This document shows, in pieces, positions 1 through 64,000 of a stretch of 64,000 bases of DNA. The stretch is from Meloidogyne chitwoodi (taxonomy: Eukaryota > Nematoda > Chromadorea > Rhabditida > Meloidogynidae): assembly GCA_015183035.1 (NCBI GenBank), contig JACZZP010000009.1, forward strand, positions 2,108,001 to 2,172,000, written 5' to 3'. Every line of letters starts with the position of its first letter. The stretch's first letter is position 1. The translations under genes and the position numbers were made by a program. The notes below the pieces were generated by a model that saw nothing but the letters and a program-made list of their open reading frames with translations, did no database searches and had not been told where the DNA came from.

Positions 1-417
1 TTTTAATTGAAGAAAGCAGGTGATTAAACAGAAATTAAGTTAACATTTGGCCTTAAATGGATAATTAAATGCAAATGAATATTCAGGTTCAAAGATAGAA
101 TTTTAAATGCGTTAACTTTTATTTTATTGTTGGCAATTTAATTCACTTGATATTTATTTGTTTATTTAAGAATAGTATAAAAAGCCTCCAATTTTAGTAA
201 GTAATATGTATCCATTCAATTAAACATTCTTCTAATATAAATTTTAAAATCTTCTTAATTAAGAGAGTTGGTGAATATAAGCGTTATCTTACATAGAAAT
301 AAACTAAAACTAAGAAAATGTTTATTAAGAATTCTTGGGCATAAATTTAGTAAAAAATAATTTTCTCATTTATTAAATAATTAAATATACTTAGAATATC
401 TACAAAATATTTATAAA
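1..417 (+). promoter_or_regulatory. Duplicated 5' region of secreted-protein gene 1
   Basis: No reading frame is visible. The stretch matches 17,095-17,518, upstream of the paralogous gene, almost base for base over the first 190 bp and less closely after that. A TATA-like string TATAAAAAGCC lies at 176-186 and is kept in the paralogue at 17,269-17,279, about 230-240 bp before each start codon. A recurring motif resembling AATTCTTGGGCA is at 330-341. That both copies are kept as a promoter is inferred from the conservation. Confidence 0.6.
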
Positions 418-1241
418 ATGAAATATATAACAATCATATTGCTTTTAGCTTATATTCTTCATAATAATATTGTTGATGCATCAACTTTAACTGATTATTG
501 TGATAAAATCAATTCAGATTCAAAAGTTTGTAAATTTTTATATTTATTTAATTTTATTAAAAATTCCTTGGCAAAATCATTATTAACGTCATCAGAAAAT
601 AAACATAAAAAAACTTACTTTTTTTTCAATATATATTTCTTTTTTAGTTTTTCGATGTTTGCAAAGGCTTAAAACCTCATGTAGTGGAACGTAAGTAATT
701 ATTTTTAAAATTTTCAAAAAACACAATTTAAAAAATTTATTTTTATAGTTAAAAATGACTGTAAAGAACTAAAGTAAGTTAATTTAATAAATATATCCAT
801 TAATATTCAAATATAAATAGGATATAAAATTATTAATTAATATTTATTAAAAAATCAAATTATGAGATACCCCTATTTGTGGTAAAAAATCTAAATGGGG
901 AAAAATAACGACAACATTGTTAACTTTTTAATTAACTAATTTTTATCGGGATTAAATTCTGAACAAATTAATTAATAATATATATTTTTGTAAGAAAAAT
1001 TTCTCATGTGAGTCTAATTAAACAATAATAATATGTATTATTTCCTTTAATATATTCTGTGGCTTTTAAAATTTAATAAAAATTATTATAGAAACAAACA
1101 ACTTGGTAGATTGACCATTAAAGCTGTTTGCGAACGTATAAAGGTTAAATAATAATCTAATAATTTTTTAAAGTATTATTTTAGAAAGTCCTTAAATCTA
1201 GTCGTTGCACAAAAAAAGTTATTAAGAATTTGGAATGCTAG
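418..1241 (+). CDS. Small secreted six-cysteine protein, copy 1 (five exons)
   Basis: Spliced model: 418-525, 648-690, 749-773, 1092-1143, 1185-1241. Each junction is GT...AG and the frame is kept through all five exons, giving 94 residues. The protein starts MKYITIILLLAYIL, a clear signal peptide of about 20 residues. The mature part is lysine-rich and has six cysteines (near residues 28, 41, 55, 72, 84 and 94), the last being the C-terminal residue. I do not recognise a named family; the Cys count and length suggest a disulfide-rich secreted protein, possibly a parasitism effector. A paralogue at 17,519 has the same exon order, and exon 3 is exactly 25 nt in both. The gene is probably complete. 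The function is unknown. Confidence 0.72.
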
Positions 1242-1440
1242 AATGCGTGAATGATGAAAAACAATAAAGAGAAAAATTAATAAAAAATTTCCTGGGCCAA
1301 ATAAAAAAACTAAAAAATTTACTAAATGTAAGACACATAATCAACTTTATGGTAACATGTAATATCTAAATTATTAATAAATTTTATAATTCAATTTTTT
1401 AATATTAAAAAGCGGCAAATTTTTTTGGTAATAGAAAATT
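1242..1440 (+). other. 3' flank of gene 1, shared with 34,230-34,450
   Basis: After the stop codon the sequence contains GATGAAAA, a run ending CCTGGGCCAAA and an ATAAATTTTATAAT string. It aligns in order with 34,250-34,450. A remnant of a third family member (or of this 3' end) therefore lies at 34.2 kb. Confidence 0.5.
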
Positions 1441-3485
1441 ATTTTTTTAAAAAGCACTTTTTGTATGAAATAAGGACAGAGATAATGTACAAATTCTTAT
1501 AAAAATTATTTAAAATTTTGTTTTAATTAAAAAATTCAATAAGAAAAGAATAAATGTGATTTTTTCTAAAGTTTTAATAGGAATAAAATTAAAAAAGAAT
1601 AAAAATTAAAAAATTTTTCGAACCGTATAACTGAGCCCTCCATCCGAATACAACCGCAAAGCACTACTCCAAGCATATACAAATGGGGCTATCCAACACT
1701 AATCATCAACGTTTGTAAGATCTTTGGATCAATCCAGAATTTCTTCCAGAAGGGCGAAAGAGTTCACTGAACAGACTAACTCTCTCTTAAGGCAACAGGA
1801 AGGGTCTGCCTCCCAACCCATCAGTGTAGATCACCAATAGGAAGATTGCCAAACAGCGCCAAAAGTTATGGTTAGAATGACATAATGGTATTTTAATAAA
1901 TATCTTTTTCTTCCATCTGGAATATGTCTCTCACACTCTACGGGAAACGGCGGCCAGTTGGTTCACATTTAACTAGTCATTTCCTTTCTTTTATATAAAC
2001 GATGAAAATAATTTAAAAAATATTATATAGGGTGTAAAACAGAAAAGAGAGATGAGAGAATATTATTTTATTAAAAAATAAATATAGTATTTCTTTTTTT
2101 CTATTTTTACTTTCCTATATAATAAAAATATTTTAAAGTAAAAGTAAAAATGAAATTTTTTTCATTATCTATAGTTAAATTCGTTTGAATTTTTATAATT
2201 AAATATTTTAAAATTATAAATATTATATTTATAAAATTTAAATTATTGATAAAATAATTCGAATTTTAAGAATACTTTTATCGGAATATACTAATAAATG
2301 TTTTAAAAAATAGTATTTAGATAAATAAATATGTAAAAAAAAAGGCAAATTGACAATCCTCAATAAATAATCTAATTAATTAATATAACCTATTTTATAA
2401 TAATCTAATTAATAAAATATTAATTATAGAGATGGATTGTCCATTGACCTTTTTTTAAAAAAAAATTTAATTTTTTACATAAAAAAGTTAAAGAAAAAAT
2501 GTATGTTGCAGAGATGCTTTGAAATTTAGATTATCTGTTTTTGAGTTTTTTTTCATTGATTTGGAAAAAGTTTTCGATTCCAATATTTTTTCTTAGTTTC
2601 AAAACATCTCTGGTACAGATAAATAATGTATAAAATTTTAAAGATAATTTACTTTCTGATTTTACTAAAAATAAAGTTAAAATTCTCTCAAAAAATGTTA
2701 AAAAATAGCAAATGTAAAAAGATTTCGTTATCTTTTAAAAATTTTTTTCTTCAGCTCTATTGTCATCTTTTAATTCACTTTGTTAATCTTGAGAATAATT
2801 GTACCATCCTCTTGTCGGTCAGGTTTGCTTCTACTCTATATTTTAATAAAAATTATTTATTTTTAAATTTAAATAAAAAAACATTAAAAATTGTATCATT
2901 TCCATCTTTGGATATTACTTCACTCCAAACAACAATATATTCAATATTTTCTATATTTTCTATATTGTAATCAATTTAAATTTTTGTTTTTTACAATTAT
3001 TTCCATATTCTTGTGTTCCAACAAAATTAACTATTTTTTCATTAGAATATCCTTTAATATTATATTCAATATAAATACAATAAGATATCTTCATTATATT
3101 ATCTAATCCAGGTAAAACACAAATATTCTTCTTAGTCTTGATTGTGCCTAATAAAATTAAAAAATATAATTTTTAAAAGAAATTTAAATAAATTATTATT
3201 AATATGTAATTTTGGTACTTTTCCGTTCTGCCACACCCCCCATTTCGGTGCCAAAATTTTGAGTGCCAACTAATACTTTTAATTCGGTTATGCGACTTTT
3301 GTTCCGCCAACATTTGCGCCGCGACACTTGCGCCGCGGTTTTTAGGCGCATCGTAAGGGGCACCAAGTTTTAAAGTTAATGACCCGAAAGGTTGCGCCGA
3401 AAAATTTTTAAATAAATTAAAAAATAAAAAATCATTGAACATTCAATTTTATTTAAATATTTTTTCTCTAAATTTTTAATAAAAA
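1441..3485. other. AT-rich intergenic DNA with two GC-richer patches
   Basis: I see no gene that I can support. A GC-richer patch at about 1,620-1,960 has no usable frame and is probably an old transposon fragment. Another island at about 3,210-3,395 holds short repeated words around TTGCGCCGC. The short frames at 2,626-3,106 lack motifs, and their composition does not differ from the background. Confidence 0.6.
2335..2457. mobile_element. Small inverted-repeat element (MITE-like)
   Basis: The left arm at 2,335-2,366 (AAGGCAAATTGACAATCC within an A-run) is mirrored by the right arm at 2,430-2,457 (GGATTGTCCATTGACCTT), with an AT-rich loop of about 60 bp. The arms are imperfect and I could not fix a target duplication. 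Confidence 0.45.
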
Positions 3486-3954
3486 TGTTTGAACTTCTTA
3501 ATTTTTTATAGAAGTTCAATGCTTATTTTCACTTCCTTTGTGAAAATATTTAAAGTTATTTATTTAAGATTTATTTTATTTCAATTTTATCCAATAATTA
3601 ACAATTTTATAATATAAAACAAAAATTATTTTTATTTTGCTATAAGAATGAATAAGAAAAAAGCCAAGCGGGGGAGAGCAAGAGATAGTTTTATAGGCCA
3701 GTGAAAAATATAGCGAACGAAGGTTAGGGCACAGCTAGATTTTTATCTGAGAAGGAAAAATAAAAGCTTGTTTTTAGTTTAAAATACAGTCTTAAAATAA
3801 GAGGAAAGTAAAAAAAAAGGAATTAAGTGAATCATTGGACTTAAAATTATTATTAAGTGAAAATATGAATTATCTTAGATTTTATCTTTAAATTTTGTTT
3901 CCATTTGTACGCCTGCCTTTCTGTTTCTTGGACTTTGTTATCTCGGTCTCGACA
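3486..3954 (-). repeat. 3' LTR of the BEL/Pao element
   Basis: 469 bp, TG...CA, same sequence as 13,162-13,630. The envelope-frame stop codon (3,888-3,890) lies inside it, so the last 22 codons of the long open frame are LTR-encoded. The purine-rich complement of 3,955-3,965 immediately precedes it in element orientation. Confidence 0.93.
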
Positions 3955-6900
3955 CTCCCGCCTTCGGAAAGGTTTTCTTCTTCTTGAAGAAATTTTTTTT
4001 CCTGAGTTGTCTGTATTGTATTGATTTTCTTTAAATTAAAAAATGTTTTTTGAACGTTTTTAATTTTTGACAATTTCCACAGTGTATTTAGAAATATGAT
4101 TATTTTATAGGTCCATATGAAGACCGAGATTAAGCAAACTGTGAAGATTAACTTTTCTTTTATATTTTCCCAGATTTCTTTGTATGGCCAAAAATTGAGT
4201 TTATCACCACTAATTTTTGCGTCAAATTCATTAAAACTTTGTGTTCTTTGACTTTCTCGACTCAATCTAAACTCTTTAAAGGCCTCTTTCATTATTTTTT
4301 GAGGATTTTCTAATTTAGTGAGTATGTGTCCTCTGAATGTGTTAGAGTCCAGAATGGGGGGTTTTTCCCAACTGAGCCCTTTTGGGGTTTCAGTTATGTC
4401 ATTAGAGGGTATTTCTGTTAATTTTCCTCTTATTTGGTCTATATTATATATTTTTCCCTTGATTAATACTTTTTGATTTTTATACTTGTTGCACGGTCCA
4501 AATTCAGCTAATTCTTTTATAATTAGAGTTTTAGTGTCCAGAAAAAGGTTTTCACTTTTACCATCTTCCAGCTTAATTTTTATTGGAATGTTTTTTGAAC
4601 AGTTTCCATTTATAGGCCTTATAGTTATATTTAACCAATTAATCGCTACACATGGCCATACCTCTATCCATGCCTCGTATGTTTCAGTGTTTTCTGCGAT
4701 CCACAATGCCTCAATGTAAGGAGTAGAAAGACGTTGCCTGGCGAACAGAGTGGCATCCAATGATGTCATGAATGTAGGGGCCGCCTTCAATTGACATATT
4801 GTTTTTGCCAGATGATTGTACGCCTTTTTCAACAAAATTTCAGTTGTTAATCTTTGGGCAGTCTCTCCAGCTGAAAATTGGGAGACATGTATAGAACCAT
4901 CCAAATTTTCTTCTGTGTCTTTTTTACCTAATGAACGACGAGAAAATGTTTTCTTTTCCAAAAAATGTTCATTGTAATCCTTCAAAGTGATTAAGTAAAG
5001 CTGATCCGGTTTTATGTATTCAGTGTGACAATCCTTTAGCACTTCAGGAGATGTGATACTTAACGAAAAGGTATTGTCAAGATTCATGAACCAGGTGCCG
5101 TACATAGTACCATTAAAATTTTTTAATTTTATATACCTGCAATGTTGGTTCTCTTTGGGAGAATTCCATATCAACATCGAATTGTCCTTAAGTACACATT
5201 CTTTATCCGAAAGCCTACAATGTCCGAGTTCCAACATTGGATTTTCAATGTTTTCCTGGTTAGGTGAAAAAAATATATTAATTTTAGTTAAAAAACAGTT
5301 TATTACGGAGGCTTCTTTTCCACCAGAAAAATATGCAAAATCCGGTTTTATTAGATTTTGTGTTCTTTTAGCCTCTTCTTCGCCGACCAATGTTTGATCA
5401 GCATCAGTGTAGCATTTATTCAAATGAATCATTTTTAAACACTCTTCGTGCGTGACACTAAAATCCACTCTCTGAATAGGCGAGATTATTTTGTAACCTA
5501 ACCAATTCATGTAATAAGTAATTTTTTCTAATACCTTTAAGCAGTGCCAGCCCGGGGTGCTTTGAGTGATGTCATTCGGACGATACACTGTAAGTTCCAC
5601 ATTTTTAATAATTTGACGTTCCTGTACCATTAAATTTTCGCAGTGTATGGTTTGGTGTCCTATATGATAAATTTTTGATTGAATTCCATGAGGACATATC
5701 ATTGGTTCCATACCTATTATCGACGGAAGACACATGAGAACGGCCAGCCCAATAATCGTCATAATGGTCATTGAAACATAAGAGAGCCTATCCACTATAT
5801 TGTGTTTTCTTGGTCCTCTAATAGGATTTATGTTACGCCTATAATAATTTTCTTGTCGCCCGTGCCCTCGTCCCATTTTATATTGCTCATAACCCCGTCG
5901 TGACGTGCTGGGTTGTCTAGAACAGACAAATTCTTTTTTAATTTGTCTTTCTTCTTGATCCGAGTCGTCATAAATTAATTGAACCTCCTTTTGGGCCCTT
6001 AAACGTGGTTCTATATTTTTTATTTTTTCCACTACTTCTTCTATTCCTTTATGAGTTATTATTCCTTCTTCATCAATTAATTTGTTTTTAAGAGCATCTT
6101 TACTTCCAGTTTCAATGGAAATGTATTTTGCTCCTCTTGTAGTCTTTCCTAATTTTTTAAGGTATTCATCAATTTTTTCCCAATAATGAGCTTCTTTTAT
6201 TTTATACGGAGGAGTCAAAATTAGTGTTGTTCCGCATTTTACGGCACACCTTTTAAAAAATACTTCCAAATTTGTTTTGAAGGATTCTGGATGACCACCT
6301 CCTGCTAAAAATTCACTTCCTGTCCAAATAATTATTATTAAATTTTGAGCAGGAATTAATGGCAAGTAGTCCGAAAACAAATATTTCATTTCATTTAATG
6401 AATTTGGAGCTGTACAATGGCCATTTGGAAAAAATGTTGTTAATAATTTAGCATTGTTATCTCCCACAATCATCACTTCTTTCATTATAGGTGTGGCCCT
6501 TGGAAAGTATTCGACACACCTCATATAAGTGAGCGCTCTTTCGGAGCACTCAGCTATTTTTAACATCAGTTCATGCATTTCTTCATTCAGTGGGTTGCTT
6601 TGTCCTCTTAAGCTAACAGGAAGCCAAGGTTTTGTAGCAAACGCTTCTTCCGCCCATTCACATGCCGCCTTCCATAGAGATAAAGCAGGTTTCAATGTGC
6701 GGGGGCGCCAATCCTTGTCCATATTGCCATCTGAGCTTAATTTATTTTTATTCTTCTCTAAAACTCTGATTAGTTGGCTTGGTCTTTGAGCGTTGAGAAC
6801 TTGGTCAATAAAGTCCATACCAACTTCTATTATTATTGTTTTATTATTATTATCATTTTGGTTCTTTCTCATTTTGGTTATCATCCAATAACACATCAGT

Positions 6901-8165
6901 AATTGTATTAAAGATGGCACTACTTTATTTTGTAAAGCAGCATATTCCTTTTTTATTTCTTCTGAATTTTTCCTAGCAATATCTATTACGTTGCTTAGAA
7001 CAATTTGAGAACAATTTCTGTGTCCATACGAGCCAGGAGAGCAACCATGAATTAAGGACCAACCAAAATGTAATAATAATTTTCCATCTTTTTCTTTACG
7101 CTCATATTGATCTTCAACCGACTTTTGGTCAGTTTTTACAACAGCTTTTTTAGTTTCTGTATTACGTTGTTGGAATTTTTCAAGCCGTGAAGTACAAACT
7201 ACAGCTTGTTTTCGTACAACTTCCGTTTCTTTTTGTACCTTGTCTTTTTGACTTTTTACAAAGGAGCGTAAGCGATCATTTAAATTTCGCTCATCATATT
7301 TATCCACCTTTTTGGGTGGTTCCTCATTGCTTTCCTTTTTATTGTCTTCCAGGTTTTTGTTTTGTTCATCATAGTCGAGAGAAGCATTCGATTTGAGTTC
7401 TTCTTCCATGTCCCTAGAAATAACAAAATTACATAAGCAATTATTAATAATTTCTTTATTATTATTTTTTAATTTATTTTCTAATTTATTATTTTTAATT
7501 TCTGCTTTAGGCGCGCATTTTTCAGGTACGTATTTTTCTCTTTCATCTATTTCGAAAGGGAAAATATCATTCACTGCCCGTCTCGTTATTCGATTATTTG
7601 TTTTTATAACAGCAGATCGTTCTCCGGGGAGAATTTCTTCTATCCTCCCCAGTTTCCAAATTCCTCTATTTTTTGTTTCATCATCTCGGATGATGACAAT
7701 GTCTCCCACCTCCGGAGAAAAATCTACTGTATTTTTATTTTTAAAAAAATTTTTCCTCTCGCGTAGAGCTATTAAATATTCGGAAGTCCAAATTTTCCAA
7801 AAAATATCAAGCCTATTTGCGACTTTTTTAAGCTCTTCCACTAATTTTTCTTTATTCGTTATTTTTTCAGGAAGGTAATCAGGATCCTTTTCATCTACTT
7901 TTGGTAAATGTGGAAATTCTGTATTACCTTCTTTAAACGGTATAAGAAAATCGAGAGGTCGAAGAGGAATTACTTGTTCTGAGTCTGGTAGAAAATTTAA
8001 TGGTCTAGAATTGATAATTGTTTGCACTTCTGTTATGAGAGTGCGAAACTCTTCTTCTTCTAGCAACTTCCTACCGACAGTTCGTTTGAGGAGTATTTTA
8101 TTAATCCGACCATTCTCTCTACGAGACCATTTTTCCAAGGAGCTCTTTCTGTTACGAATATCCAA
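3888..8165 (-). CDS. BEL/Pao integrase C-terminus, SGNH-like region and envelope-like protein
   Basis: 1,425 codons. Residues about 20-220 match the integrase C-terminal (DUF5641-type) region that ends BEL pol proteins. A charged, lysine-rich linker follows to about 400. Residues about 550-720 have an alpha/beta pattern with GDNN, TGSEF and LILTPP boxes, reminiscent of SGNH/GDSL hydrolases but with Asn where the catalytic Ser would be. A hydrophobic segment at about 790-815 precedes a Cys-rich ectodomain, and a second membrane span is near 1,335-1,360. That layout fits the envelope-like proteins of nematode BEL elements, which are known to resemble phlebovirus glycoproteins; here the relationship is inferred. 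A spliced subgenomic message would be expected for the envelope part. Confidence 0.75.
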   Translation of the reverse strand: MDIRNRKSSLEKWSRRENGRINKILLKRTVGRKLLEEEEFRTLITEVQTIINSRPLNFLPDSEQVIPLRPLDFLIPFKEGNTEFPHLPKVDEKDPDYLPEKITNKEKLVEELKKVANRLDIFWKIWTSEYLIALRERKNFFKNKNTVDFSPEVGDIVIIRDDETKNRGIWKLGRIEEILPGERSAVIKTNNRITRRAVNDIFPFEIDEREKYVPEKCAPKAEIKNNKLENKLKNNNKEIINNCLCNFVISRDMEEELKSNASLDYDEQNKNLEDNKKESNEEPPKKVDKYDERNLNDRLRSFVKSQKDKVQKETEVVRKQAVVCTSRLEKFQQRNTETKKAVVKTDQKSVEDQYERKEKDGKLLLHFGWSLIHGCSPGSYGHRNCSQIVLSNVIDIARKNSEEIKKEYAALQNKVVPSLIQLLMCYWMITKMRKNQNDNNNKTIIIEVGMDFIDQVLNAQRPSQLIRVLEKNKNKLSSDGNMDKDWRPRTLKPALSLWKAACEWAEEAFATKPWLPVSLRGQSNPLNEEMHELMLKIAECSERALTYMRCVEYFPRATPIMKEVMIVGDNNAKLLTTFFPNGHCTAPNSLNEMKYLFSDYLPLIPAQNLIIIIWTGSEFLAGGGHPESFKTNLEVFFKRCAVKCGTTLILTPPYKIKEAHYWEKIDEYLKKLGKTTRGAKYISIETGSKDALKNKLIDEEGIITHKGIEEVVEKIKNIEPRLRAQKEVQLIYDDSDQEERQIKKEFVCSRQPSTSRRGYEQYKMGRGHGRQENYYRRNINPIRGPRKHNIVDRLSYVSMTIMTIIGLAVLMCLPSIIGMEPMICPHGIQSKIYHIGHQTIHCENLMVQERQIIKNVELTVYRPNDITQSTPGWHCLKVLEKITYYMNWLGYKIISPIQRVDFSVTHEECLKMIHLNKCYTDADQTLVGEEEAKRTQNLIKPDFAYFSGGKEASVINCFLTKINIFFSPNQENIENPMLELGHCRLSDKECVLKDNSMLIWNSPKENQHCRYIKLKNFNGTMYGTWFMNLDNTFSLSITSPEVLKDCHTEYIKPDQLYLITLKDYNEHFLEKKTFSRRSLGKKDTEENLDGSIHVSQFSAGETAQRLTTEILLKKAYNHLAKTICQLKAAPTFMTSLDATLFARQRLSTPYIEALWIAENTETYEAWIEVWPCVAINWLNITIRPINGNCSKNIPIKIKLEDGKSENLFLDTKTLIIKELAEFGPCNKYKNQKVLIKGKIYNIDQIRGKLTEIPSNDITETPKGLSWEKPPILDSNTFRGHILTKLENPQKIMKEAFKEFRLSRESQRTQSFNEFDAKISGDKLNFWPYKEIWENIKEKLIFTVCLISVFIWTYKIIIFLNTLWKLSKIKNVQKTFFNLKKINTIQTTQEKKFLQEEENLSEGGSVETEITKSKKQKGRRTNGNKI

Positions 8166-9715
8166 TTAATTTCGTTATCAGAAACGAATTGTTGTATATG
8201 TATTTCCTTCCAAATACTAGTAAGGATTTTTTCCGTTGCTTTAAAATTCGTTCCGTTATCCGAAATCATTAATTTGGGCTTTTTCCTTTGGGCTATAAAA
8301 CGACGAAACGTTTGTATAAATGCTTGCGCTGAAAGATCTTCAGCCACTTCGAGATGGACGGCCCTAGTGCTGGTGCACGTAAACACGGCTACCCATCTTT
8401 TTTGATGCTCCCCATTTTTTATTTTTATCGTCATGGGTCCAAAATAGTCTACTGCTGTGTGCATGAATGGTCGAAATGGATTTACTCGTGCAGCAGGTAA
8501 TGCAGGAAATTGAGGCTGAGCATAAGGCTTTATCCAAAATTTTTTACAATTTTGGCAATTTTTTGAGCACTCTTGTACCTTCTTCCGGGTAATCCAATAT
8601 TTAAATCTCAAAGAGGCAAGAACTGTATTTGTGCCAGCATGTGCCATCTTTTCGTGTGCTTCCATAATAATTAGATCAGTAAGAAATGATTTTTTGGGAA
8701 GCCAAACTGGAAATTTTGTTTCCTCTTCCAAATTACCATATTCAAGTCTCCCCTTACTTCTAAATATATTTTCCGAATCTTTAAATAATTGAAGATTCTT
8801 AATTGTATCCTCACTAGGAGGATGCATTTTTTGAGCCTCTTTTAGAAGAAATTTTTCAGCAATTTCCATTTCCCTTGGTTTTAGTTGACCAGGGTTTGAC
8901 TCCATTGTTTCTTTTATTTTTTCCAAAAATTTATTTTTTGGTTTAGTGTTTCTTATTATTAAAATTTTTATTGCTCGAAGAATGTAAGCCACAGTCTTTT
9001 TTAATTTTTTATGACGGGAAAATCGATCATGCTCAACTAAAACAGTTTTTTCATTCACCGAAAGACACATCTCATGAAATGGCTGAGGATTTAATTTTTC
9101 TATCCTTTCGCCAGGTGAATATTTTAAGACGATTTCAGGCCATTCTTCTTCATTTTTTACTAGCCAGTTTGGTCCACGGAACCAAAAATTATTATTTTCT
9201 AACTCATTGGGTGATATTCCGCGACTCGTCAAATCCGCTGGATTTTCCTCAGTTCGGATGTAAATGACTGAATTTTTTCGTATTGGCCTTAATCGTCTTT
9301 CAATAAATGCTTCTTGTTCAGTTGTGGATCTTAACCAATGGATTACAATTTGCGAATCCGACCAGAGAATCTTTTCATTAATTTTTATGTCGAGCATGTT
9401 TTCAACATAGTCCAAGGCTTTTGTGGCTATCAACGCGGCGTGCAACTCCATCCGCGGTATTGTTAATTTTGCTTCGCACTTACCTATCTGAGCTTTAGGC
9501 TTAACGCGACTTTTAGCAAAAATTAATGTCGATTCTATTTCGGTTCCTTTTTGTGAACGGAGATAGATCGTGAATCCTAATGCTTTATCTGACGCATCCG
9601 AAAATGCGCATAATTGAAATTTTATTTCTTTTATTATTTTCCAGGGAATTACCCTCCTTGGTAATTTAATTGTGCTGCAGTTTGAGTATTCATTAGCAAT
9701 TGATTGCCACTCAAT
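8060..9715 (-). pseudogene. BEL/Pao RNase H and integrase segment (frame-disrupted)
   Basis: This is the in-frame continuation of pol after the TAG at 9,716. RNase H-like residues (AFSDAS, later MELHAA and WSDSQIVIHWL) come first. The HHCC-type integrase zinc-binding part (HEKMAHAG with CSKNCQNC) and the integrase core follow, with the D, D and E in TAVDYFGP, ISDNGTNF and GLVERMVG. The frame then runs into a stop at 8,060, while the expected integrase C-terminal sequence continues in the overlapping frame of 3,888-8,165. The frame change therefore lies within about 8,100-8,165. No methionine start of its own is needed if the upstream stop is read through. Confidence 0.85.
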
Positions 9716-12700
9716 CTATAGCTCTTCAGGCAATTCATTATCCCAAGTGAGTTTTAATTCCCATAATTTTTGAAGTAACCATTTTCCTTTAAGCAATGAT
9801 GGAGAAATGAGTCCGCATGGATCAAAACATTCTGCTATTGTTGCCAGAACTTGTCTTTTTGTCCATTTCTTTGTATCATTGCGTTTAGGTATAGGGAGCT
9901 TCAGAGTTAGAGTATCCGAAAAAGTGTCCCAATTAATACCTAAAATTTTTTGTTTAGCACCAGAATGTAGCTTTGACGTTCTGGCTTCTATGGGAAGCTT
10001 TTCGAAGGAAATGGCATTTAATTGTCTAGTTGCATTAGTAAAAATTTCACGAAAATTCCATCCGGCTTCCTGAAAAATTTTTCGTGCTTCCAGAATGTCC
10101 TTTTCCACTTCTGATTTGTCTTCGGCGCCAATTAAGAAGTTATCAACGTAGCCTGCTCTTTTTAATTTATTGGCAGTCGAGCTTTCATATTTTGATAAAT
10201 GATAGTCTACTGTCATTCCTAATATGGAAGGTGCACAATTTACACCGAATGTCACTCGCGCATATCTGAAGATTTTTAAATCATCGTCATTTTGTGACGA
10301 TGCTTGTTTTTTGCTGTCTTTAACCCATAGAAATCTCACGCAATCGCGATCTTCTTCCCTCAAACTAATTTGCAAAAAAGCTGCTTGTAAATCGCCAGCT
10401 ATTAAAAAAGTGGGAATACGACATCGCATAAGTAATCCACATAAATCTTGTATAGTTATTGGTCCTTGATGAAGGCAATCATTAAGCGAAGGATTATCCT
10501 TTCTGCTTTTTCCGCTCGCATTAAAAACTATCCGGAATTTTGTAAATGTTTTATCTTCTCTTACAACCGGAAAATGCGTTAGGTAATGAATTTGTCCCCC
10601 ATCATGTTGATTTTTTGGTATCTCTTCAATTATACCTTTTTCCACTTGATCATTAAACGTTTGTTCATAAAGTGCTAAATGTTGTGGATTCTTTCTTTGT
10701 TTCTCTTCTATTTGGATAAGAAGCATCGCCTTAGCCATTCTGTAATTGCTAGGTAATTTTGGACAGGGCTCTTTCCATAGCCATCCTGCTTCGTAACGTC
10801 CATCTTTAAACGTTAGCTGTGATTCAAATTTATTTCGTATTTTTTCATCTAATTTTTTATCGTTGGCATCTCCTATTCCGATGCCATCAAGAGAATACAT
10901 TTTTTCTAATTTATCTTCTAATGTTTCATTTCCATAATTATCTTCTTCAGTAATTACAACATTAGATCGATCAATAGAAGAAAAGGCTTTACTATTGGTA
11001 ATATTTCCTTTTCCTCCTATAACAGGGCCAATTGCGCTATCTGCTAGCCAAAGGCCGCAGTTTAACTTCTTTCTTCTTATTATATTTAATTCAAAAAAAT
11101 ATTCCACACCTAACAAAACGTCAGGTTCCACTACAGAATGTGGTATTTTATTAGTTTTTAAATCTGCCTCATTTTCATCTTCAGGCGACAAGACTACTGG
11201 CATTTGCGTGATCAAACTATTTAAATTGTTTAATTGCCCAACTTCAACAACCAATTGTCCCTTTTTATATTTTTCAATTCCAATTTTAAATATTTCAACC
11301 TGAAATTCAATCACGGGTGATCGATTTGCAGGGAATGGTTGTATTCTTTGTACCTCTTTTTGAGAAGTACACAATCCTAGTTTTTGAGCAATTCCTTTTC
11401 TTATGTAGGATCGTTGAGATCCACAATCTATAAATACTTTTCCCGTAGTCTTTTTATCTGGACTGGCAGGATTAAATATTGTTGCTTCGCGACAAAGCAA
11501 AATCCTTTTTTGACGCGGCTTTTGTACGAGAGCAGAATTTTGTAAAATATTCCCTGCGATTTTTATATTATTTTGCCTTTCATCCTTGTAAGTTTTTTCA
11601 CAAAGAGCCGTATTATGCCTTTCTTGACAGTGATAGCATTTAATAGGTCTAGTGCAATACCCATTGTGCTCTGGCTTTATACAAAAAAGGCATCTTTTTA
11701 GTTCAATTAATTTTTGGCGTCGCTCTTGTGCTGTACTGGTTTTTCGGCATTCGTCCCCCCAATGTCCATTTTTTCCACAAAATATACATGGGTATATAGG
11801 GGACCTCCTCCCGCCTTCAGTTTTGTTTTTTGATTTCGCATATTTATTTGCGATAATTTTATTTTCATCTTTATTATTTTTTGCCTCAGTATTTGCGAAG
11901 GTACTGGTAATCTCTTTTTCTCTAAAATTTTTCCCTCTATTTATGGGTTTATTTAAGTTTTTTGGCTTAAATTTATCATCCGCGCATTTTTCAGGATTTT
12001 TGCCATGAATGGAGAGGACCATTTCCTCTTTCTCAATCACTTCCCTTAGGGCTTTTCGGAATGTAGATGTATCCCAAGAAATATTCATACTTTTTGACAG
12101 CGCTTTCTTCGTTTGTATTTCTCGAAGAATTGGAATAGTAAGCTTCTTTTCTAAGCTCATCCAAACGCCTTGACCAGAAATATCTTGATCATTATTTTCT
12201 AAGAGACGACACAGTCTTTCTACTTCAATTGAAAATTTCCGACAATCTTGAAAATGTTGACAAGGAGCAAGATTTGCAAGTTGTGCGTGTAAATTTCTAG
12301 TATATTCTTCTTCATTGCCATATTTCTGTTTAAGTAGATCTATGGCAATTTCATAATCATTCAATTTTAATCCTTCTATGAGCAATTTAGCTTCTCCACT
12401 TACACACTGTTTTAATACGGCGTGTTTAATTTCATCACTTCCATCAGTTTCGTGGACAGTTGCATTAAATATTTGCCACCATTCGGGCCAATCAATTTGT
12501 CTTCCCGAAAATTTTCCAATTTCTTGCCTTGGTGGTTTAAAACTAAAACCAAACGACTTTTGGCCGCTGGTTGTATTCATCATGGAATTCCTTTCTTTTC
12601 TCTCTTCTTTTCTTTTTTCAGATTTTAATTTTCGTTCCAATTCTTTTAATTCGCTGAGCCTTATTCCGGCATTATTCAATCGTTCATCTATCTTGTAAAG

Positions 12701-12979
12701 GCTAGAAGCATCATCATATGCTGTTTCATTTATTTGCCTTTCTGCTTGTGAACATCTTTGAATTAAGTATGTCCATTTATTATTTGATTCTTTCAAATCA
12801 TTATATCCTTCAGTCAATTCTTCTATATCATTATTAAGTTGATCAAGAATTTCACATACTTCCAATAAATATTCTGAATTATTTGCTGCTTCTACCGGTT
12901 CTTTTGGAACTGGTTTGTCTATTATCGCCTGAACGCTTTCTGCCGCTCTTTTTGTGAGCGATTTAATTGGACGACTCAT
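9716..12979 (-). CDS. BEL/Pao gag, protease and reverse transcriptase
   Basis: 1,087 codons, ending at a TAG at 9,716-9,718. The N-terminal 350 residues are helical and charged, like the DUF1759 gag region. A CCHC knuckle (CIFCGKNGHWGDEC) lies near residue 396, and further Cys/His pairs follow to about 460. An aspartic protease motif (IDCGSQRSYI, DUF1758-like) is near residue 514. Reverse transcriptase follows, with the motif A aspartate in AGDLQAAFLQI and the motif C box read as YVDN near residue 942 instead of the usual YVDD. The stop lies between reverse transcriptase and RNase H. The same frame stays open beyond it, so it looks like a nonsense change and not a natural gene end. Confidence 0.9.
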   Translation of the reverse strand: MSRPIKSLTKRAAESVQAIIDKPVPKEPVEAANNSEYLLEVCEILDQLNNDIEELTEGYNDLKESNNKWTYLIQRCSQAERQINETAYDDASSLYKIDERLNNAGIRLSELKELERKLKSEKRKEERKERNSMMNTTSGQKSFGFSFKPPRQEIGKFSGRQIDWPEWWQIFNATVHETDGSDEIKHAVLKQCVSGEAKLLIEGLKLNDYEIAIDLLKQKYGNEEEYTRNLHAQLANLAPCQHFQDCRKFSIEVERLCRLLENNDQDISGQGVWMSLEKKLTIPILREIQTKKALSKSMNISWDTSTFRKALREVIEKEEMVLSIHGKNPEKCADDKFKPKNLNKPINRGKNFREKEITSTFANTEAKNNKDENKIIANKYAKSKNKTEGGRRSPIYPCIFCGKNGHWGDECRKTSTAQERRQKLIELKRCLFCIKPEHNGYCTRPIKCYHCQERHNTALCEKTYKDERQNNIKIAGNILQNSALVQKPRQKRILLCREATIFNPASPDKKTTGKVFIDCGSQRSYIRKGIAQKLGLCTSQKEVQRIQPFPANRSPVIEFQVEIFKIGIEKYKKGQLVVEVGQLNNLNSLITQMPVVLSPEDENEADLKTNKIPHSVVEPDVLLGVEYFFELNIIRRKKLNCGLWLADSAIGPVIGGKGNITNSKAFSSIDRSNVVITEEDNYGNETLEDKLEKMYSLDGIGIGDANDKKLDEKIRNKFESQLTFKDGRYEAGWLWKEPCPKLPSNYRMAKAMLLIQIEEKQRKNPQHLALYEQTFNDQVEKGIIEEIPKNQHDGGQIHYLTHFPVVREDKTFTKFRIVFNASGKSRKDNPSLNDCLHQGPITIQDLCGLLMRCRIPTFLIAGDLQAAFLQISLREEDRDCVRFLWVKDSKKQASSQNDDDLKIFRYARVTFGVNCAPSILGMTVDYHLSKYESSTANKLKRAGYVDNFLIGAEDKSEVEKDILEARKIFQEAGWNFREIFTNATRQLNAISFEKLPIEARTSKLHSGAKQKILGINWDTFSDTLTLKLPIPKRNDTKKWTKRQVLATIAECFDPCGLISPSLLKGKWLLQKLWELKLTWDNELPEEL

Positions 12980-13161
12980 ATTTTCAATTATATATTATTT
13001 TTAAATTTTAATAAATTTTACTTAATTTTTATTTTCTTTAAAGATTTAAACTTACTTTTCAAGTTTAAATTCCAAATTTGTGATTCAAGAAAGCCAACAA
13101 GTAGAGAATTTTCTCTTTATTATTAAGTAGTTAAATTTTCTTCCAAGTCAGGGTCGTCACT

Positions 13162-13630
13162 TGTTTGAACTTCTTAATTTTTTATAGAAGTTCAATGCTT
13201 ATTTTCACTTCCTTTGTGAAAATATTTAAAGTTATTTATTTAAGATTTATTTTATTTCAATTTTATCCAATAATTAACAATTTTATAATATAAAACAAAA
13301 ATTATTTTTATTTTGCTATAAGAATGAATAAGAAAAAAGCCAAGCGGGGGAGAGCAAGAGATAGTTTTATAGGCCAGTGAAAAATATAGCGAACGAAGGT
13401 TAGGGCACAGCTAGATTTTTATCTGAGAAGGAAAAATAAAAGCTTGTTTTTAGTTTAAAATACAGTCTTAAAATAAGAGGAAAGTAAAAAAAAAGGAATT
13501 AAGTGAATCATTGGACTTAAAATTATTATTAAGTGAAAATATGAATTATCTTAGATTTTATCTTTAAATTTTGTTTCCATTTGTACGCCTGCCTTTCTGT
13601 TTCTTGGACTTTGTTATCTCGGTCTCGACA
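13162..13630 (-). repeat. 5' LTR of the BEL/Pao element
   Basis: 469 bp, TG...CA, identical by eye over its full length to 3,486-3,954. Since the element is read on the minus strand, this right-hand copy is the 5' LTR. The internal sequence beginning just inside it (complement of about 13,145-13,161) is where a primer binding site is expected; I did not assign the tRNA. Confidence 0.93.
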
Positions 13631-14589
13631 AAAATTTAAATTTATTAAAATGTCTAAAATAAATTAAAAACTTGTTAACATTTATTAAGATATTCTAATT
13701 ATATAATTGAATTAACTATAATTTAATTAATAATTTTAAAACAATTTAAATTTATTTAATTTTTTAAATAAATTTATTTAAAAATTTCTTTAAAGAATAT
13801 ATTAAAAGTGAATAAATTTAAAAGATGAGGAAAGAATTTGAGAGAATTGCCAACATTATAAAAAAAAGAGATTTCGATGGATGTTTGATTGATTTTTATA
13901 AAATAAATCACACCCATCCTTTAAAATTAAAAAAAAATTAAATAAAATTCTTTTTAAATTAAATTTAAAAAATAAATTTAAATAATTTTGTTAATGTTTA
14001 GAAAATGAAAACTTTTAATTAAAATATTAAATAAAAATTAAAATAATGTGAATTTTATTAAAAAATAAGAAATTATATTATTTAAATAATTGGTGTTGAA
14101 AAAATATTTTAAATTTTAATATATTATTAAAAAAAAGAATATTTAAATAAATAATTAAAATTAATGGAATTATTAAAAAAAATAAAAAAAATATTTATAA
14201 AATAATTTTATAAATTATTGAAATGATAAAACTTGATAAAATACAAAATAATAACCAAAAATTATTTTTAATATTTTTTGGACTAAAATAACCAGTAGAT
14301 TAAATTGAGCATTTTGTGGTTTATAGAGTTTGATTATTTTATTGTTTGACGAAAAGTCATTTTCCTAAATACAGAAATATTACACTAATGGACGACGCAA
14401 AAGTAGCAGGACTGCTTAAAAAGAGAATCAATAAATATTTTTTTTGAATTTAATATTTTTAATTATTGTTTTTTAATATAAATATAACTAAATTATTATT
14501 TCAAATTTTAAATTATTTATTTTTATTCTATATTGCAAAATTAATTAATTAATAATTTTTAAACAGATCTTTTTTAATTTTTTTCAAAT
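13631..14589. other. AT-rich DNA upstream of cdk-5
   Basis: Mostly A/T runs. It contains a 38-codon frame at 13,825-13,941 (listed separately) and a 19-codon frame starting at 14,388 (MDDAKVAGLLKKRINK...) that could be an unrecognised first exon but has no clear donor. No promoter motif is evident for cdk-5. Confidence 0.5.
13825..13941 (+). CDS. Short frame with LIDFY motif, resembles 35,061-35,267
   Basis: Encodes 38 residues starting MRKEFERIANIIKKRDF and containing CLIDFYKINHTHPLKLKK. A second short frame at 35,061 has YLIDFYIPSQ followed by FPLKLIKKK, and the DNA around both is alignable. They are either two copies of a small gene or final exon, or remnants of one repeat. I do not recognise the family. 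Confidence 0.25.
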   Translation: MRKEFERIANIIKKRDFDGCLIDFYKINHTHPLKLKKN

Positions 14590-16278
14590 ATGGAAACTTT
14601 TAGTAATGAAATGGCAAATAATTATGATATGTTAGGAAAAATAGGAGAGGGAACATATGGAACAGTTTAATTTTTTTAATTAATTAATTTATTTTTATTT
14701 ATTTATTTAAAGGTTTTCAAAGCAAGGAGTAAAGAAAATGGACAAATTGTTGCTTTAAAAATTGTAAAATTGGATGATGAAGATGAGGTTAATTAAAATT
14801 AAAATAAATATTTATAAAATACAATGAACAAAATTAATTACTAAATTTTTTTAAATAATTTAAAAAGGGTAGCTTAATTATTTTTTAAAAATAGAGAATA
14901 AATTGATTTTTGACTTATTTGGAAAATATACTAGTGTATTATTAGTTCCCTTGCTATTTAGAATATCCACAATATTTAATATTATATTTTAATTAATTAA
15001 ATTAAAATAATTAATTTATTTTTAAAAAGGGTGTTCCATCATCTGCATTGCGTGAAATTTGTCTTTTACGTGAACTTAGACATGGAAATGTTGTCCGACT
15101 AAATGATGTAATACATACTGATAAAACATTAAATTTGGTTTTTGAATATTGGTTAATTTTTAATTTATTTAAAACTCCAAAACTTTTATTTTTTAAATTT
15201 TAGTGATCTAGATTTGCGAAAATTTTTTGACACACTTAATGGAAATATTGACGAAAAGGTTTTTTTAAATAAAAAAATAAAAGAAAAATAATAATTTAAA
15301 AAGGTTGTTCGTTCATTAATGCAACAACTTTTAGCTGGACTTAGTTATTGTCATGCTCATAATGTATTGCATAGAGATTTAAAACCACAAGTAATAATAA
15401 AATAATAATAAGGGGAAATTTCTGAAATATTTGAAATTAAATTAGAGTATTTATTCAAAAAAGTTTCAAAATATATTTTAAAAATTCAATTTTAAATAAA
15501 TTATTTAATATTTTTAAACAGAATTTGTTGATTAGCAGTAATATTAAAGACTCTCCCCCACAATTAAAATTGGCAGATTTTGGATTAGCTAGACCTTTTG
15601 GAATTCCTGTAATTTTTTTTTTTAAATTTTTATAAAAAATATTTAATATTTTTTAAAAGGTTCGCTGTTATAGTGCTGAGGTTGTAACACTTTGGCAAGT
15701 TTATTTTTAATTAAAAAAAAATAAAAATAAATTTAAAGGTATAGACCTCCAGATGTTCTTTTTGGTGCAAAACTTTATAATACATCTATTGATATTTGGT
15801 CTGCTGGATGTATTTTTGCTGGTATTTTTTTAAATTTTAATTTTTTAAATAATTAATTTAAAGAAATAGCTAATTGTGGTAAACCTCTATTTCCTGGAGC
15901 AGATGTTGATGATCAATTAAAAAGAATATTTAAATTATTGGGAACACCTAATGAAGTATTAAAATATAATTATTTTTTTAATTTTAAATATTTTATAATT
16001 AGTTGGAATGGCCTACAATGACTCATTTACCTGAATATAAACCTTATCCTCCATATCAAAGAGCTACAAATTGTTGGGAAAGAGCAATGCCTATACCAAA
16101 TGGATTGGCCAGAGATTTATTAAAAGTATTTTTATTTTTAATATTTAAATTAATTAAATTTATTTTTAAGCATCTTCTTGCTTGTAATCCACAGCACAGA
16201 ATTAATGCAGATGTTGCACTTTCACATAAATATTTTACTACTAATTTCTCTTCTTTAAATATAGGAAAAAAGATTTAA
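14590..16278 (+). CDS. cdk-5: Cyclin-dependent kinase 5 (11 exons)
   Basis: Exons: 14590-14664, 14713-14787, 15030-15151, 15204-15258, 15304-15390, 15522-15608, 15660-15694, 15739-15821, 15864-15955, 16003-16125, 16171-16278. The frame is kept throughout, giving 313 residues. Motifs: glycine loop GEGTYG, the CDK5-type helix PSSALRE (PSTAIRE in CDK1), [25 protein letters not shown], and [21 protein letters not shown]. All catalytic residues are present. CDK5 is a proline-directed Ser/Thr kinase of neurons that is activated by p35-type partners and, in nematodes, acts in synaptic transport. A small insertion ([10 protein letters not shown]) sits before the DFG strand. Intron 7 begins GC rather than GT. 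The N-terminal extension ([11 protein letters not shown]) is longer than usual by about 8 residues. Confidence 0.95.
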
Positions 16279-16475
16279 TTATATTTTATATTAATTTTAA
16301 AACATTTAAATAAAAAATGATCTCATTAAAAAAAAAATAATGTATTAGACAAATATTAAGATAAAAATTAAAAAAAATTTCTTGTGATTTTATTGATATT
16401 TTAAAAATTTGAAAATAAACTATTTAATTTTTATCCGTTGTAGGTCTTCTGACTCTGGGTATTCTGGGCGTGCTA

Positions 16476-16800
16476 GGAAAATTGGGCAGTGGAATATTGG
16501 GCAGTGAAGAAACAGTACAAAAACTTGCAAGAAAAATACAAAAATACATGAAAAATACAAAAACACTTTAAAAAAATTTTTGTTTTACTGATGTATTTGT
16601 GTTTTTATGTATTTTTGTATTGTATTTTTATTTTTTCATATATAATTTGAAAAACACAAAAATGTATTTTTATGTAAAAAACACAAAAATACATAAATCT
16701 TTTTTGTATTTTTGTGCTTCACATATATTTTTGTATTTTTCATGTATTTTTGTATTTTTCTTGCAAGTTTTTGTACTGTTTCTTCACTGCCCAATTTTCC
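16476..16800. mobile_element. Long hairpin with A/T-rich word repeats in its arms
   Basis: A near-perfect inverted repeat. The left arm from 16,476 (GGAAAATTGGGCAGT, with a second TTGGGCAGTGAAGAAACAG at 16,497) is matched by the complement of the right arm ending at 16,800. Inside the arms the word ACAAAAATAC is repeated, and the loop is of similar composition. No target duplication is obvious; the left end is partly duplicated (GGGCAGTG twice). Confidence 0.7.
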
Positions 16801-16968
16801 GGGAGCCATTCTGGAGACAGATGGTTTGTAAAAACTTAAGGATTAAACCCATATCAAGGTTTCGATAATAGAACTATTAGTATATTACAACGTTGATTGG
16901 ATTTGCTTTTTTAATTTTGTTTTAAAATTTTGACATTATCTAAAAATTAATATAAAAATTAAATTGTG
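16801..16968. repeat. Fragment shared with 56,250-56,300 (inverse orientation)
   Basis: The segment around 16,876-16,905 (TACAACGTTGATTGGATTTG) is the reverse complement of 56,256-56,285, and the similarity extends a little into the T-rich flank. It is likely the end of a dispersed repeat that is otherwise not conserved here. Confidence 0.5.
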
Positions 16969-17094
16969 GTAAGTTTTTTTAATTGATGAAAGCCAGTGAT
17001 TAAACAAAACTTAACTTTTGGCTAATTGTATAACTAAATTGCACGTTCAAAAATAGAAGATGAAATGCGTTAACTAAATTTTGGTAACTTTTTT
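16969..17094 (+). repeat. Partial tandem copy of the gene-family upstream region
   Basis: About 125 bp (from ATTGTGGTAAG to TTTTGGTAAC) repeat, with changes, the first 125 bp of the promoter region that follows at 17,095: the same order of AATTGA, GAAAGC, GATTAAACA, ACTTTTGGC, GTTCAAAAATA and AATGCGTTAACT. Confidence 0.6.
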
Positions 17095-17518
17095 TTTAAT
17101 TGAAGAAAGCAGTTGATTAAACAGAAATTAAGTTAACTTTTGGCCTTAAATGGATAATTAAATGCAAATGAATATTCATGTTCAAAAATATAATTTTAAA
17201 TGCGTTAACTTTTATTTTATTGTTGGCAATTTAATTCACTTGATATTTATTTGTTTATTTAAGAACAGTATAAAAAGCCTCCCTTTTAGTAAGTAATATG
17301 TATTTCATTCAATTAAACATTCCTCTAATATAAATTTTAAAATCTTCTTAATTAAGAGAGTTGTTGAATATAAGCGTTATCTTACATAGAAATAAACCAA
17401 AAACCTAGAAAAAAGTTTATCAAGAATTCTTGGGCAAAATTTAGTAAAAAATAATTTTCTTATTTAAATAATACCTAAAACTATAAACATTTTAGAATAT
17501 CTAAAAAATATTTATAAA
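17095..17518 (+). promoter_or_regulatory. Duplicated 5' region of secreted-protein gene 2
   Basis: Matches 1-417 closely. The TATA-like TATAAAAAGCC lies at 17,269-17,279, and the motif AATTCTTGGGCAAAAT is at 17,425-17,440. A partial extra copy lies directly upstream. Confidence 0.6.
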
Positions 17519-18331
17519 ATGAAATATATAATAATTGTATTCCTTTTAACTTTTATTCTCTATAATAATATGGTTGATTCTGATTTAATTGACTTTAAAA
17601 AATGTAATATGGGGGCTTCAATTATTGTGAACATGGTTTGTTAATTATTATATTTAAAATTAATTTATTAAAAATTCCTGGGCAAAATCATTAACACCAA
17701 TAAAAACCTAAAAATAAATACATATAAAAAATTATAATACATTAGTTTTTATCAATACAAATATCCTTTTTAGATAAAGAAATTGCGAACATGTGACGGA
17801 AAAAGCAAGGATACAAATAAAAAAATGGGTAATTATTTTATAAAATTAAAAAAATTTATCATTCAAAATTTTTTATTTTTAGTTAGTGAATGCTGTAATC
17901 ATGCAAAGTAAGTTGATTTAATAATTCTATCCATTAACAGTCACTATATAAAATTATTTAAATATTTATTTTTAAAATTTCTCAAAATTAGGGCTGGGAC
18001 AATAACAACTACCTATTTGTGATAAAAAATTAGCTGGGGAACAATAACCTAAACTTTTTTAATATTTTTTGAATGCATAATTTTGGTATAGGGATTAAAT
18101 TCGTAACAAATCAATTATATTTTTGTATAAGAATATCAATACTTAAAAAACCCTTTATTATTTTTATTTAGTATAATTTACTATAAAATTTAATAAAAAT
18201 TATTATAGAAACCAGGAACATAGAGCTAAAAGCTTTTGTCATTGCATGGAGGTTAATAATTTAAAATTATTTTTTAAAAAAGTAAAATTTTATTTTAGAA
18301 CCAGTGGAAGCGTGCACTACTCAGTGTATAA
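17519..18331 (+). CDS. Small secreted cysteine-rich protein, copy 2 (final exon uncertain)
   Basis: Exons 17519-17635, 17774-17828, 17883-17907, 18209-18251 and probably 18299-18331. The signal peptide MKYIIIVFLLTFILYNN is like that of copy 1. Exon 3 (25 nt, ...SECCNHA) aligns with copy 1 exon 3 (...NDCKEL). Cysteines through exon 4 read C..C..CC..CxC. The fifth exon, read in phase, gives only NQWKRALLSV before a stop. In another phase the same exon continues with two more cysteines (ACTTQC) to a stop at about 18,364. The final exon therefore either lost phase or uses a junction I have not found. The gene may be a young diverged paralogue or a decaying one. Confidence 0.55.
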
Positions 18332-18499
18332 AATCAAGAGGTGTTAAGAATGCGAGGGGGATTTAAAAATTATTTTTGGATGAAGCGCCGGGAGGAATTG
18401 AAAATATTTTGGGTGTGGAAAGCCTGCGGCTTTGAAAGGGTCCTAGCAGGGATTTTTTGTCTGGAATATTTGCGTCATGAATGTTGTAAAACTGTGGTC

Positions 18500-18703
18500 G
18501 GTTTAAAGTATGGTGAGTTTAAAAGTGGTGGTGCACCCTCCGCCGTTTGAGGGTCTTCGGCCTTCAAACGTCCCGCTAAAAGTTTGAATATTGTGGTGGG
18601 TTATAAGTCGTATTGAGATCAAGTGGTGGTGCAACCCTCCGGCTTTTGAGAGCTTCGGTCCTCAAACGCCTGCTAAAAGTTTGAAAGTTGTGGTTGGTTA
18701 GCA
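18500..18703. repeat. Two tandem copies of a ~105-bp GC-richer unit
   Basis: Copy 1 spans about 18,500-18,597 and copy 2 about 18,598-18,703. Shared strings include AAGTGGTGGTGCA, ACCCTCCG, a TCTTCGG or GCTTCGG stem and TGCTAAAAGTTTGAA. Each has a small internal hairpin (GTTTGAGG...CTTCAAAC). No coding sense. Confidence 0.7.
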
Positions 18704-20390
18704 CTCCCTGAATACGAATCCGAAGTCAGGAAAATTAAAAAAAATTTTTTCGCAAAGTTACAGTCAAAAAACCGCTAGATTCGAACACTTTACAGTCTCT
18801 AACTTCCTGAGACTCAAGTGGAACCAAAAATGCGATGTTTTTCGGACCTCCAAAACATGCTCTATAAAATGGGTGAGTAAAATCGGATTTTATAATTAGG
18901 TTCATACACCTCACCCTTTAAACCCCCGCTGTCCCAAGATTTAACACCCCGTAACCTGGTCCAAGTTGATCCAAAAATTTTTTCAAAAAATATTTTTGAA
19001 CTCAGCTCGTCAGGAGCTTTCAAATGATATATCATTTGGTACACTTTCATTATTTTTGAGGTAGGCCATTTTTGGCGACAAAATTTGGATGGGATTTTAT
19101 GCCAAAAATTTCAAAAATTCATATCTTTTTCAAAAGTAATCTTTTTTGAACATTTTTAAATGTTAAAATGTTTTTAAAAATATGCCAGATTTAATAAAAG
19201 TACTTTCAATCCAGTTCCATGGCAAAAATACCGAAAAATTTTTGAAAAACGAAAATTTTCGAATTTTCAAAAAATCGATCCAAACTAACCCTAATTTTAA
19301 AATTTTCCAACATTTTCTTTACTCGTAAAATAACTAATTTTTTACTTAATTTAATAACATTTGTTTCATTTCAATCCGACCAAAACGCTAAAAGTTAAGG
19401 TCGATTGAAAATTTCAGAAAATATTCCAAAAGGGGTACCCCTATTGAAAAATTTTGAAAATTTTTTTTCGTAAAAATGTCTTATATGGGGTAAAAACACT
19501 CGCTGAATACGAATCCGATGTCAGAAAAATTTTAAAAAAATTTTCCGCAAAGTTAGAGACAAAAAACCAATAGAGTCCTGGTCAGTTATTGGACTCTAAC
19601 TCCCAAAGACTCAAGTGGACCCCAAGCTTGTGATTTGTTTTTCGGACCTCCAAAACATGCTCTATAACATAGGCGAGTAAAATCGGGTTTTGTAATTAGT
19701 TTCATAATCCCCGCCCTTTAAACCCCCGCTGTTCAAAATTTAACCCCCCGTAACTTGGTCAAAGTTTATCCAAAATTTTTTCAAAAAATATTTTTGAACT
19801 CAGCTCGTCAAGAGCTTTTTAATGGTATATCATTTGGTACACTTTCGTTATTTTTGGGGTAGGCCTTTTTTGACCTCAAAATTTGGATGGGATTTTATGC
19901 CAAAAATTTCAAAAATTCATAACTTTTTTAAAACTAACCTTTTATGAACATTTTAAAATGTTAAAATGTTTTAAAAAATATGCCTGATTTTATAAAAATA
20001 TTTTCAGTCCAATCCCATGGCAAAAATACCGAAAATTTTCAGAAAACGTAAAATTTCGAATTTTCAATAATTCGACCTTAACTACACCTAACCCTAAAAT
20101 TTTTCAAAATTTTCTTCGCTCACAAAATAGCTAATTTTTTACTTTATTTAATAACATTTGTTTCATTTCAATCCGACCAAAACTCGAAAAGTTAAGGTCG
20201 ATTGAAAATTTTGGAAAATATTCCAAAAGGGGTACCCCTTTGGGAAAAATTTTGAAAAATTTTTTTTCGTAAACTGTCTTATATGGGGTAAAAACACTCC
20301 CTGAATACGAATCCGATGTCAGAAAAATTTTCCGCAAAAATACATTCCAAATACCAATAGAGACCTGGACAGTTATTGGACTCTACGTAT
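18703..20390. repeat. Tandem array of a ~795-bp unit (two full copies plus a partial third)
   Basis: Unit starts are marked by CACTCCCTGAATACGAATCC or a close variant at about 18,703, 19,497 and 20,295, a period of 794-798 bp. Each unit has the same order of landmarks: GGACCTCCAAAACATGCTC, AACTCAGCTCGTCA, TATATCATTTGGTACACTTTC, ATTTCAATCCGACCAAAAC, GGGGTACCCC. A related, more diverged copy is at about 32,430-33,350. No protein-coding frame persists. Confidence 0.85.
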
Positions 20391-20917
20391 AATGGTATCG
20401 CATTTAAGTTTATTTCCACTTTGGCTCCACAATATAGTTGTGTACATTGTAGTTTGCCTCAACCGCCAGCCCACAACGGCTCTATAGGCAGGAGTTTCCA
20501 GTATACGGCCACGGGGAGGCCTGCCAGGGGTGGATAACCTTGTACACCATTTTTTTGTTTTTTTGGGTTTTTTATGTTTTTGTTCATTTTTTTGTTTTTT
20601 TTATTTTTGCAAATTTTTTTGAAATTTTTAATTTTTATAATTTTTTTTGTGTTTTTTTATTTTTAAAAAATTATTAAGAAAATATATCACTGTATAAGAA
20701 AATATCACTAATTTAAATAAGAAGTATCACAAATAAGAAAGATTTTTTTGTATTTTTTTGTTTTTACATTTTTTTGGATTTTGTATATGCAGTTTTTTTA
20801 TTTTTTTTATTAACAATTTTCGTCTGTATAGCAAACATTGGCGATGGCACTGGGGAATTATGTCCAGGCCATGGAATTAACCGTGTGATAAGCATAATCG
20901 TGTAAAATTCAAATACC
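20391..20917. other. Flank between the tandem array and the Helitron frame
   Basis: Contains a GC-richer stretch (20,400-20,560) and then T-rich runs. CCACAACGGCTCTATAGGCA at 20,470-20,489 resembles TACAACGGCTATAAAGGCA at 27,349-27,367 on the far side of the Helitron. A motif TTAACCGTGTG at 20,878-20,888 resembles the array at 27,150-27,317. Either pair could mark element edges. Confidence 0.4.
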
Positions 20918-23900
20918 TTAGAAAAATTCTAGGCCATCAGCAACAATATTTTTAATCATTTTATTCTTTGATGGATTCTCTTCCTCAACGTACGGTGCGA
21001 AAATTCTGAATGAGTCAGGTGTACGAACTCTCGAAAGAGCTGTATATAGGTTACCATGACCAAACACTTGATGTGTAAGGTCGAGTCCAACTATGGATGC
21101 AGTTTGACCTTGGGCCTTCATGATCGTCATTGCATATGCAAGTCGAACAGGAAACTGCAAACGTCTAAATTTTATTCCTTCTGGTCTTGGATCTTCATAG
21201 TCGCACCAACATTTTGGAATACAAACCATTGTTCCTGCGCCAGCCACAGACCCGGTTACAATCTCTACTCTCAGTATTTCATCACCTAATTCGCGAACTA
21301 TCATTCGAGTTCCATTTACAAGTCCTCGAGACACTCCGATATTCTTCAAAAGTATAATAATGCAACCTAATTTGAGATGTAAACGGTGTGGTGGAAGATT
21401 TGCCGGATCCAAAGTATTTAACTGTTCTACTTGCTGTTCGATCTCATCAATATCCATTGGCTTATCAACTTTTGATTCATCAGTTGACATATATGTTCTC
21501 TCGTTACCCTTTATACGTTTAAGCATATCCTCATTTATGTCCTTAACAGTATCATTATGTGGCGCTAATATGAGATTGTGAATGAGCTCTTTTGGATTCA
21601 ATAGAGCTTTACCATTATCAGTAACAAAATTCATTAGTTCTTGGCGCGAGTTTACGATGTTCTTTTTCTGAATTTCCACAATAGATCTATAGGTTCCGTT
21701 ACCTATTTTGCGCAGCCAGTCTGAGAATTGCTTCTCATTTTGTCCCTGACGCATATTGATGTTCATACATTGAATATTCTTTTTGAAAAGAGTCCACAAT
21801 AATGATGACTGTATGCAGGAATCCACTTGGTCTCTCATCGAACCTCCAGCTACAACTGGAAGCGATTGCTTAAAATCTCCGCTTAATATTATAACCTTCC
21901 CTCCGAATGGATTATTTCTGAAATGTGATGGTACCATTTGCTTGCAAACACGATCAATAGCCTCTAACATATGCTTAGGAAGCATAGAAACTTCATCAAT
22001 TATAATTACTTGGCTGTCTCTAATTCGTCTACCATGGAAACTTTGCATTGACACTGACGGAGTGTAGTCCTGATCTACATTAATTCCAAATCTGAATACC
22101 GAATGAACGGTAGCTCCTCCAGTTAGAAGTGTCGCCGCACATCCTGTAAATGCCGAAGCAATTACTCGAATTCGCATGGCTCGTAATCGTGAAATGATGG
22201 TATTAAATAGATAAGTCTTTCCAGTGCCACCGTCGCCAGTGACAAAGATTGTATTAAATGAACTTCCTTGGATGGCATTTTGAACGTTTTGCCAAACTTT
22301 TTCTTGATCGTAATTTAATTTTCTTTCCGGTTTCTTTCCACTGGCGAAATCATCTTCATCTTTGTCACCAAAGAAGAAATCATTGAGAGCATCATCAACG
22401 TTCTTTCGCATCCCGGGGGATGGTGAGTCAAGATTAAATTGGTCGTTAGTCATTCCAAAGTCCGATAGCTGAGCTTCAATATAAGCAAGTGCCTGATCAA
22501 TCCGTCTTCTTCTTTCATTTCCATTTGGATCACTACCCATAATTGGTTTAAACATGTGTTCAATAAATTTTTCCCACAATTCACGAGCATTGCTCGGATT
22601 TCCAAAGACCAATACCTGAACAAACAGGTATCGCATTTCACGAGGATTGCTAAAATGCGAGGCCTCCTCCAATGTTCTCTCCCATACATTATCATCTGAA
22701 AGAAGACCTCTTAATCTGGCTGCTTCTACAAAAGTCTCACAAATAGTATCATTAACATTCTTTAAAGCCGCAGGATCGCCAGGAAAATGACGGAGAAGAA
22801 TGTAAAGTGCAAACTTCTCCTGATCCCTTGGTGCTGGTCTGGGATGTATACGACCAATTACATTCAATTTATTCCTAAATCTTTTCTTCCAACTCTTAGC
22901 TCTCTTATCATACCAGTAACGCTCAGGCATAAGTTCATAAAGCATAGTCTTAATTGAATTATCATCGGATAAAATCCACTTTTTGTTAATCAATTCCCAC
23001 GACTTCCCTGATGACCATTGTTGCCAGTACTCGGTGAGCATGGTTTTTGGAAGATCGTCAGGTATTTTTGCAATAGCTGTAGAAGCTTTCCCAGGTACAA
23101 AATATATGTTTTGTTCGTCTGGTAAATGCATTGGAAGTTTGTAGACTGTGTGGGAAAGTCGTGTATATGGCATTGAGTGGATCCTTGCATATGCCTCAGG
23201 TGCTGATCTATAGTACATTTGCGAATAATGTGCAGGCTCATCTATATCGACCTTTCCGCCTTCTAAACGAATGTATGATAGGGAAGCGCCCTTCATGGGA
23301 TACTTCATAGTATACTTCATATTAGTCTTTTCACCATAACAGAATTCTACATTATGGTGTGTTTCGAATTTTAATAGAATGAATGGATTAAATGGTGTAA
23401 CATGAGCATTCGTGAATTCGGTGAGAACTCCACCCCTTTTAAGCCAAACTGTTTCACCTCCATCTTCAGGACTTGGTCGATAATAGACAGCTGGTCGATC
23501 GTCAAATAAGATAGTTCTATTTGAATATTCTTTAGGAAAAAATTTTGAACATTGGCCTTTAGCATTTTTCTCGCCGCAAAAAGCGGGATTACAGTCATGT
23601 AGCTGGTATTTTAATATAAGCTCACGAAGGCGTCTTAAGCCTTCGGCACGTTTACTTTTATCATTCTTGTCAGGTAGTGATGGTATATGCGCCCAAATAT
23701 AACTTTCAATGACTTCAGGGATGGCTGGAATATCCGTGGCCATTACTCTGTGAAAATGCGGTCCTCCTCTTTTTTGAAATTCCATGCTTTCTGCGTAGCC
23801 TAATTGAATACCAAATATTGAGCGTTGATTCAAATCATAATGGAGCTCCCTTGCTTTATCAGCGTAGAAGCGCATAATAATGTCAGGTCGATCAATTAGA

Positions 23901-26900
23901 GTTTGTCCATTATTGTAAAATTCTTTTTGCATTTCAGGCCATTTGGGATTAGAAGTAAAGGTAAGCATAAACATGGCGCATCCTCGCTTGCGTGTTCGAT
24001 TAATAATCGTGCATGAATCAGTATATTTTACTTTAAAATATGCCCTAAAACCTGGCATATTACTTCTAAAAAGAACGACACGTCCAATTTTATCAGCGGA
24101 GGGTAGCCCGCCTTGCTTAGCCATATACTCTAATAAATGTCGCGGCAATTCAGCGCGTAAATCCATGTGGTCTTGGCGATAGTATTCGAACACTTGCGAA
24201 TCAATACGTGCAGCAATATCAAGTATGTATTTCTGACTTAAACCACCACCGGAACTCCAAATATGATGATATTTGTCGTTTTCCGGGTCTCTTATGCCAA
24301 AACGATAACGGTAAAAAGCTCTAATCGAAAGATTTTGACGAGACCTATTTGGTTCGTCACCATAGTTTTCCACTGACCCGTTATCGCTTTCAGCAATAGA
24401 GGCGGTTTCAGAATTTGAGTCATCAAAGTCTTTTTGTGAATTAATTGAATGTTTGTGTGGTCTTAAATAAGGTATACTAGATGTATATCCCTCGTCCCCA
24501 AGCATAAACATGCAAGGGTAGAGAATAGAATCAGTCATTGAATGCGAGGGCCATAATTCTGTCACTTTTCCTTTTTTAGTTATCCATATACCCTTTATTG
24601 GTGGTGGTTCATCTGTAGCAGATGACCAAATTGCAAACACCGTTGATTCATTTTGGCATGGAAGATTTACTTGCCTCGGATGAAGATTCGGATCCTGGAT
24701 ATTTGCAGGTGCATTTTTATCGCTTACAAGTATTATTTTAAAATTATGTAGTTGGTCAGGATTATTTTGTTCTAACTCCTTGTAAAATTCATATGAATTC
24801 CTAAGAATTGCCGCCATAGGATGATTAACTCGAATAATTTCATCGAGTACACGGAAAAGATGTGGATTTTTCCGACTCCAATCATCAAAGCTAACGTTAT
24901 TTACGCGATGTTCTGTGGCTTCTTCAGAATCCAGAATGTAAAGCTGGTCAAATGATGGAATTTGATGGTCATCGGCAAGTAAGCTCCCAATTCTTCTCGA
25001 GAATTCGCCATTCAATAAAACAGGCATTGGTCCACCAGTTGGTGCATTTTGTCTACCAACAGAAAGTGATCCAAAAGCAAATAAAGTATTATATTTAGCT
25101 TCATTCTTTATGTATTCTTTAGAATCCATTGATTCACCTGTAATTAGTCTTTCATAGTCTGTTGGATATTCTTTAAGTGGATTAAGTCTTACACGACCAT
25201 CCGCGCAGGCTAAGCATTTTTCAGATTTTAGAAGTTTATTATTACAATGTGCGCAAGTACTGTTCCCTAATTGCCCTGAGTGGTAATACTCAGGAAGGTG
25301 TCCGGATTTGAAGGATGCACAACCCATCCCTCTATGCTTAGTATAACATCGTTTAGTGGGAAGTACTTGGTCTCCTTTCGGAGTTTCAATTTTATTAACG
25401 CTTGTTTTCGGTGTTGATTGTCTTGAATGAGATGGAATATTTGTTTCTATTATTTGCCTTTGCGAATGTTCAATTATTATTCTTGGATGGTACTCAACAT
25501 TGTCCCCAGAATACAACTGGTTCAAATGCCACAGAATTCGTTTCTTCTCAGTGTTAATGTTCAAAGTAGACATTGACAAATTACGATTGTTCATTAGCCA
25601 CGCTTCAGCATAAAGACAGATGAAATAGCCACAACTATTACCATCCTCCTGAAGCGGGTACGATTTTGTGTCAAACGTTCCAATGTGTAATAGATAATCT
25701 GGTGTGTTGGTCAATTGTGAAATAATTTCTTTTAATTTTGAAAGTCTTTGAGGATGATAATTAATGTGTTCTTCATGTAATCTATGCGGTGTATTAGGAA
25801 GAGAGTCAAAGAAATAAACTCCGAATTCTCTGTCCCAAATTATAATTGTCCAATGACCTGGTAAATGCACAGGCAATATCAAAACTTTAACTTCACCGTC
25901 ATGGTCAGTTTGATAGGTGTACTGATTATATTCTAATCCCGCAAATTGCTGTACATCTGGATCCGTTATAAGGGGATCAACAACAATGGTCTTTTTTCCA
26001 GATATTTTGGCTAAATAGCATAGGAAAGGAAAAATAAACGCATCATTGAGCCATGCATCTAAATTATTCCACATCGTCTCAATTAATCGAGGTCCAGTAT
26101 TCTCAAAATCACGTTCGTAAAGAGGCAATACTGTTCTACGACAGATACTGGATGCATTCGTTGTCCTTAATGTAGCAAATTCAAGCATGTCTAGCGAAGA
26201 GAAATTTATATTATGTTCAATGTTCAGTAATGGTGGTGAATTCCTTTCAAACGATTTTTTCGGTCTGCCAGGCAGATCAATCTTCTTTGGACGACCACGT
26301 TTTTTAGTCAATGTCTGGCATTCTTGAGAGGAATGCGATGATGTTGACAATGACCTAATTGTAGAGGTCATACTTTTAGTTTCATCAAACTCGGTGGAAG
26401 AGTCTCTTGTTTTTCTTGATTTTCTAGGAACACAAACCTCCGAAGAGATGCTCAATGGTGTGAGCGGTTCCACAATACTTTCAATTAATTCATTTTCAAC
26501 AATATCATTTACACTAAAATTAAATCTGCCCGAGCACGAAGGCTTCCCAAGGCCATTAGTTTCATTTAAATTATCAAAATTGGCTGTTTCATTAATATTC
26601 AAGTCCTGATGAGGACTGTTTTGTGTTTCGAGATCTTTATACTCAACAGAATGCTCAGGTTGAACCGACTGATTAGAGCCCTGAAGAGGGCTGTTTGGGT
26701 TAGTGGCACCTAAGTACAATTCACGTCGTTTTTTGCGTTTTAAATCTTGTTTTTTTGTCATTATGTCATGTTTTTCTGTCCGGTCGTGGTAAAAGGCTGT
26801 GGTTGGAGGATGCGGAGACCTTTTGGGAATCTGCCCACAGGAAAAGGTTCCAAAAATTGGGGGAAGAAAAGGAGTTCCCCATCGATCCACGAACCGTGCC

Positions 26901-26902
26901 AT
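20918..26902 (-). CDS. Helitron RepHel protein with Ulp1-type protease domain
   Basis: One uninterrupted frame of 1,994 codons. Residues 1-47 lack domain character; Met48 (26,759-26,761), followed by a basic stretch KKQDLKRKKRR, is an equally good start. Residues about 340-430 form a Ulp1/C48-like cysteine protease: His in GHWTIII, Asp in FFDSLPN, Cys in GNSCGYF. A CxxC...CxxC zinc pair (CAHC, CLAC) is near 555-570. The HUH Rep core is GGPHFHRVM at about 1,043, followed by YTMKYPMKGAS at about 1,194, which holds the tyrosine region typical of Helitrons. The PIF1-like helicase has GDGGTGKT at about 1,554, IIIDEVSML, LSGDFKQSLPVV and YTALSRVRT near the end. The protein would nick, unwind and strand-transfer element DNA by rolling-circle transposition. 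No stop or frameshift is seen, so it could be active. The protease role is unknown. Confidence 0.92.
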   Translation of the reverse strand: MARFVDRWGTPFLPPIFGTFSCGQIPKRSPHPPTTAFYHDRTEKHDIMTKKQDLKRKKRRELYLGATNPNSPLQGSNQSVQPEHSVEYKDLETQNSPHQDLNINETANFDNLNETNGLGKPSCSGRFNFSVNDIVENELIESIVEPLTPLSISSEVCVPRKSRKTRDSSTEFDETKSMTSTIRSLSTSSHSSQECQTLTKKRGRPKKIDLPGRPKKSFERNSPPLLNIEHNINFSSLDMLEFATLRTTNASSICRRTVLPLYERDFENTGPRLIETMWNNLDAWLNDAFIFPFLCYLAKISGKKTIVVDPLITDPDVQQFAGLEYNQYTYQTDHDGEVKVLILPVHLPGHWTIIIWDREFGVYFFDSLPNTPHRLHEEHINYHPQRLSKLKEIISQLTNTPDYLLHIGTFDTKSYPLQEDGNSCGYFICLYAEAWLMNNRNLSMSTLNINTEKKRILWHLNQLYSGDNVEYHPRIIIEHSQRQIIETNIPSHSRQSTPKTSVNKIETPKGDQVLPTKRCYTKHRGMGCASFKSGHLPEYYHSGQLGNSTCAHCNNKLLKSEKCLACADGRVRLNPLKEYPTDYERLITGESMDSKEYIKNEAKYNTLFAFGSLSVGRQNAPTGGPMPVLLNGEFSRRIGSLLADDHQIPSFDQLYILDSEEATEHRVNNVSFDDWSRKNPHLFRVLDEIIRVNHPMAAILRNSYEFYKELEQNNPDQLHNFKIILVSDKNAPANIQDPNLHPRQVNLPCQNESTVFAIWSSATDEPPPIKGIWITKKGKVTELWPSHSMTDSILYPCMFMLGDEGYTSSIPYLRPHKHSINSQKDFDDSNSETASIAESDNGSVENYGDEPNRSRQNLSIRAFYRYRFGIRDPENDKYHHIWSSGGGLSQKYILDIAARIDSQVFEYYRQDHMDLRAELPRHLLEYMAKQGGLPSADKIGRVVLFRSNMPGFRAYFKVKYTDSCTIINRTRKRGCAMFMLTFTSNPKWPEMQKEFYNNGQTLIDRPDIIMRFYADKARELHYDLNQRSIFGIQLGYAESMEFQKRGGPHFHRVMATDIPAIPEVIESYIWAHIPSLPDKNDKSKRAEGLRRLRELILKYQLHDCNPAFCGEKNAKGQCSKFFPKEYSNRTILFDDRPAVYYRPSPEDGGETVWLKRGGVLTEFTNAHVTPFNPFILLKFETHHNVEFCYGEKTNMKYTMKYPMKGASLSYIRLEGGKVDIDEPAHYSQMYYRSAPEAYARIHSMPYTRLSHTVYKLPMHLPDEQNIYFVPGKASTAIAKIPDDLPKTMLTEYWQQWSSGKSWELINKKWILSDDNSIKTMLYELMPERYWYDKRAKSWKKRFRNKLNVIGRIHPRPAPRDQEKFALYILLRHFPGDPAALKNVNDTICETFVEAARLRGLLSDDNVWERTLEEASHFSNPREMRYLFVQVLVFGNPSNARELWEKFIEHMFKPIMGSDPNGNERRRRIDQALAYIEAQLSDFGMTNDQFNLDSPSPGMRKNVDDALNDFFFGDKDEDDFASGKKPERKLNYDQEKVWQNVQNAIQGSSFNTIFVTGDGGTGKTYLFNTIISRLRAMRIRVIASAFTGCAATLLTGGATVHSVFRFGINVDQDYTPSVSMQSFHGRRIRDSQVIIIDEVSMLPKHMLEAIDRVCKQMVPSHFRNNPFGGKVIILSGDFKQSLPVVAGGSMRDQVDSCIQSSLLWTLFKKNIQCMNINMRQGQNEKQFSDWLRKIGNGTYRSIVEIQKKNIVNSRQELMNFVTDNGKALLNPKELIHNLILAPHNDTVKDINEDMLKRIKGNERTYMSTDESKVDKPMDIDEIEQQVEQLNTLDPANLPPHRLHLKLGCIIILLKNIGVSRGLVNGTRMIVRELGDEILRVEIVTGSVAGAGTMVCIPKCWCDYEDPRPEGIKFRRLQFPVRLAYAMTIMKAQGQTASIVGLDLTHQVFGHGNLYTALSRVRTPDSFRIFAPYVEEENPSKNKMIKNIVADGLEFF

Positions 26903-27152
26903 AATGGCATTAAATAAACCTTAATTTGGCAATAAGCCATTCGTATCCATGCCCAAGCGTTCAAACGGGCTCAAGAGGCTGTTACATATTTGCCAGAGGC
27001 AACTAAGAGGCTAAGTTACATTCTGTCAAAGACAGCTAAGAGTCTGTTACTATTTGGCAAAAAAGCCATTTACCTCCGTTTACCTTTATCCACAATTACC
27101 TCGTCCATTCAGATATAATTATTTTAATATTTATCTTCCCATAAAATTTTCA

Positions 27153-27317
27153 TTAACCGTGTAAGTTCATAACCGTGTGTTCAATATATTATTCATAATT
27201 GTGTAAATTCAAATTTGTGATTCATGTTCGTGTATAAAAAAGGTTTATGATTCATAAGCGTTCAAATTTATGATCATAACCATTCAAATTATTAATTCAT
27301 GTCCGTGTATATAAGGT
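27153..27317. promoter_or_regulatory. Array of ~7 degenerate CGTGT...TTCAT repeats
   Basis: Consecutive units of 16-30 bp end in TTCAT or GATCAT and begin AACCGTGT, AACCGTGT, AATTGTGT, GTTCGTGT, AAGCGTTC, AACCATTC, GTCCGTGT. The last unit runs into TATATAAGG at 27,309. It lies 250 bp upstream of the Helitron frame. A binding-site array or an element terminus are both plausible. Confidence 0.5.
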
Positions 27318-28670
27318 GCCGCTACTGGGTCGCCTTGTTTCGCGTGGTACAACGGCTATAAAGGCACTGTCATTGACAATCCAAGCCGAATTTCTCATTT
27401 TTAACCGCGTCCCTGGACAAGTCCAAGGTTAGCAACACAATGAAGTGTTCCCAGTACACGCGACGAGGACGCTTACGGAGGATAATGAGATCCTTGTGTA
27501 CCATATCTCTGCTTATGGAAAACTGGTGTGCATTCACCTGTGCGGGTACCATGAATTGGCGTATTTCAAGGATCCTCACGGTAAAATCTCCTCTCATTGA
27601 TCCCTTACCACATACGGAAAAATTGTTGTTTCCATTGGCTGCATAAACGCGTTCTCCTTAGAGATTAAGCTTCCACCTCTCTCGAAGTTGCCTCAACAAA
27701 ACTCATATGTAGCTCAGTGGCTGGACTCGGCTCAGGGTCATAAACTTTAGCTTGTAGGAGAATACCAAAAAAAATTTTGGCGTGACCCCTCCGCACAGTG
27801 TAGTTTTGTGGCCCCTGAATAGAGAGCGAAAAACATATGGACCACTTCTTTTCTCAGAACCTCAGACTGCTTGTAGGAGAATACCAAAAAAAATTTTGGC
27901 GTGACCCCTTCGCACAGTCATGTTTGAGGCCCCTAGATTGGAAGCAGAGAGCCATACGGTTCCCTCTCTCAATCCAAGTCCAGCCTAATCAATGACCGAA
28001 GTCACCAGTAGGCTACATAAAGCGGATCGCCTCGTGGGGCTTCAGAACCGGAATTGGAACCGGAGTGTGACACCCTCCCCAAAATTGGGTACAAACGGAT
28101 GTCAGTCACATGGTTCCGCCGTCGGATTTTAATACCAGGGTATTTATGGTTGCAAGAGTTTAACCCAACGCAGGTCTTCACCCAACGCTAGGCGTAGCAG
28201 GCAATAAGCGACTATGTAGCGGCTTAAAGCGTACTACGCTCTCACAGAGCCATTAGGATAGCGGTTCAAGGCGTGCGGGATGCCTCCTCTCCAAGAACTT
28301 TCTTCACGTACCACAACACAATCATGATTTTGGCCGGTCACGTATTAATTGTACGGCCCGAGTAACCATGATCATGCTGTGGGCTACACTATCCATACCC
28401 TTCCGCAATATGGACGAGCTACAGGAAATCCTGGCAAACTCACCCAAAGGGAAACTACACCGTACCCCCATATAAGGGAAACAGCCATGTTCCGACCTTT
28501 GGTGCCCTCAAAAGCACTGGGACGCTCAGGGTGAGCCACCAGCAATTTGAGAGCTGCAAGTTTTGCAATGCCCGTGCCCAAAGATCTGAGAAGTTGGCTC
28601 AGACCAATGAGACTTAGGGTTTTAATGGATCGCCCTCACCGGCCGAAGCCTAAGGCTACTACCCAAAACC
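27318..28670. other. GC-richer region upstream of the Helitron frame, no gene
   Basis: About 1.35 kb of balanced composition in an AT-rich window, so of different origin from its surroundings. The short frames here lack motifs. A direct repeat is listed separately. Around 28,315-28,382 an imperfect inverted repeat pairs ACAATCATGAT with ATGATCATGCTGT. It may be Helitron 5' DNA or captured sequence. Confidence 0.5.
27751..27986. repeat. 118-bp direct repeat, two copies
   Basis: CTTGTAGGAGAATACC, then AAATTTTGGCGTGACCCC, then CGCACAGT and GAGGCCCCT-type strings occur at 27,752 and again at 27,870. The first half of each unit is nearly identical and the second half has diverged. Confidence 0.75.
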
Positions 28671-29283
28671 AAAAAATAACAATTAAATGTGAAAAAATTT
28701 AAAAAAAAAACAATTAAATGTGTTCAATTTAAAAAAATGGGCGTAACCCTCCTGCATAGTGAAGTAGCAATACATGGGGTTATTGTCCCCCACGCATTGT
28801 TACTCCACGTTCAGACCCCAATCCCTTGGGCCATCCAGGCTAGGACCCGAAACCTTTATTACAGGTTTTTCCAAGGGATGGGTTTTAGTAAAATTTTTTT
28901 TGTTTGGGTAAAAATCTCATGAAAAACCCAACAAATTTCTATTGTAAACTTTCCGGAAAACATTTAAAACTTTTCGTAAAAAATAAAAAATACTAAAACA
29001 TTCCGGAAAATTTTTAAAATATAAAAAGATAATCAGTTTTTATAGGATTTAAAGATTAATTTTGATGATAAATAAAAGGTTTTTGACTAAAATAATGTGT
29101 AAAAAGAGGATATCGCCGAACAAAGAAATATTCTAATTTTTTGATAGTTTCATAAAATTAAAAATAATTTTTCCAGAGATACCCTCTTTCGGACAATTTT
29201 ATAATAAATTTTTTTAATTAATCAACTATATTTTTTAGGTAAATCTTCTTTCTTAACATTTTTCTCCTCATCTTCCTTTTCTT
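28671..29283. other. Intergenic, no gene seen
   Basis: A short GC-richer stretch (28,740-28,880, containing CCTTGGGCCATCCAGGCTAG) lies between A-rich runs. Nothing coding is supported. Confidence 0.5.
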
Positions 29284-29879
29284 TTACTTTGTTTCATTAT
29301 TCAATTCCTTAGTATTTTCCTTTTCTTTTTCTATTTTTTCATTATTTTCGGAGTCATCAGAAGGTCCAACTAAAGTAATTTTTAAAATATTTTTTTTTAA
29401 TTTAATTAAAAAACCTGTCCGTTTATTTTCTTTATTTAATCGACGACAAAGTTCCTGTAATTGATTCAATTGACGATCCTTAAATGCCAATTCGTCAGTG
29501 GGCGATTTTTCGTTTGGAGTGCTTAAATCCTTTAAAAAAGAAAGAAACAAATTTAAATTTGAAAAAATATTAAAAAGAAAACCTCTTCATCTCCCTGTTC
29601 AACACCGGCCTCTCTCAACATTGAAACTGCGTGTGCAAACATAAAAACAAAAAATATAAAAATAATTATTTAAACAAATTACTGAATTATAAGAGGTTTT
29701 TCAGTAAAAATAAAAGTCTCGCTAGCATATTGTCGACGAACATCTTCTATTTCTGCTTGAAAAATTTTTTGAAGATGAGAGAATATTTCACACATTAATC
29801 GGCAACAGCAAGCATTGCCTATAAAATAAAATATTTTTTAATTAAAAGAAAAAACAAACAATAAAAATTTAAAAAATGA

Positions 29880-29970
29880 TTGGTTAATGTTAGCCTAGTG
29901 GTTGAACATTAGACTATAATTTGAATGGGGTGGGTTCGAATATTTTGAGAGGAAAATCAAATTAAAAATG
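29880..29970 (+). repeat. tRNA-derived (SINE-like) fragment
   Basis: TTAGCCTAGTGGTTGAAC resembles a pol III A box and GGTGGGTTCGAAT a B box, 40 bp apart, followed by a GAGAGGAAAATC tail. No cloverleaf closes, so it is not a tRNA gene. It is in an intron of the AspRS remnant, antisense to it. A related copy is at 30,547-30,630. Confidence 0.45.
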
Positions 29971-30546
29971 CGTTTCCCTTTTCCTTATTTGATTTAATTA
30001 TTTTAACATAATTTAAATTTTTATAGGCTTTAAAACGCCCATTCATACTTTTAAAACTATTTATTATTAAAAAATAAAAACCTGAAATTTAAAAGCCATT
30101 TCCAAATCTAAACCAACAAATTCTGTCATATGTCTATGTGTATTACTATCTTCAGCTCTAAAAACAGCTCAAATTGTATAAACTTTATCAAAATCAGCAG
30201 CAATAGCAATTTGTTTGTAAAGTTGAGGATACTGAGCTAAATATGCTGATCCTATAAAGTAGCTAACCTTAAAAATAAAAAAGTCAATTTTTAACATTTA
30301 AAATAAAACCTCAAAAACATTTGCTCCACCCTCAATAGCTGCTGAAATTATTTTTGGAGTGTGAATTTCGATAAATCCTCTTTTATTTAGATTAGAGCGG
30401 AATTCATCACAAATAGCTGCTTGAAGTCTAAAAATAGCTTGACTAGTTGGTGTACACAAATCAAGCACTCTAAAAATTAATTTTAAGCTTTTTTAAATAA
30501 TTTATAAGATAAAAAAATAAAATTTGGGATCAATTTTTCATTTGAA

Positions 30547-30630
30547 TTATTTTGGTTAAGTGCATTGTTTTTAGGTTTTGCTGGAGAGGTTGCGGGTTCG
30601 AACCCTTTGAGGGAAAATCCGTTTTAAATT
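30547..30630 (+). repeat. tRNA-derived (SINE-like) fragment
   Basis: GGTTGCGGGTTCGAACCC is a good B-box/T-arm string, and the tail GAGGGAAAATCCGTTTTAA resembles the tail of the 29,880 copy. The 5' half does not fold as a tRNA. Confidence 0.45.
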
Positions 30631-30967
30631 GAAAAATAAAATAAAAATATTAAAATTAATCTTGAACCTAATTTTTATTAGAACACAATTTTTAAACCTA
30701 TAAAAAATTCATTTAAAAAATAAAACCTCAGCCTTTGCCTTTTGCAACCTTTGCTTATTTGCAATAATTAAATTTCTTGTTCGCATTATGTGATTAAGAG
30801 AATGAAGACAAATCAGCTCCTAAAATTTAATTTTTAAAATAAAAAAAAACATGCAATCATCTGTAGTAGAACAACAAACATCAATATAACGACCAATAAA
30901 ATGTGTATAAATCTTAACGAATTTTGCAACAAAATTTTAATTTTTTTAATTTAATTAAAATAAAAAC

Positions 30968-31920
30968 CTGTCCCTCTGTTCTCCTTATTTAATCGACGAC
31001 AAAGTTCCTGTAATTGAGTTAATTGATGATCCTTAAATACCAATAATTTATCAGTCTCCACTTTTTGAACAGTTAATGATTTTGCTAATCTTAAAAAATT
31101 TTTTTATTAAATATTTTTTAAAAGTAACAAAAACTTGTTCGCATCTTCTGCCTGTTCTTCCCATTTTTTAGCATCCGCTTGAACTTTGATTAGGGTGCCA
31201 TTCATTTTAGACATTTGTCCCTTTACGTTGTCAAAAGATCTGAAGATATAAAAAATCTACTCAATATTTAATTTAAAAAAAATTTTTTATACCCATTAGT
31301 ATTTGCCAATGATTCCGTAAGTGCAGCATATTCTTGCGAATATTCTTCCAACAACTTACGAGTCTCGTCGTTTAAAGACTGAAAAAGTAAATTTTTTTTT
31401 TAATCTTTTTATTTTTATTTAAAGAAACCCCTCAAAAAATTAAGCAAAAAATAAAAAATTAATTAATTTAAAAACCTGCTTCTTCAATGAACATTTTCCT
31501 AAAAACTTCACCAACTCTTTTCTGTATTTTTTCAATTTGTTCGCGCATTAATCCCAATTCTTTATCTTTGGCACATGCTACTTTTGCTAAATCTGCATTG
31601 CGTTCGTCATAATTGAAAAAATTAAAAAAATTATTTAAAAAATTAAAAAACAAATAAACCAATCAAGAAGAACCTGATTTGATTCATTTCTTTCTCCTCA
31701 CGTTGAGCTTTGTTCAATTCTCGACATAACTGCTCCAATTTTGACTTTGACAAATCTGTTTTACTAAGAATCTTTTGCAAGGAATCATTTTTCTAAAAAA
31801 TGAATTTTAAAATTTAAAAAAGAAATAAACCAAATTCAATTTGCCATTTTCTCGTTTAATTTGTTCCAATTCCTTTTTCTGATCACCACTAGAAACATTC
31901 AATTCAGCTAAACGACAAAT
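30968..31920 (-). pseudogene. Taxilin family gene remnant
   Basis: Exon-like blocks from right to left: 31831-31920, 31674-31792 (KSKLEQLCRELNKAQREEKE), about 31476-31608, 31293-31378 (SLNDETRKLLEEYSQEY), about 31138-31238 and 30968-31089 (TQLQELCRRLNKEN). This is the coiled-coil region typical of taxilins, which are syntaxin-binding proteins of vesicle traffic. The first taxilin exons are missing: at 31,921 homology ends abruptly in repeat DNA. The junctions around 31,610-31,674 and 31,378-31,476 do not keep frame with usual splice sites. I therefore read it as a 5'-truncated, decaying copy. Its last exon is paralogous to the one fused to the AspRS remnant at 29,415-29,529. Confidence 0.7.
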
Positions 31921-33400
31921 AGAAACTCAATTTGGTCTTCAAGTTTAAGCCCAGTTATAGCTTCACAAATTTTACGTCATTTAAGAGTTAGACACTAAAA
32001 ACTAAAGTTAAGAGTATTTTTCCCCGTAAATTAGAGTAAAAAACAATTTGAGTCCGAATCATTTTTGAACTATAACTGCCCTAGACTCAAATGTACCATT
32101 AACTTGTCATATAAATTCTTGAGTCTCATTTAATGCTGTATAAAATGGCATATTTGACACTCAACATTTTGGCACTGAACTGTCCCGTCAACCCATTTCA
32201 GTGCCACATTTGAGTGTCTCACAACTTTTAGTGATAAAAGAACCTTCATCTTAAGACTATACATCTATATACTGAATCTGGGCTAAAAAACTTAATTAAA
32301 CATCAAGTTATAGCTCGGCGAATATATGGGTCGTCTGCGAATTCGCGCCTACTGGGTTCCCCGTTGATCTTTTTTCAAAAATTTTTTTATTTGAAATCAG
32401 CTTATTTGTGCGGAAGTGCCTCCCAGCGGAAGATTTCCGCTATCTGCCCCCGTTCCCAGATAGATCCTGAGCGGGGGCTGTTTTGGCGGGATGGAAACCG
32501 AGTTCGGAAAAATGAATAAGTTTCACATGATATGTTTTTCTGACCGTCAATGGACGCTCTACAAAAAAGGCCATTGAAATCGGGTTTTTGATTCGTTTAA
32601 TGCACTCCACCCTATGAAACCCCCTCCCACTCCAAAAGTTCGACACCCCGCAACTTGGTCAAAGTTCACCCAAAAATTTTTCTAAAAATATTTTCAAACT
32701 TGGCTCATCAAGGGCTTTCGAATGGTATATCATTTGGTTCGCTTTCATTATTTTTGGGGTATGACATTTTGGCTCTCAAAATTTTGGATGAGATTTTATG
32801 CCAAAAAATTCAAAATATCATATCTTTTTGAAAAGTTAGTATTTTTGTAAGTTTTAAAATGCTATTAGGTTTTAAAAAATATACTTCATTTTATAAAAAT
32901 ACTTTCAGTCAAATCCCATGGCAAAAATCGCAAAAAATTTTTAAAATTCGAAAATTTTCGAATTTTCAGAAATTCGACCCTAACTACCCCTAATCCTAAC
33001 ATTTATAAATTTGTTCTCCACTTTAAAAATATATAAATTTAAGCTACATCTTTCAATTTTTGATTTATTACAAACCGGCCAAAACTCGCAAAGTTAAGGT
33101 CGATTGAATTTTTCGGAAAATATTCCAATAGGGGTACCCCTTTGGAAAATTTTGAAAATTTTTTTTTCGTAAAAATGACTTTTATGGTGTATAAACAGAT
33201 CCTAAACATGAATCCGAGGTCAGAAAAAACTTAAAAAATTTTCTCTAAAAGTTACGGTTTAAAATCTTCAGAGTCCGAATCACTTTTCGGACTTAATTCT
33301 CAGAGACTCAAGTGGACCTCAAACATATGATATGTTTTTTAGATCGTCAAAGGATGTTCTACAACATAGGTCAAGTGGCTCGCAGACTTTTTGTAGCCAA
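31921..33400. repeat. Diverged copy of the 18.7-20.4 kb repeat with extra flanks
   Basis: From about 32,430 to 33,350 the landmarks of the 795-bp unit recur in order (CAACTTGGTCAAAGTT, GGTATATCATTTGG, GGATGAGATTTTATGCC, GGGGTACCCC). The preceding 500 bp also contain short words such as CATTTCAGTGCCAC at 32,198. No coding frame. Confidence 0.75.
32408..32492. repeat. GC-rich ~80-bp motif, copy 1 of 2
   Basis: TTTCCGCTATCTGCCCCCGT, then AGATAGAT, then GCGGGGGCTGTTTTGGCGGG. The same order is at 33,988-34,075 (TTTCCGCTATCTCCTCCCGT ... GCGGGGGCTGTTTCGGCGGG). The AGATAG/CTATCT part can form a stem. Confidence 0.65.
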
Positions 33401-33480
33401 CGCTTGTGGCTACAAATTCTCAACTTAGCCAAAACTATCGGCCTCATATTTACATTCAAAAAAGCAATTTAAATTTTCAA

Positions 33481-33812
33481 ACGGCCAGTTCAGTGCCACA
33501 CTCAAGCCTGGCACCAAAATGACCCATCCCATTTAATTCCCCATAGCCGATTACCCATTATTACTCAAATAATACCAACTTATTTTTTGTTTATTATTCG
33601 ATGCCCATTTCAGTGCCGCAATTAATTTCTGCACCAGAATTACCTTGCCCATTGAACTCCCCACAACTGATTACCCATTATCCCACCAAAAAATCCTACA
33701 TATTTTGAAAGTATATCATATTCGGCCATTTCAGTGCCACACTCAAACTCGGCACCGAAATAACCCATCCCAAAAAATTCCCCGTAAATGTTTACCCATT
33801 ATCCCTCCCAAG
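33481..33812. repeat. Three tandem copies of a ~120-bp unit
   Basis: Each copy has CAGTGCC, GGCACC or GCACC, CCCATTNAA-CCCC and TTACCCATTAT in the same order, starting near 33,484, 33,604 and 33,725. Related words occur at 32,165-32,215 and 3,240-3,270. Confidence 0.7.
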
Positions 33813-33987
33813 CATTTTCCACTATATCCCTCCGTTCTCTTAATAGCATTTGCAAGTGTTGGTCACTAAGGGAAACTTTGGACAAAATGCCAGCATTTAA
33901 AAAGGGTTGATTCAGCACATCGCCCCTTAGAGTTGAGATTTTTCAGAATTTTTTTTTTTAATCATTATCTACTAATCGTAGGCCATC

Positions 33988-34075
33988 CCCCTCCAAGCAG
34001 AAGCTTTCCGCTATCTCCTCCCGTTCACGAGATAGATGCGATGCGGGGGCTGTTTCGGCGGGAAGAAACCCCCGC
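33988..34075. repeat. GC-rich ~80-bp motif, copy 2 of 2
   Basis: Second copy of the motif at 32,408-32,492, same orientation, with the stem CGCTATCT...AGATAGATGCG kept and the loop changed. Confidence 0.65.
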
Positions 34076-35060
34076 GTCAAAAAGGTCATATTTTTCCTAG
34101 ATGCCCCATCACAAGTACCCAGCAACATGTTCAACTACCAGAACTCTCCTACTATCCATAAAGGCTGTAGACTTTTTGTAAACGAAACGCCTTGTTTTTC
34201 TATATATATAACAAGTTTGGTCAATGCTATAATAAAGTTACTGAGTATATTGGATGCTCGAAAGATTAAATGATGAAAATTAAATATAAAGAATGATGAA
34301 AAATAATAAAGAAAAAAAGATTAATTAATAAAAAATTTTCCTGGGCAAAAAATAACTAAATTTAAGAAACTCTTTCGTAAACAAACTTTTGGTAATAATA
34401 TCAAATTAATAAATTTTATAATGCAATTTTTAAAATATGAAAAAGCTTAGTTCTTTGGCAACAGAAGATTCGTCTCAAGGTTGAGTGGAAAGTTGAAAAA
34501 AGTCGAAATGTTTTTTGTTTTAATTTTTAATTAAAAAATAAAAATTAAACGATTTAATTGTGGAAGATTGTCCATATAGTAATCGAAATCATCTCCAGAA
34601 TTTACAAAGCATTTTAAATAAATTAAAATAAAATTTAATAAAATTAAATTAAAAATCATTGATTATTTTAATTTTTTAAGATTTTTTTTTCTAAAATTAT
34701 AAAAAAGATTTTAATTTATTTAAAATTTTGTAAGTTGAAGAAATAGAAGGATATATAATATGTACAAGATTTGGATCAAAAATTTGAAAAAAAAATTTCC
34801 AGTTTCCAATGTTTTTATTTAGTTTTAGCTTACATAAAATTATTTAATGCGTTAAATACTTAAAATCATTGAAGAATATTTAAATTCTTAACTTTTAAGA
34901 AAATTATACTCTTTCTAAAATTTAATGCTTTACTTTTTAACAAGCTATATTAATTATAAAATTAAATAATTTACTCAAGAACTTAAATTAACATTTTAAA
35001 ATATTTTTAAGGAATAATGAAAGTGCATTGATAAATTTAAGAAATGGTAAAATTTAGGGA
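34076..35060. other. Intergenic with a 3' remnant of the secreted-protein family
   Basis: 34,230-34,450 aligns with the end and 3' flank of gene 1 (GGATGCTC, AATGATGAAAA, TTTTCCTGGGCAAAA, AATAAATTTTATAATGCAAT). No coding exon of that family survives here. The rest is AT-rich without a gene. Confidence 0.5.
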
Positions 35061-35267
35061 ATGCCAAAATTAAAACAAAAAAAATTTCGAGAGAGTCGAA
35101 GATATTTGATTGATTTTTATATACCTAGTCAATCAACTCTTCGTCCCTTTCCTTTAAAATTAATAAAAAAAAAATTTTATATACTCGGTTCTTCGTTCAT
35201 ACATTTATTAAATAAACATGTTAATATAATTTTTAAGTATTTTATTTTAAATGTTTTTTATATTTAA
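35061..35267 (+). CDS. Short lysine-rich frame with LIDFY motif
   Basis: 68 codons starting MPKLKQKKFRESRRY and containing LIDFYIPSQSTL and FPLKLIKKK. It is alignable with 13,825-13,941, which argues for a common origin. The last 30 residues look like random AT-rich translation. Family not recognised. Confidence 0.25.
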   Translation: MPKLKQKKFRESRRYLIDFYIPSQSTLRPFPLKLIKKKFYILGSSFIHLLNKHVNIIFKYFILNVFYI

Positions 35268-35292
35268 CATATTTTAGAGAATAAAAAATATT

Positions 35293-37951
35293 TCAGGCTT
35301 TCTTCATCCGTTTTTGTCTATGCATTTTGTGCATAATCATTTTAAAATTTTTGCGTTTACCCAGTTCTCGATTTGTCCTACCAACATGAGCTCCCTTAAA
35401 ATATTTTTTAATTAGTTAAATAATTTTATAAAATGACTAAAAAAATAAAAACAATAAACCCTTGTAGGAATCGAACCGATGCCTTCACTAACAAAATCAA
35501 CAACTAAACCACACACTAATACAACAACATACACAGTTTTATTAAAATAAAATTAATAAATATAAGTTTTACCTTCTTCTTCGGTTTAGCATAAGTTGTT
35601 CTTCTATCATTTCTTCCTAAACGAACTTGTTCCATTCTTTCTTCTTTTGTTTGTTTACGTTTTTTGCTGAAATGTTCAATATCCTTTAAACGTGGTAAAC
35701 CATCGATTGTTGTTGATTCATCTTTACTCTCTTCAATTTGATTATTTTCATCATCTTCTGACTAAAATTTTAAAATTAAAAAAGAATTATTCTAAAATTA
35801 AAATTAAAATGAATTTTATAGCAATTCAAAACCATAACAGAGTGATTTCCATTCTTGAATTTTTGCCCAAATTTTCAATCTTTTAGATTATATTTTTAGG
35901 TTAAAATTTTTTTAAAGCAGCTTTACTAATAAAATTGAATAAAACAAATTTGCCCTATTGATTAACTAACTCTAATCCAAATTAAAAACCTTGTCGTCCA
36001 TTAATTCATCATCCTCAAGTTTTTCTATCTCCTCATCTTCTTCATTCTCAACAACTTTTTGTTTCGCCGGTGGTCGCCCTCTATCTTTATGATGCAATAA
36101 ATGAGGCTTTTTAACGCGTAAAAGTACAATTAATGAATGGGCAGCCATAGAAACATTTTTGTTTTGAATATGTTTATACTAATTGTAAAATTAAAAAATT
36201 AAAATGGTTATGTGGAGTAAACTTCAAAAGGATTAAAAAAAGAAACCTCAGCCAAATCTCTAACCATTCCTTCATTTGCAGCATCAGGACAATTTGAGTA
36301 AATTTCTCTAATAGTATTTAATCCAACAGTTATTGCCTCTTCAGAATTGCGATCGGTGACAAAATTTTGAGCAATAACTCGGACATAAAAATTTTAGAAT
36401 AATAATAAATTTAAAAAATAAAATTAAACTAATTGTTCAACAAGATCAGAAGGCACAAATTCATGACATGCCTGTGCTGCATATAATAATAGACGAGTAA
36501 CTTCTTTCTGTTTGGGTTGTAAATAACGATGCAAAAATGAGTAAAAGCCAAGAGTTTGCAATTTATGGATTCCAATGACTCTGGCACATAAAGAAATTTG
36601 TAAAAGTCTTAAAAATAAAACAAATATAAAAACAAATTTAAAGCAAAAACAAATAAAAAACATAAAAACAAACTAAACTAAAAACCAAAATTAAACCCAA
36701 CTTTAAAAATAAACATAAAAAAGAAACCTGACAACATATTTTTCATTCCTCTTTTGCCTTGACAAAAGTCCAAAGAGACGATCAGAAAACTTTTGTGGAT
36801 CATAAATTGATCTAATTGCTTCTAAATTGCATTGAGAACGTGTAAGTTTATCACCAGACTTTTTTGCTCTTTGTTCTCGTCCTTCTCTTTTCTTCGCTTC
36901 TTCCAATTGTTTTTTGCGTTTTCTTGTCTTTTTTGTGTATTTGTGTTGTTGCATTAATTCACGAAATGATCTATCAGACAAAAAATAATTTAAATAAACA
37001 AAAAATTGTTTAGAAAAATCGGAAAATTGTTCTGAATAAATAAGAATAGTATGAAAAAATAAATACTTATTTTTTGTGTCAATTTCACTGTCATCACTGC
37101 TATCACTATCTTCACCATTTCCTTGTTCATTTTTACTAGACCCAAGGAAGAAACGCATTGCTGATACCTTCAATGTTTAATTTAAATTTTAATAATCTAA
37201 AAATAAAAAAACCTGTATTCTCTGTATACGATTAAAAAATACACATTCTGCTAAAACATTAGCAACCTTTTCATCTTGCCAAAATTGTTTCTGATAAGCA
37301 TAAATTAAGGCCATTTGAGCAATTCTAGCACAAATAGGCTCATTTTCAGCATTTTGAACCATAGAAAAAAGTTTTTGTTTGAGAATGGAAGAATCCTTTA
37401 AATCAAAAAGTTAGAGAAGTAAAATAAATAAAATGTTAAACCTGTACACTAAAAGCCAATCGTTTCTTTTTACTAGCACGAGTCCTCACAGTCTTACAAC
37501 AAGAAACAAATTTATTGATAGAATGTAAAATTAAGGTTCTTTAAATTTTAAATTAGTAATAAAAATGCCAAAAAATTAAAAAAAACCTCAACAATTTATC
37601 ATTTAACTTCAACAATTTAAAAAACAAATCCATTGTATTTCCTATTTGAACTTCCTTTCTTCCACACAAAATGTAAATACATTTAGTAAGTTCAATGCGT
37701 AATGCTGATGATTGACAATGAGTTAAAGATGAAAAAATAAAATTTATAAACGAACTTTTGTCTGAAAAATTTAATATTAAACGATTAAGGAAAAAATGTT
37801 AGAAAATTTACATACCTTCTAATTTATTAAAATTTTTGATTAAAAACTTTATTTGAGAAATAATTAATTTAGTAATAGATGAATTTTCAGAAATTGTTTG
37901 TAATTTAATCATTTCAAAAAACTGTTTTAATTGAAGTATTTGTTGTTCCAT
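35293..37951 (-). CDS. SDA1: SDA1 homologue, 60S ribosome biogenesis factor (11 exons)
   Basis: Exons in coding order: 37816-37951, 37587-37761, 37442-37538, 37213-37395, 37067-37167, 36728-36970, 36430-36607, 36247-36384, 35990-36178, 35573-35761, 35293-35394. The frame holds throughout, giving 576 residues. Diagnostic stretches: LFFKLLKLNDKLLR, MRFFLG, SFLHRYLQPKQKEVTRLLLY, FVTDRNSEEAITVGLNTIREI, a KPHLLHHKDRGRP box, an acidic run and a very basic C-terminus. SDA1/SDAD1 is a nucleolar protein for pre-60S assembly and export. The start ATG directly follows TTTTTTAG, as for a trans-spliced leader. The N-terminus is about 60 residues shorter than in animal relatives, so an upstream exon could be missing. 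Intron 7 (36,385-36,429) ends TTTTTAT instead of AG. Confidence 0.9.
35455..35530 (-). repeat. tRNA-derived (SINE-like) fragment in an SDA1 intron
   Basis: On the minus strand, TGGTTTAGTTG (A-box-like) and ATCGGTTCGATTCC (B-box-like) are 30 bp apart. The stems do not close as a tRNA. It lies in the last SDA1 intron, in the same orientation as the gene. Confidence 0.4.
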
Positions 37952-38240
37952 CTAAAAAATATAGCAATTTATGTGGAAAAAAATTTATTTATATAAAATA
38001 GAAGGGATTGCCGTCCTTTATGGAAAATGATTGAGGGGGAAGCAAAAACTGGGGCTTTTATAGTAAAATGATTTGAAGGAAGAGATAAAGCTTTAATAAT
38101 AAAGTTTAAGTGGTTTTTGAGATATTGGATTTTAAAGTTGATTACATCAGATTTGTTTAATTATACTGAAGATTATGCGAAAGGAAGAGAGCAGGTCAGA
38201 GAACTAGAAAAATAGTAAACAAATAGTTTTCGCGCGTGCG
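37952..38240. other. Upstream region of SDA1
   Basis: No gene seen. On the minus strand it ends in TTTTTTAG directly before the SDA1 start codon. GGGGGAAGC...GGGGCTTTTATA at 38,034-38,060 resembles GGGGAAG...GGGAGCTTTTATA at 63,853-63,880. Confidence 0.4.
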
Positions 38241-38298
38241 TCAACAGATAGGGGACGATTTAGAGTAACCGGTTGTTTTTGGCCATAACTTTTTTATT

Positions 38299-39013
38299 GG
38301 TTCCCTATTCTTTCGTCACTTAAGCATTCGTCACTAAACGTTTCGTCAAAATCTTTCGTCACTAATCCATTCGTCAAATTCTTTCGTCACCGAACAATTC
38401 GTCACTAAAACTTTCGTCACTAGTCATATTTTTAAAAAACATTATTTTTATAAAGAATAAATTCGTTTCCCTATTATTCGTCACTGAAGCATTGGGAGCA
38501 GTTCAACTGAGTCCGGCACAACTGAGTCCCGGCTCAACTGAGTAACCGTTTTAAAGTTTAACTCAAGTTTTTTCCTATATACGAATTATAAAAATATACA
38601 AATGATAGCTCATTTGAAAGAGCTCTTTGAGCTGAGTCGAATGAGATAAAAATAAATGAATTTGGTTGACTGTGAACTGAGCGTACTCAGTTGTGCCAGG
38701 ACTCAGTTGAGCCGGGACTCAGTTGTGCGGACTCAGTTGAGGTGTACCCTGAAGCATTTGTCAAAACCTTTCGTCACTGTACCATTCGTCACTAAACCTT
38801 TCGTCACTATAGTAAAAATTAGAGAGCAAACTTTTCAAAAAGCCGGGCCCAGATTTTTTCCCTGCTTACCACCCGGGCCGGTTTTCCGGGTAAAACCGGT
38901 TAGCCCGAAAAACCGGAATAAGTGACGAAAGGATTTGACGAAAGTTGTAGTGACGAAAGATTTTGACGAAACGTTTAGTGACGAATGCTTCAGTGACGAA
39001 ATTATCGGCCACC
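38299..39013. mobile_element. Element B: inverted-repeat transposon built of TTCGTCAC words
   Basis: The left arm starts GGTTCCCTATTCTTTCGTCA and the right arm ends TGACGAAATTATCGGCCACC; their inner parts (GCATTCGTCACTAAACG and its complement) match perfectly. The word TTCGTCAC or GTGACGAA recurs more than ten times. Flanks TTTTTATT at 38,291-38,298 and 39,014-39,021 are an 8-bp target duplication. It is interrupted by element D, and an inner GC-rich palindrome (GCCCGGGCC-like, about 38,840-38,915) sits in the right half. Confidence 0.85.
38494..38749. mobile_element. Element D: inverted-repeat transposon built of CAACTGAGT words
   Basis: 256 bp. Ends GGGAGCAGTTCAACTGAG and CTCAGTTGAGGTGTACCC form imperfect terminal inverted repeats. 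The words CAACTGAGTCC and GGACTCAGTTG recur in the two arms. The exact 9-bp target duplication TGAAGCATT lies at 38,485-38,493 and 38,750-38,758, inside element B. Non-autonomous, of MULE or Merlin type judging from the duplication length. Confidence 0.9.
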
Positions 39014-39131
39014 TTTTTATTTCTTAACCAATGTGAAGCTTTTATTAATCGAAAGCATCCGATAAGCGGATAAATTTAACCAATTGGAATTAATTTATTT
39101 TTTAAATGAATTTATTATATTAACTATAATA

Positions 39132-39572
39132 CAGGATAGGGATTCGTACTTTAAATGAAAGTACAATACTTTAAAATCGACTCTCGTACTTTCGAAATTG
39201 AAAATGTACTTTAATCAAAGTACGTACTTTTAAATCGATATTTTGAATAAAAAATTAAAATTTTTTGCCTGCGGCGCTAAAAAGGGTGAATTTCTGGCAA
39301 CTAGAGGGCAATTAATTTAAAAAATTTTCGCCTGCGGCGCTGACCTGAAATTTTTAAAATGTACTCATCCCGAAAAATCCAACTCTTAACTGGATATAAG
39401 GGTCTCTAAAAATCCTGTAAACCGTTAACCTGGGAAAAATATAAATTTGAGCAAGAATAAAAAAATTTTAAATAAAATCTGAAGTGTACTTTAATTTGGA
39501 AAATTTTGTACCTTATGTACTTTTAAATAAACTTTTGTACTTTTACTTTGATTTTTGTCGATCCCAACCCTG
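39132..39572. mobile_element. Element K: hAT-like non-autonomous element
   Basis: 441 bp, starting CAGGATAGGGATTCG and ending CGATCCCAACCCTG, with an exact 8-bp duplication CTATAATA at 39,124-39,131 and 39,573-39,580. CAGGGTTGGGAT-type ends and 8-bp duplications are the hAT signature. Internal words GTACTTTAA and AAAGTAC are repeated, and CGCCTGCGGCGCT or GCCTGCGGCGCT occurs twice. Confidence 0.85.
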
Positions 39573-42500
39573 CTATAATATAATATCTATTTTTTATGTT
39601 TTAATTTGAAAAGTAATTTTATCCACAATTATTTTATAATGTTCGAAATCTTTTCTGATTTTTTATTTTATTTCTAGAATTATTTTTTAAATAAAGAAAT
39701 TATTTTTACTTTGTCTTATTTTACTTTATAAATTAGAAAATTAATTTTTTAATTTTTTTCTTCTTTTATTATTATTTTTTATGATGAAAATAAAAATTCC
39801 GCCATGTTGAATATTTTTTAAAATTTATTATTTAAATTATTTTTTATTTTTGCTTTTTAATCAAATAAAATTCAAATGATCACAAATAAAAAATATTTGA
39901 TTTTTTCAATTAAAAACGCTATTCTAAGGGAAATATTTAATTTCAATTTATTTCTAAAATTTTATTTAAAATTAAATTAAATTTAAATAGACAACTTTTA
40001 AATATAAATAATAAAAATAGGTAAGAATATAATTTATTAACTACAAAATATTGTTAAAAATGTATACTTATTTTTTTTTTAATCATCATGAAATCAGTAA
40101 AATTAATTAAAATAATGTATAACTTTTTTGTTATATCACTTGCTTTAATTTTGGTTAAGAAGCAAATCGCTTTTGTAAATTCAATTCGAAGCAGCGGAGA
40201 TAGAATTTACGTATATTTTATTCATAAAATATAGATATGTTTTATTTTTTCTATTAGTTAAATTTATTTAATGGAATAAAAAATATTTTAAAATTCAAAA
40301 ATATTTCTTTTTTAATAATTTGGTGTATTAAATATTTTTACTATTTTTTATTAGAATTATATAAATATTTCTAAAAATATTAAAATTTCACTTTCAAATT
40401 TTTAAATATATATTAACTATTTATTAGTCTATTTTTATTAATTAGTATTTAATTTTTATCAATTTTTGTTCACCAGTCATATAGTTATTTTTACCTAAAT
40501 AATGTAATAATAAATTTTTAATTATTATAATTTTAAAATTCTTAATAATTAATATATTGTTTGAAAATTTAAATTAATCTTAAAAAATATTAGAATATTA
40601 ATATTTAAATAATTTAATTAATTAAAATTATTTTTATAAAAATTTGAATTAAAGATTAATAATTTTTTTTTAATTGAATAATCAAATTTTTAAATAAACA
40701 TATTTCCATTATTTAATTCTAAACTCCATGTTTTGCTATGTATTATAAAATAGATTTAAAGAATAATTTATTAAAACTAAATTAAAATGATTAAATAGTC
40801 AGTACTGAATCTTAATGATGAAAGCATTGTAAATTAATAAGTTCCATAAATTGTTGTACTTTCTGTTGGCTTCTTCCATCAAAATGTCATAAATTTTAAT
40901 ACTTCGTATTAATTTTAAAATGATGCGTAATATAGATATTGGCTAATAGTTAACAAAATGTTTAACCATTTTAAAATGAAATTCTATGTCAAAAAATTTG
41001 AATATTATTTTTAAAATTTATCCTTCTTTGAAATTATAAATTTTATAAAAATTTTAAATTTGTTTACTAACAAATAAACTTTCAAATTTAATTATCGATA
41101 ACGGATAAACATGATGACAGTTGAATTTAAATTGTAATATAAATTTAATAATAGAATTCATTTTGAAATTTTAAAAATTATAACTAAATTTAAGTTTAAT
41201 TTTATGTATTAAAAGTTTAAATCGTCATATAAAATCTTCTCAATTAAATTATTTTCTAGTTTTATAATGACGTGTTGCTTGTAGTTTGAGTTTTTTTGTA
41301 ATTTTTATTATAGGATTTTGAGCAAAACTTTTATTAAAAAATAGTGACTTTCGAAAAAACTAAATTTCTATATTGTGAAATTTTTTTAATCTTCTAAAAA
41401 TAAATGTTAATTTCAAAGAAAAATTTTAATGAATGGAAAAATTTTAAATTTTTATTTTAATCCTAAAATTTTTATTAAAAATATGTACACGTTTTTATAA
41501 AATTCATATACATTTTTGTAATTTTTATAATTTGTTCAGTCTTTGCTGTCGATCACTGAATGAACGTTGCAGGCGAATTTAAATTTTTAATTAGATCATT
41601 AGGAGAAATTTTATTTTAAAATTTAATAAATTAATTAAGTACCTTTATTTTCTATATTAGTTAAAAAACTTCAATAGTTTTTAAATCTAAATTAAATAAT
41701 ATTTTAACATTTAAAAATAACATGTTGCTTGTAAAATCACACCAAAAAATGAATATATTTTAATAATGAATTTTACTTTATTCTCTTTGGAAAAGTAAAC
41801 CATTTTTCAGTTTAATAATATTATTTTAATAAATTATTAAAATTTTTCTTGGGTTAGTTTTTTTAATAAGGTTGTAATGTATTTTAATGTAAGTATTCAT
41901 GCTTAATTAAAATCTTGTTTATGTTGAGAAATTCTTCAGCATTTTTTAACTGTTATGTAATTAAAAGGCTCTCTATTTGCCACTGTCCATTAAACAAATT
42001 TTCTGTAATCATCAAATGATTATTTGGTTGATTATAAATTTGAAAATTTAAATTTTGACGAATTTATGTTGATTATTAAAATTATTTTTTATTAATTTAA
42101 AAAAATATTTTTAAAATTTACTTCTTATTATCTTAAAATAATTAATAAATTAATTAAAAAAATTTTTAAAACATGTTTAACAGTGTAATAAATTTTTTGT
42201 AGGTTTACCACTTCAACTGTGGCTTTTTTAATTTTTATTAAAATATTTTTAAAATATGCAAAATTTAATAATTAAGAAGAATTGTTATTTTAATAAATTT
42301 AAATTTTAAAAATCTTTTAATTATTAATGATTTTGAGGTGTAAAACCTCAATGTTATTGTATATTATTTTCTTCTTCTTCTTCTTGTACAAAAGCTCAAA
42401 AATATTTGATTTAAAAATATTTTTCCTATTTAAAAAGGTTTAATTTATATAATAATATTATAAAATAATTATTAACTAATTTTTTAATTTTAATTATTTA

Positions 42501-43039
42501 TCTAGAGCTCTTCAAACTTGTTTTTATGTTTATGGGAAAACAAGGATATTTTCTAGAAAAATTAAATAATTTAATAACTTCATATTTTATTTTATATGAT
42601 ATAGAAATTTAATATTAATACCAAACCGCTAAATCCGAAAATTTTTAATAAAAAAGTTTCACATGAATAATCAATTTTTATAAATAAACTTTAATAGAAT
42701 TTTAATTCAATAATTAATTAAAATATTTTAATTACTCTTTTAATTTGTTATTTTCCATTAATATAAATTATAATTTATATTTATTATTTTAATTTTTTTG
42801 TCTTTTTAATTAATTTCTCAAATCTTTATTTATTGCGAAAATCATTGTCACATTCTTAAAATATTTTAGAATATTTAAATATATTTAAAAATAAAATAAA
42901 TAAATAATTTAAATTAAAAAACAAAAATATGTGTTAAAAATTATTAAATAAAATTTAATAACGAGAAAGGGAAGAGCAATCCTAGTTCCTCTGTAATATA
43001 TTGGGCTATAGTTTGTCTTTCAATTATATTAATTTTTAA

Positions 43040-43130
43040 AAAAAGTTTTTGACCAGCCATCTTTAGAATAAAAATGATTGTACTTGCAGTTTTGTGGTAA
43101 AAAATGCTCTTTACCATTTTATTAAACTTT
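43040..43130. repeat. Repeat block R5, copy 1 (copy 2 at ~46,815-46,905)
   Basis: GACCAGCCATCTTTAGAATA then AATGATTGTACTTG at 43,047; ACCAGTCATCTTTGGAATA then AATTATTGTAATTG at 46,824. Followed in both by a loosely similar T/A stretch. Confidence 0.5.
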
Positions 43131-45427
43131 TTGAATTAAAATACAATTAATTTAATTTTTTAATTATTTAAAGAAATCTTTAACAATGATATGGAATAAC
43201 TCTTGTGCATTGTTTGTTCTACAAAAATTTTCAATAATTTATTTTAAATTAAATTATTTTATATTAAAAGTTCTTTATAAGATGACTTTTTGCTTAAATT
43301 CTTTTAGTAGGGAAAATTTATTATTAAATTTAAATATTTATAATAATATTTATTTTAAAAATATTTTAATCAGTTCATTATAGAGTTTCTATATTTTTTT
43401 CTATTTTTCACAGATCCCTTGCCAATATGCATGGTCTGTGTGGAGGCTCTTCCAGTTCATTTCAATATATTTTTATTCTGTAAATTTGAAAAAATCTAAT
43501 AAAAAAAAACTTCTTAGGAGATTATGAGATTATCAAAATTTGTTCCCATCTTGTAGCTGTAAAATGAAGTCAAATTTTCGTCCACCACAACGTTTACAAA
43601 GGATATAAAATAAATAAGTTTTTATTTATTAATAAAAGAAATAAGCTATATTTCCTTTTTTCTAAATTTAATTCAAAGTAATATTAAATTAAATAAATTG
43701 TAATATGTATGCTGTTATTAAAAATGTATTTATTTATTTATTTAATTTTATAAAATAAATTAAGTTATTTATAAATGATTGTATATTCACTATATTATAT
43801 AATTATTTTTAATATTTGTTCTATTATTTTAATTTTCTGCAAAAATTAAAAAACTTTCAAGCATTTTTGCAACAGCTTTAGTTCTATGATAATGATTTAT
43901 TGAAAGAATTAAAATTTATAATAATTCTAATAAATTTTAAATTTATTTTAATAAAAAAATTACTAAAAATTAATGTTCTCTTCATTATAAAACAATAAAT
44001 TAATTCACAATTTTATTTGAATCTTTATTTTTTAATGTTTTGATCATAATCTTATCTTTTATTTATTTAATAAAAATAAATTATAAAATGTTAATTTATT
44101 AAATAAAATTTTAATAAAATGTGAGTGTAGACAAACCAAACAGGCTAATGGGTGCTACCCATTGCTTTTCTGACAGACACAAATTAATTAATCCAACGAT
44201 ATTCCCTTTCAGTCTATTTTGAATTGAAGGCATTGGTTTCGTATTTTATGAAATAATTTAATTAATAACTTAATTTCTTATTTATAAGACTAAAAATTTA
44301 ACATTAATATAAACATAAAAATTATTTTAATTTATTTATACAATAACTATATAATAATATATATTTATTGTTTTTTAACTAAATAATTTTTCAATCGTGA
44401 TAATTTAATTTTAAACATATGTTTAAGCAGATTTTCTTCAAAATTTATCAAAAATAACATTAATCGTTTAATGAAGTATTGTTGAAAATATTATAATTCT
44501 TTGCTGGAATATTTTGTTGTTGTTCTATATGTCTTTGATAGTTGTAAGAATTAATGCAGCAAAGGCTAACTTGCCGAGATAATTTTTGATTTAATTTTAT
44601 ATTAATAAATTTGAAGGCATCAACTTAATTAAAAGTTTTATAAATTTAATTAATATTTATTGTCAATGTATTATTATTATTAAAAAATTAATGTTTTGTA
44701 ATAAAATGTTTTCTTCTATAATTATTTTAAATATAATTTAATATTATATTATTTTAATTTTTAAAAAATTATAATAAATTATAATTTAATTAAAAAGTTT
44801 TAATTTTTAATTAAATATGACATATAAATCTTAGTGATTTTCCAATAATATATATTCTGCCAAACTTTTTTAACTCAAAATTGTATTTTATTTTATTAAT
44901 TTAATTAATTCTCTTTTTGATCGACTGGAGGAAATGAAAATAACATCCGTGAATAAGATTGCTTTTATAATAAATTATTATAATACTTCACTTAATGCAC
45001 AATAATTATTATACACTAAAATTATTTTAACTGAATTAATTCTTCAACAATGCTTTTTTTGTAGAAAAATATTTTATTTTAAGTGTTAAAATTATTAATC
45101 AAAATATCTTTTATTTAATTATAAATTTTTTATTTAAGTTATAGGCATTCCATATATCGGAATGAATGATGGATCCTGGCTTTAGAATTAATAAAAAATA
45201 TTTAATTTTTTTAAATAAAATATTTTAATTTTATAAAATTTTAATAAATTTGTCAAAGTGAATAAAGTGTTTTTTACAATTATTTTAAAAATATGTATAA
45301 TATTACTTGATCCGTACACAAAATAAATGTGGGATTTTATTAGGTGTTAATATGTTTAATTTTAAATAAAATATATTTATAAAATTTTATTAATTTTTTT
45401 AATTTTTAATAAATCAAATTATTAAGT

Positions 45428-45525
45428 AATTGATGTGCCAAGCTTCTACACTATTATTTGTTCGAGGTCGTTAAATAATTGATGTGCCAACCTTCTAGAC
45501 TATTATTTGTGCTGGCATCAAATTA
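45428..45525. repeat. Repeat block R2: two tandem ~48-bp units (third at 49,535)
   Basis: TTGATGTGCCAAGCTTCTAC ... CTATTATTTGT and TTGATGTGCCAACCTTCTAG ... CTATTATTTGT are adjacent here, and TTGATGTGCCAAGCTTCAAC ... CTATTATTTGTACGG recurs at about 49,535-49,585, followed in both places by TTAAACATTAATT. Confidence 0.7.
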
Positions 45526-46334
45526 AACATTAATTGTTTTAGAAGAATTCAATTAATATTTTCATAATTTTAAATTAATTAGAATTTATGTATATACCAT
45601 ATCAACAATAATATTGGAAAAATCTGTTGTATAAGATACTCTCGTGTGATTATTGTTTCATTTGATAAAATAAAGTAATTAGATATCAATTTTAATTTTG
45701 ATAAATTAACATTCGAAAATTAGATATGTATTACTTTTTAATTTATTTATTAAATTATTATATATAAGAAAAATATTTTTTTGACTTTCCTTAAAATGAA
45801 AGTGAGCACAAAATCTTAATGTTGTTGTGTACACTGTGGAAGAATTTATTCAAAAATAATTTTTGTTAATTTTATTAAATTATATATATTTTCAATAATA
45901 AAATAACAGATATAAAATTTATTTAGAATAAAAATAAGCTCTAAATATATTTGTCAATTTATTATTCCAATTTTTAATTAAAAAGTATATAGGATATAAT
46001 TTGATTTTCTCATCTCAATTTTAAATTTTATTAACAAATGTTTAATTTGTATCTAAAATTTATTTTTATTATATATAAATATTGTTAATTATTAATTTAA
46101 AGATATTTTAAAATTTTTATTAAAAAATTAATAAATTTAAATTTTATATTAGGAAATAATCTCATACAATTATTGCTAATTTTGAGATAGTAAAATATTA
46201 AAAGTATGTATTCTCCAGTTTTGTTGATTTTATTAAAAGTATTGCTCCAAATATTTTTTTAGTAAAACTTATCAATAATATTATTAAATATTATAAATTT
46301 AATTAAATAAAAAATATTTGTTTTTAAAATTATA

Positions 46335-46640
46335 ACAAAATCTTTACTTCTTCATTAGCAGAAATAGAATCATTACATGTTATACGCATTCTGATTTTTC
46401 TTCACATTCATTCAATTCTTGTTTTTTGGTGGGTTTTTTAGACATTTTAAAATAAAAATAAATGTGGTGTGTACCTACTATTAATAGGTTTCGTATTTCT
46501 ATTTAAAAATAAAATAAATTAAAAATTTCTAAAATTTATTTAAAATTATAATATATAATTTATAAATTGAAATGTATAAATTGAAATGTAATTTCTGAAA
46601 AATATAAGGAAGAAAAGTATTTTTATTTTATTAAAATTTT
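46335..46640. repeat. Repeat block R1, copy 1 (copy 2 at 49,195-49,480)
   Basis: About 290 bp. Both copies share GAAATAG, TTCTTGTTTTT, TTTTTAGACATTTT, GTGTACCTAC, TATTAATA, GTTTCGTATTT and the string AAATGTAATTTCTGAAAAAT followed by ATAAGGAAGAAAA, with small indels. Confidence 0.75.
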
Positions 46641-49194
46641 TAATTTAAATAATAACGAAAAATATTCGGACGACTCTAGATTTTCACTTTTGCAGGTATA
46701 CATATGACATTTCTTTGTATAAAATTTAATTTTTGATAATTATAAATTGTTTTTATTTTCGCTCATAATTTAAAAATTCTGTAATATTAAATATTATTTT
46801 AATTTTTAAAATAATATTTTAACCAGTCATCTTTGGAATAAAAATTATTGTAATTGTCAAATAGAAAAATACTATATAGGTATTTTATGGCAAATATATT
46901 TTCATATAATTTGAAGTTTTAATTTTTTAATTTTTCTTTGATTAAAATTAATAGTTTTGCTTTCATACGGATTCACTGTTCTTTTTTATTGTTCCTTTTT
47001 ATATATATTATTTAAAATATTAATAATAATATTTTTATAAGATCAGATGAATTCAGATATATTTAACCAAAATTTAGTTACAAATGTATCAGAACATTTT
47101 GATAACCAACATTTTTGATCACACTGTATAATCTTTTTCGATAATCATAATTCATCTTTTACTAAACGTTCTTCAGTTTGCATTTAATTTTAATTATGAA
47201 ATAATTAATAATTTTTTATATAAAAATTTATTCTATTAAATTAAAATTATATTTTTTATTAATTCTTTAATTAATATGAATCCTCTTCTGACATGTTTAA
47301 ATATAATTTAAAAAATGATAAAAATATATATAAGTTAATTTAAAAGTAAAATATTTAATTTTATAAAATTTATTTAATAAATTTTATATATTTATAAAAA
47401 TACATATTACTATGAATTGTTGAAAATATTATTAACAGATCCTCAAAAAATAAAAATCATTTTTGTCGCAACATAAAGTTTGTTGTTAATAAAACTAAAG
47501 TTATTTTTGAAAAGCATCAGACTGTTTCACAATTATGTAAAGTGTTATCTATTTTTGTATGTGTAATCCGTCTTTGGATCAATTTGTTCGCACGTTGTTT
47601 AACCATTGATTTTAATTTATATAAGATAATTTTATTTATTTAATTAAAAATATTTTTGAAATAATTTATTTCAATTAAATATCCTTTTGGAACGTTAAAA
47701 TGTGGAAAAAGCCGAGGATCAATAATTAACAATAAGGCCAGCATCGCTTTCAGATAAATTTTCAAATAAAAGAGCATATTTTACAACTTTGTATATGTTT
47801 TTATTTCCTTGGAGGAAATTTTAATTTTTTAAATTATTCTTTTATTTTTTTTATATAAAATGGTTAAATTAAATATAATTATAATTGAAATAATTTAAAT
47901 TAATTTATTTAAAATTATAATTATATTTTTAGTAAAAAGCTGTAAACTAATTTTAAGCCACACTTTTATTTTAACATTATTGTGATGTGCAATCGGTTTT
48001 TAATTTTTTAAATTATTTTTATTAAATTAAATAATTTAAATGTTCTTCACGGTTACTTTTAAAAGCAGATATTTTAAATAATTAATTATTTTAGTTTTAT
48101 GTATATATAATTTAAAATTAATATTAAAATTCTTAATTTTTAAATTTTAATAAGTGCTTAAAATTATAAAATTTTTGAATAATTATAATAATTTTTTTAA
48201 TTATGTTCTCTATCGGATTTAAGTCTGGGGAATAGGTAGGTCATTCGATAAAATTATTATAAAAAATAATAAAAATATTAAAATATTTAATATATTAGTA
48301 ATTGATTTTAATGTGTTTTCTTTCCCCCATTTTAATAAAATCAAAAAGATATCTTAAAATTTACATAAGGCTGCTCTTATTTATCTTTTATTACTACAAT
48401 ATTTGACATCCTTCCAATAAAATTTTATTAACTTATTTAAATAAAAATATTAAATAAATGTTTGATTTCTCTTCAGTCTTTAACAATTAATAATTTTAAT
48501 AAATAGTAATTCAATTTAATTAACTAAATTATTTTTTAATGTTATAAAGTGCTTATCCTAGATGAAAAAGGCATCCTCTTGATGTTGTGTTAGGAATGAT
48601 TTTTTCTCACTGTTTATTTCACTGTGAATCCAAAAATCACTTTTAATTTTTTATCTTTTATTTTTTGATTTTTTGATGTGTAAATTAAGGATTTGGGAAT
48701 TGAAAATTAATTTTATTTTAATTATTTAAAAATTAAGATATTAGTTATAAAATATTTTAATTAATTATTTTATTATATTTTTCTCAATAAATTTATAGTT
48801 TTTTCAACAAAAAATCTCGTTTAGAAGTTTTTAGAATAATTTCAAAAACACATTTCATTTTCCAATTATAGGCGCCTTAAATAGAAAATAATTAATAATA
48901 TTTTAACAAAATTTTATTAAAAAGAAACAAAAATTCTTCAAATCAAGTTTCCCTTATCTTGACCACTTTCATTAAATAAAAATTATAATTAATAATAAAA
49001 TATTTATTTATATGTGATATAGTAGTTTTAATGGTTCGGTTCATCCTCCAAAAAGAAGTACAATGATTAATATATTTATTTTAATTAACAATTTCATTAA
49101 AATTTCTTTTTATTATTTAAATAATAATTATAAACAATTTTTAACTAAAAAATTTAAGATAATTTAAATATGTATAATTAGAAAAATTGTTTCT

Positions 49195-49480
49195 TAATTA
49201 ACAGAAATAGGGTAATAAATGTTATCATTCTGCAATATGCTTCAAATTCTTTTAATTCTTGTTTTTGGAGGTTTTTAGACATTTTAAATAAATGTATTGT
49301 GTACCTACCAACTATTAATAAGTTTCGTATTTTCTATTTAAAAATAAAATAGGTAAATTAAAAATTTCTAAAATTTTATTTAAAATTATAATTGTATAAT
49401 TTATAAATTCAAATGTATAAATTGAAATGTAATTTCTGAAAAATATAAGGAAGAAAAATATTTTTATTTTATTAAAAATA
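49195..49480. repeat. Repeat block R1, copy 2
   Basis: Same order of strings as 46,335-46,640, same orientation, roughly 90% alike by eye. Confidence 0.75.
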
Positions 49481-49949
49481 TATTATGTAATTAATATATA
49501 ATTTAATTTTATTAAATATCTAAAATAATTTTAGTATTGATGTGCCAAGCTTCAACGCTATTATTTGTACGGGCGTCATTTTGATTAAACATTAATTATT
49601 TTAGAAGATTTTAATTGTAATTTTTATAATTAAAATAAACTTTATTTCTATAAAAATAGAGATAATTGATTGAAAATGTTCCATCTGCGTAAACATGCTT
49701 CATCTGATTTGCCCATCCTCTACTTGAAATTATAAAGATTTAGAATTTTATTTATTAAAAATAATTTTAAATATAATTAATTATTTTATTATTTATTTAT
49801 ATTTTATTAATTTAACATACTTATTTAATAATAAGCAAATATGATGAAATTGGTGAGTACATGGTGTAACCACACAAGTTTCAATGCTACTAATAAATCC
49901 CTAACGATTCCACTTCAAATATTTTCATTAATTAAGAAGCATAATAACT

Positions 49950-50150
49950 TTGTTGTGAGCAAAATATTTTTTTTTGGCTTATTTCTATTGGCAAAAATTT
50001 CTTTTATATAGGACTTCGTTTTTTTAATTTAAATTATTTTTAAATTATTATGTTTTTTATTTAAATATAAGAGTTTTTTTTAATTTATTTTTGTTATGTT
50101 AAAATATAATATTAATTTAAATTATTTAAATATTTTAAAAATGAATTAAG
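49950..50150. repeat. Repeat block R3, copy 1 (copy 2 at 52,760-52,960)
   Basis: About 200 bp starting TTGTTGTGAGCAAAATATTT, then TTGGCTTATTTCTATTGGCA, TATTATGTTTTTTATTTAAA and AATATAATATTAATTTAAA in both copies with few differences. Confidence 0.8.
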
Positions 50151-51859
50151 TACTGACACTTTTTACTTCAGACACAATATCTCTTTTCATTATAGCCACA
50201 TGAAAAGTATATATTACTATGGTTAATATTTTTGAAAAACAAACGATTTAAATTCTATAAATAATTAATTGTTTAAACTATTAAAAGTAATAGATTTTTA
50301 ATTTTTTTGTTGATGTGAGACCCGTACAGGGCTCCAATTTTTAATGTTTTATTTTAATTTAAGCTTAATAGGATTTTATTAATCTTTTCATTTCAATTTT
50401 ATAAGTTTTTTCTTTGTTTATCTCTCACTTTAAATTGTTTCAATAACTTCTTTACATATTTCACTTCTAATAAATTTTTAATAAATATTATTTTAAAATA
50501 TACATATTATAAAATTAAAACAATTATTTTATTATAGGATAATTGATTTAGCTACAATAATTTTAGAAAATGTTAAACCTAATGCGCAGCAGCACATATC
50601 TCCAAAATAGTATTTCGATGATTTTATTAATTCTATTAATAAACATGATTTAATAAATATATATTAAAATTATGACAGAATAATAAATTAAATAATATAA
50701 AATAATTCTGACTGAAATATATTTTCAAAATTGACGTTTCCTTCTTAAATCATATTGTCTTGTATTTACAAAGTTTTGTACATATTCTATGATAAACAAC
50801 TTAAACTGTCGATTAAAGAGACATCTAGAGGTTGAATAATCGATGTAGTTTTTTAAGAAGTCACAAATAAGATGTTTAGTAATCTCCCCATTAGATTTTG
50901 TTCTCTTATATCCTCGTTCTTCTTGTTTTAAATTTTATTTTTTGTTATTTTTTGTATTTATTTAAATTAAAAATATAGCAATTAATTTTATTTATTTTAT
51001 AATATTTGTAATTAATAAAATAAATAATAATTTTAGTAAATATTTTCTCATTTGTTTTTTGGTATACATCGTTCTTGTTAAGTTCACTACATACTTAATT
51101 CAATTTGTTTTTTTGTTAATTTATTAGTTAATTATTTTATTTATTTTTAATAAGATGGTTAAATTTTGTAATTATATTAACATAATTTAAATTATTTCTT
51201 TGATTTTTTTAAAATATTTAAAAACCTTCTGAAATACTGCTCTCTTTAGCCTTCTATTTTTCTTTTAAACTTTTTTTCAATATTATATATTAACATCTTA
51301 TAAAAATTTAAATATACTAAATTAGTTATATTTTACTTACTATCTTCTCTTTTTATTTTATTTTAAGTTACTCAAAATACAGGGCAGTAGCTCTAGTGGC
51401 TTTTTGAACTTTAAAACTTTACAGAAGGATTATGATGATATTTGTACTATATACAATATTTACAGACATTTCATTCTGAGTATTATTAGATACAATAATC
51501 TACATTAAAAATTTAAATTTATTATATAAAAATTATACTCCTAAAGAAGTGTTTGAATTATTTATTTCATCATCAATAACCACATACTAAATATAAAAAT
51601 ACGAGAAATAAAAAAAGATTTACATATATGGAATCAATTTCTCTATTTTGCTCATAAAAGTTTTAATTAAATTCTTTCAATCTATATTTTAAATAAATTT
51701 TAATATATAATTTATAGTTTAAAAATTTTTAATTTAATAATTAAACTATATCAAATGTTTCTTTCTGTGTGTAATTCTTTTATTCGATTGATGATTCGAC
51801 AGTAAAAATTAGTAGTTTCATTGAAATTTTCATCTAATTTACTATTAATTTATTTAAAT

Positions 51860-51960
51860 TAATAAACAGATTAATCTCGTGATTTATGAGATAAATAATT
51901 TGTCGTAGAATTATAAAAAAAGAATTTTAAAAAATATGATTATTATTTTTGTGAGATTAT
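51860..51960. repeat. Repeat block R4 (copies at 52,172 and 62,642)
   Basis: AACAGATTAATCTCGTGATT then TATGAGATAAATAATTTGTC then GTAGAATTATAAAAAA at 51,866. The copy at 62,646 is nearly the same, and a shorter one is at 52,170-52,230. A dispersed repeat. Confidence 0.7.
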
Positions 51961-54284
51961 TGAAAAAATATTTTTTTGAAATTAAAAAAATATTTTTTAA
52001 AGGTATTCTTTATAGCATAAAGGACTTAAATAACTTTTCTTTAAATTTCCAGATTTTATAAATTTTTGATTTAAGTAGTTAGTTAGATAATTAACATTTT
52101 TCGGTTGTTTGCTTTTTGGTGTTCCGTTCACTCATATTGTTTTAAATAATTAAAGTTTAAATATAATAATCCATTTGTCGTCGAATTATAAAAGAATATT
52201 AATAAATATAGATTAAATAATTTATTAAAAAAACTATTTTTTATTTATTATTATTTTTGTTAGATTATTGAAAAAATATTTTAATTGAAATTAAAAAAAA
52301 ATATTTTTTAAATGAATCTCATAAAAATAAGTAAAATATTAAATTATTAAAAATATATAAAATTTTAATTATATATTTTTCCTGGTAATTAAATAAAAAT
52401 ATTTATATAAATAATATTTAAGTTATCTGATAAACATTCAATTTCTGTCTATTCCTCCAAATCAAATCTGGTACATGTGACCTTTATTTGGGAGATTTGG
52501 CATCACTATATTTCTTATCAACAAATAAATAAATAACTCCAAGTTTTCACTTGCCGGGTAAATTATTTAATTTATAAATTTAATTATATTATTATAACTA
52601 ATTATTTATTTATAAACTCTTCAGAAATGAACTTCTCCTTTCTGCTTTTAATCATCAACTTTACGTTGTTCATTTGCTTCTCGAACTGTTTCTTTAAAAG
52701 TCTTAGGCCCAAAAAAGTAGTTGATCAGATAACTTTACTAGAAGAAATACTTTAATAAATTTGTTGTGAGCAAAATATTTTTTTTTGGCTTATTTCTATT
52801 GGCAAAAATTCCTTTTATATATGGGTTCGTTTTTTTAATTTAAATTATTTTTAAATTAGTATGTTTTTTATTTAAATATAAGAGTTTTTTCAATTTATTT
52901 TTGTATATAATAAAATATAATATTAATTTAAATTATTTAAATATTTTAAAATTTTTATTATCATAAAAATTATGATAAAATTAATACAGACAACTATAAT
53001 TTGAACAGTATCATCCCAAGTTGGAAGATGCGGAGCTCATTTTATCCAAAGTTTGTTAAAAATTGCTCCGCATCCACAGACCAATCATTAGTAAACAAAA
53101 TTTTAATTTTATAAAACATGAAGCCATAGCGTTTAAATGTTATTCGTATGTATTTTTTAACTTTAAAAGTATGACATTTATATCAACAAAAAATATTTTT
53201 ATAATAATGTTGAAATTATTAAGCAAAAAATATTTTTTTATATTTTTTAATTTTGTTGTACGCTTTCAATCGGTCAGAATTTAAAATACTTCCTGGCTTA
53301 AAATTTTTAAATCTTAATTATGAAATTATTAATAATATTATTAATAATTATTTAAATAATAATTTTATTTTTAATTAATTTTTTAATTAGCATTATATGT
53401 ACATCCAATTTCTTACACACTATGTAATAACTAATTTATAGTTGAAAGGATTTCCAATTTTTGATTTTCAATTTCAGGAATAAACTTTTATTAAAATTTT
53501 TGATGAAATAATATTTAATTATTTTAAATATAAAAAGTAGTCTTCAAAAAAATCGTTCTTGAAGCGTGGATCTAAAATTGTGGATATTATCAAATTCCAA
53601 TTTTTTATAAATTTTAAATTTAAAATTATATTTTTACAAATACCCACCTTTCGGATATTTAATTACTCATATTATATTTGTTTTGACATTAAATAATTAT
53701 CGAAAAATTATTCTAAAATGAAAAATAAATTTAAAACGATTATTCTCAAGCACATAATATTCTCTTATTTATATTTAAAGAATATCTTTTTATAAAATTT
53801 TTATTAAAAAATTTGGAGAATTTAGTTGTTCTTATGTTAGTAAATATTTAGGATTAACTTTTTGCATAATAAGATAAAAGATTTTTCAATTAAAAATTAT
53901 TTACAATTTATAATTCAATTCAATTTAATTAATTAATTTTAATTTTTTTAGTATTAGAAATTATTTAAAAAAATAATTTCGATTGTAATTAATATTTATT
54001 TTAGTATAACACGTGGAGGTTTACACGGTGACAAACCATTTTTCAGTTAAAGTATACATAAATATTATTTAATTTTATTTCTATAAAAATTTTTGTAGTT
54101 AGATTATTTCAAATGGACTTCGATTCCTCTGAAGTACAAAATAAACTGTAAACGAAATTGTTGAATAAAAGGTTTTTATTTTTATATTCTTGAATTTTAA
54201 AAAGCGTTATTTAAAAAAATTCTGTTTACCTATAAACAATTTTTTCATTTGAAGAGGGATCATTTTAAATATTTCTCCTTTACA

Positions 54285-54350
54285 TGGGTTCGTACCTGCG
54301 ATCTTTCGCTTCTGAGTAAAAATTTTTCGAACTACACCAAAATCAATATT
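54285..54350 (-). repeat. Possible tRNA-derived fragment
   Basis: On the minus strand, TGGTGTAGTTCGAAAA (A-box-like) and CGCAGGTACGAACCC (B-box-like) are about 30 bp apart. The stems do not close. Confidence 0.35.
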
Positions 54351-55213
54351 AGAGGGTATTTTTTATTTTATTTCCTTAAAAGAAGAAATAACTGTTTGTT
54401 TATCAAAATATAATTATTTTTATTATTAAATATATTAGAGGTTTCATATTGTGAAAATATATTAAATTGTTGATTTAATAATTCTTTAAAAATTTTTTTA
54501 ATTATGAAAAATTAAAAAATAACAATTTAAAAAAGGGAATTGTTATTTATTATATATGGAGTATTCTCGCTGGCCTTTTTAAAATCTCGTTGTTCATTAT
54601 TTTTATTAAAATTTGCAAATTTTAATAATTATATGTAGATATATTTTGATGAGCAGGAATTTTTATATTAAAATTACTTTTAAAAAATTAAATAATATTG
54701 TTATATTTAATCATAATTTATATAAATTTTAATATTTGTTTAGCATGTAATTTGAAATTAAAGTATTAAATTATGTAATTGATATGTATTTAATTTAATT
54801 TTTTATTTAATTTTAATAATTAATTTATTATTTAATAAATTAATTTATTAATAAATAGTAGTATAATAATATTAATTATTGATGTCAAAAATATTTAAAT
54901 AAATAATGTAAATGTGTATTTTTATTTTTTGGTTTATATAATATTAATATTTATTGACTTAATAAATCAATAGAAAGTTTGGTCATTTCTTAATGGCATT
55001 TTTCTTTATGTGAAAGAAAAATAAACTTTCTCAACTTTAAAAGATTTTAAGAGAAACACCCCTCCCATCACTGCTAGATTCTTCCGTGACACGACAATTG
55101 TACAGAGGGAAAATTGTACAGTGGACAATTGTACAGAAGACAATTGTACAGCGGACAATTGTACAGTGAATGTTGGTTAAGTGGTTTAGTTTCAATGGAA
55201 AATTAAATAATAC

Positions 55214-55409
55214 GGAATCAACCCTGAAAGACAATTCCCTGAATATCAACTCAGCCAAGTGGTCATTGCCAATTCGGTCAAGTAATAAAACACTCCTTGT
55301 AGGTCCAAGTTTGCACGGGACCAACTAGTTTAAAAAGGTTTGACCGAATTGGCAATTGGACCACTTGGCTGAGTTGATATTCAGGGAATTGTCTTTCAGG
55401 GGTGGACCC
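55214..55409. mobile_element. Element F: 196-bp palindromic element nested in E
   Basis: Near-perfect inverted repeat with ends GGAATCAACCCTGAAAG and CTTTCAGGGGTGGACCC, and an exact 9-bp duplication AAATAATAC at 55,205-55,213 and 55,410-55,418. Arms of about 75 bp share CCTGAATATCAACTCAGCC and a GCCAATTCGGTCAA core. Confidence 0.9.
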
Positions 55410-55701
55410 AAATAATACATGGCCTTTTTCCTTTAATGTCTTCAAGCGACGAAGGATAGTTTCAGATATAGGGTCAGAAATTGAAGGAGAAATAATGGTG
55501 AACTATAATTTAGAATTTTTTGAAACTAAATCCGAAAGAGGGAAAAGTCTGCTTATAAGAGGAGGTTTTGAATACTATTTTGAGGCCGAAAGCAGAAGTA
55601 TAGAAGGTATTGAATTCTGGAGATGTGTAAAGGTAGTTGGCGTCCGGAATATTTATCTTCGGAATATTCCTCTCCATATTTTCGGAATATTCCTCTTTTA
55701 G
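55402..55701 (+). pseudogene. FLYWCH-like zinc-finger fragment
   Basis: Open for 99 codons from the edge of element F; the meaningful part begins near NYNLEFFETKSERGKSLL and runs through GGFEYYFEAESRSIEGIEF to WRCVKVVG. This fits the first half of a FLYWCH domain (F...S.RG..LL..GY.Y........ WRC). The domain's downstream Cys/His residues are missing, and the frame then runs into word repeats. FLYWCH domains are known beside Mutator-like transposases, which fits its place in an inverted-repeat element. Possibly an N-terminal remnant of the transposase. Confidence 0.55.
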
Positions 55702-55950
55702 AAGATAATTCCTCTCCAAATAAAAATACAAAAACATAGTTTCCACTTTAAAAAATTTTTATGCATAAATTAAAGAATGATACAGCGAGCAGGCGATCCT
55801 CTTAATTATTTACGAAACGTTTCTTATAGATTGGCGCGTCATTAATTTCTTTTAAAAATGATCGTTCACTGTACAATTGTCCTCTGTACAATTGTCTTCT
55901 TTACAATTATCCACTGTACAATTGTCCCACTGTACAATTGTCCTAGCGCC

Positions 55951-56677
55951 GATTCTTCTATCACCCTCTGTCTATTTAATGTATTTTTTTCTAATTATTT
56001 TTTAGTAAGAAAGGGCATACGACATTTCGCCTCTACGGCAAAAAAACTACATTTCGTTTACCCGAGCCCACGATTTTTTGCCGTCGGACGAAATGTTGTA
56101 TAATTTCTGTCGACGAAATGTCTGGACACAAAGACAAATTTTACATTTTTTTCATTTCTCTGGGAAACTTGAAATATTTAAAATTATAATTTTTAAATAT
56201 ATTATAAAATAATTGAACATAACAACTCTGTTTATTAATTTTATCAAAAATTCAAAAAAGCAAATCCAATCAACGTTGTAATAGTATGCTCGCAAATGCG
56301 ATCTGAACACTGTGACCAAGCGGCAGGTTTTGTCTGCTCCCTTTCGGGCCTGAACCGTTGCCCCGCTCTTTAAACAACCAGGAGCACTAATGCTACCACC
56401 AATGCCCCTTGTTGACTTGGCCCTTGCTCTAGACACTCGCTCAATGCATACCCGTTAATGGATGCTTTTGCCTCCAAGTAGCTGGATTACTAACGTTCGC
56501 CACAACGCTAGGCGAAAGTGAATTAGAATTTATAGAATATATGATAATAAAAATAAAGGAAACAGTTTAATTTATTTTATTTTTAAAGTATGTTAGTTAC
56601 ATTGTTTGTTTTTAATTTTAATCACTTTTTCTCTTATTGTTAGTTAGAGTACTTTTTACTTTGAAATTCCTTATAAA
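55951..56677. other. Intergenic with a GC-richer repeat fragment
   Basis: 56,256-56,515 is less AT-rich; its left end is shared (inverted) with 16,876-16,905, and CGCTAGGCG at about 56,508 recurs at 28,188. The minus-strand frame over it lacks motifs. 56,030-56,125 has GACGAAATG words and their complement, a small palindrome. Confidence 0.45.
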
Positions 56678-56761
56678 ATGAAAACAGGACTTTCAAAATT
56701 ATTTGAACTTCAACCTGATCCTTATGATAATACACAAACAAAGTTTTTATGTATTTGCTTG
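56678..56761 (+). CDS. Possible orphan first exon
   Basis: 28 codons starting MKTGLSKLFELQPDPYDN, with normal amino-acid composition, and ending at a good donor (GGTTTG). The next plausible acceptor (TTTTAAG, about 56,802) leads to only a few codons before a stop. It may be the remnant of a lost gene or part of one I cannot assemble. It is 755 bp upstream of the lyase gene and not in continuity with it. Confidence 0.25.
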
Positions 56762-57515
56762 GTTTGTTTTTTAATATTTATTTAAAATTTAATTATTTTA
56801 AGTTTACAAATGTGAAAATTCTCTGAACTGACAATGAGCAAAGTGTGGAACACAAAAAGGGGAATAAAAATTGAAAAAAATGAGAAAGAGTGAATAAATT
56901 ATAAACATGTTTCTTAAGCTATGTAATATTCACTCATGTATATATTTTGTATTATTAAGCTTAAAAAGGAGAGAGTAGAGGAATAAAATGCTGAATTGTT
57001 GTGCCAGTATCTTTTACCCTGAAGATCAACAAACTTTTTTGTTTTATTTTTAAGAATACAATTAATCCAAGTTTTACAATTTTACAAGTTTGTTTCATAC
57101 ATATTTCTTCAGGTTTATTCTTTCCAAGTTTTACAATCCTCTCAAATATAAATTTTAGAAACAAAGCTTAAATTCGGTTTATCAACTTCAGAGAATTTAG
57201 GTGAATGCCCTCAAGCTTTAAAGTAGATTTCTGAGGCTATCTGGTGTTATTTTGTGTGTTGCTCTTTTGAGTCTACTCAATATGCCTCGACTGCCTTTAG
57301 AAATAGTCTGCTTTCCTCACTTAAATTTATTTTCTAAGCATCCCTTTGCGCTAATGCCAGTGTAATTAGCGTTAGATACTATGCTTAAGGCCGAATTTGT
57401 TTTATAAAATATTTTGAAAATGACGATATAATTTAAGTAAATCTATTGATTTAAATAAATGGCAATAAATATTGACTACAACCTCTAATCATAATAAATT
57501 TTAAATATTTTAGTT

Positions 57516-59605
57516 ATGTCCAATGTCTCTTTATCTTTATTATTGGCCCTTATTTGCATTCTAGTACAAGGCCAAGTGTTGATAGGCAAAAATATTCCTG
57601 AATTTTATGATAATTCTTGGGCAGAACTCTTTCAACAAGGATCTCTTGACAATGAAGGTTTTAAATTTTTTATAATTTTAATTTATATTGCATATGATGG
57701 GTATCAATATTTATACAATTAGTACACGTCGTTGTTGGGGAATAACATTTCTTTAAAAGTTACAAAAATTATTCATTTCCTCAATATTCAAGAGTTTATA
57801 ATGCAATATCACCATTTATTTACATTTAAAATTCAACTAAACTTTTATTAAATTAAAAAAAACATTTTTAAATTTTATATTAAATAATTTATAATAATTT
57901 TTTAAATTTTATATAATTACTAAAATTTATTTTATATAACAAATTGTGCTAATTTTATAACATTCAGAAACTTTAAGTCGCGTTGGAAGTGCTCTAGCTC
58001 AACTTCAAAACCAACATAAAGAAATCCCATATGAAGAGAATGCAGAAAATGATTTAAATAAAATTGAGGAAATTAACGAATTAAATAATCAAGTTGTTCA
58101 AATATAATATAAAATTTATCTCAAAATATAATTTAAGGAAAGTTTTACGTTGCAACTTCCATCAAATATTGGGCAAACGCCCGGTATTGCTTTAGATCCT
58201 CTCAATCGGCTAGTTCTTTTTCATCGGTCTGGACGTGTTTGGAATGAATTGTAAGTTATATAATTATTTTCATTATTTTATGTTTATTTTTTCTTACTTT
58301 TTAGTTCATTTGATGAAAACAACCATCTAAACAGGTATTCATCAAGTTTGATAAAACTTTAGTTTCTCAATTGTAAAAAAGTTTATTTATTTTACAACTT
58401 GTAAAAAAGTTTATTTATTTTTACAAATTGTAAAAATGCTGAATTAAAATTTACATAGTAAGGCTTTAAAATTTTACAAACTTTTTAAGATCTTTGGGAA
58501 TCATTCCAAATACAACAATTGCTGTTATTGATACAGAAACAGGCGCAGTGTTGGAAGAGCATGGTAAGGGAATGTATTATATGCCTCATGGATTAACCAT
58601 TGATTCCGATGGAAATATTTGGCTTACTGATGTTGGAAGTCATCAAGTTCACAAACTTGATAAAGACTTTAATGTTTTTTATTTTTGTAGAAAAATAAGT
58701 TTAAATTTATTATTTCAGTTAGTGATGAGTTTAGGCAAAAAGCTTGTTCCAGGGTAATATTTTAAGAATTTAAAAAAAATTATTTTCTATTTAGCTCTGA
58801 TGAAAAACATTTTTGTAAACCAACAGATGTTGCTATTGCAAGCACCGGAGAATTTTTTGTAGCCGATGGTTACTGTAATAGCCGAATAATGAAGTTTGAC
58901 AAAAAAGGAAAATTCCTCTGTCAATTTGGACAGCCTGATTGTATTATAGAGGGACAATCTAAAATTAAATAAATATTTGTTTCAGCCAATGAAACTCCAA
59001 AAAATGGCGAATTTCTTGTTCCTCATTCATTGACACTTATTGAAGATCTCAATTTGCTTTGTGTTGCAGACCGTGAAAATGAACGGTAAATTGTTTTTAA
59101 CTTTTCCTACAGAATTCTGTTTTTTAGAGACAGAATTTCTTTCATAAGAGAGAATTCTGATTTTTTATTTTTCTAATTTTAAGTATTCAATGCTTTTCTG
59201 CCGGATTAGAAGGTGCTCAACATCATCATAGGCGTGCGTACGTTCCAACAGGCACTTTCTTCACAAAAGCAGAAAATATTGGACGGGTCTTTGCTATTAG
59301 AGAAAAAGGTTAATTTTATTATTTTTAAATTCTTTAAATTAATTTTTAGAACACTTTCTCGTTGGTGTAACTAATCAAGATCAGGGCAATCAACTCGAAT
59401 CTCAAGTTTTTGTAATGGATATGAACACTGGAAAGGCTAACAGCTTTGCTAAGGTATTATTATAATTTTAAAAAATTAATTTTTTGATTTTTAGGGTCTA
59501 TTAAATGCCCATGCACTTGCAATTAGCGATAATGGCGAAATCTATGTTTCACAAATTGAGCCAAACCAAATTGTAAAATTTAGTATTTCATTAAACGAAA
59601 ATTAA
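57516..59605 (+). CDS. pgal-1: Peptidylglycine alpha-amidating lyase (PAL), 11 exons
   Basis: Exons: 57516-57657, 57968-58092, 58138-58250, 58305-58334, 58490-58673, 58719-58753, 58795-58940, 58986-59085, 59184-59308, 59350-59453, 59495-59605 (exon 2 may end at 58095). 404 residues. The start follows TTTTAG by two bases, as for trans-splicing; a signal peptide (SLSLLLALICILVQG) follows. The six-bladed NHL-type propeller has the family's zinc histidines in MPHGLTID, VPHSLTL and NAHALAIS, the arginine in FHRSGRVW and the tyrosine in ADGYCNSRI. PAL cleaves peptidyl-alpha-hydroxyglycine to the amidated peptide and glyoxylate, the last step of neuropeptide amidation, in the secretory pathway. Here it is a stand-alone lyase without the monooxygenase domain, as known in nematodes. 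A charged 40-residue insert (exon 2) lies before the propeller. It looks complete. Confidence 0.93.
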
Positions 59606-60578
59606 GAGTGAAAGCTCAGAAACGAGAAGAAAAATGTATAAAAAAATATTTTAATAAAGCATCTCTATTTTGATATCTCTTCCTCTCTTTTACATACTTT
59701 ATGTTCCCTTTTATTTTACAAATTTAAAATATATTATATACCTACACAAAAATGGCGGGCGAATGATTTACAAATGATGGCGATAAAATTTAAATTTTGT
59801 TTTTATTTAATCACAATATTTAATTATAATATATTAACCAGTGGATGAGTTAAAAGGAACGATGTTGGTAGTAGTATTTTTGAAAACAGAGCAAAAATTA
59901 TTAAATTTTTATAAGAGATACTTAACAGTATTGAAAATATTGTTCGACTCAGTTTTCGGAGCTCTTTTAAATGACACCTTACTTGTTCAAACGGTCCAGA
60001 AATAAAAATCTTGTATAAGTCACAACATTCAAAATGCTGAACTAAAATCAACAATGCTACCAACCTCTTTTAATTTTAATTAAAAAGTAATTATATTTTA
60101 CTTGTATTTAATAAAACCTCCAATGTCCAAAAGTAAAAAAATATAAAATAAATAGTAATTAATATTTTATTAAATTTATATAAATAAATTTAATTTTTAA
60201 TATTTAAATGATTCATATTTAATTAATTATTTTACAATTTAAAAATAAAAACAGCAAAATTTCTAATAAAAAAATTTATGATTTTAAATTTTGATAAAAA
60301 TATGAATAATATTAATTTAAATAATCTAGTTATTTAATATTAATTTTATTAAATAAAAAAAAAAGAAATTTATTTTATTTTTTCCAACAATTCTTTTTTT
60401 AAATTTTTATCCGTAAAGGTTGTATTAACAAAAATTGTGTTTTAGCTTTTTCTGATAAATTAAAACAGAACTAAAATCTGAAATGAAAATTTTTGGACAT
60501 TTTTAGGAAAATAAATAAATATTAATATTTAAATAATTTTAAGAATTATATATTTAATTTAAATTAATTAAAATTAAA
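59606..60578. other. Intergenic region, no gene seen
   Basis: An AATAAAG-type polyadenylation signal for the lyase is at 59,653-59,659. The minus-strand frame at 59,824-60,063 has no motif. The rest is AT-rich. Confidence 0.5.
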
Positions 60579-61417
60579 ATGTTCTTTATTTTTGTATTAT
60601 TTTATATTTTGATGCTTTTGGATTATGGAGGTTTTATTAAATAATTAATTTTAATTAAATAGGCTGGTATTAAAGCCAGATTAGTTCAGTAATTATTTTT
60701 AAGAAAAGTCAGTTATTAAATTAATATTATTAAAAATAAATATTTTTATTAATTTTAGATTCATATAATTGTACCAATGGATTGGAACATAGTAAAATTA
60801 ATTTAAAACCTAGGGGAACTTGCGATACTGAAGACGAATTAGTTAAGGAAAGGGCAAAGTTATTAAATATAACTGAAATTAAATGTATGACTATTAAATG
60901 TGAAGATGGTAGTAGTCTTAAATCTTGTGGTAAATGTACTTTAAAAACAATAATGGTAAAAGGCGTTAAATGTGAATGTTCTGAATGTACCTCTAATCTT
61001 TGCAATTCTGGCTATTCTGGCAGTTCTGAAAAACCAAAAAATTTTGAAACAACTGGAAAACCAAAAAATTTTGGAACAACTGGAAAACCAAAAAATTTTG
61101 GAACAACTGGAAAACCAAAAAATTTTGGAACTTCTGAAAAACCAAAATTGTTTGAAACAACTGGAAAACCAAAAAATTTTGGAACTTCTGGAAAACCAAA
61201 ATTGTTTGGAACAACTGGAAAACCTGCAATTTCTGGAACTTTTGGCATACCTGGAAATGCTGGAACTTCTAGCAAACCTGGAAATTCTGGAAGTGTTAGA
61301 AATAATGTTATTGGAATTATGTCACAATTTAATTGGGGCATTGTTTTGTGTTTTTTAGTTATTGGAAGTAAATTTAATTATATTTTTTATTTTAAAATAT
61401 TTTTTATAATTTGTTGA
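60579..61417 (+). CDS. Ly6-like secreted protein with 9-residue repeat stalk
   Basis: Exon 1 60579-60630 (signal peptide MFFIFVLFYILMLLDYG) splices with GT...AG to exon 2 from 60759; the frame runs to 61,417. Mature part: about 85 residues with ten cysteines ending CSECTSNLCN, the ending typical of Ly6/uPAR three-finger domains (C..LCN). Then come about nine repeats of a nine-residue unit like GKPKNFGTT (61,018-61,290), and a hydrophobic C-terminus (NWGIVLCFLVIG), as for GPI anchoring. Another exon after GGAA|GTAAATT at 61,365 cannot be excluded; in that case the last 17 residues change. It is probably a surface or secreted protein; ligand unknown. Confidence 0.65.
61018..61290 (+). repeat. 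27-bp minisatellite coding the protein stalk
   Basis: Units such as GGAAAACCAAAAAATTTTGG plus AACAACT, about ten copies, the first seven closely alike and the last three diverged (GKPAISGTF, GIPGNAGTS, SKPGNSGSV). All lengths are multiples of 3. Confidence 0.85.
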
Positions 61418-61637
61418 AAGTATTACTTAATTTAATTTTATTATTGTTGTAAAATACATATATTAAAAATTTAAAAACAAAATTTAAATTTATCAAAAAA
61501 ATATATTTTTTATTATTAGCTTTATTCATCCAAACATGAACATCTGCTGTGAAAATGAGATTTAAAAAAAATAATAAAATTTATATATTTAAATTGATTT
61601 TTTAATAAATATTATTTGTATATTTTAAAATATTTTT

Positions 61638-61893
61638 GGGGTCAACCCTTTTGATCAACACCCTTTTGATCAACCCCCTTTTGATCAACGCCCTTTTGAT
61701 CAACTCCCCTTTTGATCAACACTAATTTTTTCTTTTAAACGAATTTTTACGCCAGAATATAGTGTTGATCAAAAGGGGAGTTGATCAAAAGAGCGTTGAT
61801 CAAAAGGGGGAGTTGATCAAAAGGGGGTTGATCAAAAGGGGGTTGATCAAAAGGGTGTTGATCAAAAGGGTGTTGATCAAAAGGGGTGGGCCC
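61638..61893. mobile_element. Element G: inverted-repeat transposon of TTGATCAAAAGGG words
   Basis: 256 bp. Ends GGGGTCAACCC and GGGTGGGCCC; the left arm has five copies of CCCTTTTGATCAAC-like words and the right arm eight of the complement, separated by a 50-bp loop. The 8-bp duplication ATATTTTT is at 61,630-61,637 and 61,894-61,901. Each word contains the palindrome TTGATCAA. Confidence 0.88.
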
Positions 61894-61923
61894 ATATTTT
61901 TATATTTAATAAAAACAAATTTT

Positions 61924-62593
61924 GGCACTTGTCAAGATGGGACGGCTTTTTTTGCGGACTTTTTTTGCGGACAAATTATTTTTTGATTTTTTCCCAAGGC
62001 AATAAGAGTGTACCTTGACTAACAAATATGTGTAAATGTTTTTTACCTTGTCATTTATATTTTTGTTAATCAATTATCCAATAAAATGATTCAAACTCTT
62101 AAAAATTTTACTTTGTTACAATTATACACCAAAATAAGCTTACCCGATGATGAATTTCAACATTGGCTTTCTAGTCTTGGTATGCTTCACAAAACAAGAA
62201 CATGTATTTGTGGCTCAGAAATGCGTAAAGAAAATTATAAGCAATATGGACAATGGCGTTGTAAAAAAACAACATGTAGAAAAACAAAAGGGGCTTTGGT
62301 TGGCACTTTCTTCAATGGTTTTAAGCTAACTTTCAAACAAGTGATACAGGTAAATTTTGCCGATTATGTACTTTATACCATTTGGAAAATTTCCTTCTAA
62401 GATAATGTATTTTTGGTCGAGAAGACCAGTTATACATATAAATCAAAAAGAATTGCAAAGAGAAATTGGTGTGTCAAGGCAGTCAATAATTGATTGGCAA
62501 AACTTTCACTCTTATTGCCTTGGGAAAAAATCAAAAAATAATTTGTCCGCAAAAAAAGTCCGCAAAAAAAGCCGTCCCATCTTAACAAGTGCC
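61924..62593 (+). mobile_element. Element H: truncated Merlin/IS1016-type transposon
   Basis: 670 bp with ~88-bp terminal inverted repeats (GGCACTTGTCAAGATGGG ... and its complement near 62,575-62,593, AAGTGCC at the end). An exact 8-bp duplication CAAATTTT is at 61,916-61,923 and 62,594-62,601. Between the arms is the N-terminal half of a transposase. Merlin elements have 8- or 9-bp duplications, which agrees. Confidence 0.88.
62086..62515 (+). pseudogene. Merlin-type transposase, N-terminal part only
   Basis: Exon 1 62086-62349 and exon 2 from 62402 with GT...AG. Exon 1 has a zinc-ribbon-like region: CICGSEMRKENYKQYGQWRC, then KKTTCRKTKGALVGTFF. Exon 2 begins IMYFWSRRPVIHIN and goes on to EIGVSRQSIIDWQNFHSY, the helix-turn-helix region found just before the catalytic core of IS1016/Merlin (ISXO2-like) transposases. 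The DDE core is absent: the frame enters the right inverted repeat at about 62,507. An internal deletion derivative that cannot act by itself. Confidence 0.75.
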
Positions 62594-62754
62594 CAAATTT
62601 TAATAATTAAACTTTATATCAAATGTTTATTTCTATGTGTAATAAACAGATTAACCTCGTGATTTATGAGATAAATAATTTATCGTAGAATTATAAAAAA
62701 GAATTTTAATAAATATGATTAAATAATTTATTAAAAAACTATTTTAAAAAATTT

Positions 62755-62990
62755 GTTTATTGACGAAAAGTCCGTTGACATAAAGTCCAATGAAGAAAGG
62801 TATTGACGAATGGTCCATTGACGTAAATTCCGTTGACGAGAAGTCGTGCCACCAAGAAAAATAAACTTTCTAACGGCTCCCCGACTTTTCGTCAATGGAC
62901 TTTACGTCAACGGACCATCCGTCAATACTTTTAGTCAATGGACTTTATGTCAACGGACTTTTCGTCAATGAACAAATATTTTTTAAAAAA
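62755..62990. mobile_element. Element I: inverted repeat of TTGACGTAAAGTCC words
   Basis: The left arm reads TTGACGAAAAGTCCGTTGAC, ATAAAGTCC, ...; the right arm is its complement to about 62,985. The word (A/G)TTGAC-(G/A)-(T/A)AAAGTCC recurs with small changes. Outer parts (AATATTTGTTCATTGACG) are also mirrored. Target duplication not resolved. Element J is a second copy. Confidence 0.75.
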
Positions 62991-63167
62991 GTTAAACGAG
63001 AATTTCGTTTTAAATGTTACAGTTTATTGTAAAATATACTTATATTAGTTATAGTATGTATTTAGTTATTGTAATTAGTAATGGAGTGGTTATGGTAACT
63101 TAAATTGCGTGTTGATCTTATTGGTGGTGATTTCTAGGGAGGTCAGTCCAGTTATGCTTCTTTTTAA

Positions 63168-63540
63168 CGGTAAAGGACGATTCAGAGTCGGCTGATTCAG
63201 AGTAGCTCGTATAACTTTTTTCATTTTAAACTTTTTCAAATAATTTTTATATCATTCGAAAGAGCTCCAAAAGTGGAGTCTTTTCATCAATTGGACCGAT
63301 CAGATCAGTTGATTTTAGAAAAAGTTACGCCCGAAAAACACGAAAATCAAAATTTTCCACTTATCACGCTATTACTTTTTGTTGAGTGATCTGATTGGAT
63401 CGGTCAAATTAGATAACTTTATCCGCTTATCGGATGCTTTCGATTAATAAAAGAACTATTCAGATCGGTTAAGAAATAAAAAAGTTATAACCAAAAACAA
63501 CCTGCTACTCTGAATCGGCCGACTGAATCATCCCCTACCC
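63168..63540. mobile_element. Element C, copy 2 (intact)
   Basis: 373 bp. Ends CGGTAAAGGACGATTCAGAG and CTGAATCATCCCCTACCC; the words GATTCAGAGT/ACTCTGAATC are repeated in the arms. The exact 9-bp duplication TCTTTTTAA is at 63,159-63,167 and 63,541-63,549. The reverse complement matches the split copy at 38.2-39.1 kb. Confidence 0.9.
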
Positions 63541-63574
63541 TCTTTTTAATTAATATTATTTTCTTTAATTTTTT

Positions 63575-63795
63575 AAAAAATATTTGTTCATTGACGAAAA
63601 GTCCGTTGACATAAAGTCCATTGACGAAAAGTATTGACGGAAGGTCCGTTGACGTAAAGTCCGTTGACGAAAAGTCGTGCCACCTACCTGAAAACTCCAT
63701 GACTTTTTGTCAATGGACTTTACGTCAATGGACCATCCGTCAATATTTGTTAATGGATTTTAAGTCAACGGACTTTTTGTCAATGACTAAATATG
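63575..63795. mobile_element. Element J: second copy of the TTGACG/AAAGTCC inverted repeat
   Basis: The left arm from AATATTTGTTCATTGACG (63,578) is nearly identical to the arms of element I, including the central GTCGTGCCACC; the right arm is complementary to 63,785. I and J flank element C copy 2. Confidence 0.75.
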
Positions 63796-64000
63796 CATAT
63801 ATGTAATTGAGGAGTTTGTCTATATGTTTGTCCGAGATTTTAAGTAAACTGATTGGGGAAGTAGAAATGGGAGCTTTTATATGTGTTTAAAAGTTCGATA
63901 CTATATAAACAACGTATTTTATCATTCTCTTGTTCTACGAGCAGCGCCAACTGTCTGTGACTCCAACGTCTACGAGAAACGTCAACGGTCAGCTACACTA
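63796..64000 (+). other. Window end: TATA-like string and start of a GC-richer unit
   Basis: ACTATATAAACAACG at 63,899-63,913 is followed by ATTCTCTTGTTCTACG and a less AT-rich run to the window end. This resembles a promoter with a downstream transcribed unit, possibly of an LTR element. Too little is visible to decide. Confidence 0.3.

Follow-up and report, generated by a model that had tools for sequence, protein, structure and literature searches.

The 64-kb window analysed here (the whole stretch of DNA) holds several elements whose inverted arms consist of a short word repeated in tandem, and it raises the question of what these elements are and what the repeated words may be for. Their layout comprises an 8–9 bp duplication, unlike end blocks of 7–8 bp, an inverted array of 14–16 bp word units and an interior; long inverted arms of short tandem repeats are the build of the foldback structural class. 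The reading that we favour, to which we give a probability of roughly 0.7, is that most of the word families are MULE foldback transposons with a FLYWCH transposase, the words being putative docking sites that turn over with the FLYWCH domain. It looks as if the transposase and its docking sites were evolving together.

Word arrays in inverted arms had been proposed for at least six families in the window; the six that were named (B, D, E, G, C and I/J) all have them, although I and J had been misread as separate elements. No strand is assigned to any whole element. B (38299–39013) has the ends GGTTCCC and GGTGGCC, the word TTCGTCAC and an 8-bp duplication (TTTTTATT), and contains the nested element D (38494–38749; ends GGGAGCAG and GGGTACAC, word CAACTGAGT, 9-bp duplication TGAAGCATT). 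E (55085–55950; ends CGTGACAC and GGCGCTAG, word ACAATTGTACAG, 8-bp duplication GATTCTTC) has a coding relative, L068, to which a FLYWCH exon remnant of the E transposase on the + strand (55474–55641) is 92% identical over 48 amino acids. The window copies of the word families are non-coding derivatives, with E keeping this part of a FLYWCH exon. Nested in E is a separate 196-bp MITE (55214–55409; ends GGAATCAA and GGGTCCAC, 9-bp duplication AAATAATAC) with arms free of a word array and with further copies at L005, L006 and L008. G (61638–61893; ends GGGGTCAA and GGGCCCAC, word TTGATCAA, 8-bp duplication ATATTTTT) is followed by another separate element, Merlin-like (61924–62593; ends GGCACTTG, 8-bp duplication CAAATTTT), whose arms are not tandem and hold no word array. 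Its ends are those of L045, in which the IS1595-type domain match falls below the cut-off, and a Pfam search with the reading frame of the window element gave no match.

I and J are not a pair of hairpin elements: their inner arms form one 810-bp element, IJ-a (62875–63684; ends GGCTCCCC and GGTGGCAC, word core CGTCAA), which is 99.6% identical to L080 and holds C. IJ-a is flanked by an IJ-b arm (62739–62853, the left part of the former I; 96.5% identity to the arms of L041 and L091) and by the start of a second IJ-b element (63694–64000, the right part of the former J), which runs beyond the window end and matches L041 with 98.7% identity across 307 bp. A target duplication was sought around the window copy of IJ-a and is absent there; it is present in the other 7 of the 8 I/J copies tested. 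As for C (63168–63540; ends CGGTAAA GGA and GGGTAGG GGA, word CGATTCAGAGT), its terminal and tandem motifs identify it as Tm1, a Mutator/foldback family already described from root-knot nematodes (PMC3169594). The terminal motifs given for Tm1 in the passages available are A1, CGGTTAA or CGGATAA, and A2, GGGTAGG read inward (PMC3169594); the ends of C agree with A1 at 6/7 positions and with A2 at 7/7. Motif B (GGA) stands at both ends of C, the tandem motif C of Tm1 (near CGATTCAGTATCCGC) is matched by units resembling CGATTCAGAGTCGGC, of which the window copy has few and L052 about nine per arm, and the duplication of the window copy (TCTTTTTAA) has the 9 bp typical of Tm1. L052, a relative of C, encodes a MULE domain and part of a FLYWCH domain; its own duplication has one mismatch in 8 and failed the exact test.

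The arrays and the duplications hold well beyond single copies. Four families had been credited with exact 8- or 9-bp duplications; exact they are, and the count in the window is higher, at five (B, D, E, C and G). With ends fixed by the terminal motifs, an exact 8–10 bp duplication was found in 30/34 testable elements (window and other copies), against 3/1122 pairs in a swapped-flank control under the same rule. Among 19 word-family elements, which had been chosen for arrays already seen, 35 of the 38 arms beat shuffles at P < 0.05, with L046 failing in both arms and L060 in one. A less biased figure comes from 26 loci found by their MULE domain alone: within 1.5 kb of flank per side, arrays lie on both sides at 13 of them (10 distinct families) and on a single side at 3, and the other 10 have none. 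The array near L058 was rejected as part of the L058 MULE copy, being that of another, small element. Ten Merlin-type control elements, in which one arm out of 20 had an array at P < 0.05, rule out tandem arms as a general trait of inverted-repeat elements in this genome. Word spacing is 13–17 bp in 186/202 intervals (19 elements, 12 families), whatever the word, and this pitch of about 15 bp independent of the word is new here. It is also the trait that the families share, rather than the palindromy that had been ascribed to several words: perfect palindromes are limited to TTGATCAA and ACAATTGT. In the families searched (E, I/J, B and G) the words are retained from copy to copy, so the objection that they might arise only from slippage within single copies fails.

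Coding relatives tie the words to a transposase. FLYWCH and MULE coding sequences lie between word arms in relatives of C, D and E and in elements with several further words. The Pfam FLYWCH domain scores above the cut-off in exons of L046, L048, L053, L057, L063 and L064, and FLYWCH is also found at the L050 and L052 places; in the E lineage it stays under the 23.6-bit cut-off, with 21.2 bits in L068 and 23.4 bits (E 6.7e-05) in the window remnant. D has two coding relatives, L048, with ends as in D and the word TCAGTTGAGTC, and L071, with the word CAACTGAGTCTGCA in a one-sided array. A protein search with the FLYWCH exon of L053 returned two unnamed relatives (79% and 49% identical), and a search of solved structures with that of L048 returned none at E up to 1. 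By their predicted domains and 8–10 bp duplications, the coding families, together with C, D and E, are FLYWCH-MULE elements, putatively of the Phantom type; the MULE-domain tree was built solely from sequences of the same genome. B has the relative L097, a single decayed copy with the FLYWCH part only, in which a FLYWCH exon comes after a B end. The FLYWCH sequence at C10:956801 was discarded as a second B-linked transposase; in L098 it sits between arms of the word ATTTGGGCAGTG. When reading frames from the MULE loci were used as tblastn queries on the window and on 27 loci, no I/J or G transposase remnant came up. Because of its B-like ends and its B-like word, with the core CGTCA, I/J may be grouped with the FLYWCH-MULE families; G is grouped with the word families by layout only.

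An earlier note had proposed, as a check, that one transposase terminus might serve several word families. The terminal part of this proposal stands: the pair NGGTACAC/NGGAGCAG bears four words, with exact duplications in 6/7 copies, and one terminal pair with four words is new here. In the passages available from the literature on foldback MULEs, different words on one terminal pair were not found described, and parts of this may be in print. The other part, service of these shared T1 ends by one transposase, is not supported. L048 (D-type) shares only 36/75 aligned MULE-domain residues with L060/L064, is no nearer to them than to families with other ends, and does not group with them in a tree that is mostly without resolution there.

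The same note had suggested that new families may arise by word replacement. Word change is seen in two sister pairs, L053/L057 and L063/L064, whose ends are constant and whose members carry a different word in both arms. Arms are identical at 155/157 and 154/157 positions within elements and at 145/157 and 142/157 between elements. When one L064 arm is compared with L063, the word cores differ in 7/7 cases at one position and in 5/7 at another; over the arms of this pair, 15 of 26 differences fall in the 49 core columns out of 112, which is no significant concentration (P 0.12). FLYWCH is the most divergent part of the protein in both pairs, with amino acid differences of 8/80 versus 7/407 in the other compared exons (P 0.0009) and of 16/75 versus 23/366 (P 0.0002). 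Such a word change on constant ends, with FLYWCH as the most divergent protein part, is new here. FLYWCH also has a raised share of synonymous differences (P 0.017 and 0.08), and the ratio of amino acid to synonymous differences does not differ between FLYWCH and the other exons (P 0.34 and 0.13); selection for change in FLYWCH is therefore not demonstrated.

L063 and L064 are also mosaic: a coding tract is identical at 519/520 positions versus 1413/1731 (82%) outside it, a contrast reached in 0/200 shuffles; this mosaic, too, is new here. Part of the FLYWCH contrast in this pair stems from the exchanged tract.

How could such elements work and diverge? The repeated word is plausible as a multiplied transposase-binding site, for which Galileo provides an experimental precedent (PMC3688188). 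FLYWCH would bind the word, several FLYWCH molecules would sit in a row on the array, one every 15 bp or so, and the position of the cut would be set by the terminal block. A family could then split when word and FLYWCH change jointly, with conversion or unequal exchange carrying the change into both arms, whereas the terminal block and the catalytic core would stay put and coding segments could still be swapped between lineages. The further proposal, that FLYWCH and all its docking words co-change on a constant terminal block and a constant pitch near 15 bp to give many transposase-end pairs that no longer cross-react, with coding segments for the catalytic part still exchanged by recombination, is tentative, and we rate it somewhat below an even chance.

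The arrays could also be passive, with slippage or unequal exchange making the repeats, conversion matching the arms, the words drifting unread and FLYWCH merely lying near faster-evolving ends. The raised synonymous change near the ends fits this account, as do the 3' non-coding part of L053/L057, which is the most divergent (66–74% in two windows of the comparison), and one B arm that ran away into a long array. It is nonetheless unlikely, since passive drift does not sit well with a constant pitch over 12 families of differing words, with word copies persisting in diverged copies, with a terminal pair that stays constant while words change, or with 19/20 Merlin-type arms of the same genome lacking an array at P < 0.05.

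Two other accounts assign the words, or some of the families, differently. G, I/J and perhaps B might be non-autonomous Merlin elements, as Merlin ends start with GG and leave 8–9 bp duplications (PMC8101967), the ends of G, I/J and B start with GG as well, Merlin-type domains occur at 16 places in the genome, and one arm of the Merlin-type L039 has a 15-bp periodicity (P 0.0066). B, however, has a FLYWCH-bearing relative, the Merlin-type elements seen have near-identical termini at both ends whereas the word families have unlike 7–8 bp blocks, and the Merlin element found within L041, an I/J copy, was inserted separately, having ends and a duplication of its own. Ends of the G or I/J kind were not observed at any of the 16 IS1595-type places, as far as the G and I/J copies read can show. 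We regard this origin as rather improbable. Least probable in our view is that the words are sites for a second factor, encoded by the element or the host, as VANC is for VANDAL elements. VANC target motifs are indeed tandem, vary from one related element to another and change along with VANC in evolution, but they are described in introns and upstream regions and not as inverted ends (PMC5735166), and the aligned exons of L053/L057 and L063/L064 fit one FLYWCH-MULE protein. Docking by the FLYWCH transposase remains our preferred reading. It would show how many related transposons, perhaps spared cross-mobilisation, can live in one genome, and how a satellite-like array can grow out of a transposon arm; if word switching is true, the DNA-recognition code of the FLYWCH finger would stand recorded naturally in these elements.

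The earlier note knew of no named system with this rule, which no longer holds: as far as the available passages go, Tm1 (PMC3169594), Muta1/Muta5 (PMC5225508) and foldback elements generally share the build. Tm1 has unlike 7-bp end blocks, GGA, one to nine tandem units of about 14 bp, 9-bp duplications and a FLYWCH-MULE transposase (PMC3169594). It is presented there as one word lineage with species variants, whereas about a dozen words are found here, and the single terminal pair shared by four of these is unlike the pair of Tm1. Muta1/Muta5 and other MULEs of Aedes aegypti likewise have a terminal motif of 8–10 bp, 8–9 bp duplications and FLYWCH (PMC5225508). Their subterminal tandem repeats of 12–15 bp come in nine copies (12 bp plus a 3–4 bp spacer in Muta1) and occur in 10/12 long-arm families (PMC5225508). 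Muta1 has been shown to transpose in yeast, unlike the present elements, which are known from sequence alone, and the passages available hold no comparison of words between families with a common terminal motif (PMC5225508). In VANDAL/VANC, too, a short tandem motif changes between related MULE-type elements along with a sequence-specific element protein, but VANC is an anti-silencing factor and no transposase, and its motifs do not form inverted ends (PMC5735166). Tetris and DAIBAM of Drosophila virilis have the outermost arm ends in common, probably with one mobiliser, and their arm repeats gave rise to satellite-like arrays, as in the B arm here; their repeats are of about 220 bp and Tetris is apparently non-autonomous (PMC4079207). 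Finally, Galileo has foldback-like arms whose tandem repeats hold sites for the DNA-binding domain of the transposase, although it belongs to the P superfamily, uses a THAP domain and has far longer repeats (PMC3688188). Binding to Foldback and Phantom repeats is stated in that paper to be untested (PMC3688188). L063/L064 and L053/L057 are near-isogenic natural pairs, in which the ends are constant and word and FLYWCH differ, and the binding question for Phantom/Foldback arm repeats therefore becomes directly assayable.

The word families share one plan: a terminal block of 7-8 bp lies next to the target duplication and is followed by an inverted arm made of a repeated, family-specific unit (the word). 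The elements named in the earlier note are real, and terminal motifs fix their boundaries: B at 38299-39013 with D nested in it (38494-38749), E at 55085-55950, G at 61638-61893, and C at 63168-63540 nested in the I/J element IJ-a (62875-63684). In the window, the target sites of B, D, E, G and C are duplicated exactly, over 8-9 bp. Across the window and the loci examined elsewhere in the genome, an exact 8-10 bp duplication was found in 30 of the 34 elements testable at fixed ends (I/J 7/8; B 3/3; E 4/4; the end-pair groups T1 6/7, T3 4/5 and T6 4/4; Tm1 1/2; L046 1/1), counting site repeats once and leaving out pairs with <8 common 10-mers between arms, while swapped flanks under the same rule gave 3/1122. 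The assembly comprises 47.48 Mb in 30 contigs, and its eukaryotic nature is evident from introns and a high AT content; element copy numbers are lower bounds and genome matches are best-scoring candidates.

Word spacing, counted with patterns picked by eye in 19 elements from 12 families, is 13-17 bp in 186/202 intervals (median 15), and 12 of the remaining 16 measure 26-31 bp, about two pitches. In a set of arms preselected for arrays, 35/38 are tandem at P<0.05 versus shuffles; the corresponding figures are 1/20 for Merlin-type arms and 0/2 for the T3 MITE. The tandem word-family arms include those of L030, with a period of 19. This element (L030:2484-3177; word GAGTCCAAT) thereby lies outside the 15-bp rule; it has like ends (GGCTCTACTTC) and an 8-bp duplication (AAAAATTT). 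Perfect palindromy is limited to the words TTGATCAA and ACAATTGT. Entering from the MULE domain, 26 matches yielded two-sided arrays at 13 loci, i.e., 10 distinct families, a one-sided array at three and no array at ten, within flanks of 1.5 kb per side.

A MULE domain lies between word arms in L052 (family C), L048 (family D), L068 (family E) and, with further words, in L046, L047, L050, L053/L054, L056/L057, L060/L063 and L064. L048 has the ends of D and a word related to that of D, and L071 carries the D word CAACTGAGTCTGCA on one side together with a MULE fragment matching that of L048. Upstream of the MULE, a FLYWCH exon is present in L046, L048, L053, L057, L063 and L064; its counterpart in L068 scores under the Pfam cut-off, and matches were also located in L050 and L052. 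No FLYWCH was seen in L047. The window E copy retains the start of the exon (55474-55641). For B, the FLYWCH link consists of one decayed relative, L097, which combines a B end, two B words and B inner arm with an E-like FLYWCH exon. No coding copy of I/J or G was found by tblastn in the window and 27 loci.

Ends and words can be dissociated. Four different words go with the T1 pair NGGTACAC / NGGAGCAG (N = G or C): CARYTGAGTC in window D and L048, CAGTTTACCGC in L044 and L005, TTAGCCCC in L060 and L063, and TTAGGCGC in L064, L005 being the copy without an exact duplication at fixed ends. One terminus with several words, which the earlier note named as support for its idea, is borne out; a single transposase serving them is not supported. 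L048 and L060 share only 36/75 MULE residues, which places them as far apart as other families are, and the tree of sequences of this genome is mostly unresolved around both domains; therefore, shared T1 ends do not imply one transposase. The ends of B and I/J are both of a GGTGGC / GGYTCC-like type and their words have a CGTCA core in common, and G shares GGGRTCAA / GGGYCCAC ends with an arrayless MITE. The terminal blocks of one element's two ends match at only 3-6/8 positions; by eye, CAC at positions 6-8 closes several ends. The interior of the CAGTTTACCGC family (L044:214-622 and ~30 other places) occurs without its arms at many, e.g., L003:2919-3306; the two parts have thus entered into separate combinations.

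Two sister pairs differ in both word and FLYWCH. L053/L054 and L056/L057, with the ends GGGAGCGA / GGGGGGGT, have identical terminal blocks and one word variant each; their arms match at 155/157 and 154/157 positions within elements versus 145/157 and 142/157 between them. L063 and L064 have the outermost 12 bp in common at one end and the outermost 11 bp at the opposite end, and their arms match at 92/151 and 101/137; in the one arm counted, 7/7 L064 word cores differ from L063 at one core position and 5/7 at another, with no significant concentration of arm differences in word cores (P 0.12). Outside the arms, L063 and L064 form a mosaic. Positions 686-1205 of the L063 element, spanning pre-MULE coding sequence and the first part of the MULE and excluding FLYWCH and arms, are identical at 519/520, versus 1413/1731 at other aligned positions, a contrast reached by 0/200 block shuffles. 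This is most simply explained by a recent conversion or recombination between two lineages already differing in word and FLYWCH. Over the part of the exons compared, the FLYWCH exon has an excess of amino-acid differences in L053/L057 (8/80 vs 7/407 codons, P 0.0009) and in L063/L064 (16/75 vs 23/366, P 0.0002, owing in part to the exchanged tract). Since synonymous differences are also higher there (P 0.017 and 0.08, respectively) and the amino-acid/synonymous ratio does not differ from that of other exons (P 0.34 and 0.13), positive selection is not demonstrated.

The units previously called I and J had to be redrawn, as each mixes arms from two separate elements; 62875-63684 is one element of 810 bp that matches L080 at 99.6% identity. 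The five other I/J copies checked (L078, L079, L080, L082 and L084) likewise enclose Tm1 words together with one end of Tm1, indicating that the Tm1 insertion is copied as I/J cargo, amplified within a unit of 809-810 bp whose target duplications sit at its outer ends. The window also holds a Merlin-like element (61924-62593) with 94-bp arms, two TTTTTTTGCGGAC copies in each, an 8-bp duplication (CAAATTTT) and the ends of L045. Four Merlin-type copies of ~2.19 kb (L031, L032, L033, L034) with a 179-aa open frame each have their own 8-bp duplication, which suggests recent movement. Small inverted elements with the word GGAAAATTGGGCAGT or GATTTGGGCAGTG occur at window 16475-16800, L095 and L098:643-1136, the last enclosing a FLYWCH-like exon remnant.

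As for mechanism, FLYWCH may bind the word, and an array of evenly spaced words could gather several transposase molecules, while the terminal block would set the cut position. Multiple docking would give specificity to a short recognition sequence, a proposal also made for Galileo on the basis of binding data (PMC3688188). Arrays both gain and lose length. B-word matches at C26 extend over ~3.7 kb (2198163-2201846, partly L099), and the 801 bp read contain 50 words 14-15 bp apart; higher-order steps of ~58 and 73 bp overlie this pitch. This is a satellite-like array arisen from a transposon arm, comparable in its growth to Tetris (PMC4079207). The earlier note knew of no named system of this kind, a claim that cannot stand. 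C contains the motifs of Tm1, the Mutator/foldback family of root-knot nematodes, as given by Gross and Williamson (PMC3169594). Aedes Muta1 and Muta5 likewise have an 8-10 bp terminal motif, nine 12-15 bp repeats and 8-9 bp duplications (PMC5225508). Because C is Tm1-like and Muta1/Muta5 share the build, the architecture is already known and named. A precedent for joint turnover of repeated motifs and element protein comes from VANDAL elements, whose repeated target motifs change together with VANC (PMC5735166).
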